Origin: Psococerastis gibbosa
Lineage: Eukaryota > Arthropoda > Insecta > Psocodea > Psocidae
Assembly: GCA_963971405.1 (NCBI GenBank)
Contig: OZ020485.1
Location: forward strand, 16,678,001-16,742,000
DNA length: 64,000 nt
Direction: 5' to 3'
A program made the position numbers and the translations under genes. The notes under the pieces were generated by a model. That model was given only the letters and a program-made list of their open reading frames with translations, was not told where the DNA came from and ran no database searches. Every line of letters begins with the position of its first letter. The first letter of the stretch is position 1. This document shows, one piece after another, positions 1 through 64,000 of this stretch.

Positions 1-66
1 TAACTCCGACAGGTAGACCTTGCAATAGAACAAAAAAAGTCGATATTTATTTATTTATTTATTTAT
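1..66 (+). repeat. 3' end of a tRNA-derived SINE, cut by the window edge
   Basis: The first 66 bases match the tail shared by the SINE copies at 22346 and 41883: a TAACTCCG-like block, a purine-rich AATAGAACAAAAAA stretch, then a TTTA microsatellite. Only the tail is present because the element begins before the window. Confidence 0.6.
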
Positions 67-1329
67 GATGGCAATTTGGGATTAATATAATACCCGGGTT
101 TATTTTTTATTAAATTTACCGCAGTAGGAAAGTGTCACGTAACGGCGTTAAAATATGCGCGGGAAATTCAAATTAATAAATTATTAGAATTCATGAGAAT
201 GGTTGCATTGTTTAATAATTGAAGGAAATACTGCATAATAATTAAACATTAAAATGTACAGGTAGAATTTGGAAATATAGGCCTACTTAGAATGTTAATT
301 AATGTGTATACATCAAAGGGAGATAAAATTGAAAGCTCACCAAAAATATTGATAATAATAATAATAATTGTGTATTGACCAGAAATTTGACAACTACATT
401 TAAGAAAATAAATAAATAAATTTCTGACAATACATCTAGCAAAATATCCAAATGGACTTTAATCTTTAATTCCAACAATTATTGACGGCGATGAACGTAA
501 CGCCATATAGCCCAAAAACTTAACTTAATTTAGTCTATACTGCATCCAAATTCTAATTTTTTATTTTTTTGATCATTTGTTCACCCTCTTCAGATATGGT
601 AGGCTACTTACGCAGACCGATAAGCACAACAATAATGAACATGTTTGAAGCCGTTGGCGAGAACTGAACAGGCCGGCGCCCGCGGATCAGGTCCCGTAAC
701 TGTACCTATCAGGTTTAACTGCATGCTATTGAATTATTTAAATCGCTAGATGTCACGCCTTTTTTATGAGGCCATTTATGAGGCCATGTTACTCGCGATT
801 CACCTTCGGAAGTTGGCAATGGAAAGATCTAGCTTCTTTGGTTGAACTTTAATGTAAATCAGGCTATTGGCGCCTTCAAAGAGTCCTTCGAATCATCCAT
901 CATTACTCACTTTATTTACTTTAATCCTCCCATGGGGTCGGCGGGACGGATCTTCACGGTCTTGTGCATCTTCTGGTGACAGACCAAGTGTCCTCAGGTT
1001 CTGAGGTTTCTAGTGACATCATTGGTCGTCCTTGTGACCTTGGGTCCCCCACTGCACATAGTTACTCATTCGTTGTAGCTGGTGGCTGTCTTCTCTCCTC
1101 TTCGTATAGCCCTACCATGCTGACGCTTTCGGTAATGGGGGTGCCTGCATTTCCGCTCGGGTATCTTCGACCCTCCTCCTGTTAGCTAGTTTACACCTGA
1201 GGGAGAAGCGCACTATTACTCTGCAAGCAAAATTCAATCTTGCTTGGGTTTGATCGCTGGCATATTGTTGACTACTGACTGCAAAATAGCCTATATGAGT
1301 AGAAAAGACATAGCTGAGCCCCTTTTTAG
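67..1329. other. Gene-free AT-rich flank
   Basis: No coding region, RNA gene or clear repeat boundary is recognisable. The stretch at about 900-1210 is richer in GC than its surroundings and holds a 73-codon open frame with no recognisable domain; it may be a worn transposon fragment. Confidence 0.4.
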
Positions 1330-1690
1330 CCTTAATCCCCCAGTATTGAGTTAGTACAAAATATGAAAATTGGTCCAGAGATATAATGTAGTTAAGAACC
1401 TACTTGCCGAATTTAAATGTAATTCATTGATTTGTCGGCAAGCTAATGAAAGCTACTGACTGACATTTCGAAAAAAAAACCTTTTCTGGAGTTCAGTCAT
1501 GTATGTAATATTACTAGTGTTGTCAAGCTTGCGCAAGTTCCTTTCAGTGTAACGTTTGTACATTTTGAAGATACATTTTTATCTCTCTTTCCTTTCTTAC
1601 TGGGACCTCATACAAAAAATCGAACCTGAACATTTCGACCAGCACAAGCTTCTTTTAGGCTAACGTATAAATAGGAAAGAATAATACAAT
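1330..1690 (-). repeat. Degenerate copy of the dispersed GCTTTCCAATTTAT family
   Basis: It contains the same ordered landmarks as the better copies at 13245 and 19849: a phrase like AACCTACTTGCC, a CTGACTGACATTTCG block, CCTGGGACCTC, then TTTCGACCAGCACAAGCTT and a terminal block near ATAAATAGGAAAG. Divergence is high, so the limits are approximate. Confidence 0.5.
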
Positions 1691-1764
1691 GGAAGTGACA
1701 GATAGCGTTATAGAATCGTGGCAGTAGAGATAATTAAGGAAGAGTTTTGTGACAAAGGGTGGAA

Positions 1765-2524
1765 GTCAGAGATTTCGTTCAGTTAGTGTGGGTTCGCTCT
1801 TAAGAGCAATTTATTTAATAATTGATTAATAGGAATGTACAAAACATATAACAGCTCAAAAACACACAACAAAAGTGGCAGAAGAGCCCTATAGAGTCGT
1901 GGCAGTAGAGATAGGGAGGAGGTACGTGACAAACAGCGGAAGCCCGAGCTATCGTTCAGTAAGTGTGGTTTTGCTCTTAAGACCAATTTATGTAATAATA
2001 TATTAATAAGAATGTACAAATCCTATAACAGTTCAATTAATTATAACAAAAGTGGCACCAGCTATAGAGTTGTAGGAGGAGAACTAGGGTGGAAATACCG
2101 GTTAGCTTTCGTTCAGTTAACGTGGTTTCGCTCTTATGAGCAATTTAATATAATAATAATTTTTTATGGTAGGTAACGTATAAAATCGAGGCCTATAACA
2201 GCTCAAAAAGACACGACAAAAGTGGCAGAAGAACGTTATAGAGTAGGGGCATTTGAGATAGGGAGGAGCTATGTGACAAATAGTGGGCGGCCGGACTTTC
2301 GTTCAGTTAACGTAGTGTCGCTCTTATGAGAAATTTCATATAAAAATAGATTTATAGTGGCGTAAAAAACCTAGACCTATAACAGCTAAAAAAACACACG
2401 GCAAAAGTGGCAGAAGAGCGCTATCAGAGTCGTGGCAGTAGAGATAGGGAGTAGGTACGTGACAAACAGCGGGCGGCTGAGCTTTCGTTCAGTTAGTGTT
2501 TGGTTTCGCTCTTATGAGCAATAG
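1765..2524 (+). repeat. Five-unit promoter-proximal tandem repeat, 157-190 bp period
   Basis: Five diverged units carry the motif CGTTCAGT at 1776, 1953, 2110, 2300 and 2486. In each unit it is followed about 17-20 bases later by a near-palindrome of the form GCTCTTATGAGC, and it is preceded by ACAAAAGTGGCAGAAGA and a block like GGGAGGAGGTACGTGACAAA. The last unit ends about 40 bases before the start codon of the Ig/FN3 gene. The array therefore occupies the proximal promoter and probable 5' UTR. Confidence 0.8.
2486..2496 (+). promoter_or_regulatory. Candidate initiator (Inr) of the Ig/FN3 gene
   Basis: CGTTCAGTTAG contains TCAGTT, which fits the arthropod initiator consensus TCAKTY. Starting at the A (2491) would give a 5' UTR of about 71 bases before the ATG at 2562. 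The same motif occurs in the four upstream repeat units, so several start sites are possible. No TATA box or convincing DPE was seen. Confidence 0.35.
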
Positions 2525-2561
2525 CTGCTGAAAGTGCCCGGCCGGTGCCGTGGGTCGCAAT

Positions 2562-2616
2562 ATGACACAGTTTTACGTATTCGCGACTCTTCTCATTTCT
2601 TCTTTAAGTTTTCACG
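2562..2616 (+). CDS. Ig/FN3 gene exon 1: signal peptide
   Basis: It encodes MTQFYVFATLLISSLSFH, a typical signal sequence, and ends in phase 1 before the donor GTAAG. The ATG is the first one after the repeat array, and the donor sits directly after the hydrophobic core, as is common for adhesion genes. Confidence 0.8.
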
Positions 2617-5600
2617 GTAAGTTAAAAATACTATTTTAACATACATTATTTTACAGGTGGATCCCACCATTTTCAATCTTGGCTGCATATACCGTAAGTT
2701 ACTGTTAATTAACAAGATACCACTAAAATATTTCAGGCTTCTACAGCCTATCAATCATATCAATCAATTTTAAAATTAACCATCGTTTACGTGCTTTTGA
2801 ATTCGGAATAAAAAAGTATCGTCTAGATTTTAGACTAACTGTCAATATCGGAAGTTAATTGAGAATTACATAATTTAGTTTTGAGTTCCACGCCAGTAGA
2901 TGGTAGAAAATGATTGGCAGTCATAACGTGGAAATTTATTGTTATATTAGTAGCCGCGTTATCGTAGTAACTTCGAAGGAGTCAACATTTTAAATGTTTC
3001 GGTAAGAAATACTGCGCATTTCTATATAGGAGAGATGGGACATTCTTCCTGCAAAAAAAATATTACTTTTAAATGTCTTGTTGTTGTTGTTGTTTCTAAC
3101 GCCTGCTTTCAGCATTTCTGCTTTAAGCAACCCTGTCAGCCTGGCGGGGGGAGTGAGTCTGTTTGTTAACTTGAGGCACCCTAAGGGCAGGCTCTTTCAC
3201 CTCGGGGAAAAGGGGAGTTGACTAACAGGGTGGACCTCCTGATTATAGTGGATTCCGAACCACTTGGGGAACATGGTAAAGTCACACGATTAAATCGGAG
3301 GTGACCGGGACTCGACTTATACTGCCTAAGCGAGTTATCATATCCCACCAGGTTCCCCTGCCAACGCTGTGCACACTACCAAGTTGCCGCAGTTTGAAAC
3401 ATGCTCTGCTCTAATGGAATTAACATGGTAAGGCCGTTGGCCTTTTATATTTCTGGCCTCCCCTGCCATGTCTCCTATGACCAGCCAATGAAAAGACGTC
3501 GCAGATGAGCCAAGAAATTTTTAGCAGGATTGAATGTATCGCCTCTCCTATATAGAAGTCTAGATGACATTGGAATATGGCCGTGTCTAGTATTTCAAAG
3601 TCTAGTGGGCACGGCCTCAATCAATCAATCAATCAATCAAAAACGTGTATTGTAACAGAAATACACAACACCTATAGGGCCAGATGACCCATAACAGACT
3701 GTAAAAATAATCTTATATCACCACACACCCTGCCAAACTTATTAGGGGACAAGCATGGGCCGATCACGGCAACGTTAAGCTTTCTAAGCAAGACCGGAGT
3801 CATGCCCCACCTGTAGACCGTAGACAAAACCATTCTAAAACACCCATGACTTCCGCACACACACACACACACACCGACCGGCGCAAATACTCGAAAGAGT
3901 CCCGCGCCTTAAAAAAAAATAAATAAATAAATAATTTAAACACAAAATATTTAACTCTTGAAAAATACAACGAACATTAACTTACGTGCTTATAACAGGT
4001 CCACAGAAACAATGAAAAAATTCTTTAAGTCTAATCCACAATTTGAAACAACTCTTCTCGTCCCATCAGCCATTCTAATAGGTACAATATGTCATGGCGT
4101 CATTTCTAAAATGTCGACTGATAGTCGATAGATGAGTAATTAAATTTTCTCATTTACTTGTAAAGAGCCGGCTACTGTCGCTTTTCTGGGCATTTGGTGA
4201 ATTATAAACATTATTAATAAATAATGACTTGTTGCTATAACCATTTGTAAACTTTCGACTGATAGGTGGTTAATTTTTTATCAGCACCGTCTCTTTTCTT
4301 GTAAAAAGTCGGCTACCATCGTCCTTCTGGGCTTTTGGAGGACTAAAATCATGATAAATAATTAATGACTTGTTGTTGTATGACTGAACCAACCTAGCGG
4401 AGTCCGGGCTACATAACTCTCTCTTATGTAGGCTACACTCTACTTGGACCGCCTGCTTTACATGCCCTCTGAAGCATGCATGTGGGAATCGAGCCAGTAA
4501 CATTATGGGAGAAAGCCAGGGCCCTTACCACCACACAACTTGTACCGGCAAACAAACAAACAAACAAACAGCGGTCCAACTCTCTGTTTCATACAAATAA
4601 AGGCTCGTATAATCTTTCTAAGGCTCTCCGTTAGTCTCGCCAAACATATCTGGCTCCAAATTTTTTGTTTGCTAACTCCATGGCAAAGGCTGGCTTTAAG
4701 TCAACCTGGAATTCATATAAGCTAAGAATCAGACGCAAATTTTTCGGCTCATTCCACTATGTCTTTGTCACAAACACATTATTTTCTCGTTCTTCGTTCG
4801 CACTGAAACTTTCAATCATTACTAGTCCCCACGAATTGGGATGTTACTAGCTTTAATTGGTACCGGCCGCCATACCATGTTGAATCCAGCGGACCAGAGC
4901 AGGTTCAAAGCTGCAGATAATTTGGTCGTGTGAACAGTGCCGGTAGGGAAACATGGTAGGACTTGTCCTGGTCTGCTCCGAACTAATCGTGTGACTTCAC
5001 TGTGTTTCCCAAGTGGTTCGGAATCCACTATAATCAGGAGGTCCACTGTCCTATGGGCTGGCATAGGACAGTCAAGTCGGGGTCGCTCTATGGGCCCAAA
5101 TGAGGCCTAAGTCGTTATTAACCCGACGAACACTACTACTACTAACTTTAATTGGTCATTAGGAATAGGCTAATTAGTGAGGACAATAAAACGAAATTAG
5201 AGAAATTTATGTACGACTTCAATTACTTCGCCATTACTCGTAATTTCAGTTATATTTTCACATTTACTTTGTTGTAGCCTACTTCGCCGTAGTAAAAATA
5301 AAATAAATTAATTTTGCCAATTGCGTATTACTAAACATATTAATAATAATAATAATGTGGTGTGACCCGCCTACCCAAGATAACGGCAATCTGCTTCAAT
5401 GCACTCTATGCCCCTGCTCTTTATACAATCTTTTGGAGTGCACAGACAATCGCGTCAAGTTGGCACAACACTGGGCCCAAAAAATGTAATGAGTCTCTCC
5501 GTTGCCTCTCGTTATAGCCTAAAGGTGTGGGTGTCACCGTTTGCTTGAATTTCCCCCACACCTCAGGTCTTAAAATACATCTTTTTGCATTCATAGGCGT

Positions 5601-8600
5601 ATATTATAGGTACACGTCTGTAGATGCCAAAAACTGCCATGATTTTTTCTGAAGTGAGGGCGACAATTAACTGTCGCATGTCCTAGTTTTGAAGAGTAAG
5701 ATCATGTTCATGTTCTGATTATGTTCCCATGTTCGAATCCCACAATAATAGTAATAATAATGTCCTGAAGGACGTTTTTTCGAACCAAGGCCCTAATGGA
5801 TTTCGGACATTATTTTTATTTTATTTTATAATTTTGCTTTCCAATTCATACGTAGTATAAGGAAAGTATTGTGATGGTCGAAATTTTCGATTCCGAGATT
5901 TCAACGGATTTACACGTTTTCAGGTCCCATGAACCCAAAAAAGTGGTTTTTATGAAATGTCTGTCTGTCTGTCTGTTCATCGATTTTCGGGCAAACTATT
6001 CGGTCGATTTTGATTAAATTTCACAAGTAGGTTGACAAAAATCATACCTCAGGACTATTTTTATTTTATTTTGGGCCAATTAATTTGGGGGGGGGGGGGT
6101 TTATTTTCAAAAAACTCCAAAAAAACGTCTAAAAAAATTATTTCTCAAAAACGGCTCCAACGATTTCCTTTAAATTCACATATATTGTAGTCGTTATTAA
6201 TGTTGACAAAATGCGGGGGTCGCTTGCTCCTTGATAGTTTGCTTCTGGGGGTAAAAAAAAAATAAAAATAACTAAATTTTGATTGATGAAAAATGACTGA
6301 AAAATAATTTTTCTGCGAAACCTTTCTATCGATGAGTTTTCTACCTACAGGCATGTTTTAGGTGTTAAAGATTTTTTTTAATGATAGAAAATTCGCGCTC
6401 AAATGCATTGCGTCTCCTTCCATTATTGCTGTGTGGTAATGTGATGGTCTGACCTATCTAGAATTTATCTCACCTCCAGTGACGTCAGGTGGACACCCCC
6501 CCCCCCCCCGAGATATCGGAAATCTAACCATAGGAAAATTATTTACCATGAAATTACTCATTTTCTCTATCTACTAATGTTGATAAATTGGAAAGCATGT
6601 TCGAGTAAACTCGGACCGGTTCTTTTTATATTGTTTCCGTAAGAATTTTGAGCCATTTGCAAATTGGTACACGTCCTCAATAATGTAATAGACAAGCTTA
6701 CCATTGGCGCAGTGTAACAGGAGGAAGTATGACTTAACCAAGTACAAATACGAGTTTTCGAATCCCACAAGTCTCGTTATATTTTCGGGTCATGGCTCGC
6801 AGGGCAGGGAGAGAAAGAGGGTTTCAAAGCCTTACATGTGACTAGCTCACCTACGTTGGTTTAATAATACTTATTTATTTACATAAACTATATGTATTAT
6901 TTTGAAAAAAGAACTTATTTTATTGGAACGAAGTGCATTAAAGTCAACATTAATCGAAATATTTTTGTAAGACTTTTCCGGACTAAAAATTTATTGAAAT
7001 TAAACTCAAGTATGCTACAGTTGGTACAGTGTACTTTAAAATAGGTAGCTGGCAGCGCTATCAATTTAATAATTTGCATATTTTATGGAATATCTGAGAA
7101 AGATGTATAAGAAAAGGTATCCAGCTATTTAAGTATGCGAAAAGTTAATTATGGTGGCTTCAAAGCTCATTGAAAATTTACCTTATTCTGCTAAAAGGCA
7201 CACCGGCCGTTGTAAGCACGATTCACATCTGTCTTCTAAAAGGATGAGAAAGGCAAAAGAATATTTTTTATTTTATTTTTTTTTTTAAAGTAATTCCAGG
7301 TAGGCTTTTATTCCTCAATTCTTCTTTGGAATTTTTACTGGTAGAACATAAAATTTGAAGGCAGAATCGGGCACCCCCACCGTCCATTTTTTTAATAAAA
7401 TTCAATTTCTCATATAATATCTATTGTAGAGCGATAAATAAGTTTTTTTTACTATTTTATTACTATTTATTATTTATTAATCAAGAAAAACGCAATACAA
7501 TTCATAGATGTCCAAGGGCCACACTAAGTGCACCCTGTGAAGGGGACTTGCGTCGTGGAGTAATGTTCCTTTACATTTTGATGCATAGTACGCCTATGTA
7601 GTGGTCACTGGCACAAATTTTTGGTTACAGTTTTGGAACTCCTTTGACCTGACACCCCGAGTGGCAGTTATTTTATTACAAATCAGGTTGAGCGGTGTTA
7701 GTGACGGCCACATAATGCGCATCAAAATGTAGAGGAACCTTTCTTCTATTTTATGACACCTCATTTATGGCTCTACTATCGATCTATCCTGTTAAATTTG
7801 ACACCCGTAAGGTTTCTCATAAAAAATGTTCTTCCGATCGGTGTTACTGACATAATACACATAATTACGCATTTGTAACATTATGAACAGTATATTATGT
7901 ATATGAACTTCTTCTACTTTATCACATTTATAACTCTACGATTGATGTTTCTTGCGATGTATTATTTATCCATCCTTTGGACGCGGCCAGTTGTCAGCAT
8001 TCCAAAATTAATAAGGAAACCATGCCAATAATGTCCGAAAACCCAATGAATGGGGTCGTTGGCAGGGCAATGCTCAATGCAAACAGAACTGCGTCCATAA
8101 AAACCCTTAAAATAATAACAGTCCTTGCGTATTGCCCTCCCCCCGCCCCCTTGCGCCATTCCTGTCTACTGTCCTGGCTGACCTTGCCGCACGTAACAGG
8201 TTTCAATTTTATCGCGCGTGCGTAAAAACTTGGAAGAGAGGCTTTCAAATAATTATGGTGCTTGATTAGGAGTTCTTTGATGTTGCCAAAGCTCCCGAAT
8301 AAATGATCATTTATATTAATTAGTATATGACTCATCCATTATTACTGCCCCTTTTATCAATATTAATGACTTTCTGGGATTGAGCATTTTCTCATCTTCA
8401 GAGTTCAAGTTGGTCATTTGAAATTGGAAATTTATTTATAAGCGGTTATTGTACTGAGAAGGTGCGCGTTGGTCCCAAAGAAATAGAACCGGTATGAGAG
8501 AACTCGTACTTGCTTCCCCATTTTTTAATTAGTACTATACCCAACCACCGTAGGATTACATTTGTTACCCTCATAAAAATGAAATAAACTCGGTGTTCCG

Positions 8601-11600
8601 CTTACATAAGTTTTCGAATAAAACCGTCTTACAAATGTCGTAAAGTAAGTAAGTAAATATATAATTGAACAATCAATAAAAATCGAAGCGTGAATCCCCA
8701 GCACTAAGTACAAAAACGACTTGTCACCCTGGGATCAAAAGTTAAGTACTACCGTGGTCGGGTGGTATAGGTACCGAGTTAGATAATATGAGTATGTGTA
8801 CAAAATAGTCCCAGGGTTACATTTCGGTTGCCTCCAATTTTTTTACCCCAGAGCACTGAATTGATCAATAGGACGATTGCTTGGTCAAGAACGGACAGAC
8901 TAATACAATGCAACACAGTAACGATGGCAGAATATGTTATGTATTGGGGCATGAATTATCCATAATGTTTTTAAAAAATATTTTTTTTTATTCAAAACCA
9001 AAACTTTGCTTAGGTTAGCAACCTATTCGGTTTTGTTACTCTATTTAACACCTAAAATATGTCTGAAGTTAGAAAGAAACGTTAAGAAAAACTATCAGCA
9101 GAAAAATTATCGTTTAGTTTTTTTCATGGGAGCCTTTTTGATTTATTTGCCCCCATAATGCCACTATCAAGGGATAAGCGACCTATTAGGGTTTGATTAC
9201 AATAATAAGGACTACAAAATATGTGAATTTAATCAAAAATTAGTTAAAGCCTTTTTTGAAGAAATAAATTTTTAGCAGTTGTTTTAATTTTTGGAAGGTA
9301 CATCTTTATATTTATCTTATCTTAAAGTTATCTTTATTTTATCATTATCTTATCTTTATCTTATCTTATCTTTATTTTATCGCACCTTTATTTTTATCTT
9401 TAATCTATGGTAAGACCCTTCAAAATTGATCTAGCCAAAAAAAAAAAAAAATACTCGTGAGATATGACTTTTGTGATGCTATACATACCGAATTTTATCA
9501 GAGTTACCCACGAATCGTTGAACGGCAGACAGACCCGTCCGATAGACATTTCGTAAACACCACTTCTTTCCACCAGTCATATTCACCTGTCCAGACATAA
9601 AAATTATTCATGTGAGAGGCTGATGCCAAATGATTTGGAATCCACTGTAATCAGGAGGTCCTCTCATATGTAACATAGCAAGTTCTAACATGAAGTTCTG
9701 AAAGTTCCATAGTTGAACCCATGCCCAAGCAAAAAGAGATTGTGTTATTCATTAATTAAGAGTTCCTCGGCACCCTACTACTAACAAGGTAGATAAAGAA
9801 GAATGAGATAAGTCATTCTTGGCATACCATTATTGTACTAAGAAGGGTATACATATAATATTGGTGCTACTGCTGACGGCAGAGAAGTGATCGTAATTAG
9901 TTTCCCCAACGTCTCCTGGTGTCTCTTTTTAAAAGAAGTTGCAGAAAGAAAGTAAATTAGAAAAAGATTTGAAAAGGGGACTCGAGCAATTTACTTAGTT
10001 GAGAGCTTTCTTGACTCTTCCGCCGTGGAGTTATTAAGCAACTGGATTAAGACCTCGAGCAATACCTCAGATACGATACTTGACAATTTGGCGTTTTCTA
10101 TTTATCTTTCGTTATTACTATTTGTAATTACATAAAATTACTAGTTGACCTAGCCAAATTCACAACAGTAAAATTAGGGTAGTTTCCACCAGTAGCGTAG
10201 CGTAGCGGAGCAACTGCCACCTACCCCCCCCCCCCCCAACGACACCCCTGCACAAACATTGTAATGTTAATTTCTGGAAAATACGATATTCTAAAATTAT
10301 GCACAATAATATATATTTTATACGATGCATATATACGTAAGTTTTCCCCTACTAGCTGCAGTTCAAGATTAGGTTGTTATTATAGGGTTGTATGGGCCCA
10401 GGCTCGGTGATAAAATTCCATTTATGAAGAGTCTCGAGCCTCTACCTTCCATTACATAGTCCAGGTCCCTACCCACTAGACCACGTGGGTGCGGGCTGCA
10501 GAATACTTCGTATATATAAAAATTTTGAGCGAGGCCGGCTTTATTAACTCAGGGAACTGTACAGGCGTATAGGCAAAAATTAAAAAAAAAACTCAACGCA
10601 AATTGATTGGTGTCAACATTGGTTCATAACGGATGTTTTTTCAAAATTGAAACCGTAGCGCTTAACGACCCCCTATGACCCTTTTCAAAATCGAAATCGC
10701 TCCAGCAATTCAACAACCTTTCAGTTCATTGATTGAGATTTCTGAACCAATTCATATGGGAATTATTCGCATATTTTCGGAGATGTGAAATGCCCGTGGT
10801 TTCGAATATTGGTTTCCCACCTCTTTGAGTTTGAAATTTTTCAGAGGTCATAAAATAAAAATAAAATAATTAGTTTAGCAGCCAATTAAGTGGAATGTTT
10901 CTAAATTTTTCAAATACGACATCATCATGCAGTGAGAGCATGTTAATTAATTTCTCGGTCCAGAGCCCTTATACGGACCTAAATGCTTCTTTTTCTTCTT
11001 TAAATTCCTCTTCTGTCGCAGCTGACCATGAGAATTTGGACCTTGGAGACTGCTGCTCTGAAAAGGGAAGTCATGCTCTTGCCAAACCACTGCCTCAGGT
11101 TTTTCAACCAGGATGTTCTTCTTCTTCCAGGAGTCCTCTGTTCTACTATCTTCCCTTGGATTATTACATGCAAAAGGGGATATTTTTCGTTCCTCAGCAC
11201 AAGTATCTTAGTTTCCGTTTCTTAGCCATCAGTAACAACTCGGCTTCTGTATCCATTCACCTCAGAACCTCAACATTAGGGACACCATCTCTTCAGGATA
11301 CGCGCAGCATTTTTCACTGTAAGAACAAAAAAAAATCGTCTGTATTGCTTCAGCCATTTGATGAGGAACGAAACGTATCGCATTCTGCATGTAATTATCC
11401 AAGGGGAGAGATAGAAGGACTGAGTGCTCTCGACAGAAGAAGAACATCCTGGTTGAAAGAGACAAAACATGCGCCTTACTCATCAAAGTAACGCATAAAC
11501 TGTAATAACAAACTACCATTGACAAGATTAAATCCATTGGCCATTGCGTGGTAGTAAATTCAAATTACTAAACTAAGCTAAACAAAACTAACCCTCAGAG

Positions 11601-14600
11601 TTATTATTACTGACAATGTATTGTAATAAATATTAAGCCGTATACTTGCCACTCTTGTAAAGAGGCATGAGAATTGTTCAAATATTCAGTGACACAGTGC
11701 CGGATTAACCCCTGGGGGGGAGGGCGGTGGCACAAGGACACAAGGGGTGTAAATCAGAGACGGACGAGGCGGTCCCAGACCTCATAAAAGGGGGAGGCAC
11801 TTGTCAGTGGCGTAACGATAGGTTTTCGAAGGTGTGGTATAATTTGGTGCATCTGCATGTATTTTAACAAAAGTTGCTCAGGAGACAGAGGGCTGAAATA
11901 TTGAGGCTTTCCACATTTTGAGAGCAAGAATGCTTACCTACATATTACAAAGAATCAATACAATTATGACAAGGGGGGGCCGGGGATCTCCCCCGAGAGA
12001 AAATTTTTGAAAAATAGGGCTGAAATGGTGGGGTTTTACGCATTTTGAGAGCTATAGGGCTTATATATTAGAAAGAATCAATATAATTGTGAACAGGGGG
12101 GGGGGGCCGGGGGTCCCCCCCGGGAGAAAAATTTGGAAAAATAGGGCTGAAATAGTGAGGTTTTGCGCATTTTGAGTGCTGTAACACTTAGATTTTAGAG
12201 GCAAAGAATATAACTGCCTTCCAAAGGGGAGAGGGGGCAATAGCAGGTCGCTTCTCAGCCTCTGGTGCAAGTTGCAGCCTCCCCTAAAATTCATAAATCT
12301 ACCTATCAGCATCGCAGGAAAAAAAATAACACTATTTCCCGCCAATTTTAAACTTTTCATTTCTATTTTTTTTTTATATTTTAATCTAAAAATATCTCAT
12401 TCTGGGGGGAGGGGCCTGAATTTCAGGCATTTCTGGGGGGGGGGGGCGGGGGGCTGTGCCCCAAGTGCCCATGGGTTAATCCGGCACTGCAGTGACAAAA
12501 CCGTATTTCAGTTATTGCAAATAGCAATACTGAACCGTCCTTTAAAATGCACACTGGCTAATACCATTAAGTATTCATAAGGCGATTAAAATTCTGCTCC
12601 AGTATCTGATTCGGCCGATAGTTGTTATTGAATGTAAGATTGGCGTACTCTGCCATGTTAAGGAAGTAGCCCATCCGTCCAGCCGCTTTGCGAGTGTTTT
12701 TTTAATTAATTGCCATATTTAAACATTGAACTGAAATGGAAGGGAACGTGGTTTGGGCGCTGCCGTGCCCGTTAACTTCATTGTACGAAGTGACGTAAGG
12801 TTAAACACCTGGCTCTATATTTAATCTCAGCAAAAAAATATTTATTTATTTATTTATCTCAATATATTTATAACGTCATTCAATCTAGTATACGCTGCAA
12901 ATATTTCGGGAGGAGGGGGGGGGGGTGTGCCGGACCCCCCTCTGGCTTCGGCCTTGCACATTACTATTATTAGAAGGACCTTTTTTGTGAGCGTAGGCAT
13001 AATTGTTGTGGACCATTGAACCATTGCCAATGCTGACTCATGAATTTTTCGGCCATTATTTGGATTGTTTCCGTATGAATTTTTGGCCGTTGGAGAAACT
13101 GGTATACGCCCACAACCTACCCCGGTTGAAACCGATAATATTATTGACAAGCTGAGACTTGCTTACCATTGTAACAATGAAAAAAATGTGCCAAAAATGT
13201 ACCAGACGTACGCACAACTTAAGGCAGAGATGTGAAAACCTTTTAAAGAACCGGTCCGAGTTTACTCGAACATGCCTTCCAATTTATAATGTAGTAGATA
13301 GACATAATGAGTAATTTCATTGCAAATAATTTCCCTATGGTTAAATTTCGGATCCCTCGGGGTTATATTAAAAACCCCTTAAAACTGCATCACATATTTT
13401 GGAACGAACAGACCAAGAGATTGTAACGGTAGTAACAATGACAAGGCACGCAATGTATTGGAGCGTGAATTTTCCATAATTGCTTCAAAAAATTATTTTT
13501 TGCCCAGAACCAAATATTTTTTTGGGAAAACAACCTGTTTGGTTTTGTTACTCTATTGAACACCTAAAACACATCTGAAGGTAGACATCATCGATAGAAA
13601 GGTTCCGCAGAAAAATTATTTTTTAGTCATTTTTCATGAAAATTGAGTTATTTTTATTTTTTTTACCCCCAGAAGCAAACTATCAAGGAGCAAGCAAGCG
13701 ACCCACCCCATTTTGTTGACATTAATAACGACTACAATATATGTGAATTTAAACGAAATCGCTGGAGCCGTTTTTGAGAAATAATTTTTTTATACGTTTT
13801 ATGGGAGCTTTTTGAGAATTAAACCCTCCAAAATTAAGTTAGACCCAGTGAAAAAAAAATGGTTCCGAGGTATGATGTTTTTGAACCTACTTGCCATATT
13901 TCATCAAAATCGGCTGAGTAGTTAGCCCGAAAATCGATGAACGGACAGACAGAACGACAGACTGACATTTCGTAAAAACCACTTTTTTTGGTTCCTGGAT
14001 CCTCAAAACGTGTAAATCCGTTGAAATCTCGGAATCGAAAATTTCGACCATCACAAAGCTTTCGTTACACTACGTACAAATTGGAAAGCAACAAATCTTT
14101 TCGAAGTATTTACGTACCTATACTTCCCCGTTAAATGCAGCTGGGAAAATGGTCTGATTAAACATTAATAAGAAATCCAAACTTTCGTTATAAATTTTCA
14201 TATCTTCACTGGAAATATTACGGTATCTATTACATTAAAAAACGATGAAGTCATTATCCTAATTTTATTCAATAGTACTATAATAATATAATAGTATTAG
14301 TTCAGTTGGTTAATATAGTTTCCGTTCTGAGAAAGCTTCTATTTTTTATGAATTATTAATTTGACCATTTTCATACTTTGCGACTTCGGAGTTAATTATT
14401 GTCGTCAAAAAGACTCTTGCTCTGCCGTCATTTGTTTACAAAATATCTCTGTCGCAAATCTTACCCAAGTTCGAGCATGGGTAATACTATGTAAAATAAA
14501 CTAAGCACTTTACACATACTTACAGTATCTTCAGACTCCATTGTCCATTTAATGAACGCTATATTCCACTTTTTTGGATGGACAACCTCTTAACTGTCTC

Positions 14601-17600
14601 AAAGAGATAAAAGCAAAGAGCTTTCTTCTAATGGACTTTTACACCATATCAAATGGGTTTGCTTTCTTTTCCATCGGATTGGAAAAGGGTTTGGAAAATG
14701 TATGTGTGTTAGTGGGTTACCCCGTCTATATGGCTCGCCCGCTTGGCGCCCCCATGCGTCTTTTGATCTTCTGCTAAATTTGGCACCCCTCCAATGTTAA
14801 TGCAGCCTGCCTGCCGAGACCTAATCAATTCTGCATGCGATTTCCAGGATGACATACAGTACACTATTTGAATACCTGCAGCATGTAGTTTCGATTTAAA
14901 TTAAGATCCAATCATATGCCTACACAGGGACGGATCCAGCCCGGGGGGGGGGGCACCTCCACCCCCTCCTGCATCTGTTCATGTGCCTACGCGTAGGCTG
15001 GAATAGTCTAATTGGTAGAGAACTTGTAAAACGGACCGTCGAGGTTTGAGGCTCGAGGCTCGGCATGAAAGGAGACATTTTGCGCCTGGGTCCACCCAGC
15101 TCTTCACCGGTGGAAAAACGCGACTGCCTGGAAAGATGCTGACCACAGCATCCAAAATAGAGCTGTGGTTAAGGGAGTGGATTTTTGTACAATAGTAGTT
15201 AGTAGAGAAATGTTTCAGGTCGGGTATGTACCAAAGAGACTGCAGTAGCTGTAATAGCATTTATATGAGCCAGACCGGAAGGTACTTTTAGGATAGGATT
15301 AAAGAACTTACAAGGGGCATAGGCAAGCCTGAAACTACTTCCGCACTGGCCCAACACACAAACATGTCAGGCCATCTTTGTAATTTTTATCATTTTGAAA
15401 TTTTACACCTGGGTGAGATCAGAAGCCAACACATTCTTTCTTATTTTGGGGTATATTTTTGCGTATGCTGTTAAGTCTGGCGGCCTATTGTGCCCCTTAG
15501 CTGATAATTACTTGTACTTGTACTTTTTTTTTTTTTCCTTCGTGGGGCCTACTCCTTTGAGTTCCTATAAGCGTCGACCTAGAAGGTCTTTTGCTTCCAC
15601 GTTTGCCGTCTAAGCCCATCTTATAACACCAGTCTTTTTGATAAATTCTAGTGTTTTTGTGATGGGATTAGATCGGATGGTTTCCTCTTCAGACCTAGGG
15701 TGGCCAAGAGTTTGGTATCGAGTTTGTCCCAGCGCTTCACATTCAAAGAGAATGTGTTCAGCTGTTTCTTCTTCAACTTCACACAGTCTGCATCTACTGT
15801 CGTTTTTCACGCCAACCCTATGCATGTGTTTGTTGAAGTGGCCGTGGCCCGTAAGCGTGCCAACCACCCTTCTAGCTTGCTCTCTACTTAAAGAGAGAAG
15901 CTGATCGGTGAGCTTTTTACTAGAACCCGGAATAACCTTCTTAGCAAATCTGCTTTCCGGGACTTTCTTCCATTCCTCTGCAGTTTTTCTCTGCACCCAT
16001 TTTTGTACAGAAGTACGGGCCTGGCAATAAGCCATCCCGTACTTAGGTTCTGCACCAATGAATGGCGTTTCTGCACCTTTTCGAGCCAGCTCGTCGGCTC
16101 TTTCATTCCCATCAAAGTTCGAGTGCGCCGGGACCCAAATCAGCGAGACTGAGTTTTCCCGACACACCTTTATTAGGAGGTTGATGCAGTGCCACACCAT
16201 TTTTGATGTGATCTTTATAGCCTCCACAGCCTTAATCGCTGCCTGCGACTCTGTATAGATAATAATGTTTGTTTTACTTTGTTACTTTAATACCTTTTTT
16301 CATAATGAAGGGCTAAAAGGAAGAATTCTACTCTTTTTGAGTGCGACACCCGGTGGAGAGAAAACACCTTAAGACGTGCCCTGCTCGAGTCAATAGCAGA
16401 GGTTCACCGGAACATGTGTTGGATTGGCCTGCTAGAAAAGGCGGAAGCCTAATACTATGGTACAAACAACTCGCTAGAGGTAATAGAAATATATATCAAT
16501 ATATAAAATGTAACACGGTATATAAAATATAATATTAAAAAGCTATGAAGGGAAATACGGTATGTTCTTAACGATGTAACGTTTAGGCGGGTATTCCACA
16601 TACGTCAATCGTCAATGAAAGATTGAAAAATGACGTAACAATGACGTAAATTGACGTGGTAGCAGAATTTTTAGTATGTCTTTAATGTCTGCTAAAACGT
16701 CATTTTTCAATTTTTCATGGACGATTGACGTATATGGAATTCCCGCCTAAAGAGAAGATTACCACTAGTGGAGCTGCCCACCAATTTTGCAATGCCACCA
16801 ACATAAATATCCGAAACCATTATTTTTACTTGTCAATGTATGTACAGGTATAGTAGCGTTGTCTGTATGTCTGTAGCCTGACGATGGCTTAGTGTTGAAA
16901 CCGTTCGCTTTAAATATATTTTAGTACCGGTAATACTTGACAAAGTTATTTGATTTTATACACTAAAACAGAGACCTCAGATTTCTGGAACATAATCCTT
17001 CCATACAAGGGGGTAGTAAAGTAAACTGAGACAACTAGGCATACAATACGGTTGAGGTTTGTAGTATCGGTGACCGGGAGTTGTGGGGTGTCAGGTTACT
17101 TAAGGGAGACCCTCGTATAAATGAGGGTGGACTTTTTTATATCCATCGTACCTTGCTACTACAAAGTCCCTGTGCAACCCCTTGTGCACGCCTCAACCCT
17201 CTTGTTTCGTTCTTTTACCTCCAGGGCTCGCCTGCTTAAGCACCGTAAACTGTTTCCGGCGTTACGTCTTTTTTGTGAATGAGAAGGTGCTTGAAAATTT
17301 TACTGGGTCTTACCGGATATTGCACTGACGTAGCCAAGGCCGTGCCCAGGGGGGGGGGTGGTCCAAGGGGTCTGGACCCCCTCCGAAATAGAAGGGCTGT
17401 ACACTGAATAGAATGGACTTTCATTCATAAAATACGTTTAAAAAAATTTGGCACAATTGGGCACAGCCTTGTACGTAGCCATTGGCATAGTTTGTAAAAA
17501 AAAACTTCTTGATGGAAATATTGACTCGCGGCGTCCTGCAAGCCGAGCAATTTGAACGCTGTGCACCCTATATTTGGAGGGTTTAGAAAAAAACTGGGCT

Positions 17601-20600
17601 TGGCGGGATTCGAACCTACGCCTATTCGTAGCGTCGCGTCGTCTGACTGTGAAAAGGACAGTCGAGGTTCGAGGCATGTACATATATTAGTATAATACAT
17701 AAATGTTATATGGATAACACTGTGAGGAGTTTTTTTTTTATAAATACTGTACATGTGCGCTTTTCCAAGGGAGTGCCCCCCCCCCCCTTGGATTCGCTAC
17801 CAAATACATATCTGCATATGTTACAATATAATCAAGTCCAAGGAAAAACATTTATAATTGAAAAAACTGAAAGTGCACCGTTACTTTATTTTTGCAAGAA
17901 TACCTATGCGAAGCAAATATGGCACATTTTAAAGCTGACAAATGTAAAATACAGTGAAAATTATAAATCAGAGGTAAAAAAAAATGTCGTTCATAATAAA
18001 CACTGCTACTAAAAAAGGCAATTTCGCATTTAAAAAAAATGAATATTCAACATGTAATCAGTAGTCTCGTTATTTCTTTCTCTATAATAATTTCATTTAA
18101 ATCCAAACCACCGCAATTTGTTGAGTAGGCAAAACAAACGTAGATTGGACAAAATGGGACTGCATATTTTTAAAACTGAAAGAACACCGCAGAAATGCCT
18201 GCGGTTATAATGCGCCAAAACTTTTAGACGTCTTTTAAAGAAATATGGCATGACAACTCATGGAGGACTGGTAGAGCATCCTATTTCTGGGAGTAACTAC
18301 AGTTCTATATATCAGAGTTGGGACATTCGCCACGCACCAAAAATATATAACTGAATTTCTGTGGCCAGCCATAGTAAAAACGTTCCAGGTGGCCACAGTA
18401 TTCAAAAAGTAATTTGGCGCGTTGAAATGTCCCAGCGCTCCTAGGCTATATAGAATTCTGAACGTAACAGTCTGATTTTCAATTTCAATTTAATTTAAGC
18501 TATCTATTAATAAATACTAACCTACCATTATTATTATTATTATTTTATCCTTCTTGCTTCTTACTAATAACTTATTTTCTGTGATTTTCATATGATTTAA
18601 CATTGAAATAGTTAGTGTAGATTTAAATATTGTTATATATTGTCATATGTACTGTATGTGGTATATTTAAATATTGTTTGTAGCCTATTAAAAACTGTTT
18701 AGGGGCCCATTACGGGCCTAGCCTAACGGGCCCCATATGTTTATTAATGTATTACGAAGGAAATTTTTTTAAATACATTTACTTTACTTTACTTTACCTT
18801 ACTTTAATTGTAAGAGTGGAGAATTTCGTTGTTAGCAGTGACTAGATCGTGCCGACAATCATGGCAAATAGGGCAATAGTCAAGAAATAGGATCTTTTAC
18901 TAGTCCTCAGGTCTTTACCTTCACTTGGTTGTCGTGCCACGACGTGTTCTTTATAAATGAAAAATTGCTTTTACGTTTTAGTCAAAAATGAACGGGGGAG
19001 TAGGCGTGTTTATTACAGCCCATACGTAACCCAGTACAGGGGAGGGGGTGTGTGTTTATGATACATAAACGGCATATTCCTCCATAAATAACTATCTCAA
19101 GAATTGAAGTCGCGGGGCTTGCCATAAAAACCTACAGAGAAATAATTTACAACCGCATAAACAGTGAGAATAGCGTCTTATGAAACCAATACGTAATGGT
19201 AAGTTTTTGGGGGAAATCCACCGTTTTTGGGGGGCCCGAAACCGATATTTCAATATCTCTACTAGGCTAGCTAAATAGTAAATAGGATAAATTTATTATA
19301 TTATTATTATATTTATATATACCATATATATATATTTATAAATATTATATTAATATTATTATTATGATTATTATATAATTAATTAATACATTGCTTTATT
19401 ACTATAGTTTATTATAACTTTTGGCCGGTATAGGTTGAACTAAAGGATTCATAGCCTACCTGTTTGTTAATTGCCAAAATTACATACAAAAAAAATTTCA
19501 ATAATGACTGAAAATCCATGGGGTCGCTGACATTGGATAGTAGGTAAGTTGTAAGTTGGACTAAGTGCATAAACGTCCTTTGTCAGGACATTACCTGAGG
19601 TTACTCTCCAGGCCTATCACTCACTTGTAATGAACTTTATAAATTATGGCATATTGGCCTGGGGAGGGACCTCCGTAGGAAACATGGACGCTGTACTCAG
19701 GTTCCAAAAGAGGGGAGTCATATGCTACAAATTGGGACCTGTTGTCGCTCTCACTTCAAAACATTAAAAATCATGACAGTCCCAAGTCTTCACACATATA
19801 AATGTATTTTAAATAATTATCATAAAGCACGAGATGTGGGGGAAATTTAAAGAACCGGTCCGAGTTTACTCGAACATGCTTTCCAATTTATCAATTAGTA
19901 GGGAGAGAAAATGAATAATTTCATGGTAAATAATTTTCCTATGGTTAAATTTTGGATATCTCGGGGGGGGGGGGGGGTGTCCACCTGACGTCACTGGAGG
20001 TGAGGTAGCCTCAATATATTTAAAACACATTACAGCACTGTAATAATGGCAGGGCAGGCAATGCATCATTTCAGCGTGAAGTTTCTATCATTTTTTCAAA
20101 AAAAAAAATTTTTGCACAAAAGCAAATAGGTTTTTGGGAAAGCAAACTGTCCGGTTTCGTTACTCAACTTAACACCTAAAACATGCCTGAAGGTAGAAAT
20201 CATCAATAGAAAAGTTTCGCAGAAAAATTATTTTTTAGTCATTTTTCATGAAAATTGAGTTATTTTTATTTTTTTACCCCCAGAAGCAAACTATCAAGGT
20301 GTAAGCGACCCCCCGCATTTTATCAACATTAATAACGACTAGAATATATGTGAATTTAAAAGAAATCGTTGGAGCCGTTTTTGAGAAATAATTTGTTTTG
20401 ACGTTTTTTTGGAGTTTAAAGGTTAAAACCCCCCCAAATTGAGTTAGCCCCAAATAAAAAAAAAAGTTTCCCGAGGTATGATTTTTGTGAACCTACATGC
20501 CAAATTTCACTCAAATCCACCGAGTAGTTTGCCCGGAAATCGACGAACAGACAGACCGACAGACCGATAGACAGACATTTTGTAAAAAACACTTTTTTGG

Positions 20601-23600
20601 GTTCCTGGGACCCCAAAACGTGTAAATCCGTTGAAATCTCGGAATCGAAAATCTCGACCATCACAAAGCTTTCCTTATACTACGCATAAATTGGAAAGCA
20701 ACAAAATGGGGACACCCACACCTCCAACACGGGGCAAAGGGGGGACCTTGTAAGGCCAGCGCCACACACAGCCAAATGTGAGCGACTGGATCCTATACTT
20801 CAAGGTTTCGCCTTCTATATAAAACTCCCGATTCAACTGAGAGCGGCGACAAATACGACTACTTACTTCCCTAAATAGCTTAGAGACCATCTCTTAGAGA
20901 AAGCTTTCTACACTGTCACTGAGGCACTAGCACAATGATAATGACAGAACTACCTGATTTTGACGATATTTTGACGATTTTACTTTATACTTTCTTCTCG
21001 ACTACTTGTTGATTACTTGTTGTATAATTTAACAGAAGAATATATTTATTTATTATTTATTTATTTACCTATCAAAATGTACTTTTATAACGCAATTACA
21101 AAGACTTTCACGGTCCGAGTTACTTCATGGAGCAATAGAATCCATGATGATAGGCCGTGGAGCGTACCGTCCTTCCAAACGTTTTGTCAATATCTGCAAT
21201 CAACATCTCCAGTACTGCTGCGTAAAATTGTAAAATTTTATTTCGGAGGCTTTGCAGCAAAGTCCGGATTCTACTCAATGATCGCTCCCTCCCAGTGGCG
21301 TATATATATTTATTAATTTTTTTTTTGGGGGGGGGGGGGCAGATTGCCTCTATCAATCAATTTCTTGCCATGGGAGAGGCCTCAGATGACGTTGAATTCT
21401 ACCAACCAAACCGCTTGCCGCTCACTGTTGAAACCCCAACATCTATTATTTTAAAATACTAAGATATGCATTACAACCACTCAAATCAGTTAATTTCGTT
21501 TTACATTTTCCCATTTCGGAGGGGGGGGGGGGCTTACACTCTACCTCTGCGGGGGGCGTTCACTTGTCTATAAACAGGATTATACTGTATACTGTAGTAA
21601 TTCCAGTCGATTGTTATACCTAGAAATATATGGCCCATATGTGTTAGTACATTATACGATAAACGCCAATTAGCAAATTTTATAACTGATTCGGGTCTTT
21701 CCCACTTACCTATCGTAATATTATTGTAATGCAGCTTAATTCCTATGAATTAAATGAATAATTATTATTTTATGAACTCAACTCAATTGAACAGTCAGTT
21801 CTCAGAATGGACTAATTGGCTTTTTGGTTTCCTACCTTTATCTTTTTGTTTTTTTTCTTTATCGTTTGTTAAGTGAAAGGTTAATCGCGTACAAACACTT
21901 TAATGAATGTATCCGATTAACCTCTTCAATCGCCTCACTAGGTAACCTAATAAGTACTTGTGTCGAGTTGCGACTCCGATCGCAAGCTGTCTAGAGACTC
22001 GCACAAGTACAAGCGCGCTACCACCTTGCCACCGAAGTCGCACCTAGAGCACTCAACTCTACGTATGGTAAGTAATAAGGGCCGGTACACACGGACTATA
22101 CTAGCAGTCGCAATTTGCCGACGTATTTTCCGTTGTAGCACTAGCATAGGATTTCTTGGCAAGTTCGGAAGCTGACTCCACGAAAAAGCGAAAAAGGTGG
22201 TTTTCCCCTATACGCCAGATCATAGATATCTTCTGAAGTAGACTCTGTAGGTGTGCACCAACCAATTACCAAGCCCTATTTCTGAAATCGGAAAGACGTC
22301 GCAATTGCGACAATCATCCGTGTGTGGTCTAATGGATACATCATGACATGTAGAGTAGTGGTGCGGACTCTGACTTTCACTCGAAAGGTTGTTGGTTCGA
22401 GTCCCACTCTACCTACATTTTCTGGCCATGCTTCGGAGGGCATATGTTAAACAGGTGGTCCCGGCTCTTCCTAGATGAGTGTAAAAGAGGGCTTTATAGC
22501 CCTAACTCCGCTAGGTTGGCTTAGTAATAGAACAAAAAAGTCCTTATTTATTTATTTATTTATATAACCGCATAGAATCTAATTCTTGTTCAAGTCAGTT
22601 TTTTGGTTTCAAATCCACTTGAAATGTCACTTGATATTTCATTTTTAAATGAAAATTGGACCTCTTTTCATCGCGTAATTTTAACCCCTGCTCGCTTCCA
22701 TTCATATGGGAATAAATTTTCACGATTTTGTTTTTGCAGGAAGAGGTATGGGGATAATAAGGTAATTATGTGATGTCAACTTGTCAAAGTGAACAATCTG
22801 ACTTCTGACACTGTGCACACTACCAAGTTTGCTGCAGTTTTAAACAGGCTCTCCGTTGGAAACGACTATTCTAATTCTTTATTTGTACCATAAAGTACTT
22901 ATTCGATTTGTCTATACGGGTCAGGGGTCACTAAACTTGAGAATAAAGTCTTCTTTATCTTGTCGTGATCTACCACTATCACCTTCAACGAGATTATTTA
23001 ATTAAATTAAAATGGAAGAAAATTAAAAAAAAAAGTAATAGAAGCTTTAAAACCTATTAAATATAGTCAACATTTAAACAAATTAGTTTTGAATACGAAA
23101 ATTTGAATAAGAAATGTAGTCAAAATTGAATGCCGCCATACTACCTATCATATGTATGTAACCCAGAAATATGTCGAAATAAGCTTTGGGAAACTCTTGG
23201 AGTGTACAGGATATGCCTTATATATTCTGGATTTCATAACTTAGAGTTAGAGCATTTTGGGGTGTCTTATTCTAACGCATAGTAAAAGAGAAAACGCTCT
23301 CGCTATCTCACAGTCCGCCGTTTAATTAAAGACGTGACACTTACATTAAACACATAAGCTTACCGTCCTTAAGAAAAAACTACCTTGTTTTCGCCTCCAA
23401 AATGTCCATTAATGATGTCAATGGTGGAGACAAGATATTTATTCATCAATCTGTTTAACACTGTCTCTCTTAGCATACAAAGAATTAGTAGGCTATATTA
23501 TTATACCCACACACAAAATGATATTCTTCTTGATCTTCTTGTTCTTCTTGTTCTCTTTCTTCTTGCTCTTCTTGTATTTCTTCGTCTTCTGGCTATACAA

Positions 23601-26600
23601 CCCTTGATGAGCTTTGGCCTGCTCGACTCCTCCAGTCATCCCGGTTTTGTACACCATCTATACGGACTCCCAAATCGCGGAGGTAAGTTTCTAAAAAGTT
23701 AAGGCACTTAAACCTAGTCCAATATCTTGAGCCTGAGCCCTGAGTGATTGTTAGACAGAGACGGGGTTATTATATTGCCTATGGGTTAGACTATGCTGCT
23801 TCCCTCGGACTGAGTTATGAAATTCAGACTATATATATTTTCTTGAATGGGACATTCGTTATAGTATATATATATATATATAACAGCATATAAATAAAGT
23901 AATCTATAACGTTATCGGTGGCAAATAAGAATCTGCGCTAATCTATTCGATAATAAAACCTTGGTCAGAGTCGCTCTAAGCAGACCATAAACTCAATCCC
24001 TCGAATCAGTAATATTAGGAGACGCATCCAAAGAAAAATGGGTTTAGTGATATAGAAAAATTTTCTATAGGGTGGGCAAGGCGAGACATGAAAGGGGAGG
24101 GGAAATATGTGGTTGGGGGGGGGGGGGGGGGTTGACAGTTCAGCAGCAGCATCGAATAAATCCCGCCAACGAGACCACAGATTAATTTTTTTTTCTCGCG
24201 GTTTCAGCAAATTTTCCTCAGTAAAGCGTGAAAATCGAAGCTGCAGTTATTAATTATGAAATATGTCGCCCTCAATCACAAAAACTTTCCGTCAGGTCAC
24301 CACTCTATCTTCGACAAAGTGCTGCTGTTGATGAAATAAATAGAACGGTTCTGATCGATATTAGTTTGATAAAAGGTCTTCAAAGTAGCGTGAGAGTTTC
24401 TGAGTAATCCCAAATCTTCACCTCCTCGTAGTGAAGATGGAGTCGCGTAACGGTGACTGTACAGTTAGGGTTTGAGCCGAGATAAGCGAAAAACACAGTA
24501 TTTTCTGTGCTGGGCACTCTTTTGTCTTGGGTTGGGGAACTGGCTCCGAAGGTGGAGGAACTCAATGAAGAGTCAGCGGCATAAGGATGCAGAAGGCAAC
24601 GGGAAATCACTGCATTTCAATACTCTAGTATGATCATCATGACTACCATTGCCATGATGATCGCCAATCTTCGACAGAAGTTAAGAAGATTAACTGTAAA
24701 ATATATTAGCACATACCCCGCGATCCTATTATTTTGTTTTTCATTCCAATTTCAGAGGAAATACCGATCTTAGTGCCATAAATATCATAACGTAGATGAA
24801 ATGTTCCTCTACATTTTGATTTATAGTATATGGCCATCACTAACACCGATTGGCCACTGCTTCATCACGTAACTCCGGCCGTGAAAGTCTTAGCAATTAT
24901 TACGGTTGGCCACTGTTTTGGAACTCCGTCAACTTGACAACCTAAGTGGCCGTCATTTTTAACAAATTTAGTTCAACTGTGGCCGAATGGGGTGTCTAGT
25001 GACGACCACATAAAAATGCGGAGCAACATTTTTTCTACTTTATGTCATTTTATTTATAGCCCTTCAATCAATATTTTCTTTGAAATTATACACCCGTAAG
25101 GGTGCGATTTTCAGCAATTCCACAACTTCCATCAAATGTAGAGGAGCATTTCATCTTATTCATGTCATCTCATTGATCATTGGTGCTATCAATATTTCTT
25201 GAGCATTTTTTCCCCCCAGATAGGCCTACCTAGTGATGTGGATAAAAAGAAAACATAATCACCAACAATTTAAAACATAGACTACAGAGAGTTACGCTAT
25301 TAAATAGAATGCAGCTGACGTAAAAAACAAAGAGTCCGGTATATTGGGAAGCCATAGTAAATCCCCCCTTAATCGCGTCCTTTTTCCCAACGCGGGACAA
25401 AAACAGCCTCTCGAAACAAAGCTCTGTAAAGGAGAATATTATCCCAGGCAAAAAACTATACTACAATAGCAAATGACCGGATTTAACCGTAAAACAAATA
25501 CTGTATACATGTTAGTCTGCAGGAGTATGACGGAAATCATAGACATTGAGTGTTTAGAACACTGACAATCACGGTTGGAACCAAACTTCACGTTTGCTAT
25601 TGGTACGTAACAGTACAATATCACTTCTGTAGATATAGGCCTAGACGCTTATGGGCTATCATTCACATCCGTGTGCAGTGATAAAACTCATACAGTGCAT
25701 CTTCCTCAGGCTCTAAATTATCAATTAGGCTAAAACATAATCTCTCGAAGAGCTTTGTATGGACCTAGGTCCACTGATAGCAGTGGTCCATTGGTTCCTT
25801 GCCCAATTTCAAGGACCCCATCGGTTTTTCGGACATAATTTACATTGTTTCCGTATGAATTTTTAACCATTGGCAAACTGACAATCTTTGATCGCGTGAG
25901 TAGGATATGGATATGATGTGGCCCCAGAAATTAAAAAATATATCGAGACAATGGGAGTCCCATTTCTCCTGTAAAAAACTCAATGCAGTCTTTTACAATT
26001 GAGATAAATTCACAAGTCTACGCATTCAACGTCAGTGGCGGAAAAACAAGAGAAATAGGCTGAAATATTTAATCAAAACCGGCCCAATATTAGAATTTGG
26101 CAACACAATAGCTGACGAAAATTATTTTTGTTGCCATCAGCACCACAGCATTGTTATGGTGAAGTTTGTTTTACCCTGTTGCAGTGTAATTTCTAATTGT
26201 AATTACTCCAAAAATTGAGCCTTTTGGCTATTTTTGGTTGTATTTGACTGCGCCGAGGTGATACTGTAGGGAGAGACAGTTATTATACAGTACATTACTA
26301 TATGCTATTGGCGTTAGAAACGGAATTATTAGCTATTACTCATTAATAACCTACTCGTATGGGCGGATTCTAGAATGCGACCGATAAAATTCTAATAGAC
26401 AATACTGTTCACATATGTTACGTACAGTGCTGAATTAACCACGAGGCCCATGAGGCCCAGGCCTCAGGGCCCCCACACAAAACCGTTAAAAGGACTTCCA
26501 CAATAGACGCAAGCAAAAAAAATCAAAACTATTTCCTGTCATTTGTTATAGCTCCAATTATGCGAAAAAACGCGACAAGTCTGAACTAGCCAACATACAA

Positions 26601-29600
26601 TGAACGCTGATGATTGGAAAATTATCAAAACCTGTCAAAACAATGTTTTTAAATAGAAATGTCATGAATTATGAGGGTTAATTGGATTGTACATTTTATG
26701 ATAATCCATCATGGGACAATTTACGCTGAATAGTACGCCTAGCGGTTGTGTAAGCTTCGGGTTGAGCGCTCGTCTGCATGTGTTGGAGTGTCACTGTTTC
26801 AAATAACTGTTCCATTAGTAATACAGTTTTTATTTACTACCAATTTTATTTGATTAATTAATTAACAGTTTGTGGCTGGTAGCCTACTTATATTTGAATA
26901 ACAAAACATGCATTCAGGCGTTTTTACTGAGCGCCACAAATGTCATGATTTTTATACCTTCCTTACTGGCTGACCGCTGAATTTATGTCAAAAATTGTGA
27001 CAAAAATAAATCATGTAAATAAAATGTAATAAACAGTAAAAAATATGAGTTTTGAGTTCAATGTGACAGTAAAGTAGGCCTACATCCATAGAAAGAGCCT
27101 GAAAATAATAGAATAATCAGAGGTATCTCTTTAATGTAAATCCTGAAAATTTCCTGACACCGGCACTGCTTCGAACTAAATTTACAATAAATGTAAATTA
27201 AGAAAACATAAAGGTGTGCTGATGAAGGTAAGAAAAAGGTTGCAATTCAGCGTGGTCTTTCAATTCATTCGTCAAACCCCTAAACCCCTTACTCCCCCCC
27301 TCTCATCACCCCTAAAGTCAAAAGCATTACTTCCTTCCCACTCCCGGTCCCCCACCCAACCATGAACCTCCATAAAGCAGCTTAATTCCGGCTCTTGAAT
27401 TCTCATATATGACATTTTTGTACCAAACGGAATTTTTACTGAGCCACCAAATTTATTATTTTGCTTCCAATTATTACTTATTATTTATTTGTAAGGCGAA
27501 GTTTCAAGGCATTGTACTTTTTTTTTCTTCTTTTTAAATGAAAATTGTCTTTATATTAGGCGAGCTTTAGCCCCGAAGGGCTACTATACAAGCTAGCTTA
27601 CTTTCCCCTTCATTATTATTTTTTACTCGTATTATTGCTTTCCAATTTATACGTAGGCTAGTATAAGGAAAGTTTTGTGGCGGTCGAAATTTTCGATTCC
27701 GAGATTTCAACGGATTTACACGTTTTGAGGTCCCAGGAACCAAAAAAAGTGTTTTTTACGAAATTTCTGTCTGTCTGTCTGTCAGTCAGTCTGTCTGTCT
27801 GTCTGTCTGTCTGTCGTTCTATTCTAAAAAAATGTTTTTTTGAAAAAATGTTTGAAAATTCACGCTCAAATGCATTGCGTGCCCTGCCAGTATTGCTGTG
27901 TGGTAATGTGTTGGTATGACCTATCTAGAATTTACCTCACCTCCAGTGACGTCAGGTGCCGCCCCCCCCCATCCCCCCCCCCCCCGAGATATCGGGAATT
28001 TAATCATAGGAAAATTATTGACCTAGAAATTACTTATTTTCTGTATCTACTAATTTTGATAAATTGGTAAACTCGGACCGGTTCTTTAGAGAGTTGAGCG
28101 GGCATAGATCTTGGGACTCTTTGAACAGCATAATTATTGGGATCACATCAGTGTACCCCAATCATTCATATTATGACCATTGCCAATTAATCAACTGTAG
28201 AAAAACAACAGCTTAACCTTGTTAGCAATTGCAAAATGTCCTTCAATGTCAAGTCAATCAGATAGGCCTGGTTTCCCCTAGTTTAAGGATTTGTCTGTTT
28301 CGAGGTCGAACCGTGTAAGATATGTTGGGCAATCTGATTTAATTTTTCAGTACCGTAATGCCTCTCAATTTTGTAACATATTCTTTTTTCAAAACTATTA
28401 TTTTAAATTTTTACTTTATAATATTGTATTGGGATTTTGTGACAGTCAGTGCCAGGGTTTACCTTACCTTCACCTACTGCACTGTTGTCATCTCTGTGGC
28501 AGTCCTCGGCACCGTACCACTGATCTACCCTCAACCAAGATCCTGCGGTCGTACTTGGATCGTCATTGGCTTGGTCTGTGCTAGGTTTGCTTATACACAT
28601 TGCGCTTGCGTGACAACAAAATGAGATAATCAGGAGGAGGGAAATGGAAAGTAAAAGCGTGTTTTGGACTGGATACTTAATTGTGCTTTTTCTAATTTAA
28701 ATTACCTAAAAGAAATGAAAAAGAAGGGGTTAGTGTAAAAATCATATCTGTAATACGATAAGGGCGCGGCCGAAGCGCAACTCTAACCATTTGGAGGAGG
28801 GGAGGGGGTATTATGGGTCAAAATACGAAAAACATAGGTAGTATCGATTAAATCAGAGCGTAATAAAATTAACTTACAATAGATTTACCAAATTTGGGGA
28901 GGGAGTAGCTACGCCCTCCCTGTATCCGTCCATGCCTCCAAAAATAAAATCTGCGCGAGGCTTCTCCCAACGGGCCTGATGGCCAAAGTCACAAAAACGT
29001 AAAATTTTACACTTAAATTTGTAAGCAGTTTAAAATTTTTAAAATTATTGCCTTCCCACAAAGAAGGCGCCAAACTGTAACTTGTGCCAACTCCAGTGTG
29101 ACAAACCGCTTAAAAAATGAAAAACTTTCGCGATTCATATTCTCTACGTCATTTTGATGGGAGCAATCCCGTGTAAATAAGGGATGAGAATATTTCTTAG
29201 CGAGATGAGACTGTGATTTCATGCTTTATGACCTGCTATCTAGATTGAAAAGAAACTCGACTTTTACATGTCTTATTAACGCTTTCATTTTGAATTAGGT
29301 ATTTCTCCAGAAGGAAATGTGTCGCTTATTATTCTATACTTGGTATTTTGTATATGACTACTTCTAAAAAAATACGCCATTTCACGTCAACTCCATGAAG
29401 GGCTGAGGACTGGTAAAGCATCCTCTCTCTCTCTCATAAGATCATGTGGTCTGCAACATGTCCGGCAGCCTCGTTTCTCCCATACCTATGAAGGTAATAC
29501 CAATGAGTCCCACACTTTCTACATTTTCTGGCCATGCTTCGGAGGGCATCTAAAGCAGGCGGTCCCGGGCCTTCATAGTTGATCGTTTGAGTATAGTTCT

Positions 29601-32600
29601 AACTCCGCTGGGTTGCGCTTAGTAATAGCACAAAAAGTTATTTATTTATTTGATGCCAACTGAGCCCCATCACGGGCTTTTATTTTTATTTTTTATTATA
29701 TTATATTTATTTATTAATTTATTTATTATTATTATCTATTATTATATTTTTATTTATAAAGTACACCCGTACAAAACAAAGCTAAAAAAATGCTATATTT
29801 TCGACCAGAAGGTTGGTTTCGCTGAAAATAAACATCCATTTTTGTGTAGACATATACAGTTTTAGGAACTCCCCCCCCCCCCCTTCAGAAGTTACATCTC
29901 AATCTGATCAGTGGTTTTGGAACGCATCGGAGACGAACATTTACAATAGATTTTTACGTACTATAGCCTACAAACACATTTCAAACGCTTATCCTTATAT
30001 AGGCTAAATCAAATATCCCAAAACTGGTATTGTCTTCATAAAATCCTTTCGCAGAAATGTCGGCCAACACTATACGGAAAGTTGAAAGACGGGTTAAAAG
30101 CACGATTAATTTAGGGAACCAGCAGCATTAGTGAAGTGTTCTCAACTAAAGCGCTGAGTGCTAATAAAGTTATATATTGTATAATGTGTCAAGCTGAGGA
30201 GCCCGTAGCTGCTGCTGGAATATAAAGGTGAAAGACAAAGTGAAATTCCGGAGAAGGGAAGGAAATGTCTGATGTTTCCCTCCGTGCTGCTCCTTTAGCT
30301 ATATATACTACAACTGCTGATGGATTCTGTTGTTTTCGACTTCGAGTCCAAAAGAAATCAATTTTCTGAAAATCGAACCCCCCCCCCCCCCCCCCACTTC
30401 CCGTTCATTTGTACAAAGTCGAATTTCACAGGAAATATCCATCAAAAATCAATTTAAAAATGCATCTTTTGGATGAATACACCTCTACACATGGGCGTAG
30501 GATTATTGGCTCCAGGGGGTGGGGGTGCAAAAGTTCAATTAATTCGATTTGGTTTACGCGAGTTTATTATTTTGAGATGTGTTTTTAATATAAATATTAA
30601 GATCTTATTTATTATATCTAGTTTGTGTAAATTCATCGAAGAAAACCCAATTCTATCCAGTGTTAACTCATCAAGGGCTTTGACAGAAGTATTACTTGGA
30701 TCAGCTACCTTGTTAGTAGCTAGCAGCTTAGAGTTGCTAGAGAGGGTTCATTGATGAGGCGGGAATAGGTAGGGAAGTTGGAATATAATCCCAAAATAAT
30801 TAGTGCAGCGGCCAGAAGTAGGAATTCATAATTATCATCGTCGGTCTTGAATTAAGGGCTTCGCCCACATCTATCGATCTGGTGCTGTTCTGAGTTATAG
30901 TTTATGGATATATGGAGGGACTTCAAAAGGTTGTTTTGAGACGGCGACGAATGTTTGACTTCCGGAAAATTTCTTCACAACTTTTCATTTCATGACCCCC
31001 TGAGTCTAAAACCACCCCCGTTCAAAATGTTATATACGTATTTACATATTATATACTGTATATATATCGATTTTAGGAAACATTCTAACTTCCGTAGATA
31101 TTATCCGATTTTGATTAAATTTGGCACAAATATTGATAGTACAAATTTCGAGTAATCGAGTTCGTTAGACAGCTTGATCCGCTGTTTTGTTACAAGATGG
31201 TGGCCGATTAAAACCTTATATAATTCAATCTCAGTTTTTATTTGTCGTAGAGGATGAATAAAATATAATCTGACTGAAAGCCCATATTATTATTATATAT
31301 TATATATTATTATTATTATCCTCGATAATGGTAGTCAATACTTTTAAAGACAAATCAACGATTTCAAGATGGCATCCAGTCATAGTTTAATTTTTAATAT
31401 TTTTAGGCGCGGGACTCTTTCGAGTATTTGCGCCGGTCGGTGTGTGTGTGAGGAAGTGATGACTTATTTGGCTACAATTGGTACTTGTGGTTACTAATAA
31501 TAATAATAATGCTTTTCTTGAGTTTGTCTACAGGTGTGGCATGACTCCGGTCTTGCTTAGAACGCTTAACGTTGCCGTGACCGGCCCATGCTTGTCCCCT
31601 ATTAAGTTTGGCAGGGTGTGTGGTTTCGGTAACGAAAGTCTGCCCCCTGCGTATATAGAGCATTCGGTAATTATGTGTTCCACTGATTGTGGCACTCCGC
31701 ACCTGATGCATGTAGGGGACTGGTCACCAGACATCAAATGTCGATGGGTAAGGCGGGTGTGCCCTATGCGCAATCTAGCAAGAGCAGTCATAGTGAAAAT
31801 AATATATTGATAAGTAATAGTTCATGTTCGAAATTTGGTGTTTTGTGTGTTGATGTTGTGGTCGGGAAAATAGGCCTACGTATTTTTTATTTTTTATTAC
31901 ATACCTGTGCATAGCGTATGTAGCATAGAGGAAAAACGGGGTCTGCGCTTGCATGGGATCTCCCTACACCTGATTGGCCGAAAGGGATTTTTATTATTAT
32001 TATTATCAGGAAATACAAATATATGGCTACAGTATAGTTTTGAACCCATGACTGAGTGAAAGGGGGGGGGCGTCATCGAGGCTCTCCCCCTAGAGGGGGA
32101 TGCTGAAACGGACTCCTAAATCGGTATGCGGTATGCATGCCGGTCTCATAATGGTACTCAATACAGTGCTACCATTTTACAGACTATAACTCACCAATCT
32201 CCAGAAGCGAATAACCTTACATCATCTTCTCAGCCTATTGTAGGTGACAATATAAAAAGGTGTAGGGTGGAAGTTGACATGCCATATTTTCGCTCCTTTT
32301 TTTCCAATGAAAGCAACGACATGTTCTCGACCTTATTTCAGAAAAAGGTTTGGTCAATTTGGTAAAAACGGTATGAAGTTGGGGTAGACATGGGGGAAGG
32401 GGTAGAAAATGTAAAAAAATGTGACGGAGGACGGGTTTAAGGGTGTCAGGTTGTCATCCCCTTATATCTTGCTGTCTCAGGCGAACCTTTGAGCGTTAGA
32501 AAGATCATACTTCATTGGAGTCAGTGAGATGCAATTTTAGTTCGGGATTCCCAGTTTGCAAATGGTTGATGAAGGTTCGACAACATTTATTTTTATCAGG

Positions 32601-35600
32601 AACTATTCATTTCTGTGTAGGGTAGGTCTTCTCACTTGCCTAAAGTATGAAAAGTCATGTAAAATATAAAATAAGTTATGGGGGTAAAGTGGTGAAATTC
32701 ATCCCATGGCTGGAGACCGATATCAATATGGCTGCTAGTGTAGCCTGCACAAGATAAGTGCGCAATTTGACGGGGAAAATAGCCTGCACAAGCTAAGTAC
32801 AGAGTTTTTGACCGTTCCCGGTATCCGTTTTGCTATGCTGCAATGTGTAAGACTTCGATATTTTTTGTGTTGGTACTTATCTCTGATAGTTGGCTTATGG
32901 TTAATGGGTGCCTCGTAAGGCATATTATGGCTCCCGCCGCTCCAGTTAATATAGTTCTGTGGAGAAATTGAGTTATAATAGAAAATTAGGACAATCTGGG
33001 TGAATTTTGTAAACTTTCGGCGTGCAGAATCATAAAAATCATATTTTTTATCCGGGCTGCTTTTTTGTAGCATATTTTGGGCTCAATTTTGAGGGGTGTC
33101 ACCCCTAAAAGCTGCGCAAAAAAGTGTAAAAGACTATTTTTTGATTTACTTTAATTAGGTACATTAAATTGCATCTGTTATCAATAGGAACAAAACCGGC
33201 ATCTTCCCTCTAGATTGGTAGGCCCAGTTTGGTTCAGGAGGCAAAAAAAAACACTTCACTTCATGGTAGCCCCGGACAAGGGGCAAAATATATTGACAAT
33301 TCATTTATTCAAAACATGAATATTTCACAATCAAGCTTTCGCTTATTGGGCGATATTGGAGCAGATGACACTACAAAAATACAACAATAAATAATAGTAA
33401 ATAAATAAAAGAAACCTTTTTATTGGTACCTTCCAACTTCATCAGCCGTATTGTTATTATTCATGGGTTAAAAATGTAAATAAAACAATTTTATTCTAAA
33501 ATTATGTTATTTGCATTTTCAACCCCCAGAATAAGTTATATTTTAACGCACATTGTACGCCTGCAAGTACCTATGCTTTATGTGCTAAATAGAGTGGGTT
33601 TTGTTTTTGAAGCGAAAATCTTTTTTGAAGAAAATGTGAGTATAGTGCATACCATCCACCAATACAGTGAATACAATGCCATTATTATTGTTTAGATACC
33701 CATTCTGGACAGTCCCATCTATTATTCCAGTGCTCTTTGGTAGAGAAAATCATGATAGCCGAAATTATGACAATTTTTACAATGGAACTCATAATTTTTT
33801 ATTACGGTGCGGCGGTACCTGCCGACTACCTGGTCTATTTGAGTACGGTACTTATGTAAATTATAAAATTATGTAAATAAGATAGCATGTACGGATTCAC
33901 TAGTGCGTACCGGTTCATGAGAATGTGAAGGGATGAAATTTATGAACAAAAACTAAACCATTATTGGACTAGAAAAACATTTCATTTCGGGTTTCCTGCG
34001 GCGGTTGCTGACGTGTAGGCTATACTGTATTTATGTGGCTTTATTGTTCATACCGTTGCTGCTGATTATGAAAATGCTGTTGGTGTATTTTGTGCCAGTT
34101 AAATTTTGAGCCTGAGGTAAAAGACAATATTTGTACTGCAAATTTCAATTTTCATAATCTGTTATCATTACTGTCTTTCTCGAATTAGATTTGCCAACAA
34201 ACTAGGTCTTTAAATAATTTATAAGCTTTACAGCACAATTTTTATTATTGGAAACCATGTTATTGGTACGGTAGTCGATTTACGTAGGTATTCTACGGTC
34301 GTCGGCCATTTTACGCTATGAAATAAGGATTGAGAATTGAATTTTCCTGGAAAACTTTTCCCCATACCCCGTTATACTTAGGTATTATAAATGATAAATT
34401 GACTCCAGTCGCGGGTTTATTTGATTTTTTAAATATAAACATTAAAATCTTATTTATTAAATTTCACACACTTTTTTTTATATTGTGTAAATTCATCAAA
34501 GAAAACCCTTCTATCTAGTGTCAACTCGGGGGAGGGACGTGTCACCCACTTATGTATACCTCTCTGTCTACGCCCAGTCCTCAGAGTGTTTATAATTCGC
34601 CCTTCAACCTCAAATGACTCCCAATAGTTACGGCACAACACTGAAAACATGATGAATCACGCAATCACCAACAAATTTAGGGCAACAGCAAAAGGGGAAT
34701 TTCGGGGAGGGGGTGCTGAAGGAATGCAGCAGCAGGCACCCGACAGTCCGGCGCCCCAAGATGGGGAGAACTTCCCCCTCCACCCCAGCCATATTCACTC
34801 CTGCAGAACTCTACCCCTATAGGATGAGTCTGAGATTCAGCAGGTTTACAGGCGGGTGCGCTCCCCCCCTCGATAATAAACAGTTTATAGCTGGTGATAA
34901 TACGCTTAATTTCTACACTAAAATCAGTTTCGTGCCCTTAACGTGCTGTGAGGTGTGTTTTTGCTGCGATTTCGCATTTCAGGGATTTTTCACTTCATTT
35001 CCGCGCAAGGCCGTAGCCAGGGGGGTCATGGGGGTTCAACCCCCCCCCCCCCGAAATGAAATACGATAGCTTGACACAAGATAGGATCGGATTTTGAGAT
35101 GAAAAATAAAAAATACTAAAAAACTACTATGTAATATCCAATGAAATTTCTAACCCTCCCCCTGAAAAAAAAATCCTAGCTACAGCCTCGTTTTTGCCCA
35201 TAGGCGAGATAATAAATCAGTTTTTTACAATCAATCACCCCCACAGCCTTTCTTATAATAATATCTAATTTCACTGGAAATATCGATTGTAGAGCAATAC
35301 ATGAGATGTCAATAATGGAAGAAATGTTCCTCTGCATTCTGAAACATCGTAGGGGGCCGTCACTTACACTAATATGCTTCTTTACAGTTGTAACAATAAA
35401 CATACAATATAAAGCATGCAAGCTAAGGTAGCTTTTAGTTTAACAATAATATAATAATATGTAACAGCAAAGGCTTTCGCGGCCAGAGTCAAATGAAGAA
35501 CCAGTAGAATTCGGGCTGATGGGCCGTGGTCGACTTGAAAGCGAACTTCACAGTCGCTGCTGAGCCTCCGAGATACAATCTTAGAAGTCTACGCAGTTCC

Positions 35601-38600
35601 ACTGAAGATTTGGATCACGGCCCATCAGCCCGGATTCTACTGGTCCTTCAATAATAATATGTTTTTTGCATGAAAAATATTGTATTTCTTTTTTTAAATG
35701 AGAATTAAGGGAGCCAAAACGCCAACAGACATGGGTAACATGAAACTTATGTCACAGTTCAAAGTGTCGTCTTGCTATGGTGGACCATTGGCCGCCCCCA
35801 CGGCATCACAAATGACGTCACACTCCAATCCATTGAGACCAGATTTTTAACCATCAAACTTAACCAGAAAAATATTTTTTTCGTCTGCTAAATAGACGTT
35901 TCTTAAGGAAAAAAATTTTAAGCGCTTAAAATAAATCTACTAATATATTAAAATAGATGTCAATGATTGTGAAATAGCCTATGGGTTCAACGTTTTTGAG
36001 CTTCACGATCGTGATTTCAGATGTATTTCCTGGTCTCAACAGTGGCGTCATTTCAGCTTCAGTTTAAGGGGGCAACATTTTTTTACGATACACCCTTTAC
36101 AACAAATGAAGGAAACTAATTTCCAACGCCCCCTTTTACATGGTTTAATGGAAGATGAATTCCCGCCATTTATTAACCGAAGAGTCAAATTTTTCGACCA
36201 TTTTAAAAACATAGCCAATCTAACATGATAAGTTTCTTTCTTATTAATATTTTTTTTAAACTTATTATTTTAGGTATTGTTATCGTAAAAAATCGTATGT
36301 ATGTTCTTAACGATTTTTATAGGTTAATTGCATAGAAATAGGATCTATCGTATTGAACTCTTCAGTCACCTCATTAAGTAAGGGTACTTGTGTCCCCGAT
36401 CGCAAGGTGTGTAGAGACTCACACAAGTACAAGCATGCTACCACCTTGTCACCAAATTATCTCCCAAAGTAAAGGGTCGAAGTGGCCCTAATTTATACTA
36501 ACTAAGAAAACCTTCCCTTCATAGTTGAAGATTCGCTTGCAAAATTATGATTTAATTTCCCTTAGCAATAAAGAGAGAAGGGTAGAGAAAAATTAAAATT
36601 TATTGCTCTATAAAACCCCTAAAACTATTTGAATGTGCAATAAATAATAGAAAAACGGTGCAATGACCGCTGTAAAAGGTTGAACTTTGAATGAGGTCCC
36701 TTAAACGGTATAATGCTGATGGAATTCTAGAATCAGAGCAATTTGAATTAGTTCTGGAAAAGAGCCAGAGTAAGATCATCAAATCTAGAAGGATATAGTA
36801 TTTTTTTGTCTTCAGGGACAATTGGAGGGGGTAATAATTTTATACATAAAATATCAATATTGATAAATTATTTGTACCACTTTCTAACACAGATTGTAAT
36901 ACAATTACGAAAGCTTTCATGGTCGGAGTCTGATGATGATACTGTACCTATTGAATCCTGCTTGAACAATCTGAAACAGTTTTTTTTTAACGATTATTCG
37001 CATACAAGCAATTCACAATTTACAAGCATTTCGTCAGCATCTGTGGTGGTCATCTTTAGTCGCACTACGTATCTAAGATAGTATCTCACAGGCTCTTAAA
37101 CGCAACTGATTCTGCATACCAGTCAGAAGTACTTTTTCAGAACGACAACGGCCCAACAGTCCAGATTTTACTGCACCATTATGTAATAGGATGTCAGTCG
37201 TAGTAGGTGAAGGTAAGGGCCACCCCCCCCCCCCGGTTTGTAAACAAACGATAGTTTAGTCCATTTGTCAAAATTAATTACTTCCTCGTTCCACAGCCGC
37301 AAAGATAAGAAAATATGCAGATGCAATATTCACAAAAAATACAAGCTTTCACAGTTTACATTTTCTCACAAAAAACATCACTGCTTAAAATTTTTTTTTA
37401 AAGTGAATTGAACCGATTTTATAGAACATTCCTAAATGAGTCAGATAAGTAATATATTCTACATAGGTTAGCTGGAAGAGTAGCCTTCGGGGCTAAATCT
37501 CGCCTTATATAAAGACATTTTTTCATTTCATTTCTCATTAATTTTTCAGCGGACAATTTTCACATCTTTGTGGCTATAAATAAATAAATAAATATGTATT
37601 TCTGCTAAATTAAACAATCAAGTAATCAACAAGAAAGTAAAAAGTAAAATCGTGCTGTGGAACGAGAAATTAAGTACCTAATTTACTAAAATTAATTAAC
37701 TGTTCTTTGTTCACAAAATACAATTACGTTTTAAATTTTTTCAATGCATTCCACCTTCTCTGAACTGGACAAGGAAAAATGTCAATTATTATTTTGACCG
37801 TATTTAGCTCATGCCGAGCACCTTCAAGCATAATTTCGGTACAACTTTTGGTTTGTAGTTTTTTCATGGTACGGTATCTATTATACATTTTATATTATAT
37901 ATCATTTTTACGAGAAAGCTACGGCACCATAAATTAAAAATTGTCTATTACTTATATGTTTCCTACAACTTAAATGAGCCAAATTTTTTATAACTTGCTT
38001 ATATAATAATAAAATAGCCTATATGTATATTATAATTTACTCCGGGACACTCTTAATTTATAATCTAACGGTTTAATATGAAACGACTCGTAGAAGTTAA
38101 AATTTTATGTTGCGACATTATTACAGCAAAACAGCAATAAGTATAGCCTGCTGAGTGCTGCCAGGGTCGTCAAGTTTTTGTATCTCTGACTAATCATTAT
38201 CGTCTTTTCCCGTCTTATAAGGTTTCCTTCCGTCTGAGAAATTTGTAGCTAACTTGTCTATCTTTCTGTACGAGCAAATTTGGAATATGAGCACTGTAAG
38301 CTTCGGATATAAAGTAATTACAATAGTTACTAACTTCTAATTAATACTTAAAGCTTAAAGAAGTTGAAAGACTATTTTATGGGTACCGTATGTTATGTGT
38401 ATGGTGTATAAATGGTGTGTAAATGGTCTGTTAGTTTAATTTTTGAGTATTTAGACCTACTTTTTTTATTCAGTTAAATTTGTATAGCCTACTTGATATA
38501 TTATGTGATTGATGATTATGTATGTATATATGATTTATTTTGTGTTAATTGTAACAGTGAGCCAAAATCCTCTCAAATGGAAAATAAAGACAATTTTCTT

Positions 38601-41600
38601 TCTTTCTTTCTTTACATTTCCTTCATTATTATGAATTATATTTATGAATAGCCTATGAGCAGTCTAAGCTTATTTTTTATTCCGCTAAATTTGTATGCTT
38701 GATATATTATATAACATTGTATAATTTATTGTGGGTTAATTGTAACAGTGAGCCAAAATTCGCCCAAATAGAAAATAAAGACAATTTTCTTTCTTTCTTT
38801 AAATTTCCTTCTTCATTGTGAAATATATTTATGAATATGAGCACTCTAAGCTTAATAAGTAATTAGAATAGGTACTCACTAAATAATTTTTTTTCTTCTG
38901 ATTGCAGGTACCGTATGTAATGTCATAAAGCTTAACGTAGACCACAGGGTTTTCAAAGCGACGGGGGAGTCGTTAGCTGTGACATGTTACGGGGCAGATA
39001 GCAAGGGGTTACATTGGAAGAAAGGTAGTCATGAGATCAAACCCAGTGACGAAAGTATGGGAAAGGAAAGGTAAATATATAAAAAAAAGTAGTGTTAGAA
39101 GGGAAAGTGAAAAGTTTCAACTCCCACTTCAACAGGGTTTCTACTAGCGGAGGGATCAAGCAAGGTTCCGTACAAAAGGGAAAATGGTGCCTTTCCTGCA
39201 AGTACAACAGTTGATGCAGTTCACATTAAAAAAATAAATAAATAACTGTGGTACCTCTCGGGAAAGAGAGACACCGAGGCAAAAATTTGGAAAAGCAGGT
39301 GCGAAAGTTTTTGGGCATTTCATATGCAATTGGTTCTGCTAAGGAAGGTAGGATGCCCCAAACGCCCGTGGATGTCGCACTGCCTAGATGCACCGTACCT
39401 CAAACTGCGACAAAACTGACAAAAATCGACTTAAAGCTGTTGAAAATAGATGAGATTTTTTTTTATTGACAGAGAGGGTTTGTTAAAATGTAAAACACAC
39501 ACTAAGACATAAGGCAGGATTGATAGTGACGACAACTGTATTTGAAGTACATTTTTTTTTTTTTTGTTGCAAACTATGACTTTTACAGTGTGTTTACTTT
39601 TTTTTTTCTGAACTTTGGGGGCATTGCTGCCCTTTGCCCCCATATACATATACAACCCTTCCTCCCCATCCTCTCGTATAATGCATCAGTAATGTTTTGA
39701 GAGCCGTCACAGAGAAAGAATGGTAAGCAGAAATGGGATTCGAACTGGAGTCTCCACTTTGCTGAGGTTCTATGCTGACAAATGCACCAAACCCGCCTCG
39801 AAAAATAGTCCTACTCTTATGTATCCTCCGGTAGAGAAATGCCTTTGTCTAATTGTACCCAGAGGTTTCCCATTGAGTCCTCTTCTTACACCTTCCCCCA
39901 GTTCAGATAGCTGCTGCAGTAGCACATTGGCTAAGTCCTGTTTTTGCTTCGGTGGTCCGGGGATCATCCAAAAACCACAAACTTGCCGGCCCCCATCATA
40001 CCTGTAGATGTGTTTCACCATTCTGACAGGTTTTTTGGCAGTCTCTCAGCAGTCTCAGCATGGTCTCGGAACATAGCAGCAGCATGTTGCATAGTATTCC
40101 GATTCTTCACTAGATGGTACGTTAATGTATTCTTTCTGATTTTCTGCTGCAGGGCAACCGTTCAAGTGATAGAAGGGAAGCTGTTTCTTTTGCTGACCTC
40201 CATCACCAGCGGTGACGTTGGCACTTATTCCTGTCATGACAAAGTCAGCAGGAAAGCAGCTAAATTTGAGCTGAGTGTTCGAGGTACGTGCAAATTATGA
40301 ACCTAGACGAATAGAAACAGTAAAATTCATTGGGTGGTTTTTCCAGAAATCGAGAAACAGACAGAGGTATCTCTATTGGCTGTCATTTCATTAAAAAAAA
40401 AAAAAAAAAAACAGAAAAAAATTCCAAATTCTGTTGAAATCTTGAAGTTGAAAATTTTTACCTTCACAAAGCTTTTTTTACTCTAAACAACTAGGCCTAT
40501 AACGTTTAAATAGGAAGGCAATAATACAAAGTGCTTTAAAAGACAGAATCGTAGGTGGAGAAGCCTTACAAAGTGTAAAATTGAAATATGATATCACATT
40601 AAATATCGATCGTAGATAAATAAATAAAAAGCCACTATTCCACTTGTCAATATTCCGTCATTTGTGCATTAATAATTGATGAGATGACATAGAGTAAAGA
40701 AAAAATCTCATCAATTATTGAAGAAAAATTTACAAGTGGAGTAGCCACCTTAGCAGAAATCCTACATTTTCATATATATTGTGATTTGTTTCCATCTATA
40801 ACACCGACTGCCCGATTAGCCACAATTATTGAACCTGATTTGTACAAAATGCTCCCTGAGGGCGTCCGGAGGGTTAAGTTAAGAAATTGTGGTCAATCGA
40901 TGTTGGTGACGACAACATCGAATATTAAAATGAAGCCAAGTGTCTCTTCTTAGAAAGAGGCCGGCAACATTTTTTTTAGTTTATTTTAGTTTATTTTGCT
41001 TGGTCACCACAACTCTGAAATGTTCTGTAGATAATTGTTCTTACAGCACCGATACAATTCATGGGAACCAACGACACGGTCATAGGCTACGAAGGTCAGC
41101 AGGATCTAGTAGTACCCTGTGATGCTGTAGGTCCACGGGAACCTACCATCAGATGGCATCTGCAATCTGCTACAAGAAGCCTCAATGACACTGATAAGTT
41201 CAAAGAGGCGGGCGATGGACTGTATATACATAATGTAACAGCAGACGACGCTGGTGTCTACACGTGTAGAGCTATGATTGAAGAACTGGCGGATATGAAG
41301 AGCAAGAATATACATGTCTTTATTAATCGTGGGTATTTTATATAAGTTTTAGTGGAGATATGTGTTGTAGCGAGGGCGGGTCCAGGACAGATTTTCGGAG
41401 GGGCCATTCTGGAAAAAGTGGGTGAAGCGTACCAAGTCATATTAAATCTTAGCGATTGTGCCATTGGCGTGTTTGTTTGCGAAACAAGGCACATTAATTT
41501 ACAGTGCATTACTTGAAAACCCATGTGCCTGATGTAGATAGGTGCCAATGGGGGGTTCGGGGGTCTCCCCCGGAAGAAAAATTTGAAAATATAAGGGCAA

Positions 41601-44600
41601 AATAATGTGGTTTTACACATTTTAACAGAAGTAAAGTATTGATTTTTTAAAGCTTACAAAGGAATGCTTAAATGCTTATTCATAATGCTGGAAACAAGGG
41701 GGGCCCGGGGGTCTCCCCCGGAGGAAAAATTTGAAAAATAAGTTCAAAATAGTGGGGTTTTACTATTTTTACAGCAGTAAAATTTATTATTTAAACATGC
41801 AAGACACATCCATGGGCATGGCGGTATACTGTATATTCACAAGGTAACAAAAAACGATGTTGCTGTTTATTCATACAGAGGCACATGTAGAGTAGTGGTA
41901 CGGACTCTGACTTTCACCCGAAAGGTTGTTGGTTCGAGTCCTACACTTCCTACATTTTCTGGCCATGCTTCGGAGGGCATGTAAAGCAGGCGGTCCCGGG
42001 CCTTCCTAGTTGAGTGTAAGAAAGGGCTTTATAGCCCTAACTCCGCTAGGTTGGCTTAGTAATAGAACAAAAAAAAGCACGATTGAAGAACTGACAGAAA
42101 TGAAGAGCAAGAATGTACATGTTCCTATTAATCATGATGATTATTTTCTATAAATTGTAGTTGAGAATTATGTTGTAGTAGTAGATATAAGTTCAGGGAG
42201 GCAGGCGATAGATCAATTTCTCCTATAGGCCCATGTAGAACTCTTGACCTGTCCTATGATTTGTTGGGTCCGTTCCTGACTGATTGTCTCCATTTTTAAG
42301 TAGTCTATAGAAATACCTATGTATTTCTCTTAAATTATACAAACCAGTAGAACAAGTAATCAACAAGAAAGTAGAAATTAAAATCGTCAAAATATCATCA
42401 AAATCAGGTAGTTCGGTCATTGTATTCATTATTGTCATTGTATTCTCAGTGCATTTTTAAGCCAAATCTCTTCTGTCCTCGATTAGGTCCAACCGAAAAT
42501 CCGAACATTTTATTATATTTTTGTTGTGTTTACTTATTTTTGATTTCCAGATAAGCCGAAACCTACATGGGACGTTTCAGCTCCGACCCCTATTGTTTAT
42601 ATTGACGACAGAACAACTGTCAACTTGTCGTGTGTTGCATCAGCCTATCCTAATCCGACAGTGCTGTGGTATGTCGACGGTATGGAGATGCATAACTGGC
42701 CAACAAGTTTTTACACAGAAGCAGTAACACCAGGCAATCATCGGTGTGTAGTATCCAATGAGTATGGGAATATTACGAGGGACTTCATAGTTAAGGTGAG
42801 CCTCTTTTAAAGCATCAAGATCAACATTAAACTTCCAAGTTCATTTTCCACATTTTCCTTGCGTTACAACTTTACTATCATTTAATTTGAGGGAAGCGAT
42901 TGTGTTTAGAAGGTGAGAATTAATTAACTAAAACAACAACTGTCAGCTTGTCATGTGTTGCTTCAGCTTATCCAAATCCGACAGTGCAGTGGTATGTGGT
43001 ATGTGACTACCATCCAAATGAACGATAAACTGTTGTAAACACCATTAACTCCACTGCAAAAGCCAATGGCTCCACTTCTAAGTTTCCTACAACAACAACA
43101 ACAACAACAAAAACACCAGTTTACGCATCCTAGAGAGGAATAAATAAATATCTGTCTGTTAAATTATACAATAAAGTAATCCACAAGAAAGTATAAAGTA
43201 AAATCGTCAAAATCATGTATGTAGTTCTGTCATTGTCATTGAGCTTGTGCCTCAGTGACACTAGTGACAGCTTAGAAAGCTTTCTCTAAGAGTCTAAGTC
43301 TGGTCTCTAAGCAATTCAGGGAACTTAGTACAGCATTTCTCGCAGCTCTCCGTTCAGTCACTGTACGTACTCTGCGCGTATTAAACCCATGAAAATTCCC
43401 GTGTTGTATATGGACATGGCGAGTGGAATGCGCTTTCCTATACTTAATGAAGTATTGTAAAAAGATCCACCATAATCCAAAAAGGCTCCCCTACACGTGT
43501 TCGCTGTCCTATAGTTTGTAGTGAAATGTTCGAATGTCAAGAAATTTCGGCACATTACCACCTGGCCATCGTAGTCGATTTCCTCCTACGTTTCACTACT
43601 ATCGGTCATACTTAGCATACGGTTTATTTATTTATTTACTATCGATATCTAGGCTACTATCGGTGACTTGTGGTGTCTTGTAATAAGTAGAACTCTAATC
43701 CTAGTTCCTAGTTAGGGTTGCATGCCGAGTAAAAACCATACTCTTTTGTGCAGCTGAAGCGCTACCTACTCAGCTTATTTTATAAGATTTTCTTTTTCTT
43801 TTTTACACTAACCCCTTCTTTTTAATTTCTTTTAGGTAATTCAAATTAGAAAAAGCACAATTAAGTATCCAGTCCAAAACACGCTTTTACTTCCCATTTT
43901 CCTCCTGATTATCCCTTTTTGTTACGCATGCGCAATGTGTATAAGAAAACCTCGCACAGACCAAGCCAATAACGATCCAAGCTTAACCGCTGGATCTTGG
44001 TTGAGAGTAGATCAGTGGTACAGTGCCGAGGACTGCCACAGAGAAGACAACAGTAGAGTAGGTGAAGGTAAGGTTTCTTGTAGCAGAGAAGGATCCAGAG
44101 TTTTCGACAACAGAGTGCACAGCAGGACTCTAATGAGAAATGTTCCCCCTGGAGGTGAGGTAGGTGGCGTAAATACTGAGGACTTCAACTGAGAAGATGA
44201 AAGTCCAGTAGTTGAAGGTAAGGTACCTTGTAGCAGGGAAAGATCCAGGGATTTCGTAAACAGGGCGCACAACAGGACTCTAAGAAAACGGTTCCCCTGG
44301 AGCTGAGATGGGTGGGGTAGGTACCAAGGGCTGCCACTGAGTACAGACTACAGTATAGTAGGTGAAGGTATAAAGAGGTATCTTGTAGTAGTCATGGTTC
44401 CAGGGTTTTCAACAACAGGGAACACAACAGAACTCTAAAGGGAACAAGACATTAATGGGAATATTCCACCCCCGCTTGGCCACTTGAGGTGAAGTAAGTA
44501 GCATAAGTACGGAGGAATGCTATGGAAAACACCGCTGTAACTTAGTAGGCCTATGTGATGGTAAGGTATTCAGGTTTTTCGGCGTCGGGGGCGCTTTTAG

Positions 44601-46401
44601 AAGTGAGAGGTCTCAAAAAGATGAATTGCCAGCCCCCTACCCACCTGGAGTGAGGCCTGATAACGGGGGAGGCGGGGGGCGGTAGGACTTTTGAGGGAAA
44701 CCAATCCCCTTGGAGGTGATGAGGTCGGCTGTAGGTATATTGCAGGTCTTCTGTGATTTGTGTTGCTCCTACCTATATATAGCAACATGCATCGACTGTT
44801 CGCCTCAGGCCTCACAAATCCTAGGGGCACCTGGTGGTCTGATGGTAAGTTGAGCCAGAGCGGATTAAGTTTCAAGCTTGCCTATGCGTCTTTTGTGCTC
44901 ATCAATCCTATCCTGAAAATCTGTCTCGAACTTTGTTTGTCTCTTCATGTATTATTGTTTGTGTTTCTGTAGCCTGACTTGACAAGGTAGCATTTCGTTA
45001 ATAATAAGGGACATATTTCGAAACATTTTGTTTGACCGTGTATTAATGAATTAATTTCTTACTCGTCTTATTCCTTAGCTGCAAAGATTTGAATGATGAA
45101 GAATTCATTTAAAAAAATTCAAGTTTTCTAAAAAAACAGTCGATTTCCCAGACTGGTTTACAACTATTCTATGAAATCGGTTCAATGGTCTTTATCTGGT
45201 ATCTCAGAAGGAATAATATTTTAAATGAGAGAATGTAAATTTCCTTCGAATGCTTACATTTTTTTAATGCATTTTTCTCCTCACGACTTTCATAAAACTT
45301 GCGGCTGTGGAACGAAGAATTTATTTTTTTAGTCTATAATTCTTGTTTTCTGTTTTACAAAATATTTTAAAATCTCTCCCTTAATAAAATTTCTTATTAT
45401 TACTACGATTATTACTTCGTATTATTGGAATATTAAAATTTGGTTTCAGGAAGGGAAGCGTCCGGGTCCGCCAACCAAAGTGGTGGCTCATAACGCAACC
45501 AAAAACAGTATTATTTTGACTTCAAAAACGCCAAAAATAGAGGAAGAACATAGAATTACAAGCTATGTGTTGGAGGTCAGGGAACGGCAGGGGCGTTTCA
45601 ATAAAACATTGGAATTTAGGAGCGGTAAGCAGTGTTTTAAAGTTTTACCCGGCTAAAGTGTAAGATCCCCGGGGGGTCATGACCCCCCCCCTCCTAAATG
45701 AGTAAATTCATATGATAGTACTTAAGATTAAATTTAAAAAAAAATTAATAAAACTAAAATATTCAACAAAAATATATATAAAACAAAACGGTGTTAGAAA
45801 AAGCTACTTAGGTACGTGGTTACATAACCAGAAACTTACAGAAACTAGTTAAAATTGTTGGCAGAGATTTCCTAATATTTTAGAGTCTGTCTGTCTGTGT
45901 GTCTGTCTGTCTGTCTGTCTCTTTCTCTCTCTCTACCTCTCCCCCTCCTTCTCTCACGTGGTGCAACAGCCCAATAAGACCCTAGATCTACGGATATCCT
46001 TCAATTTGGCCATTGACAATTTGTAACACCTTCTCGATGTCAACCTACACCAATTACGGCTATAGTGGGCAAGCTGCGACATGCTTACCATTGAGTTATC
46101 AATAATGTAACAGACGTAAGCATGACTTCACCAAGCTCGGGTAAAAGTCCGCATAACCTGTGCTAGTGATGAAATATACATTAACGGTTCTTTACTGATT
46201 TCAGGTCCACCATTTTCCATTTCCGGTCTGAAAGAAGACACCGCGTACCTGATAAAGCTAAGGGCTATCAACCATATGGGTCACGGGGAGTACTCCCCCG
46301 AAATCGAGGCCAGCACTTCTATTGCTACCCCCGTTTTCGCGCAGCTGGGGCCACTGTTACCAGTAATGAGTTTGACTACGCTGCTGTACTGCTCTCTGTA
46401 A
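2562..46401 (+). CDS. Ig/FN3 cell-adhesion protein, probably GPI-anchored (7 exons, 415 aa)
   Basis: Joining 2562-2616, 38908-39070, 40153-40283, 41047-41328, 42551-42795, 45450-45624 and 46205-46401 keeps one open frame of 415 codons, with AG acceptors and GT donors throughout. Residues 1-18 are a signal peptide. Ig1 (about 25-115) has cysteines in VTCYG and YSCHD and the core LHWKKG. Ig2 (about 118-208) has VPCDAV, IRWHL and DDAGVYTCRA. Ig3 (about 213-292) has LSCVAS, VLWYVDG and HRCVVS. One FN3 domain (about 297-390) follows. The last 20 residues are hydrophobic with no basic tail, which suggests GPI attachment. Six N-glycosylation sequons are visible. This layout suits a neural-type surface adhesion protein related to fasciclin-2/NCAM; the exact orthologue is unclear. 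The FN3 strand-B tryptophan is serine (LTSKTP). Confidence 0.85.
3231..3432 (+). repeat. Dispersed repeat copy 1 (CTGATTATAGTGGATTCCG family)
   Basis: It runs from GGACCTCCTGATTATAGTGG to GGAATTAACATGG and is homologous, in opposite orientation, to 4862-5045. Partial copies occur at 9634-9662 and 22795-22862. It has no coding content and looks like a non-autonomous element. Confidence 0.6.
3655..3915 (+). mobile_element. 5'-truncated LINE fragment, 3' end copy 1
   Basis: It shares the phrases GACAAGCATGGGCCG, GCAACGTTAAGC, GACCGGAGTCATGCC and the end GACCGGCGCAAATACTCG with 31405-31795 in opposite orientation. It ends in an A-rich tail, as expected of target-primed insertion. The other copy encodes the zinc-binding C-terminus of a non-LTR reverse transcriptase; this one retains only the terminal part and 3' UTR, with an (AC)n tract. 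Confidence 0.7.
4862..5045 (-). repeat. Dispersed repeat copy 2 (inverted relative to 3231-3432)
   Basis: It runs from CCATACCATGTTGAATCC to CCACTATAATCAGGAGGTCC, the reverse complement of the 3231 copy, about 1.4 kb away. The pair could pair as inverted repeats in the intron 1 transcript. Confidence 0.6.
5060..5834. other. Gene-free stretch of intron 1
   Basis: This is AT-rich sequence with short AAT microsatellites at about 5340 and 5740. No gene or bounded element was recognised. Confidence 0.4.
5835..6626 (+). repeat. GCTTTCCAATTTAT-family element, copy 1
   Basis: It begins TGCTTTCCAATTCATACG and ends TCGGACCGGTTCTTT. The reverse complement of the distal end also contains GCTTTCCAATTTAT, giving a subterminal inverted repeat. 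Inside, in order, are a TTTTCGATTCCGAGATTTC block, a CTGTCTGTCTGTCTG tract, a G10 run, a C10 run and GATATCGGAAATC. There is no coding capacity. Related copies lie at 13245, 19849 and 27636. Confidence 0.8.
6618..6785 (+). repeat. Dispersed TTGTTTCCGTATGAATTTTT repeat, copy 1
   Basis: It carries the family phrases ATTGTTTCCGTAAGAATTTT, GACAAGCTTACCATTG, TGTAACAG and ATGACTTAACCAAG. Other copies are near 12990, 25770, 45990, 55375 and 55580. It is non-coding and appears fused to the end of the preceding element. Confidence 0.6.
7415..7790. repeat. Palindromic non-autonomous repeat
   Basis: Arms reading GTTCCTTTACATTTTGATGC (about 7566) and GCATCAAAATGTAGAGGAAC (about 7719) are near inverse complements, about 130 bases apart. 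Related sequence recurs at 24790-25170 and 35270-35360. It is best read as a foldback or MITE remnant. Confidence 0.55.
7790..8789. other. Gene-free stretch of intron 1
   Basis: Overlapping short open frames occur on both strands at 7977-8335, the longest 113 codons on the minus strand with one hydrophobic run. None has a recognisable domain, a splice context or a homologue within the window, so no gene is called. Confidence 0.4.
8790..9585 (-). repeat. Degenerate GCTTTCCAATTTAT-family element, copy 2
   Basis: It shares ordered phrases with 13245-14090: GGACGATTG/GAACGAACAGACC, ATGTATTGGGGCATGAAT, CGGTTTTGTTACTCTATT, GCAGAAAAATTAT and a final GACATTTCGTAAACACCAC. A TTATC-rich low-complexity tract interrupts it at 9295-9400. 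Confidence 0.55.
9295..9405. repeat. TTATC/TTTATC low-complexity tandem tract
   Basis: Repeated TTATC, TTTATC and TTTTATC units fill about 110 bases. It is a microsatellite-like expansion inside an older repeat. Confidence 0.75.
10395..10505 (-). repeat. tRNA-derived SINE-like fragment
   Basis: On the minus strand TGGTCTAGTGG matches the pol III A-box consensus TRGYNNARNNG exactly, and a B-box-like GGCTCGAGACT follows about 50 bases on. It lacks the body shared by the 22346-type SINEs, so it is either a different family or a worn copy. Confidence 0.45.
10995..11205 (-). mobile_element. LINE reverse-transcriptase C-terminal fragment (RTE-like), minus-strand copy
   Basis: The minus strand encodes HVIIQGKIVEQRTPGRRRTS followed by WLKNLRQWFG, then an LFRAAVSKVQI segment. 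This is the C-terminal signature common at the end of insect endonuclease/reverse-transcriptase ORFs. Only about 66 codons remain. It pairs with an inverted copy at 11340-11485. Confidence 0.7.
11340..11485 (+). mobile_element. LINE reverse-transcriptase C-terminal fragment, plus-strand copy
   Basis: The plus strand reads GAGGAACGAAACGTATCGC, then CATGTAATTATCCAAGGGG, and encodes DRRRTSWLKE. It is the inverted counterpart of 10995-11205, from which about 135 bases separate it. A 198-codon open frame (10895-11491) spans both fragments by chance and is not a gene. Confidence 0.65.
11695..12489. mobile_element. hAT-type MITE with 8-bp target duplication
   Basis: The ends are inverted: CAGTGCCGGATTAACCC at the left and GGGTTAATCCGGCACTG at the right. 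The flanks are identical 8-mers, CAGTGACA at 11687-11694 and 12490-12497, the duplication length made by hAT transposases. The element is 795 bp and non-coding. Its interior has about 2.5 tandem units of roughly 127 bp (from about 11876), each with an AGGGCTGAAAT phrase and a G-run/C-run palindrome. A related tandem segment is at 41560-41800. Confidence 0.9.
12990..13222 (+). repeat. Dispersed TTGTTTCCGTATGAATTTTT repeat, copy 2
   Basis: It contains GGATTGTTTCCGTATGAATT, AAACTGGTATACGCC, GACAAGCTGAGAC and a CCAGACGTACGCACAAC end. It abuts a GCTTTCCAATTTAT-family element, as copy 1 does on its other side. Confidence 0.6.
13245..14090 (-). repeat. GCTTTCCAATTTAT-family element, copy 3
   Basis: It begins AAAGAACCGGTCCGAGTTTA and ends ACAAATTGGAAAGCA, the inverse of 5835-6626. 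All internal blocks are present, including CGGACAGACAGAACGACAG, TCGGAATCGAAAATTTCGAC and the shared terminal motif. It is non-coding. Confidence 0.8.
14998..15190 (+). repeat. tRNA-derived SINE-like element, second type
   Basis: TAGTCTAATTGG (15004-15015) fits the A-box consensus exactly, and GGTTTGAGGCT at about 15043 is B-box-like at a tRNA-like spacing. The body contains a CACCCAGCTCTTCACCGG phrase not seen in the other SINEs. It follows directly on a fragment beginning CAGGGACGGATCCAG with a G12 run. Confidence 0.45.
15522..16262 (-). mobile_element. 5'-truncated LINE: RNase H and zinc-binding C-terminus
   Basis: The minus strand stays open from about 16262 to a stop at 15611. It encodes the end of an RNase H domain (IYTESQAAIKAVE, LIWVPAHSNFDGNERADELA) and a CRLCEVEEETAEHILFECE zinc-binding motif, the usual C-terminus of R1/Jockey-group LINE ORF2. 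A 3' UTR of about 75 bases ends in a poly-A tail (poly-T on the given strand, 15523-15537). One RNase H acidic residue is Glu (YTES) where Asp is usual. All reverse-transcriptase sequence is missing, so it is a dead insertion. Confidence 0.85.
15610..16227 (-). pseudogene. LINE ORF2 C-terminal remnant (RNase H end and zinc motif)
   Basis: These 205 codons without a stop are the readable part of the insertion above. The reading frame continues upstream of the first Met to about 16262, so the Met is not a real start. It is not a host gene. Confidence 0.85.
16585..16748. mobile_element. Palindromic MITE (AGGCGGGTATTCCAC family), copy 1
   Basis: The arms AGGCGGGTATTCCACATACG and TGACGTATATGGAATTCCCG are inverted, and the arms extend about 50 bases with AATGACGTAAATTGACGT near the middle. 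The flanks read T/TA and A/TA, compatible with a TA target as in Tc1/mariner elements. The sister copy is at 62418-62560. Confidence 0.75.
17330..17690. repeat. Composite repeat with G9 run and minus-strand tRNA-like segment
   Basis: It starts GTAGCCAAGGCCGTGCCCAG with a G9 run, a phrase also seen at 35004. On the minus strand, at about 17607-17617, GGTTCGAATCC is a perfect pol III B box. The boundaries cannot be set from one copy. Confidence 0.4.
17700..19555. other. Gene-free stretch of intron 1
   Basis: AT-rich sequence with a C9 run (17778), a TTA/ATT microsatellite (18525-18545) and AT-rich tracts at 19270-19390. There is no domain-bearing open frame. Confidence 0.4.
19560..19815 (+). 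mobile_element. LINE reverse-transcriptase fragment (thumb region)
   Basis: An open segment encodes AYHSLVMNFINYGILAWGGT and then VLRFQKRGVI, which matches the conserved region just after the catalytic palm in Jockey/CR1-type non-LTR reverse transcriptases (the YHSLhhhhhxYGIhhWG pattern). Stops follow after about 50 codons. It is a dead fragment. Confidence 0.7.
19849..20700 (-). repeat. GCTTTCCAATTTAT-family element, copy 4
   Basis: It begins AAAGAACCGGTCCGAGTTTA and ends ATAAATTGGAAAGCA, with a G14 run followed by GTGTCCACCTGACGTCACTGG and a GACAGACCGACAGACCGATAG stretch. It is the closest relative of copy 3 and is non-coding. Confidence 0.8.
20760..21070 (-). repeat. Dispersed repeat with GATTACTTGTTGTATAATTTAA motif
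   Basis: It is the reverse complement of sequence at 43140-43330: AAAGCTTTCTACACTGTCACT, AATGATAATGACAGAACTACC and TTGTTGATTACTTGTTGT all recur. Further partial copies are at 37590-37660 and 42290-42430. It is non-coding. Confidence 0.6.
21100..21310 (+). repeat. Dispersed repeat related to the 35497-35650 palindrome
   Basis: It contains TTTCACGGTCCGAGTTACTTC, AGGCCGTGG, CCTTCCAAACGTTTTGTCAA and GTCCGGATTCTACTC, which recur in pieces at 35480-35650, 36900-36960 and 46610-46780. It is non-coding. Confidence 0.5.
21880..22175 (+). repeat. Dispersed repeat (AGGTTAATCGCGTACAAACA family)
   Basis: It shares CTCTTCAATCGCCTCACTA, GTACTTGTGTC and CACAAGTACAAGCGCGCTACC with 36290-36470 and, inverted, with 63740-63925. 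The three copies suggest a low-copy MITE of about 300 bp. Confidence 0.55.
22346..22565 (+). repeat. tRNA-derived SINE, full-length copy
   Basis: It has a tRNA-like head (ATGTAGAGTAGTGGTGCGG; B box GGTTCGAGTCC at 22392-22402), a body (GGCCATGCTTCGGAGGGCAT, GGGCTTTATAGCCCTAACTC) and an AACAAAAAAG plus TTTA tail. Copies at 41883-42076, 29505-29655 and 1-66 share body and tail. The head was probably an internal pol III promoter. Confidence 0.85.
23505..23700 (-). mobile_element. LINE 3'-end fragment
   Basis: The minus strand contains GGGATGACTGGAGGAGT then GCAGGCCAAAGCTCATCAAG, the same terminal coding signature (RDDWRS, then QAKAHQG after a frame change) seen at 56310-56390. This is typical of the last codons of RTE-type ORFs. 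It has lost its frame. Confidence 0.6.
24375..24660 (-). repeat. Unassigned fragment with a 76-codon open frame
   Basis: The minus strand (24380-24610) reads SSLSSSTFGASSPTQDKRVP and then RLHLHYEEVKIWDYSETL. The composition differs from the surroundings, and I take it for a piece of a mobile element rather than a host exon. No splice sites or catalytic motifs were seen. Confidence 0.35.
24790..25170. repeat. Palindromic non-autonomous repeat, second copy
   Basis: It contains ATGTTCCTCTACATTTTGAT and, about 200 bases on, GTGACGACCACATAAAAATGCG with GAGCAACATTTTTTCTAC. It is homologous to 7415-7790, including TGGCCACTGTTTTGGAACTCC. Non-coding. Confidence 0.5.
25770..25895 (+). repeat. Dispersed TTGTTTCCGTATGAATTTTT repeat, copy 3
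   Basis: It contains CATTGTTTCCGTATGAATTT, then AACCATTGGCAAACTG. It is truncated relative to the copies at 12990 and 55375. Confidence 0.55.
26425..27168. mobile_element. Possible hAT-type remnant
   Basis: The left end CAGTGCTGAATTAACC resembles the terminal repeat of the 11695 MITE. The sequence ACACCGGCACTG at 27157-27168 could be the opposite end. The flanking octamers (GTTACGTA and CTTCGAAC) do not match, so either the right end is misjudged or the target duplication has decayed. Confidence 0.3.
27636..28087 (+). repeat. GCTTTCCAATTTAT-family element, internally deleted copy
   Basis: Both ends are present (TGCTTTCCAATTTATACG and ACTCGGACCGGTTCTTT) but about 350 bases of the middle are lost. 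A (TCTG)n/(GTCT)n tract is expanded at 27767-27813, and two C-runs lie at 27961-27984. Confidence 0.75.
28448..28745 (-). repeat. Exon-like dispersed segment, antisense copy
   Basis: This is the reverse complement of 43802-44075, at roughly 85-90% identity by eye. On the minus strand it has a polypyrimidine tract and TTTTAG, then a segment encoding SKPSTDQANDDPSTTAGSWL and VDQWYGAEDCHRDD, then a GTAAGG donor. A stop codon lies upstream in the same frame, so this copy is not a usable exon. Confidence 0.65.
29505..29655 (+). repeat. tRNA-derived SINE, 5'-truncated copy
   Basis: It shares TTTCTGGCCATGCTTCGGAG, GCAGGCGGTCCCGGGCCTTC and the ACTCCGCTGGGTTG tail with 41883-42076. The head with the B box is incomplete. 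Confidence 0.75.
29656..31404. other. Gene-free stretch of intron 1
   Basis: It holds an AT-rich tract (29680-29760), C-runs at about 29870 and 30379, and at 30480-30670 a segment similar to 34340-34530 (both carry AATTCATCRAAGAAAACCC). A TATTAT microsatellite is at 31287-31320. No gene was seen. Confidence 0.4.
31405..31795 (-). mobile_element. 5'-truncated LINE, 3' end copy 2 with zinc motif
   Basis: The minus strand (31528-31791) encodes LARLRIGHTRLTHRHLMSGD, then CIRCGVPQSVEHIITEC, the C-terminal zinc-binding motif of Jockey/R1-group LINE ORF2. The 3' end near 31405 matches the end of the 3655-3915 copy, including CGCGGGACTCTTTCGAG. No reverse transcriptase remains. Confidence 0.8.
31796..34339. 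other. Gene-free stretch of intron 1
   Basis: AT-rich sequence with a G9 run (32063), a short direct repeat of GCCTGCACAAG (32743 and 32783) and a few short open frames without recognisable domains. No bounded element was recognised. Confidence 0.35.
34340..34660 (+). repeat. Dispersed repeat related to 30480-30670
   Basis: The shared phrases are TAAATATAAACATTAAAATCT, TTGTGTAAATTCATC and AAGAAAACCC, ending in GTCTACGCCCAG. It is non-coding. Confidence 0.45.
34995..35185. mobile_element. Possible short inverted-repeat element with poly-C
   Basis: The left phrase AAGGCCGTAGCCAGGGGGG and the right phrase CCTAGCTACAGCCTCG are roughly inverted, with a C13 run just inside the left end. The same left phrase occurs at 17334. 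The target duplication was not resolved. Confidence 0.35.
35497..35650. repeat. Inverted repeat (GGGCTGATGGGCCGTGGTC arms)
   Basis: The arms at 35497-35531 and 35612-35650 read ACCAGTAGAATTCGGGCTGA and inversely TCAGCCCGGATTCTACTGGT, with about 80 bases of loop. Loop-like sequence (TGAGCCTCCGAGATACAAT) recurs at 46628 downstream of the gene. Confidence 0.65.
36290..36470 (+). repeat. Dispersed repeat (AGGTTAATCGCGTACAAACA family), copy 2
   Basis: It contains CTTCAGTCACCTCATTAAG, GGTACTTGTGTC and ACACAAGTACAAGCATGCTACC, matching 21940-22030. Confidence 0.55.
37262..37710. repeat. Inverted-repeat element (CTCGTTCCACAGC ends)
   Basis: ATTACTTCCTCGTTCCACAGC at the left is inverted as GCTGTGGAACGAGAAATTAA at the right (about 37670). 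A second element with the same end type is at 45048-45335. The interior carries another dispersed repeat at about 37590-37660. Confidence 0.5.
38285..38850 (+). repeat. Tandem duplication upstream of exon 2
   Basis: ATTGTAACAGTGAGCCAAAA and AAAATAAAGACAATTTTC occur twice, about 180-190 bases apart (38549 and 38739), and a GAGCACTCTAAGCTT-like phrase occurs three times (38288, 38656, 38836). Each copy ends in a (TTTC)n tract. It lies within 60 bases of the exon 2 acceptor. Confidence 0.65.
38908..39070 (+). CDS. Ig/FN3 gene exon 2: first half of Ig1
   Basis: The acceptor is TTGCAG and the donor GTAAAT. It encodes the B- and C-strand region with ESLAVTCYGADSKGLHWKKG, giving the first Ig cysteine and the core tryptophan. 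It enters in phase 1 and leaves in phase 2. Confidence 0.85.
39071..40152 (+). other. Intron 2 of the Ig/FN3 gene
   Basis: It is bounded by GTAAAT and CTGCAG. It holds T-rich tracts (39551, 39600) and at 39735-39745 a minus-strand GTTCGAATCCC that resembles a B box. No other feature was recognised. Confidence 0.5.
40153..40283 (+). CDS. Ig/FN3 gene exon 3: second half of Ig1
   Basis: The acceptor is CTGCTGCAG and the donor GTACGT. It encodes LLTSITSGDVGTYSCHD, the F-strand cysteine motif that completes Ig1, and leaves in phase 1. Confidence 0.85.
40284..41046 (+). other. Intron 3 of the Ig/FN3 gene
   Basis: It contains a degenerate minus-strand GCTTTCCAATTTAT-family fragment (about 40335-40520: CAGAAATCGAGAAACAGACAG, A19 run, TGTTGAAATCTTG). 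It also holds a short inverted repeat, CATTAATAATTGATGAGATG and CTCATCAATTATTG (40668-40720). Confidence 0.5.
41047..41328 (+). CDS. Ig/FN3 gene exon 4: Ig2
   Basis: The acceptor is TTCTTACAG. It encodes one entire Ig domain with DLVVPCDAV, TIRWHLQ and DDAGVYTCRAM. The donor is taken as GTGGGT at 41329, because only this choice gives phase 1 and an open join to exon 5; GTATTT four bases downstream would create a stop. Confidence 0.8.
41370..41830. mobile_element. Copy related to the hAT-type MITE
   Basis: Two tandem units of about 135 bp carry GGGGGTCTCCCCCGGAGG and AAAAATTTGAAAA followed by a GTGGGGTTTTAC-like phrase, as inside 11695-12489. The left end GGGCGGGTCCAGGACAG differs, and no intact terminal repeats or target duplication remain. 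Confidence 0.5.
41883..42076 (+). repeat. tRNA-derived SINE, near full-length copy
   Basis: It runs ACATGTAGAGTAGTGGTACG, B box GGTTCGAGTCC at 41931-41941, GGCCATGCTTCGGAGGGCAT, and an AATAGAACAAAAAAAA tail. It sits in intron 4 immediately before a relic copy of exon 4 sequence. Confidence 0.85.
42079..42215 (+). pseudogene. Partial duplicate of Ig/FN3 exon 4
   Basis: 42079-42180 resembles the end of exon 4 plus its donor region (GATTGAAGAACTG, ATGAAGAGCAAGAATGTACA, TTGTAG). At once, 42184-42214 resembles an earlier part of exon 4 (ATAAGTTCAGGGAGGCAGGC against ATAAGTTCAAAGAGGCGGGC). The order shows at least one tandem duplication of exon 4 that has since decayed; no open domain remains. Confidence 0.7.
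42551..42795 (+). CDS. Ig/FN3 gene exon 5: Ig3
   Basis: The acceptor is ATTTCCAG and the donor GTGAGC. It encodes one Ig domain with TVNLSCVASAYPNPTVLWYV and NHRCVVSNEYG. It leaves in phase 0. Confidence 0.85.
42796..43140 (+). pseudogene. Partial duplicate of Ig/FN3 exon 5 inside intron 5
   Basis: 42933-42998 reads ACAACTGTCAGCTTGTCATG, then AATCCGACAGTGCAGTGGTA, clearly homologous to 42615-42675 in exon 5. It lacks an acceptor and breaks after about 66 bases. The surrounding sequence has a CAA microsatellite at 43090-43110. Confidence 0.7.
43140..43800 (+). repeat. Dispersed repeat (plus copy of 20760-21070) and flank
   Basis: 43140-43330 matches 20880-21060 in inverse orientation: AAGTAATCCACAAGAAAGTA, AAAATCGTCAAAATC, TAGAAAGCTTTCTC. 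43330-43800 holds no recognised feature beyond a TTTA tract. Confidence 0.5.
43802..44075 (+). repeat. Exon-like dispersed segment, sense copy
   Basis: It consists of a polypyrimidine tract and TTTTAG (about 43834), an open segment with a hydrophobic run (NTLLLPIFLLIIPFCYACA) followed by CIRKPRTDQANNDPSLTAGS and QWYSAEDCHREDNSR, and a GTAAGG donor at 44069. An antisense copy is at 28448-28745. The hydrophobic-plus-polar layout resembles a membrane segment with a short tail, but its place between Ig3 and FN3 argues against use in the main transcript. Confidence 0.6.
44030..44590 (+). repeat. Decayed tandem array, about 150-bp unit, 3-4 copies
   Basis: The phrase GTGAAGGTAAGG...CTTGTAGCAG...GATCCAG...CAGGACTCTAA recurs at 44061, 44212 and 44361, with a weaker copy near 44557. 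Each unit contains the exon-like end of the preceding segment (CTGCCACAGAGAAGAC then GGTGAAGGTAAG), so the donor-bearing exon end has been multiplied in tandem. Confidence 0.7.
45048..45335. repeat. Inverted-repeat element (CTCGTTCCACAGC-type ends), copy 2
   Basis: The left end TTTCTTACTCGTCTTATTCC and the right end GCGGCTGTGGAACGAAGAAT are weakly inverted and match the ends of 37262-37710. It lies 115 bases before exon 6. Confidence 0.4.
45450..45624 (+). CDS. Ig/FN3 gene exon 6: first half of FN3
   Basis: The acceptor is GGTTTCAG and the donor GTAAGC. It opens with the usual proline-rich FN3 start (PGPPTKVV) and continues through ITSYVLEVRE. The tryptophan expected in strand B is replaced by serine. 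Confidence 0.8.
45990..46150 (+). repeat. Dispersed TTGTTTCCGTATGAATTTTT repeat, copy 4
   Basis: It contains GGCCATTGACAATTTG, TCGATGTCAACCTACACC, GGCAAGCTGCGACATGC and GACGTAAGCATGACTTCACC. It lies in intron 6, 50 bases upstream of exon 7. Confidence 0.6.
46205..46401 (+). CDS. Ig/FN3 gene exon 7: rest of FN3 and hydrophobic C-terminus
   Basis: The acceptor is GATTTCAG. It encodes GLKEDTAYLIKLRAINHMG, the FN3 strand E-F signature, then a short linker and the hydrophobic tail PLLPVMSLTTLLYCSL before TAA. A possible polyadenylation signal AATAAA lies at 46951. Confidence 0.8.
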
Positions 46402-48239
46402 CCACTGACTGATCTTGTGCCACATTAATTTACTGTGATGGTCTCAATTATAGGGATGAAAATTTACGTGGATTTCCACCAAGGAATCCATCAAATATGA
46501 AGGTTCTCCTATGCATTTATAAAATTTCGGAAATTTATTTCCATCAGATAACATTGGTTGAGTGCTTCCTATATTATGGAGAATCTGCAAGAAGATACCT
46601 AATCAGACGAAGCTGTGGAATCCGGGATGAGCCTCCGAGATACAATTTTAGAAGTCTACGCAGATGTTGACCGCAGATGTTGACGAAACGTTTGGAAGTA
46701 CGCTTTCAGAATGACCACGGCCTGTATAATCTCTTATTCTACTGCTTCCTCACGCCGGCCGTAAAAGCCTTTGTAATTATAGATGCCTACTGCTTTTTAC
46801 CTCCTCTGCTTTTTCTTGGTCCATATCTGCTCTGACGCAGAAGACTGGTCGTGTGAGTCTCTTACTCACAAATCTCCACTTCCATCCCGCAGTAGAGCTT
46901 TCTGGCCTGTATAGTCTTGATACTGATGTTAAGTACCTACAAACAGCGGCAATAAAAAATCTTGCAGCGAGGATGAAAAGCTGCTACGAGTATAGTATAG
47001 ACTAAACCGTAACCTAGAATGCTCGTAATAAGAAAACCCAGACTACCTACCGGTCTTTCAAACTGTAAAGTGGTGGTCTAGAGTGTTTCGTATTTCTCAA
47101 AAAGCCATTTCCTAACATATTGTCATTCACTAGGTTTAGCTAACCGTATTTAAAAATAAGTTACACCTAGGTACTGTATCTATATTATCCATATGGATAT
47201 CTACGTAGATATTCATCCGCGTAGTGTGGACTACCTAATATATAAATTTGTTTTGAAATTTTAACATTTTGCTGCCGATATAGTCTACTTGTTTTTGGTA
47301 TGTGAACGAAGGAGAACGAGTTAAAAGGAAGGCTAAGAGGTTTAAATTGAAAATAAAATAATGAAATTCGTTGCCAAACCGATTGAGCTGGTAGTATTAT
47401 TTGATGTGATTCCGCTGTAGTAATAAATCAAAATATTTTCCATCTGACCAGACTTAGGCTAGGCCTACCTAATGTCATTTCCCGTATAAGCATCCACGCC
47501 ACTTTTTTGTAGCAGCCCATCTGCACTCCTCCCCTGATGAAAATCCATGTTCCGCCCTTGCACAAGACAATAAAATAGCACCTTATTTTAATAAAGATAA
47601 CTTAATGGGCCTACAAATATATTACGGAAAAACATAAATAAAATTATCTCACTAACGGTCATTGTCATTTATGTTTTTTTCCGGAATATTTTTATTTAAT
47701 AATTAGTTATTATTATTTTAACGTGTTCAAAATATAACAAAGCTACAAAGGAGACGTTTTCATGCATAAAAAACCTATGTTCACATGCAAAAGGATGCCT
47801 CTATGATTATCTCTATGTATGCAAAATTTGAACTATGCAACAATGATAGGCTTATTATAACTTCTGTCAAATGAAAATTTGAGTTACGACAACTATGGCA
47901 AAATTGTCCTACTTTAGCGACCTTTCAAAGAGTATAATTATAATAGTTCTATTATTAGTGGAAATAGTATAACATACAGTACTGTATACTTGTTAAATAA
48001 GAGTACACTCCCATGTAATTAATTATTAAAAATATTAATTGTATTGCCTGGCCTATCTCATAGCCTATTGTACATTATCTATTATAGCGAAAAAAATATA
48101 TTGTAAGTACAATGCAATATGTACCTACGTTGCTTTGTCAAATGCATTAAAATATATATTTGATTTTTATAAAATAAAGTGTATTGTCTTGTTATTGAAG
48201 CTTTAGCATACCTACTTGGAAATTAGAGGATCATAGCTC
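46402..48239. other. 3' flank of the Ig/FN3 gene and intergenic region
   Basis: The 3' UTR probably ends after AATAAA at 46951 or AAATAAAATAA at about 47351. 46610-46780 carries a fragment of the 21100/35497 repeat family (TGACGAAACGTTTGGAAGTA). The remainder is AT-rich without features. Confidence 0.5.
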
Positions 48240-49335
48240 GCGTAACATGCCAGATGGGTAAGATGTGCACCCGCACCGTAAACAATGAAGCGACAAAAAG
48301 ACAAAAATCCTCGGTATGCATCAAAATATTTCAAGCAGCTCATGCAAGAATGCTGGCCAAGAGCAGATGGCATATTTACGGATGGCTCAAAGGGGCTGGA
48401 AGGTTACGTGGGTGCAGCTTTTTACCACCTAAACTCAAAAGTGCATAAATTGTATAAACTAGACCCCACTTACTCTTCGTATACAGCTGAGCAAGTTGCG
48501 ATATATAAGGCCCTGCAATACACAACCAATCTCACTCCAAAGGAAGTATGCGTTTTTACTGACTCCCTTAGTACCTTAAGCATTTTAAAATCGAGCCACA
48601 AAGAGTCAACCTTTAATGTATGGCAAAAAAGCATAGTGGAAATGGCATGTCATGCAATAGACGCAGGTCAAAAAATTCATCTTGTATGGGTACCAGCACA
48701 TGCAGGGATTGAAGGTAACGAAACAGCAGACAGACTGGCAAAAACAGCAAGAATAGAGGGAAAAGAAACCCAGGAACCACCAACCTGGAATGACATCACA
48801 GCAAAACACCTAAATAGCACAAGAATAAACTGGCAGAGAAGATGGGACGCATACCGAACCACGCCCCTAAAGGCGATACAACCGAACATCCCAAAACGAC
48901 CTTGGTTCTGGAAAAACCCTCTCCCAATAAAGGTCCAAACCACGGCCATAAGACTGCGGCTGGGTCACGCCTCCTTCCCATGCCATCTAGCACGGATCGG
49001 TGTCCGGGAGATTCCTCTCTGTGAGTGTGGGGATCAAGAGGGCACTCTACTCCGGACCACATCACTTTTGAGTGCCCCCTCTACAGCCGGGAGAGGTTGC
49101 AGGACCAGGGAAATTGCCGCCATTCACGTATATGGATGTGCTCCAGGACTTCGACAAAGAGGTGCTGACGGAGGTAGTCCGCTTCCTGGAGAGTATCGGA
49201 CAAACGTGGTAGGACGTTGGGCAGGCTGTTTTAGACGGTCCCTGGGCAACCTCGTTGTCCAGTGAGCTCCCGATAGCAGTCTTTTGCCAGATTGGATTTG
49301 GCTGTATACCCTTAAGCCAATAAAAAAAATACATG
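48240..49335 (+). mobile_element. 5'-truncated LINE with full RNase H domain
   Basis: 48285-49265 is open for 326 codons. It encodes an RNase H domain with the catalytic sites visible: IFTDGSKGLEG, YTAEQVAIYKAL, VCVFTDSLSTL and WVPAHAGIEGNETADRLA. A C-terminal LRLGHASFPCHLARIGV region and CECG follow. The zinc motif is broken by a frameshift near 49045: the HITFECP part lies in another frame, and a further shift near 49130 precedes the natural end at 49208. The insertion ends in AATAAAAAAAATACA at 49320-49334. The family is Jockey/R1/LOA-like; only the 3' third is present. Confidence 0.85.
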
Positions 49336-49986
49336 GTGATTGAGGTCAAGCTTAGAGGTTCTCGTCATAAGCAAATCGGTCATAATCAAGCTGTTTAGAT
49401 TGAGACTCAAGTGCTCAAAAACTGGATTATGCATCATATTTTCTTCTTCATTTGCTGCAATTTTCTTTTTTAATGTTGGAACTCGAGAAACTTAGTCACG
49501 TCTCTTTTGACATCGTTGCCATTTCCCGGCATTTTTCCTTAGTTACAATTCACTTCAGCTTTGTTTAATAATATAATTATAACGGTTAGACGCGTTCTAT
49601 TTTATATTGTATCTACAATAGTAAGTTGTACGCTTCCTTTTAGTGTTTAATTTGTTATATTTTATTATTAATCATTTCATTCCATGAATTTTTGCAACAA
49701 AAATTTATCAGTTTATTAATATAAATATTATTTTTATACCACAAAATTTAAAAAAATTGAAAGTTCAAAAACTTTATAAACTTGGTCAATGGAAAACCAT
49801 TGGTTATTTTCCGCCAAAAGTTTAGTTTGCTACAGTTGGCACTACTGTTATTTGATATTTACATTTTCTCGACACCATGCTGATCTTTGATACACCTTTG
49901 GTTAGGAATAAGACGCTTTCAAGATTTCCTCAATTTTATTTTAAATAACTAAAATTAAATTTGTATTTTTTAGTAAAAAGTAAAAT
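49336..49986 (+). promoter_or_regulatory. Upstream region of Nop2
   Basis: This is about 650 AT-rich bases. An inverted CCAAT motif (CCATTGGTTATTTTCCGCC, from 49797) lies about 190 bases before the ATG, next to a short inverted repeat ATGGAAAACCAT. No TATA box is evident. The transcription start cannot be placed from the sequence alone. Confidence 0.35.
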
Positions 49987-50089
49987 ATGGGAAGGAAGGC
50001 TCGTTATAGTGATCCCGACCGGCCAAAACCGGGACCTGGACGAAAGACTAAGAAGCAAAAAGACCCGGTGTTTCCTAAGCATTTATTTG
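49987..50089 (+). CDS. Nop2: Nop2 exon 1
   Basis: It encodes MGRKARYSDPDRPKPGPGRK and a short basic continuation to HLF. The donor is GTAAG at 50090, phase 1. An A at position -3 supports this ATG. Confidence 0.9.
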
Positions 50090-53000
50090 GTAAGAATTTC
50101 TACGTATCACAACTTGTAAGTTGTAATGTAATGTGTTTTGCTAGTAGATATCCGGTATCAACAAAGTAACGGTTTTTCTTTGGCTACCGAACTAGCTGTA
50201 ATTTTATTGTGGGTAACTAAAGTAAACCTTTAATAAGGGTCTGTCTGATTGCATTATAATTGCACAATAATTTGTGTATGATAAAAAAGCCAAATTACAA
50301 TGAGACTGGAAGAGGTTAATCCTTATTTGAAGTAGCCAAACATTCGAAATTTGTTTTATCACTTAAATACGATCCAAGTGACATGGCCAATGTCCTGAAA
50401 ACGGCACCAAGCGACAGTAGCAAAATTGTAGTTGCAGTTTGTTAGTAGAAGGCACGTGTGTCAATGATGTCATGCATTATGGCATAGAAAAATTGTGATA
50501 ACTCAAAATAATGATTTAGGTGGTTAACCCGGTTCGTTATGTGGGATCGGTTATTAGTTTGTACTAAAGTTTATTTATTTTAACTTGGTGCATGGAAAAT
50601 TATTATGGGTGTAGTGGCCGTACAATTGTTTTTGTTTTAATGTAAGTTTATTTGCTTTCTGATATTACCGCAGAATACGTACACCAACTATAAAAGTGGC
50701 GGATAAGTGCTATGTTCTGCTGCGGCTTACTAATGTTATCATTTAATGGGTGAGGATCAATCTAGAACACCCATAAAACACGGTCTGAGCCGTCTGTCGA
50801 ATGTTATTGTGATTGCTTTGTTTATCATTGTTTGTTGTTGCTTTGAGTTGTGAGAAAAATACTAATGACATTTTGAAATTTAAAAACAAATTATTTCACA
50901 TGGCGACCGTGACAGATGTATCTGAGACCGAAGAGACCGGTTACTCAAAATCCGAGATAATTTTGAAACATCTCCGAGCTCAGTGTCGGGTGATGAGAGG
51001 TTTGTTGACAAAAGCTTGCAAAGTCAAGCCAGTTTCAAAGGCAACAGTTGCTAAAGCGAAAAATAAGGCCGATCGTTTATTAGAACTGGAGAAGAAGCTG
51101 CAAGATGTAATTCTTGAAATGAATGATTTTGAATTGCTTGAGGAAGGAATGGAGAGAGCTGAAGAATATCTAGACCTATGTACCGACTGTGCTAATTCAT
51201 TGGGATCTGATGAAGATTACGAGTCCGTAGCTGGGAGTGCCATTGCTAGTGGAAGTCGACAAAAGATAAGTGTTAAATTACCACAATTAAATTTGGCTGA
51301 GTTTGATGGCAATCCTATAAATTGGATTAATTTTTGGTCATTATTTGAAATAATTGATTCAGACGAGAACTTGAGTGACGGCCAAAAACTTCAATATTTG
51401 AGACAAAGTGTGACTGATGTGGCTAAGACAGGTGTTTATTCTTTTCCACCGTCACCTGCTAATTATCGTAAAGTTATTGAGCATTTAAAGCAAAGGTTTG
51501 GTAGGAAAACACTTCTTGTTAATATTTATGTGCGTGGGCACATAACCTTAACAAAAAACTATCGAGATTTGGCTAATTTGTATGACAATATTGAGACAAG
51601 ACTACGAGCCCTTGAAACACTAGGACTAAAGAGTGATGAGTTCGCGGCCATAATGTGACCGTTAGTAGAGTCCGCTTTGCCAAACGAGACTTTAAGATCG
51701 TTTGAAAGAAAACGGTACTTGGTTACTAGAGACGGAGCTGAAGAGGATGATTGCACGTACGAGGAGCAGCTTAAAGATCTCTTACGTTTTGTTCGGGGGA
51801 AGTAGAATCAGAGCAAAGAGTCTTGATTGCCGCTAAGGCTAAGGGAGTAAAGGAACATGAGAACATTACAGCAGACAGTGTTCCATCGGCTATGGCTCTA
51901 CTACAGACAAATTCAGTTCAAAATTGTGTTTTCTGCCACAAACAACACCCAAGTAAAGATTGTTACAAGGCTAAGAAGAGCATGAATTATGAGGAGAAAA
52001 TCAAAGCTCTACAAAACGGTGAGTGTTGCTTTCGTTGTTTAATACCGAGGCATCGAGTACAAAACTGTTCTCGTACTGATATTGTGTGCAAGATTTGTAA
52101 CAAGAGGCATTATGAAGTCTTATGTAACAGAGAACCTGAGAATTATATGCCTACTAAGGAGAAGAAGGCGAACAGTTACTGCAGTATCACACCAAGTTTA
52201 GTGTTACTGCAGACAGTCAAAGTGAGAAACGGAAAGAGTCTTGTTATCCGTGGAGTTTTGGATACTGGATCTGACAGATCATACATCAGCAAAGAGATTG
52301 CTAAGAAAATACACGCCAATACCTGTGGCTAGGAAAAGATAACCCATGGTGTGTTCGGTGGGAAAGAAACCAAAGCTACTGATCACGCCAAATTTCTAGT
52401 GTTGACCATAAATACAAAAATTCATTTTGTTTATTGGACCAGGATAAGATTTGCTGTTCCATTCCTAAACTGACTAATCTGGAGCTACAGAAAACTTTGG
52501 GTGCCAAAGGAATCAAGCTGAGTGATGCATTACCAGGTTCTGACGAGATTCATATTTTATTTGGAATGGACCACATACCTAAGATTACGACATGCGAGGA
52601 AGTAAAAATTAACAACGACTTAGTTGCTGAACTTACGTGTTTTGGTTGGACGTTAATGGGAGTGGTTGAGCAAAATAAGAGTGCAACAAACATTGCGTCT
52701 ACATTGTTAAATACTACTTGGAGCAATGAGAAGCCGAAGACGTTGGCTGATTTATGGACACTTGACACACTAGGCACCAAAGAATCTATCGATCAACCTG
52801 TAAATCCCAATGAACGTGTAGAAAAGTTCTTTAAAGACACAGTCCGCATCAATGAAGAAGGGAGGTAAGAAGTACGGCTACCTTTCAAAGAGGGCTGTCC
52901 ACCATTAGAGCAAGACGTAAACATTATGAGCCAACATCTAAAGCAAGTCACACAGACGTTGACAAAGAAGAAAGTACGAGAGCAGTATGATACAGTAAAG

Positions 53001-56000
53001 GGACGAGCCAGAGCGGGAAGCCGCACTACTCAGGACCAGATGGGAGAAACAGCTGGAGGAGGTGCAGAGAAGAAGTGAAGAACAAGTTCGCAGGCTGAAA
53101 AATGAGAACAGGAGAGATAGAGATAGACTGGCTATGGTGGAAGTGCAGTTCCAGGAGACTTTGGCCGAAGCTAGATGATCTATGGACAGGGAAAAAGAGA
53201 GAGAAAAGGCTGCTGTTGCTCGGGAGTTGGAGGGGAAGCTAGAAAATGCGCACAGACAACATCAGGTGAGTTGAAGGACCTCAAGGTGAGCATGGTACTC
53301 GAAAAAGAGATGTGGATGAATAATTACAAAAGAATACAAGCTAATAAGTTCCTGGAGAGAGAGACAGAGATCTTGAGCTCGCGATAGACCGGCTCGAGAC
53401 CGAAGGCCACAAGGCCAAATTAGAATTGCAAGAAGCTGCCGAAAATCGACTGAAGAGGCTGCGAGAAAAACTGGAGGGAGAGTTGAAAGATGCGGAAACG
53501 GAAGTGACGTCATTGAAAGCTAAATTATCTGATAGTAAACTGCTGTTGGTGGCCAAAGAGGAGTTTGAGGACAGGGTTGCCGATTTGGAGACTCACCTGA
53601 GACATAACAAGATTGAGTTGGCGCTGCTAAAGAAATTATGTGAGGAAATGTCAGCAGAAAGGGTAGAGCTGCGGAAGGTGGTAGGTGCTGAATCGGAAGC
53701 AGAACTGTCATCAGCGGCTGAGACCGTGGAAGTAGTGCACCATGAGATGGCAACGCTGAAGGCCAACTACGTTGTGCCACTTAAACGACGGGACGAAGCT
53801 GTGCGAGCCGCCAAAAAGGAGGCTGAGAAAGACCTGCTGGATTTTGGCAACAGAGTTCGACTTCGAATAAAGAAGAAGAGCCAACAACAACCATAGAGGA
53901 GGCCGGAAGCCTCATAAACTCACCTCCTGGCGTTTGGAGGTCGGGAGTGTCGAATGTTATTGTGATTGCTTTGTTTATCATTGTTTGTTGTTGCTTTGAG
54001 TTGTGAGAAAAATACAAATGCATTTTTGAAATTTTAAAACAAATTCTTTCACACCGTCCTTTAATTGTAAATAATTTGTTTCAGATGATGGAAAAGTAAA
54101 GAAAAAAGAAAGGCCAGACAGAAAAAATACTAAAAACGGCGGCCAACCTGTAGCTCCAATACAAAAACCCGGAAAATTGCTTATTGATGGAAAAAAGAAG
54201 ACTGATTCTAATAAGGGAAGTTCCACGAAATCTATTGTAAAGAATCAGAAGCAGGTTAAACAATTCACAAACCAAACGCAGCCAACTAAAAAAATTAAAA
54301 AATCTGAGGATGAAAATATTCAAACAAAGAAGAAGAAGCTGAAAGAGAAAGTTGTTGACTTTGATTCTGACGAGGAAAGTGATGTGGAAGAAACCAATTT
54401 GAATGATTTTGACAGTGACGATGATGATAGCGATGTCATTGATGATAAATATGATAATGTTGAGAGCGATGATGGTCATGACGAGGAAAGTGATAGCGGG
54501 GAAGGGGAAAATGACGATGAACCGAAACAAGTTCCATTGCCACCTCCAGAAGATTTACAAATTAACGTCGGACACTCCGATTTCTTCACTTTCCCAAGCC
54601 ATGAAGAATTAAATAACAACCTGAACTTATCTGAAATCCAACAACGCATTAAAGACGTAGTTTTAGTGCTATCCAACTTCAAACGCTTCCGTGACAACAA
54701 TCATGATCGTCAGGAATATTTGAATCTGCTAAAACTCGATTTATGTGCATATTACTCTTATAACGAGTTTCTCATGGAGAAATTTATGGATCTTTTCGAG
54801 TTGAGCGAACTGTTGGAGTTTCTGGAAGCTAGCGAAATGCCCAGACCTACTACGATTCGGACAAATAGCTTGAAGACGAGGCGGAGGGATTTGGCGCAGG
54901 CTTTGATCAATAGGGGTGTCAATTTGGATCCGTTGGGGAAGTGGACGAAGGTGGGACTGGTGGTCTTTTCGAGTCAGGTACCGATTGGAGCGACACCTGA
55001 GTACCTGGCCGGGTACTACATGATGCAGGGCGCGTCAAGTATGTTACCAGTTATGGCGCTTGCACCGCAGGAGAAGGAGCGTATACTGGACATGTGTGCT
55101 GCCCCCGGTGGCAAAACTTCACATATCGCTGCCGTTATGAAGAATACGGGTGTAATTTTTGCGAATGATGTAAATAAGGATCGGTGTAAGGCGGTTGTGG
55201 GAAATTTGCATCGACTGGGGATTAATAATACTGTGATTTGTTCCCACGATGGAAGGACGTTTCCAACTGTTATGAAGGTAACTATGTAAATTGTTGACAT
55301 AAATATCGAAGCTAGTTAATGATTGGTCTTTGCCAAATGCCAACGACCCATGGTTTTTTTATGACATGATTGATAATGTTTCCGTATGAATTTTTGACCA
55401 TTGGCAAACTTGTTTACGTCCTCGATATCAACCTTCCTCCGGCGACAAGTGATAATAGACAAGCTCACCATAGGCAATGACGTGACCAAGTGCGGTTCCA
55501 AGTGAGAGCTGGTTGGGATAAGTATCTGCCTTATTATTTGAAAGGAATGGACGTTGGTTTACTTGTAATGGCCCATTGAACCTTACCCTGCTAACGACCT
55601 TATGGACATTATTGATATTGTTTGGCGGTTGGTAAACTGGCTCACGCCCTCGATGTCTACCCACGCCGACTACAAGCGATAATGGACTAGCTGAGACATA
55701 CTCACTATTGACTTTGTAACAGGCGTTAGCTTGCCTTAACCAAGTTCGTGAACGAGTTAACTGCGGGCTTGTAGTTGAGCTCGATTCCTATTATAGCTTG
55801 AGGTTTCCTTTTGATTGCTCATTTCCTTTTCCGTTTTAACAATTTTGGAAAGTTCCTCCAATGCTGCAGCTGAAGAGGAGGTTCAATTTTTAAGAATTAA
55901 TTTGAAAATTCAATGTTTTACAGGGTTTTGACAGAGTGCTTCTTGACGCTCCATGCACCGGCACGGGTGTTATTTCCAAGGACCAATCTGTGAAGACCGG

Positions 56001-58568
56001 AAAAGACGCTGTAGATATTCAGAGATGTGTTAATCTGCAACGGGAATTAATACTGGCCGCTATTGACTGTCTTAACCACAAATCACCCACCGGTGGATAC
56101 CTTGTCTACTCTACCTGCTCAGTTTTGGTAAGTATGAGTTATTGATTAATTATTAATTCATCTGCAACGTCAGGTAATACTGGGTGCGATAGATTGTCTC
56201 AACTGCAAACTAAAAGATTTAAAAAATAAGAATATTTTTCATCAATTTTTACACTAATTCCTCAAAAACGCTGGAAGGATGAGTTGGAAACTGACAAGTT
56301 GGGAGTTCATGGATGGTGGAGCGTTGTAAAAATCCGTGATGACTGGAGGAGTGTTGTAGAGCAGGCCAAAGCTCATCAAGGGCTGTAAAGCCTGAAGAAG
56401 AAGACCCTCCATGAAGAAATGGCACAGAAAAAGTAAAGTATCGGTACACCCCCCCACCCTCCCCCCAAATCGACTTTACATTCAATTTCATTACTTATTT
56501 GCAGCCTGAAGAGAACGAATGGATCATAGATCACGTCCTGAAACGACGGGATGTCCAAGTGGTATCTACGGGACTGACTCTAGGGGAGGAGGGCTTCACA
56601 AAGTATCGACACCATCGTTTCCACCCCTCACTGAAGCAGACGCGCAGGTTCTACCCGCACACACACAACATGGATGGCTTCTTTGTTGCCAAGCTGCGAA
56701 AACTGTCTGACAAGGTGTTCAAGAAATGGGCTGACGATGATAAAGAAGGAGTGCCAGGTATGTTATTGAAACTTGGCTTTGAAATATCCGATGGAGGGTA
56801 GCAGCACAGGGTGCTTACGTATTGAGCAAGAATTTGAGTCTGACGTAGGTTTCTAGCAGAGCCTCAGCTCTATCTATAAACAGGGACACATGAGCTGGCC
56901 AACTCCAACGGAGAAGATGGATGAAGGATGCGATAGCGGGATGACGTCCACGTAGATTACGGTGCCCCCCTTGGGGCTGCTGCTGCTGCCGAAACAGGCC
57001 GCTGACTAGTTAGTGCAAGAACTGTAAGGGAGCAGGCCAAAGCACTTACCCTTACCATCGTAGGTAAAACTGCGGAAAGTGGAATCAGAAGAATGCCGCA
57101 ATGTTTTTGACCTTTAATGGGCTGTTGTCTCAAAAGGTTATTATTAATATTTTGGATAGATTTTTATGGACGTAAGTAACCAAAATTAGAAGAGTTTAGA
57201 ACCGAACAGGTCTGTGAGCTTACTTTATTGCATAATGGCAATGCTTCATTCAATACATTGCAGTGTTTTACGATACATACAACACTGACATTTACCTAAC
57301 TAACTTTGGTTGAAGAGGTCACCTCCTCGTTATAACCGAAAAAAGACTTTAGAAAAGACTGGATTAGGTGGGCATGAATCTTGCCAAGTTCAGTTTTTTC
57401 TAAACTCCTCTAATTTTGGTTACTTACGTCCATAAAAATCTATCCAAATTATTAATAATAACCTCTTGAGACAACAGCCCATTAAAGGTCAAAAACATTG
57501 CGGCATTCTTCTGATTCCACTTTCCGCAGTTTAACCTAAGATGGTAAGAGTAAGTGCTTTGGCCCTTATGACCCTAACTTCATTAGGGATGTTCAGCATT
57601 AATTGGTTACTTTTCTCATTCAAGCCTTATGACACTAACTTCATTAGGGGGGATCAGCATTAATAAAGGCATTAATTAGTTACTTTTCTCATTCAAGCCA
57701 GGTCCTATTGTTCCTGTATATCTCCTATTTGCGGGCCACCTTGCATAGTACCATCCATTCATAGATGGTTCCTGTTTGGCTACTATCAATTTGTTTTTAA
57801 TGATATTTTTTGTTACCAGATGCCAGTGAAGAGCCCGAAGAAGTAGCAGAGGAAGCTCCAAAGGCGGCAGCAGTTCACGCAAAGAAGAGGAAACTGCCTC
57901 AAGGTAAAGATGGCATCAAAGACTCAACCAATCCTAACAAAAAACAGAAGCAGTCACCTCCAGTAGAAAGTGCTAACCATAGCCTAGCAACAGTAAACAA
58001 GGCGAAGAAGCAGGAGAAATCGTTTTTAGTCGAAAATGCCAATGGTAGCGTGGCGAAGAAACAAGAAAAAACACCTGTTGTGAAAGATGACAGTCCTAAG
58101 CTAATATCTGAAAAGAAAGGAAAAAAGAATTTAGAAAACGCAACCCCTAAAACTGTTCCTAAGAAGTTGTTTGCTGATAGTACACCAGCTGCGGCGAGGT
58201 CGGTTTCCAAGATTAGCGATAAACTGGATGAAAGCTATTCTAAGCCGACGTCAGGAAAGAAGAAGCAGAGGAATGTAGAAGAAGCAACCCCCGTACCTGT
58301 TCCCAAGGAGTGGTTTGCTGGTAATTCTGATATACCAGACCATAATCGTGCTTTGAGAGCGGGAAAATCAATGTTTATGGTGGAAAACTGCTGTTTAGAA
58401 CCGGCAAGCCAGATCGAAGTGAAGAGTTCGCCGAGGAAGTTGGGGAAGCAGGAAGTTTGGAAGAGGGTGCGAGAGGGGAAAGATGAGGTGAGGAAATTGT
58501 TGGGATTACAGGTGGAGTACGAGTTGGACCAATGGATTGCCAAGAATGGTGACACAAGTAAGCAATAG
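49987..58568 (+). CDS. Nop2: Nop2/NSUN1 rRNA (cytosine-C5) methyltransferase, 5 exons, 833 aa
   Basis: Exons 49987-50089, 54085-55277, 55924-56127, 56505-56757 and 57820-58568 join in frame to 833 codons, near the length of human NOP2. The family methylates a conserved cytosine of large-subunit rRNA in the nucleolus and supports 60S assembly. The N-terminus is basic, followed by an acidic tract (about 127-180). Then come the PCI-like MPRPTTIRTNSLKTRRRDLA segment and the SAM-binding loop ILDMCAAPGGKTSHI (residue 368 on). Motif IV DAPCTGTGVISKD has the release cysteine (C443), motif VI YSTCSV has the nucleophile (C497), and RRFYPHTHNMDGFF is a strong NOP2 signature. The C-terminal exon is lysine-rich and low in complexity. 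All catalytic residues are intact, so the gene is probably functional despite a 3.3-kb retroelement in intron 1. Confidence 0.96.
50795..50900 (+). repeat. 5' LTR
   Basis: It starts TG and ends CA. At 106 bp it is short for the BEL/Pao group. It is followed at once by the PBS-like TGG. Confidence 0.9.
50900..51802 (+). pseudogene. gag-like ORF (DUF1759 type), broken
   Basis: The probable start ATG at 50900 overlaps the last base of the LTR, and the first codons are the PBS. It encodes a basic helical N-terminus (RVMRGLLTKACKV), then KLPQLNLAEFDGNPINWINF, the typical BEL/Pao gag signature, and IEHLKQRFGRK. A TGA at 51656 interrupts it; the same frame then continues for about 48 codons to TAG near 51803. 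Confidence 0.85.
50901..50915 (+). other. Primer-binding site candidate
   Basis: TGGCGACCGTGACAG starts with the TGG that pairs with a tRNA 3' CCA, directly after the LTR. The tRNA species cannot be named from memory. Confidence 0.7.
51823..52332 (+). pseudogene. CCHC knuckles and aspartic protease region
   Basis: In a shifted frame after the gag break it encodes cysteine/histidine clusters (CVFCHKQHPSKDC, CCFRCLIPRHRVQNC, CKICNKRHYEVLC) and then the protease active-site motif VLDTGSDRSYIS. It ends early at TAG 52330-52332. The DUF1758/A17-type protease domain continues, broken, downstream. Confidence 0.85.
52333..53007 (+). pseudogene. Protease tail and pre-reverse-transcriptase linker
   Basis: The frame from 52434 encodes SDEIHILFGMDHI and LTCFGWTLMGVV, typical of the region between protease and reverse transcriptase in BEL/Pao pol. 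A TAA at 52866 interrupts. The linker continues to about 53005 (LPFKEGCPPLEQD, TLTKKKVREQYDTV) and stops just where reverse transcriptase should begin. Confidence 0.75.
53008..53896 (+). pseudogene. Captured coiled-coil coding fragment, CEP131/AZI1 (Dilatory)-like
   Basis: About 890 intronless bases encode an Arg/Glu-rich coiled coil. Successive readable pieces include RWEKQLEEVQRRSEEQVRRL, LKDLKVSMVLEKEMWMNNYK, LELAIDRLETEGHKAK, AAENRLKRLREKLEGEL and CEEMSAERVELRKVV. This order and wording recall the conserved C-terminal region of CEP131, a centriolar-satellite and ciliary protein (the RDxxIELxIxRLE and AAExRxKRxRxK blocks). The match is from memory. A TGA (53177) and two frameshifts (near 53265 and 53385) inactivate it. 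The last 156 codons (53426-53896) are open and end at TAG just before the element's polypurine region. Confidence 0.7.
53929..53947 (+). other. Polypurine-tract candidate
   Basis: The stretch ending GGAGGTCGGGAG immediately before the 3' LTR is purine-rich, as needed to prime plus-strand synthesis. One T and one C interrupt it. Confidence 0.5.
53948..54053 (+). repeat. 3' LTR
   Basis: Same length and ends as the 5' LTR; the differences cluster in the last 40 bases. It lies only 31 bases upstream of the Nop2 exon 2 acceptor, so its TTTC-rich end now forms part of the region around the polypyrimidine tract and branch point. Confidence 0.9.
54085..55277 (+). CDS. Nop2: Nop2 exon 2: acidic region and SAM-binding core
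   Basis: The acceptor is TTGTTTCAG and the donor GTAACT. It holds the lysine-rich and Asp/Glu-rich N-terminal region, PRPTTIRTNSLK, the SAM loop CAAPGGKTSH, and the FANDVNKDRCKAVVGNLHRL segment that follows it in NOP2 proteins. Phase 0 out. Confidence 0.95.
55278..55923 (+). other. Nop2 intron 2 with two repeat copies
   Basis: Two tandemly placed copies of the TTGTTTCCGTATGAATTTTT family occupy about 55375-55500 (ATGTTTCCGTATGAATTTTT, GACAAGCTCACCAT) and 55540-55770 (ACGCCCTCGATGTCTACCC, GGCGTTAGCTTGCCTTAACC). Confidence 0.65.
55924..56127 (+). CDS. Nop2: Nop2 exon 3: catalytic motifs IV and VI
   Basis: The acceptor is TTTTACAG and the donor GTAAGT. It encodes GFDRVLLDAPCTGTGVISKD and GGYLVYSTCSVL, carrying both catalytic cysteines of the m5C RNA methyltransferase family. 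Confidence 0.96.
56275..56405 (+). mobile_element. LINE 3'-end fragment in Nop2 intron 3
   Basis: The plus strand carries AAAATCCGTGATGACTGGAG and GCAGGCCAAAGCTCATCAAG with a terminal QAKAHQGL-stop reading. The same signature is found inverted at 23505-23700. Confidence 0.65.
56505..56757 (+). CDS. Nop2: Nop2 exon 4: end of the catalytic domain
   Basis: The acceptor is TTATTTGCAG and the donor GTATGT. It encodes PEENEWIIDHVLKRRDVQV and the family hallmark RRFYPHTHNMDGFFVAKL. Phase 1 out. Confidence 0.95.
57035..57564. repeat. Long inverted repeat (hairpin) in Nop2 intron 4
   Basis: Left arm 57035-57201 and right arm 57399-57564 are near-perfect reverse complements of about 167 bases (for example AATGCCGCAATGTTTTTGAC against GTCAAAAACATTGCGGCATT). 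The loop is about 197 bases. The outer end also contains GCAGGCCAAAGC, as in the LINE 3' ends. A transcript of Nop2 would fold this into a long double-stranded stem. Confidence 0.9.
57820..58568 (+). CDS. Nop2: Nop2 exon 5: lysine-rich C-terminal tail
   Basis: The acceptor is TTGTTACCAG, and it joins in phase to exon 4. It encodes a basic, low-complexity tail with nuclear-localisation-like clusters (AKKRKLP, NKKQKQ). It contains two similar stretches, ENATPKTVPKKLFA and EEATPVPVPKEWFA, suggesting an internal duplication of about 45 residues. It ends at TAG 58566-58568. Confidence 0.85.
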
Positions 58569-59335
58569 AGGCGGGCTTCTGTTGAAAAACAATGGTCAGT
58601 GCTGTTGTGTAAAGTGTGGTGTTAGTGTCAAAAACGTCTTCAAAATGGCCAATTTTATTATCTAATTATTGTAATCTTGGGTATAGCTTTCTTTACGAAA
58701 TGAAATCCTTGTATTAGAGTAAATTGATGATCCCAGCTATCCGTTTTTTTAAAACCACATTTTGCAGTAAATAATTATGAAGATGGATCAATGGGATGAC
58801 AAAATAAATGTTATATGAAATATTCCTAGATTACAAGTGAAAGGTTTTAAGATTAAATTTAAGTTTAAATGAAGGGCAACTTGCTGGGAAGTAGTGCAAT
58901 ACAAGGATTTGATAGAAAAACAATCATGAAGTACCATCTTCTTGTAATCGAACAACAAGTCCCATAAAATGCATTAAGACGATAATTTTGTTGGTATTTT
59001 ATGATATGAAGCTTGAATCTTTTTGAATAGAATCAGGCTTGTATACCTGGGGAGGAGGAAGGTCTGAAGCAGAAAGTAAAGTCTTCGATTGTCAATGTGT
59101 AGCATTTAAACCGAGTAATGGCGCTAAAATTCAAACTTTCACAAATTTGGGAAACCAAAATGGGAATTTTTCTAATTTTTACATCTATGAGCACTGACTT
59201 CTACTCCACCCGGGATAATGCAATTTTGGCAATTTACCGAACTAAAAAAATTAGAGGATGTCGAGAATAAATTTGAATGTAAGTGACCGTCAGACTCATA
59301 CCCGAACATAGTTAAGTAAAGCTTCTGAGATTCAG
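58569..59335 (+). other. Nop2 3' UTR and downstream flank
   Basis: The first good polyadenylation signal, AATAAA, is at 58803. Beyond it the sequence is AT-rich with no gene. Confidence 0.55.
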
Positions 59336-59339
59336 CTGT

Positions 59340-59700
59340 TAGTTTGCAGCAACTCTCTGCATATCATTCTTCTGCTCTCTCGGTCCTGCGCCTTCCTTTT
59401 CAGCTGTTGGTACGTTCGAGCTCCTTCGTCCTCCTTCAGTTGATTCAGTTCTTCTTCGGCCGCCCTCTTCTATTTGGTTCCTTCCACTGTACGCTCAATG
59501 ATGGTGTGTACCAGATTTTGTTGTCTTAATAAATGCCCGACCCATTTCGTTCTTCTAGCTTTTATATAAGGCTCTCTTCTTCAATCGCCTCTAGCACCCT
59601 TTCGTTCGTCACGTGATCCCCCCAACTGATTCGTAGCATGCTTCTGCGACGCCACATTTCAAATGCTTCGGGCCTCTTCCTTACCAAGCTTACGCCTGAT
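59340..59700 (-). mobile_element. Degenerate LINE reverse-transcriptase C-terminal fragment
   Basis: The minus strand reads FEMWRRRSMLRISWGDHVTN and, after a stop, RRTKWVGHLLRQQNLVHTII, then ERTVEG. This is the familiar C-terminal region of RTE-type endonuclease/reverse-transcriptase ORFs. Stops and frame changes show it is dead. It belongs to the same broad group as 10995-11205. Confidence 0.75.
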
Positions 59701-61925
59701 ATATTGTGTTATTGGTAAGCATGTCCCAGATTGTCCTTGAGGTCGTTGGCAGGGTAAAGTTTAATAGCACTGGGATCGAGGTAGAAAACCGAACTGAGAC
59801 TCAGGACTCAGGAGGGATTGGCCCAGCTCTATTACGCGGCACGGCGTCAAATGGCCTACCAGCCAAGGACGGGCGTTGGCTGAAGAAGAAAGTTCAATGG
59901 GCCACCAAAACGTAGGTCTCCGCCAAGTAAAAGGCTTTAAAAAATAAAGTAAGCGCCAACTGTGGCCAATTTGAGTTACTGATGGCTTCAAAATTCTTAT
60001 CAAAATTAATGTGGTAGTGGGATATTCACATTTATGTAATTCCATTGATGGCTCTGTGTTCAGTATTTCCGGTGACATCGGATTTTGATCAAAAAGCGGA
60101 TGGTTGGGTTTACAATTTGCTCTAATGTGTGGAATGTTATAAATAATTTTTAACATTTCTTTCGGTCAGATTATTAATATTTGAAGCGGCTTTCGCTTAA
60201 TCATGGCGTTAATAAAACTAAAGCCCTGATGTAATCAATTTAGAAATCTATTTCTTTTTTATGGTTCCTGTTTTTTTTTTTATTTTGGATTTAACTGTGC
60301 TGAAACTTATTTAACTTTTTTATTTTTATTTAGACACAAGTATTTAGAATGCCTATAAACTTATTAGTAGGTAGCTATTTACCTGATTACTAATATTGCA
60401 ATGTAACTGTATTCAGCTGTACGCAATATTGTCTCTTTTCCAAAAAATTGACACTTGTCTTGTAGTTGAGGATTGGTTGACATTGGCCAACTTTGGATCA
60501 GCCAAAAATAGTTTTATATATATATTTACGTTAATACCTACTTAAGTTATAAAAAATTGGCCCATTCAATTGCTACATGACAATTCCATACGCTATATTA
60601 CTATGTAAGGTGGTTTTTAATTTTTCCATAAATTTGATAATTCGGTAAAGTAGTTCCGTCTATTAGTTCCGCGGGAAAACCGCTGCACCAAAACTAAAAA
60701 AAAATCCTCGTAGTACTACATACTTACTTAAAGTGTCCGGGCCTAGGTCACGTTGTTCCAAAACACTGCGACCTGGATGGCCTCGTCATTGGCATCAGAG
60801 AGATCTGTCTAGGACCCTGCTTCTGCTAGTCTCGGGCAAACCAGAAGGTGGCCATCGTCCGCATTCGCTAGTCGGGTTCTTCGCCAGTCCACAGGTTCGC
60901 GCGGCATCTTGTAACCCCGTTCCTAGCCTACTGAGGTAGGGTACGGTAGTTGAGATCCGGGTAAGGGCGGATTTTCAGAGGGTCCGGACCTCCCCCCCCC
61001 CCCCCAAATAAAATGAACTTACACTAGATAACAATGGGGTTACAGTGGGAATTAAAAGTAATAATGTGTTATAATATTATAATCCACTGAACCTGCCCGC
61101 TGACCCCCCCCCCCCCCCCCTAAATTGGAGGAAAAATGCGCCCTTGGCTCCAGGCGCTATTTCTTCCTAGATGTTTTGATGTAGTACTATGCAATAGTTC
61201 TCTGCTAATTAAACAGGCGAAATCGTTATATGGTAACCTAAGTATGTACTAAGTAAATATGTACAGGTAAAATGAAAAGATTTAATAACACCTAAAGCAA
61301 TAATAGCAATAAAAAGTTATACTTAGAACCCATAGAAACCAATGCGCAAATTTCCATGAGCAAGTTTTACCTAACAAGAGAGTTATTATTAGGGGAGGAG
61401 GACATGTTCGTTCTTTGCACACCCGGAATTTTCCACCGGTAACTTTCCGGAAATTATGATCATATGGCTGTTCATAGCTGTTTAATAGTCAATTCCTACC
61501 ACTATTTACCACATATTGTAATTGAGCGGTCCTGATTGTTTTGAATATTACTAAAAATCAAGATAATGAGTACTTTCAAAACATTTTAGCGCAAATTGTC
61601 TCTGCACAGTGCCTCTAATAATGTATGCATAGGACCTTAAGGTAGCTTACTTATTTAAATTAAATTTGACTAGCATGTCAATACCCAGCGCCTCTGATGC
61701 CCGTCCCACCATCCCTTGAGAAGTATCTGGAATGATGGGACCACCGTATGCTTAATTAATATTTATGTAAATTCACGTGGACTTCTGTTGGGGTCGTTGC
61801 TGACACCGAAATTTGTTGTTGAACTGACTATTCTGTATATGTTTTGATGTCCGATCTCTTGTCTATTAATTAAACAAGAACATATTCGCAAGTGTACGTT
61901 GCCTAATTAGAAGGGGAAATGGGGC
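59701..61925. other. Gene-free flank with poly-C tracts
   Basis: It has C15 and C16 runs at 60990-61005 and 61105-61121, both preceded by GGACC/GACC-type phrases. A GC-rich segment at 60735-60950 holds a 68-codon open frame without recognisable domains. No gene was seen. Confidence 0.4.
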
Positions 61926-62293
61926 ATGAGGTTCTGTAGGGACAGTTTTGGTCACTAGATTCGCTGACGACAAACCGATATCCATATTATTCGAAATGGC
62001 CGCCGTTTGCATGTGAAAACTAAGCTCTTAGCATCTAATTAATTCTTTTAATATTATTACTATACCTGGACCTTATTTCGCTGCATATAATTTAATATAT
62101 ATATTCTCCATGATTTATAGAAAAATGTCACTTTAAAATAATACGTAATTAAAAATAATTTTAAAATAGTATTGAGGCTTATGGAAAAATTAACGCTTTG
62201 ATATCATTGCAACTGGTGCTGCCATCTACAAAATGACGTCACAAATGAACCTCATGGGGTTCAGTGACCAAAACTGTCCCTACAGAACCTCAT
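61926..62293. mobile_element. Inverted-repeat MITE (ATGAGGTTCTGTAGGGACAG ends)
   Basis: The termini ATGAGGTTCTGTAGGGACAG and CTGTCCCTACAGAACCTCAT are perfect inverse complements, continuing into TTTTGGTCACT (about 31 bp in all). It is 368 bp and non-coding. A target duplication could not be resolved. Confidence 0.75.
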
Positions 62294-62417
62294 TGCTGGT
62301 CTTAGAGGAAACGTGGTAGGTATCAGGTGGGCACACGATTCAAAAAAATTTTTTTGGCGCGTTCGAATATCCCAACTGTAGTATAGTTACAAGCGCTATT
62401 AATTAATCAATTGCTTC

Positions 62418-62560
62418 GGCGGGTATTCCACATACGTCAATCGTCAATGAAAAATTGAAAAATGACGTAAATTGACGTGGTAGCAGAATTTTTAGTAAGT
62501 CTTTAATGCCTGCTAAAACGTCATTTTTCAATGACGATTGACGTATGTGGAATACCCGCC
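62418..62560. mobile_element. Palindromic MITE (GGCGGGTATTCCAC family), copy 2
   Basis: GGCGGGTATTCCACATACGT at the left and ACGTATGTGGAATACCCGCC at the right are exact inverses; nearly the whole element is a palindrome. It is highly similar to 16585-16748 but lacks a clear TA on its left flank. Confidence 0.85.
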
Positions 62561-62690
62561 TTAGGGCGACTACCTAAATCGTTGCTGCCATGTTTCATCT
62601 AACGATAATAAAATAGAATAGATCGCGTAAAACCATATGCTCAGTACAGCCGATTAACGTAGAGGGACATGTGACTAGGTCATGGAGCTA

Positions 62691-63069
62691 AGGCGCCCAT
62701 TCCACTGACCGGCTAGGGCTATTTACTAAAACGGTGACGTGGCAGCAGACATTCTAGACTTAGGTGGCGTTTCCACCGACCTCGCATTGCAGAATGCAAA
62801 TGACATTGACGGAAATTAGAATTTTTCTTTACATAGAAATCTATTAAAATGTTTGTACTTAACATATCCCATGACGCCATTTTTTAATTTTAGTTTGTGA
62901 TTTTACTGTATGATCATTTATCAATTTTAACTATGGCATAGAGGAAAATAAACATTTTCGTCAATTCTGCAATGCGAGGTCGGTGGAAACCCCGCTTAAG
63001 TCTTGAATGTCTGCTACCACGTCACTGTTTTTTGTAAATAGCCCTAGCCGGTCGGTGGAATGGGCGCCT
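62691..63069. mobile_element. Outer MITE of a nested pair
   Basis: The ends AGGCGCCCATTCCACTGACC and CGGTCGGTGGAATGGGCGCC are inverted, flanked by TA on both sides (62689-62690 and 63070-63071). The arms continue into GGCTAGGGCTATTTAC and GTAAATAGCCCTAGCC. A second element interrupts its centre. Confidence 0.85.
62763..62996. mobile_element. Inner MITE inserted in the palindrome centre of the outer one
   Basis: The arms TTTCCACCGACCTCGCATTG and CAATGCGAGGTCGGTGGAAA are inverted, flanked by TA (62761-62762 and 62997-62998). Removing it restores the outer element's own palindromic centre GACTTAAGTC, which confirms a TA-targeted insertion. Confidence 0.85.
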
Positions 63070-63071
63070 TA

Positions 63072-63739
63072 CTGTATCTCCGGCACTTGCCCAATACTTT
63101 GGGATGGGAATATATTAGCCTATATGCTATGCTTCTACTGCTGGTTTACTTCACGGAAAACCTTTGCCATTGCCCCCTTCGTTTCAACGCTATCGGCAAA
63201 ACTTAGCTTATGGTTATGCGCCGTCGTTGGGCACAGCCGTTCACTTTGAACATGCTTCTGCGATTAAGCTTTCACTCTCGAAGCCAGCTTCATAACTTTC
63301 CGTAGTGACTAGTTTTGTGAACTAGAACTAAGCAAACCTACCTCTCACAAATAAAATTGTATAGAAAGTCATTCTGGTGATATTGACTTAACTTTTCCGA
63401 GGATAGTCAGAGACAACAAAAAACGGACTATAAACATTTAAAATAATTTATTGCTTCAAATAAAATTCCTGGTAACTAAGTTGGGCAGGACAGACGTAGG
63501 CTAAAACATTCTATAGTCGATCATCACGGCTAACGCGTATTCTGTAAGTAAGCGATCAACCGCTGTTGTGACGCGCAATAGTGACGTTGACAGGAAAAAA
63601 ATAATGCTTCTGTATTGTAGTTCGTTTGATAGTGAACGTGTAAGAACCCACAATGACCAGGATCCAAGAGCAGAAGATCAGCGTCTGAAACTAAAGGGAA
63701 AACTTTCATTTAACTACAGTCAAAATGCTGCGGCGATGG
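63072..63739. other. Gene-free flank
   Basis: Two short open frames (63007-63249 and 63568-63840) have no recognisable domain. The second runs into the dispersed repeat at 63740. Confidence 0.4.
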
Positions 63740-63925
63740 TTTTCATTTGGTTGGGTAATGAAGAGGTCTTCGATGGCATAGTAGTAGCTTGTTCATACTT
63801 GCGAGTCTCTACACATCATGCGATCGGTGACCTGTCGTAACTCAACACAGGTATTACCTACAGAGCCGACTGAAGAGGTTATTCGGAAACATTCATTGAA
63901 TTGTTTGTATGCGAATAACCTTTTT
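63740..63925 (-). repeat. Dispersed repeat (AGGTTAATCGCGTACAAACA family), copy 3
   Basis: In reverse complement it reads GGTTATTCGCATACAAACAA, CCTCTTCAGTCGGCTC and GTGTAGAGACTCGCAAGTAT, matching 21885-22010. Confidence 0.55.
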
Positions 63926-64000
63926 GTAAAATAGAAATATAACTCCTTCCTGATTATAGAAAACTATAAATAAATATTGACCTTTTGTACTATTACTTAG

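Follow-up and report, generated by a model that had tools for sequence, protein, structure and literature searches.

Background

Acutely transforming retroviruses carry host sequence in place of pol, fused in frame to Gag, and are defective and helper-dependent. In BEL/Pao retrotransposons the reverse transcriptase (RT), RNase H and integrase normally stand where the element described here holds its cargo. This element lies in a 64,000-nucleotide stretch of the Psococerastis gibbosa genome (hereafter the window); like those retroviruses, its family has host coding sequence, that of CEP131, replacing pol in frame with Gag, but unlike them it is a retrotransposon without an envelope gene, none being listed among the frames of the window element or in its Pfam scan, and without an evident effect on cells.

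Retroposition mediated by LTR elements through template switching is known from animals and from the maize element Bs1 (PMC5408686, PMC9674220, PMC13317346). In the animal cases (Tan et al. 2016), host mRNA is reported to have been placed between LTRs via short common sequences, a pattern that our element shows at its 3' switch point (PMC5408686, PMC9674220). Compared with the cases as reported there, the CEP131 hybrid has its donor gene, its junctions and a sibling with RT within a single assembly; the frame of gag-protease-pol runs on into that of CEP131, and at least eight loci are occupied. Bs1 is likewise described as an LTR element with pieces of host genes and a hybrid coding sequence, but it is a plant element with three donors, whereas the CEP131 hybrid is an animal BEL/Pao element with one (PMC13317346, PMC5408686). 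A further parallel is Pxyfem of Plutella xylostella, which is a multicopy fusion of partial, spliced host cDNA to the gag of an LTR element with a 4-nt shared switch point, and which yields small RNAs and dampens Masc in the moth; it forms tandem W-linked arrays with LTRs unidentified by its authors, whereas copies of the CEP131 hybrid are dispersed and 5 of 9 have both LTRs (PMC9674220). A literature search on the capture of cellular genes by BEL/Pao elements gave no match, and one on CEP131 with retrotransposons gave only work that is unrelated, judged by title and the opening of the abstract. The process is a known one; the present case involves a BEL/Pao element, an in-frame fusion and amplification of the product.

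Results and discussion

Architecture and classification of the element

The element spans 50795-54053 (3,259 bp) and shows the BEL/Pao-type order with the pol enzymes replaced by the CEP131 cargo. Its features are:

50790..50794, no strand: target-site duplication ccgtc, 5 bp, 5' copy
50795..50900, forward strand: 5' LTR, TGT...ACA, 106 bp
50901..50914, forward strand: putative primer binding site TGGCGACCGTGACA, adjoining the LTR (from sequence)
50899..52200, forward strand: gag region, broken by frame changes in the window copy (from frames and Pfam)
51775..52332, forward strand: Cys/His-rich region, presumably a knuckle motif, and aspartyl-protease-like region (Asp_protease_2, below cut-off)
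52201..52991, forward strand: remaining protease and pre-RT linker of pol
52990..52993, forward strand: 5' junction, where the native pol linker gives way to exon a of CEP131
52992..53862, forward strand: cargo captured from CEP131, comprising host exons a-e in spliced form and 9 nt of exon f
53859..53862, forward strand: 3' junction, lying on the GACT that exon f of CEP131 has in common with the native element
53859..53947, forward strand: native 3' end, a remnant of the pol C-terminus followed by the purine-rich tract
53936-53947, forward strand: purine-rich tract ggaggtcgggag
53948..54053, forward strand: 3' LTR
54054..54058, no strand: target-site duplication ccgtc, 3' copy

The original prediction, made from the bare sequence, had named an intact LTR pair, a 5-bp CCGTC duplication and gag followed by protease, and each of these holds. 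The LTRs are identical at 100 of 106 positions when ungapped, a gapped alignment leaving 3 mismatches and 2 gap columns, and the gag ATG at 50899 overlaps the end of the 5' LTR. A Pfam scan recovered DUF1759, which we take to be the BEL/Pao-type gag domain, at about 51302-51652 (E 1.3e-16), and a protease-like match (Asp_protease_2) whose E of 0.0098 falls short of the Pfam cut-off. Together with the TG...CA LTRs, putative primer site, polypurine tract and short target duplication, DUF1759 places the element in the BEL/Pao class. LINE-type RNase H fragments are also present in the window.

Positions 52483-52990 are 93% identical to an RT-bearing sibling, and Pao-type pol domains were detected in the relatives only (L034, Peptidase_A17, 4.3e-48; L033, RVT_1, 8.3e-9; L018, DUF5641, 8.1e-5). 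All three BEL/Pao relatives readable beyond the linker (L033, L034 and L035) lack the coil there, and both of those scanned have RT, which agrees with the predicted capture rather than with an ancestral element gene. Scans of viral contigs with the cargo, gag and protease-linker, and of prokaryote contigs with gag, recovered no relative.

The cargo is spliced CEP131 sequence

The cargo, some 871 bases long, stems from the mRNA of host CEP131. A search of 5.8 billion proteins, in which the 8000 candidates sharing most words were scored, gave 21 matches at E<=10, and every one of them was CEP131 (best 3.1e-7), as the prediction had expected; all 21 are from primates and are thus uninformative on host lineage. 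Against human CEP131, the main piece of the cargo exceeds 500 heptad-preserving shuffles by 13 SD in score, and the cargo pieces joined with X align collinearly to that protein, while the first piece alone places poorly.

Alternatively, the coil might have no tie to CEP131, being either a long-standing BEL/Pao gene or a coiled coil that arose by chance. Coiled coils do draw spurious matches: the hits for the cargo in Pfam and PDB were only weak coiled-coil ones, with KIF21A and GAS domains below the Pfam cut-off, and Pfam lists no domain for human CEP131 itself. Moreover, two of the three protein searches gave nothing, namely that with the 182-residue cargo frame alone (none at E<=10 among 742 candidates, only proteins of similar length being compared) and that with a 100-residue query (no match among 866 candidates). 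We nevertheless regard this explanation as refuted by the donor gene in the same genome, to three exons of which the cargo is 92-95% identical in nucleotide sequence, with two further exons matched less closely or over a shorter length, and by the RT-bearing relatives devoid of the coil.

This intron-containing CEP131 gene, which the prediction had proposed to seek, lies on contig C19 (from C19:4684326) of the same 409-Mb genome. The 92-95% identity applies to exons b, d and e; exon c matches at 80%, coinciding with a 34-nt deletion in the window copy, and exon a at 23 of 23 nt. Five longer copies of the hybrid diverge from the spliced host exons at 3.6-4.5% of aligned sites. At all five intron positions the host gene shows AG acceptor and GT donor sites, and the introns are absent from the cargo at:

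53039..53040, forward strand: host exon a/b junction, 311-nt intron absent
53265..53266, forward strand: host exon b/c junction, 1363-nt intron absent
53413..53414, forward strand: host exon c/d junction, 1193-nt intron absent
53635..53636, forward strand: host exon d/e junction, 529-nt intron absent
53853..53854, forward strand: host exon e/f junction, 947-nt intron absent

The cargo therefore derives from spliced host mRNA, with CEP131 (AZI1/Dilatory) as the donor. A tblastn search with human CEP131 found no exon at 1e-2 in the 30 kb upstream of the 9.9-kb stretch holding the exons (L009). The prediction needs amendment in places. Its roughly 890 intronless bases reaching to the polypurine tract are indeed free of the five introns, but host sequence ends at about 53862 and the native end follows. 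Likewise, the resemblance to the CEP131 C-terminus stands for the coil but not for the terminus itself, since only 9 nt of the last coding exon are included and the last ~40 residues are missing.

Junctions and alternative routes of capture

The abrupt change earlier placed at ~53008 is a real switch to the cargo, but the junction lies at ~52990-52993, and its appearance stems partly from a later deletion of ~164 nt that removed most of exon a in the window copy, whose cargo is further damaged by a stop codon, the 34-nt deletion and a one-base gap. The same 5' junction region occurs in all six copies where it was found (window, L010, L011, L013, L016 and L026). With a 241-bp chimeric query across this junction, bases 1-51 matched the RT-bearing sibling at C1:6030858 and bases 53-238 the host gene. 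The 3' breakpoint falls on a 4-base identity, GACT; the 5' junction has 0-1 nt of clear identity, ATGA being present in both partners but two bases offset, so that microhomology is demonstrated at the 3' end only.

The breakpoints lie 6-8 nt into exon a and 9 nt into exon f; since neither is a splice site, splicing was set aside as the origin of the junctions. The same positions bear on a route by read-through and splicing, in which an element once inside the CEP131 gene gave one chimeric transcript that was reverse transcribed. The closeness of both breakpoints to exon starts (about 10 nt or less) is suggestive of it, but neither coincides with a splice site, the 3' one sits on the GACT common with the native element, and in L009 element pieces match exons alone, making this route very improbable. 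Less credible still, and extremely improbable, is that a LINE-made processed CEP131 pseudogene entered the element by insertion or recombination at the DNA level: the cargo is intronless and the window has LINE-type RNase H fragments, but there is no poly(A) at the cargo end, the copies that show both points have pol replaced between the same two, and the 3' switch has its 4-base identity. No stand-alone CEP131 retrocopy with the same ends occurred among the at least 15 cargo matches or at least 7 CEP131 protein matches listed.

Spread of the hybrid

Other copies with the same junctions, which the prediction had suggested looking for, are present in the genome, and the recurrence of these junctions indicates one capture followed by spread of the hybrid. 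It occupies at least 8 insertion loci, or 9 if a segmental duplication is counted; one copy is reduced to 687 bp, and the LTR has 23 whole or partial matches genome-wide. Both LTRs are present at 5 of the 9 cargo loci (4 of 8 if L014 and L015 are taken as one), and one or both whole LTRs are missing at the other four (L011, L012, L016 and L026). LTR pairs and target repeats were found at hybrid insertions, the flanking repeats of L010 matching at 4 of 5 bases only. Comparison of up to 1,200 bp per side at the nine loci showed shared flanks only for L014/L015, apart from one 74-column repeat at different offsets in L010 and L012; hence the insertions are at separate genomic places, and segmental duplication of one insert was rejected except for L014/L015.

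The dispersed copies are about 95-96% identical to the CEP131 exons. Every copy covering them differs from host CEP131 at 21 sites, and a 9-nt insertion is common to all four copies spanning its position. The tree of cargo copies is nearly star-like, leaving their order unresolved, with the host beside L013 (support 0.81); L013 sides with the host at two sites where the other four copies differ from it, so that a second donor contribution or a conversion is a remote possibility.

Proposed origin and possible function

We hold, at a probability of about 0.94, that the window element is a decayed member of a non-autonomous BEL/Pao family that arose by template switching between element RNA and spliced CEP131 mRNA and was amplified in trans. 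The two RNAs would have been reverse transcribed together, presumably after co-packaging. RT may have switched first from the element 3' end to exon f on GACT and then from exon a to the element pol linker, the order being conjectural; this would have removed RT, RNase H and integrase and placed the C-terminal coiled coil of CEP131 in frame behind Gag-protease, while the LTRs, the polypurine tract and the primer site were retained. The hybrid would then have been moved in trans to at least 8 loci by autonomous siblings supplying RT and integrase. Nothing found speaks against capture from spliced mRNA, and the CEP131 matches, the C19 donor gene and the copies with the same junctions bear out the predicted host mRNA capture giving a non-autonomous element.

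The frame runs on across the 5' junction in L010, L011, L013 and L026. With the CEP131 frame continuous with gag-protease-pol, the less deleted copies could encode a Gag-protease-CEP131 fusion, which would be a predicted product. That the captured copy serves as a functional host gene, or that the fusion is kept by selection, appears highly doubtful. The frame kept at the 5' junction would fit such selection, as would the differences between host and all copies (11 nonsynonymous to 10 synonymous against 71:29 expected; binomial 0.050), although this branch is partly the host gene's own. Against it, the frames of the window copy are broken, and changes confined to one copy show no sign of constraint: 54 are nonsynonymous or stop and 13 synonymous, the nonsynonymous share being no lower than would be expected in the absence of constraint. 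Somewhat less remote, but still unlikely, is that the capture was non-neutral, either by the fusion directing element particles to centriolar satellites or the centrosome, which would have aided spread, or by small RNAs from the copies dampening germ-line CEP131.

Conclusions

This process is usually seen piecemeal, whereas this one assembly contains the donor gene, a sibling with RT, both switch points and the fused frame, together with the multiplied copies and one that has shrunk. A BEL/Pao element can thus do as gag-fusion transducing retroviruses do, and the product can multiply. With all the parts in one assembly, the effect of a centrosomal coil on Gag upon the site of particle assembly, and silencing of the parent gene, become testable.

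Donor gene of the captured segment

Searching the genome (409,210,807 bases in 68 contigs, the window lying at C2:16678001-16742000) with the cargo of the LTR retrotransposon, we recovered 15 rows: nine cargo inserts (the window's own counted), four exons of a single gene at C19:4684853-4688779, and two matches confined to the element's native 3' end. The host CEP131 locus with introns expected under the original prediction, which held that a host mRNA fragment had been copied into a BEL/Pao-like element by template switching, was thus located. Its exons have AG acceptors and GT donors in the C19 stretch L009:

L009 3327-3544, exon a
L009 3856-4081, exon b
L009 5445-5627, exon c
L009 6821-7033, exon d
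L009 7563-7780, exon e
L009 from 8728, exon f

The cargo has none of the five intervening introns (311, 1363, 1193, 529 and 947 nt), and the donor reading frame stops about 44 codons into exon f; a search of the adjoining 30 kb for exons further upstream gave none at 1e-2. In the window copy, identity is 92-95% to exons b, d and e, 80% to exon c and 100% to 23 nt of exon a. Between the five longer copies and the spliced exons, divergence is 3.6-4.5% of aligned sites. A human CEP131 query recovered seven genomic matches, two at the donor gene and five at cargo copies.

In a search of the cargo pieces against 5.8 billion proteins (8000 candidates scored), all 21 matches at E<=10 were CEP131 (best 3.1e-7), the hit originally predicted; two further protein searches gave no match, which we ascribe to a length filter and the short query. 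The three cargo pieces, when linked by X, are collinear with positions of about 750-1017 in human CEP131. Used alone, the main piece reaches a score of 191, versus a mean of 77.3 (SD 8.8) for shuffles preserving heptad make-up. The middle piece (3.2 SD over shuffles for human, 4.7 for gibbon) and the first piece (-0.2 and 4.5 SD), whose best alignment on human CEP131 falls out of place when it is used alone, are weaker. Given these weak matches of the small pieces, the donor gene is the decisive evidence for CEP131 identity.

Architecture and junctions of the hybrid

The window element comprises:

50795-54053, BEL/Pao-type element with a 106-bp LTR at each end (TGT start, ACA end)
both flanks of 50795-54053, ccgtc repeat
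directly 3' of the 5' LTR, putative primer site TGGCGACCGTGACA

The LTR pair and the CCGTC target duplication both stand as originally observed, the LTRs being identical at 100/106 positions ungapped (three mismatches and two gap columns when gapped). We take TGGCGACCGTGACA to be a tRNA primer site. The gag frame matches DUF1759 (Pfam, 1.3e-16) and a protease-like match lies under the Pfam cut-off; GC is 0.49 over the cargo versus 0.40 over 52000-52990.

Both junctions recur in other copies. At the 5' junction the pol linker runs up to GAGCAGTATGA, followed by TACAG and then host sequence, in six copies (window, L010, L011, L013, L016 and L026; L011 has one base different just before it and L026 several changes just after), with 0-1 nt of clear identity between the partners. 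A chimeric 241-bp query returned eight rows, of which one matched bases 1-51 to an RT-bearing sibling (C1:6030858), one bases 53-238 to the host gene, and the remaining six were cargo copies. The 3' junction is readable in seven loci (window, L010, L012, L013, L014, L015 and L016): host exon f has AGTTCGACTGAC, the native element (L017 and L018) GGGACTTCGGATAAAG and the hybrid AGTTCGACTTCGAATAAAG, and the switch falls on GACT. The breakpoints lie away from splice sites, about 6-8 nt into exon a and 9 nt into exon f.

The linker frame continues into the CEP131 frame in L010, L011, L013 and L026, with the junction peptide REQYDTVKGLEPEL in L010 and L013 and small changes in the other two (host, EMTVKGLEPE); in the six copies examined, the open frame spanning this point measures 69 to 964 residues. 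Given this continuity, the hybrid could have encoded a Gag-protease-CEP131 fusion when it arose. At the 3' end the CEP131 frame departs from the native pol frame and stops soon after. The window copy is broken by frame changes in gag and protease, one stop before the cargo and one inside it, and its cargo lacks about 164 nt early on and a further 34 nt, and has a one-base gap.

Relatives and proposed mechanism

The coil is unlikely to be an ancestral gene of the element, since it is absent at the linker from all three relatives readable past that point (L033, L034 and L035). In L033 (C1:6030410), protease and linker share 93% identity with the element across about 500 bp and lead into an RT (RVT_1, 8.3e-9); L034 (73%) has RT and a Pao peptidase (4.3e-48). 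L018 has DUF5641 and, by eye and with no Pfam match, integrase-like sequence before the element's 3' end.

According to passages of PMC5408686, LTR elements may package cellular mRNA by chance, and microsimilarities permit template switching. For the CEP131 capture, minus-strand synthesis from the 3' LTR would have jumped on GACT to CEP131 mRNA, copied it from exon f back to exon a, and returned within the pol linker to the element's own RNA. The hybrid retains LTRs, putative primer site, polypurine tract and gag-protease and has neither RT nor integrase; its later spread requires enzymes supplied in trans, for which the RT-bearing relatives are candidate sources. We infer the co-packaging, the order of the switches and the helper.

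Amplification and decay

Cargo inserts were found at nine places (Mb):

C2:16.73, window copy
C15:22.96, L010
C2:14.46, L011
C2:51.75, L012
C13:1.66, L013
C15:29.54, L016
C1:5.79, L026, start of cargo only
C14:36.42, L015 (C14:36419540-36420226)
C14:36.45, L014 (C14:36449272-36449958)

L014 and L015 are 98.7% identical over 2,776 columns and are one insertion copied by segmental duplication. Apart from this pair, and a short repeat that L010 shares with L012, the flanks of the nine loci differ, which makes at least eight independent cargo loci and at least nine in all with the duplicated copy. Five of the nine keep both LTRs, with pair differences of 4/109 (L010), 0/108 (L013), 3/113 (L014) and 4/113 (L015) beside the window pair. 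Target repeats are ccgtc (window), gcaca (L013), tgctc (L014 and L015) and, imperfectly, aaagt/acagt (L010, 4/5 bases). L014 and L015 measure 687 bp from LTR to LTR, keep only the gag start and cargo end, and resemble a terminal-repeat element in miniature. The genome holds at least 23 LTR matches, some with no adjoining cargo.

Among sites covered by at least three copies, 21 separate the host exons from all covering copies (11 nonsynonymous, 10 synonymous), and a 9-nt in-frame insertion relative to the host is common to the four copies spanning its site (window, L010, L011 and L012). These shared differences point to a single origin of the copies. The set of 21, to which the host's branch also contributes, gives a hint of constraint (binomial 0.050). 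Changes private to single copies number 51 nonsynonymous, 3 stop and 13 synonymous, the expected fractions being 0.67, 0.04 and 0.29; the copies therefore decay with no visible constraint. The tree of cargo copies is nearly star-like, with copy order barely resolved; the host groups with L013 at 0.81, and L013 equals the host at two sites, against the other four copies.

Insertion site and other loci

The window element lies in sense orientation within a gene for a NOP2-like rRNA methyltransferase (Methyltr_RsmB-F, 2e-26), occupying an intron between gene sequence from about 49987 onward and that at 54085-55289; the exon upstream of the element is the putative N-terminal one. The 3' LTR ends only about 31 nt upstream of the next exon's acceptor, and the insertion might affect the nearby branch point. 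Elsewhere, L025 (C19:25539500-25549000) has at 8819-9210 the native tail from the element's 3' end in three neighbouring copies, which may reflect tandem rearrangement in a related element, and in L020 (C12:43425800-43435700) the same gag start is matched twice beside an LTR (4733-4852), as if duplicated.

Relation to known captures

LTR-mediated retroposition in animals was reportedly treated by Tan in 2016. PMC5408686 describes the process and PMC8232201 mentions it; it is of the same kind as the CEP131 hybrid, as are Bs1 (PMC13317346, PMC5408686) and Pxyfem (PMC9674220). Among open-licence papers we found no published BEL/Pao case of such capture. The CEP131 hybrid is unusual: its fusion is in frame, it has been amplified, and it can be traced in full.
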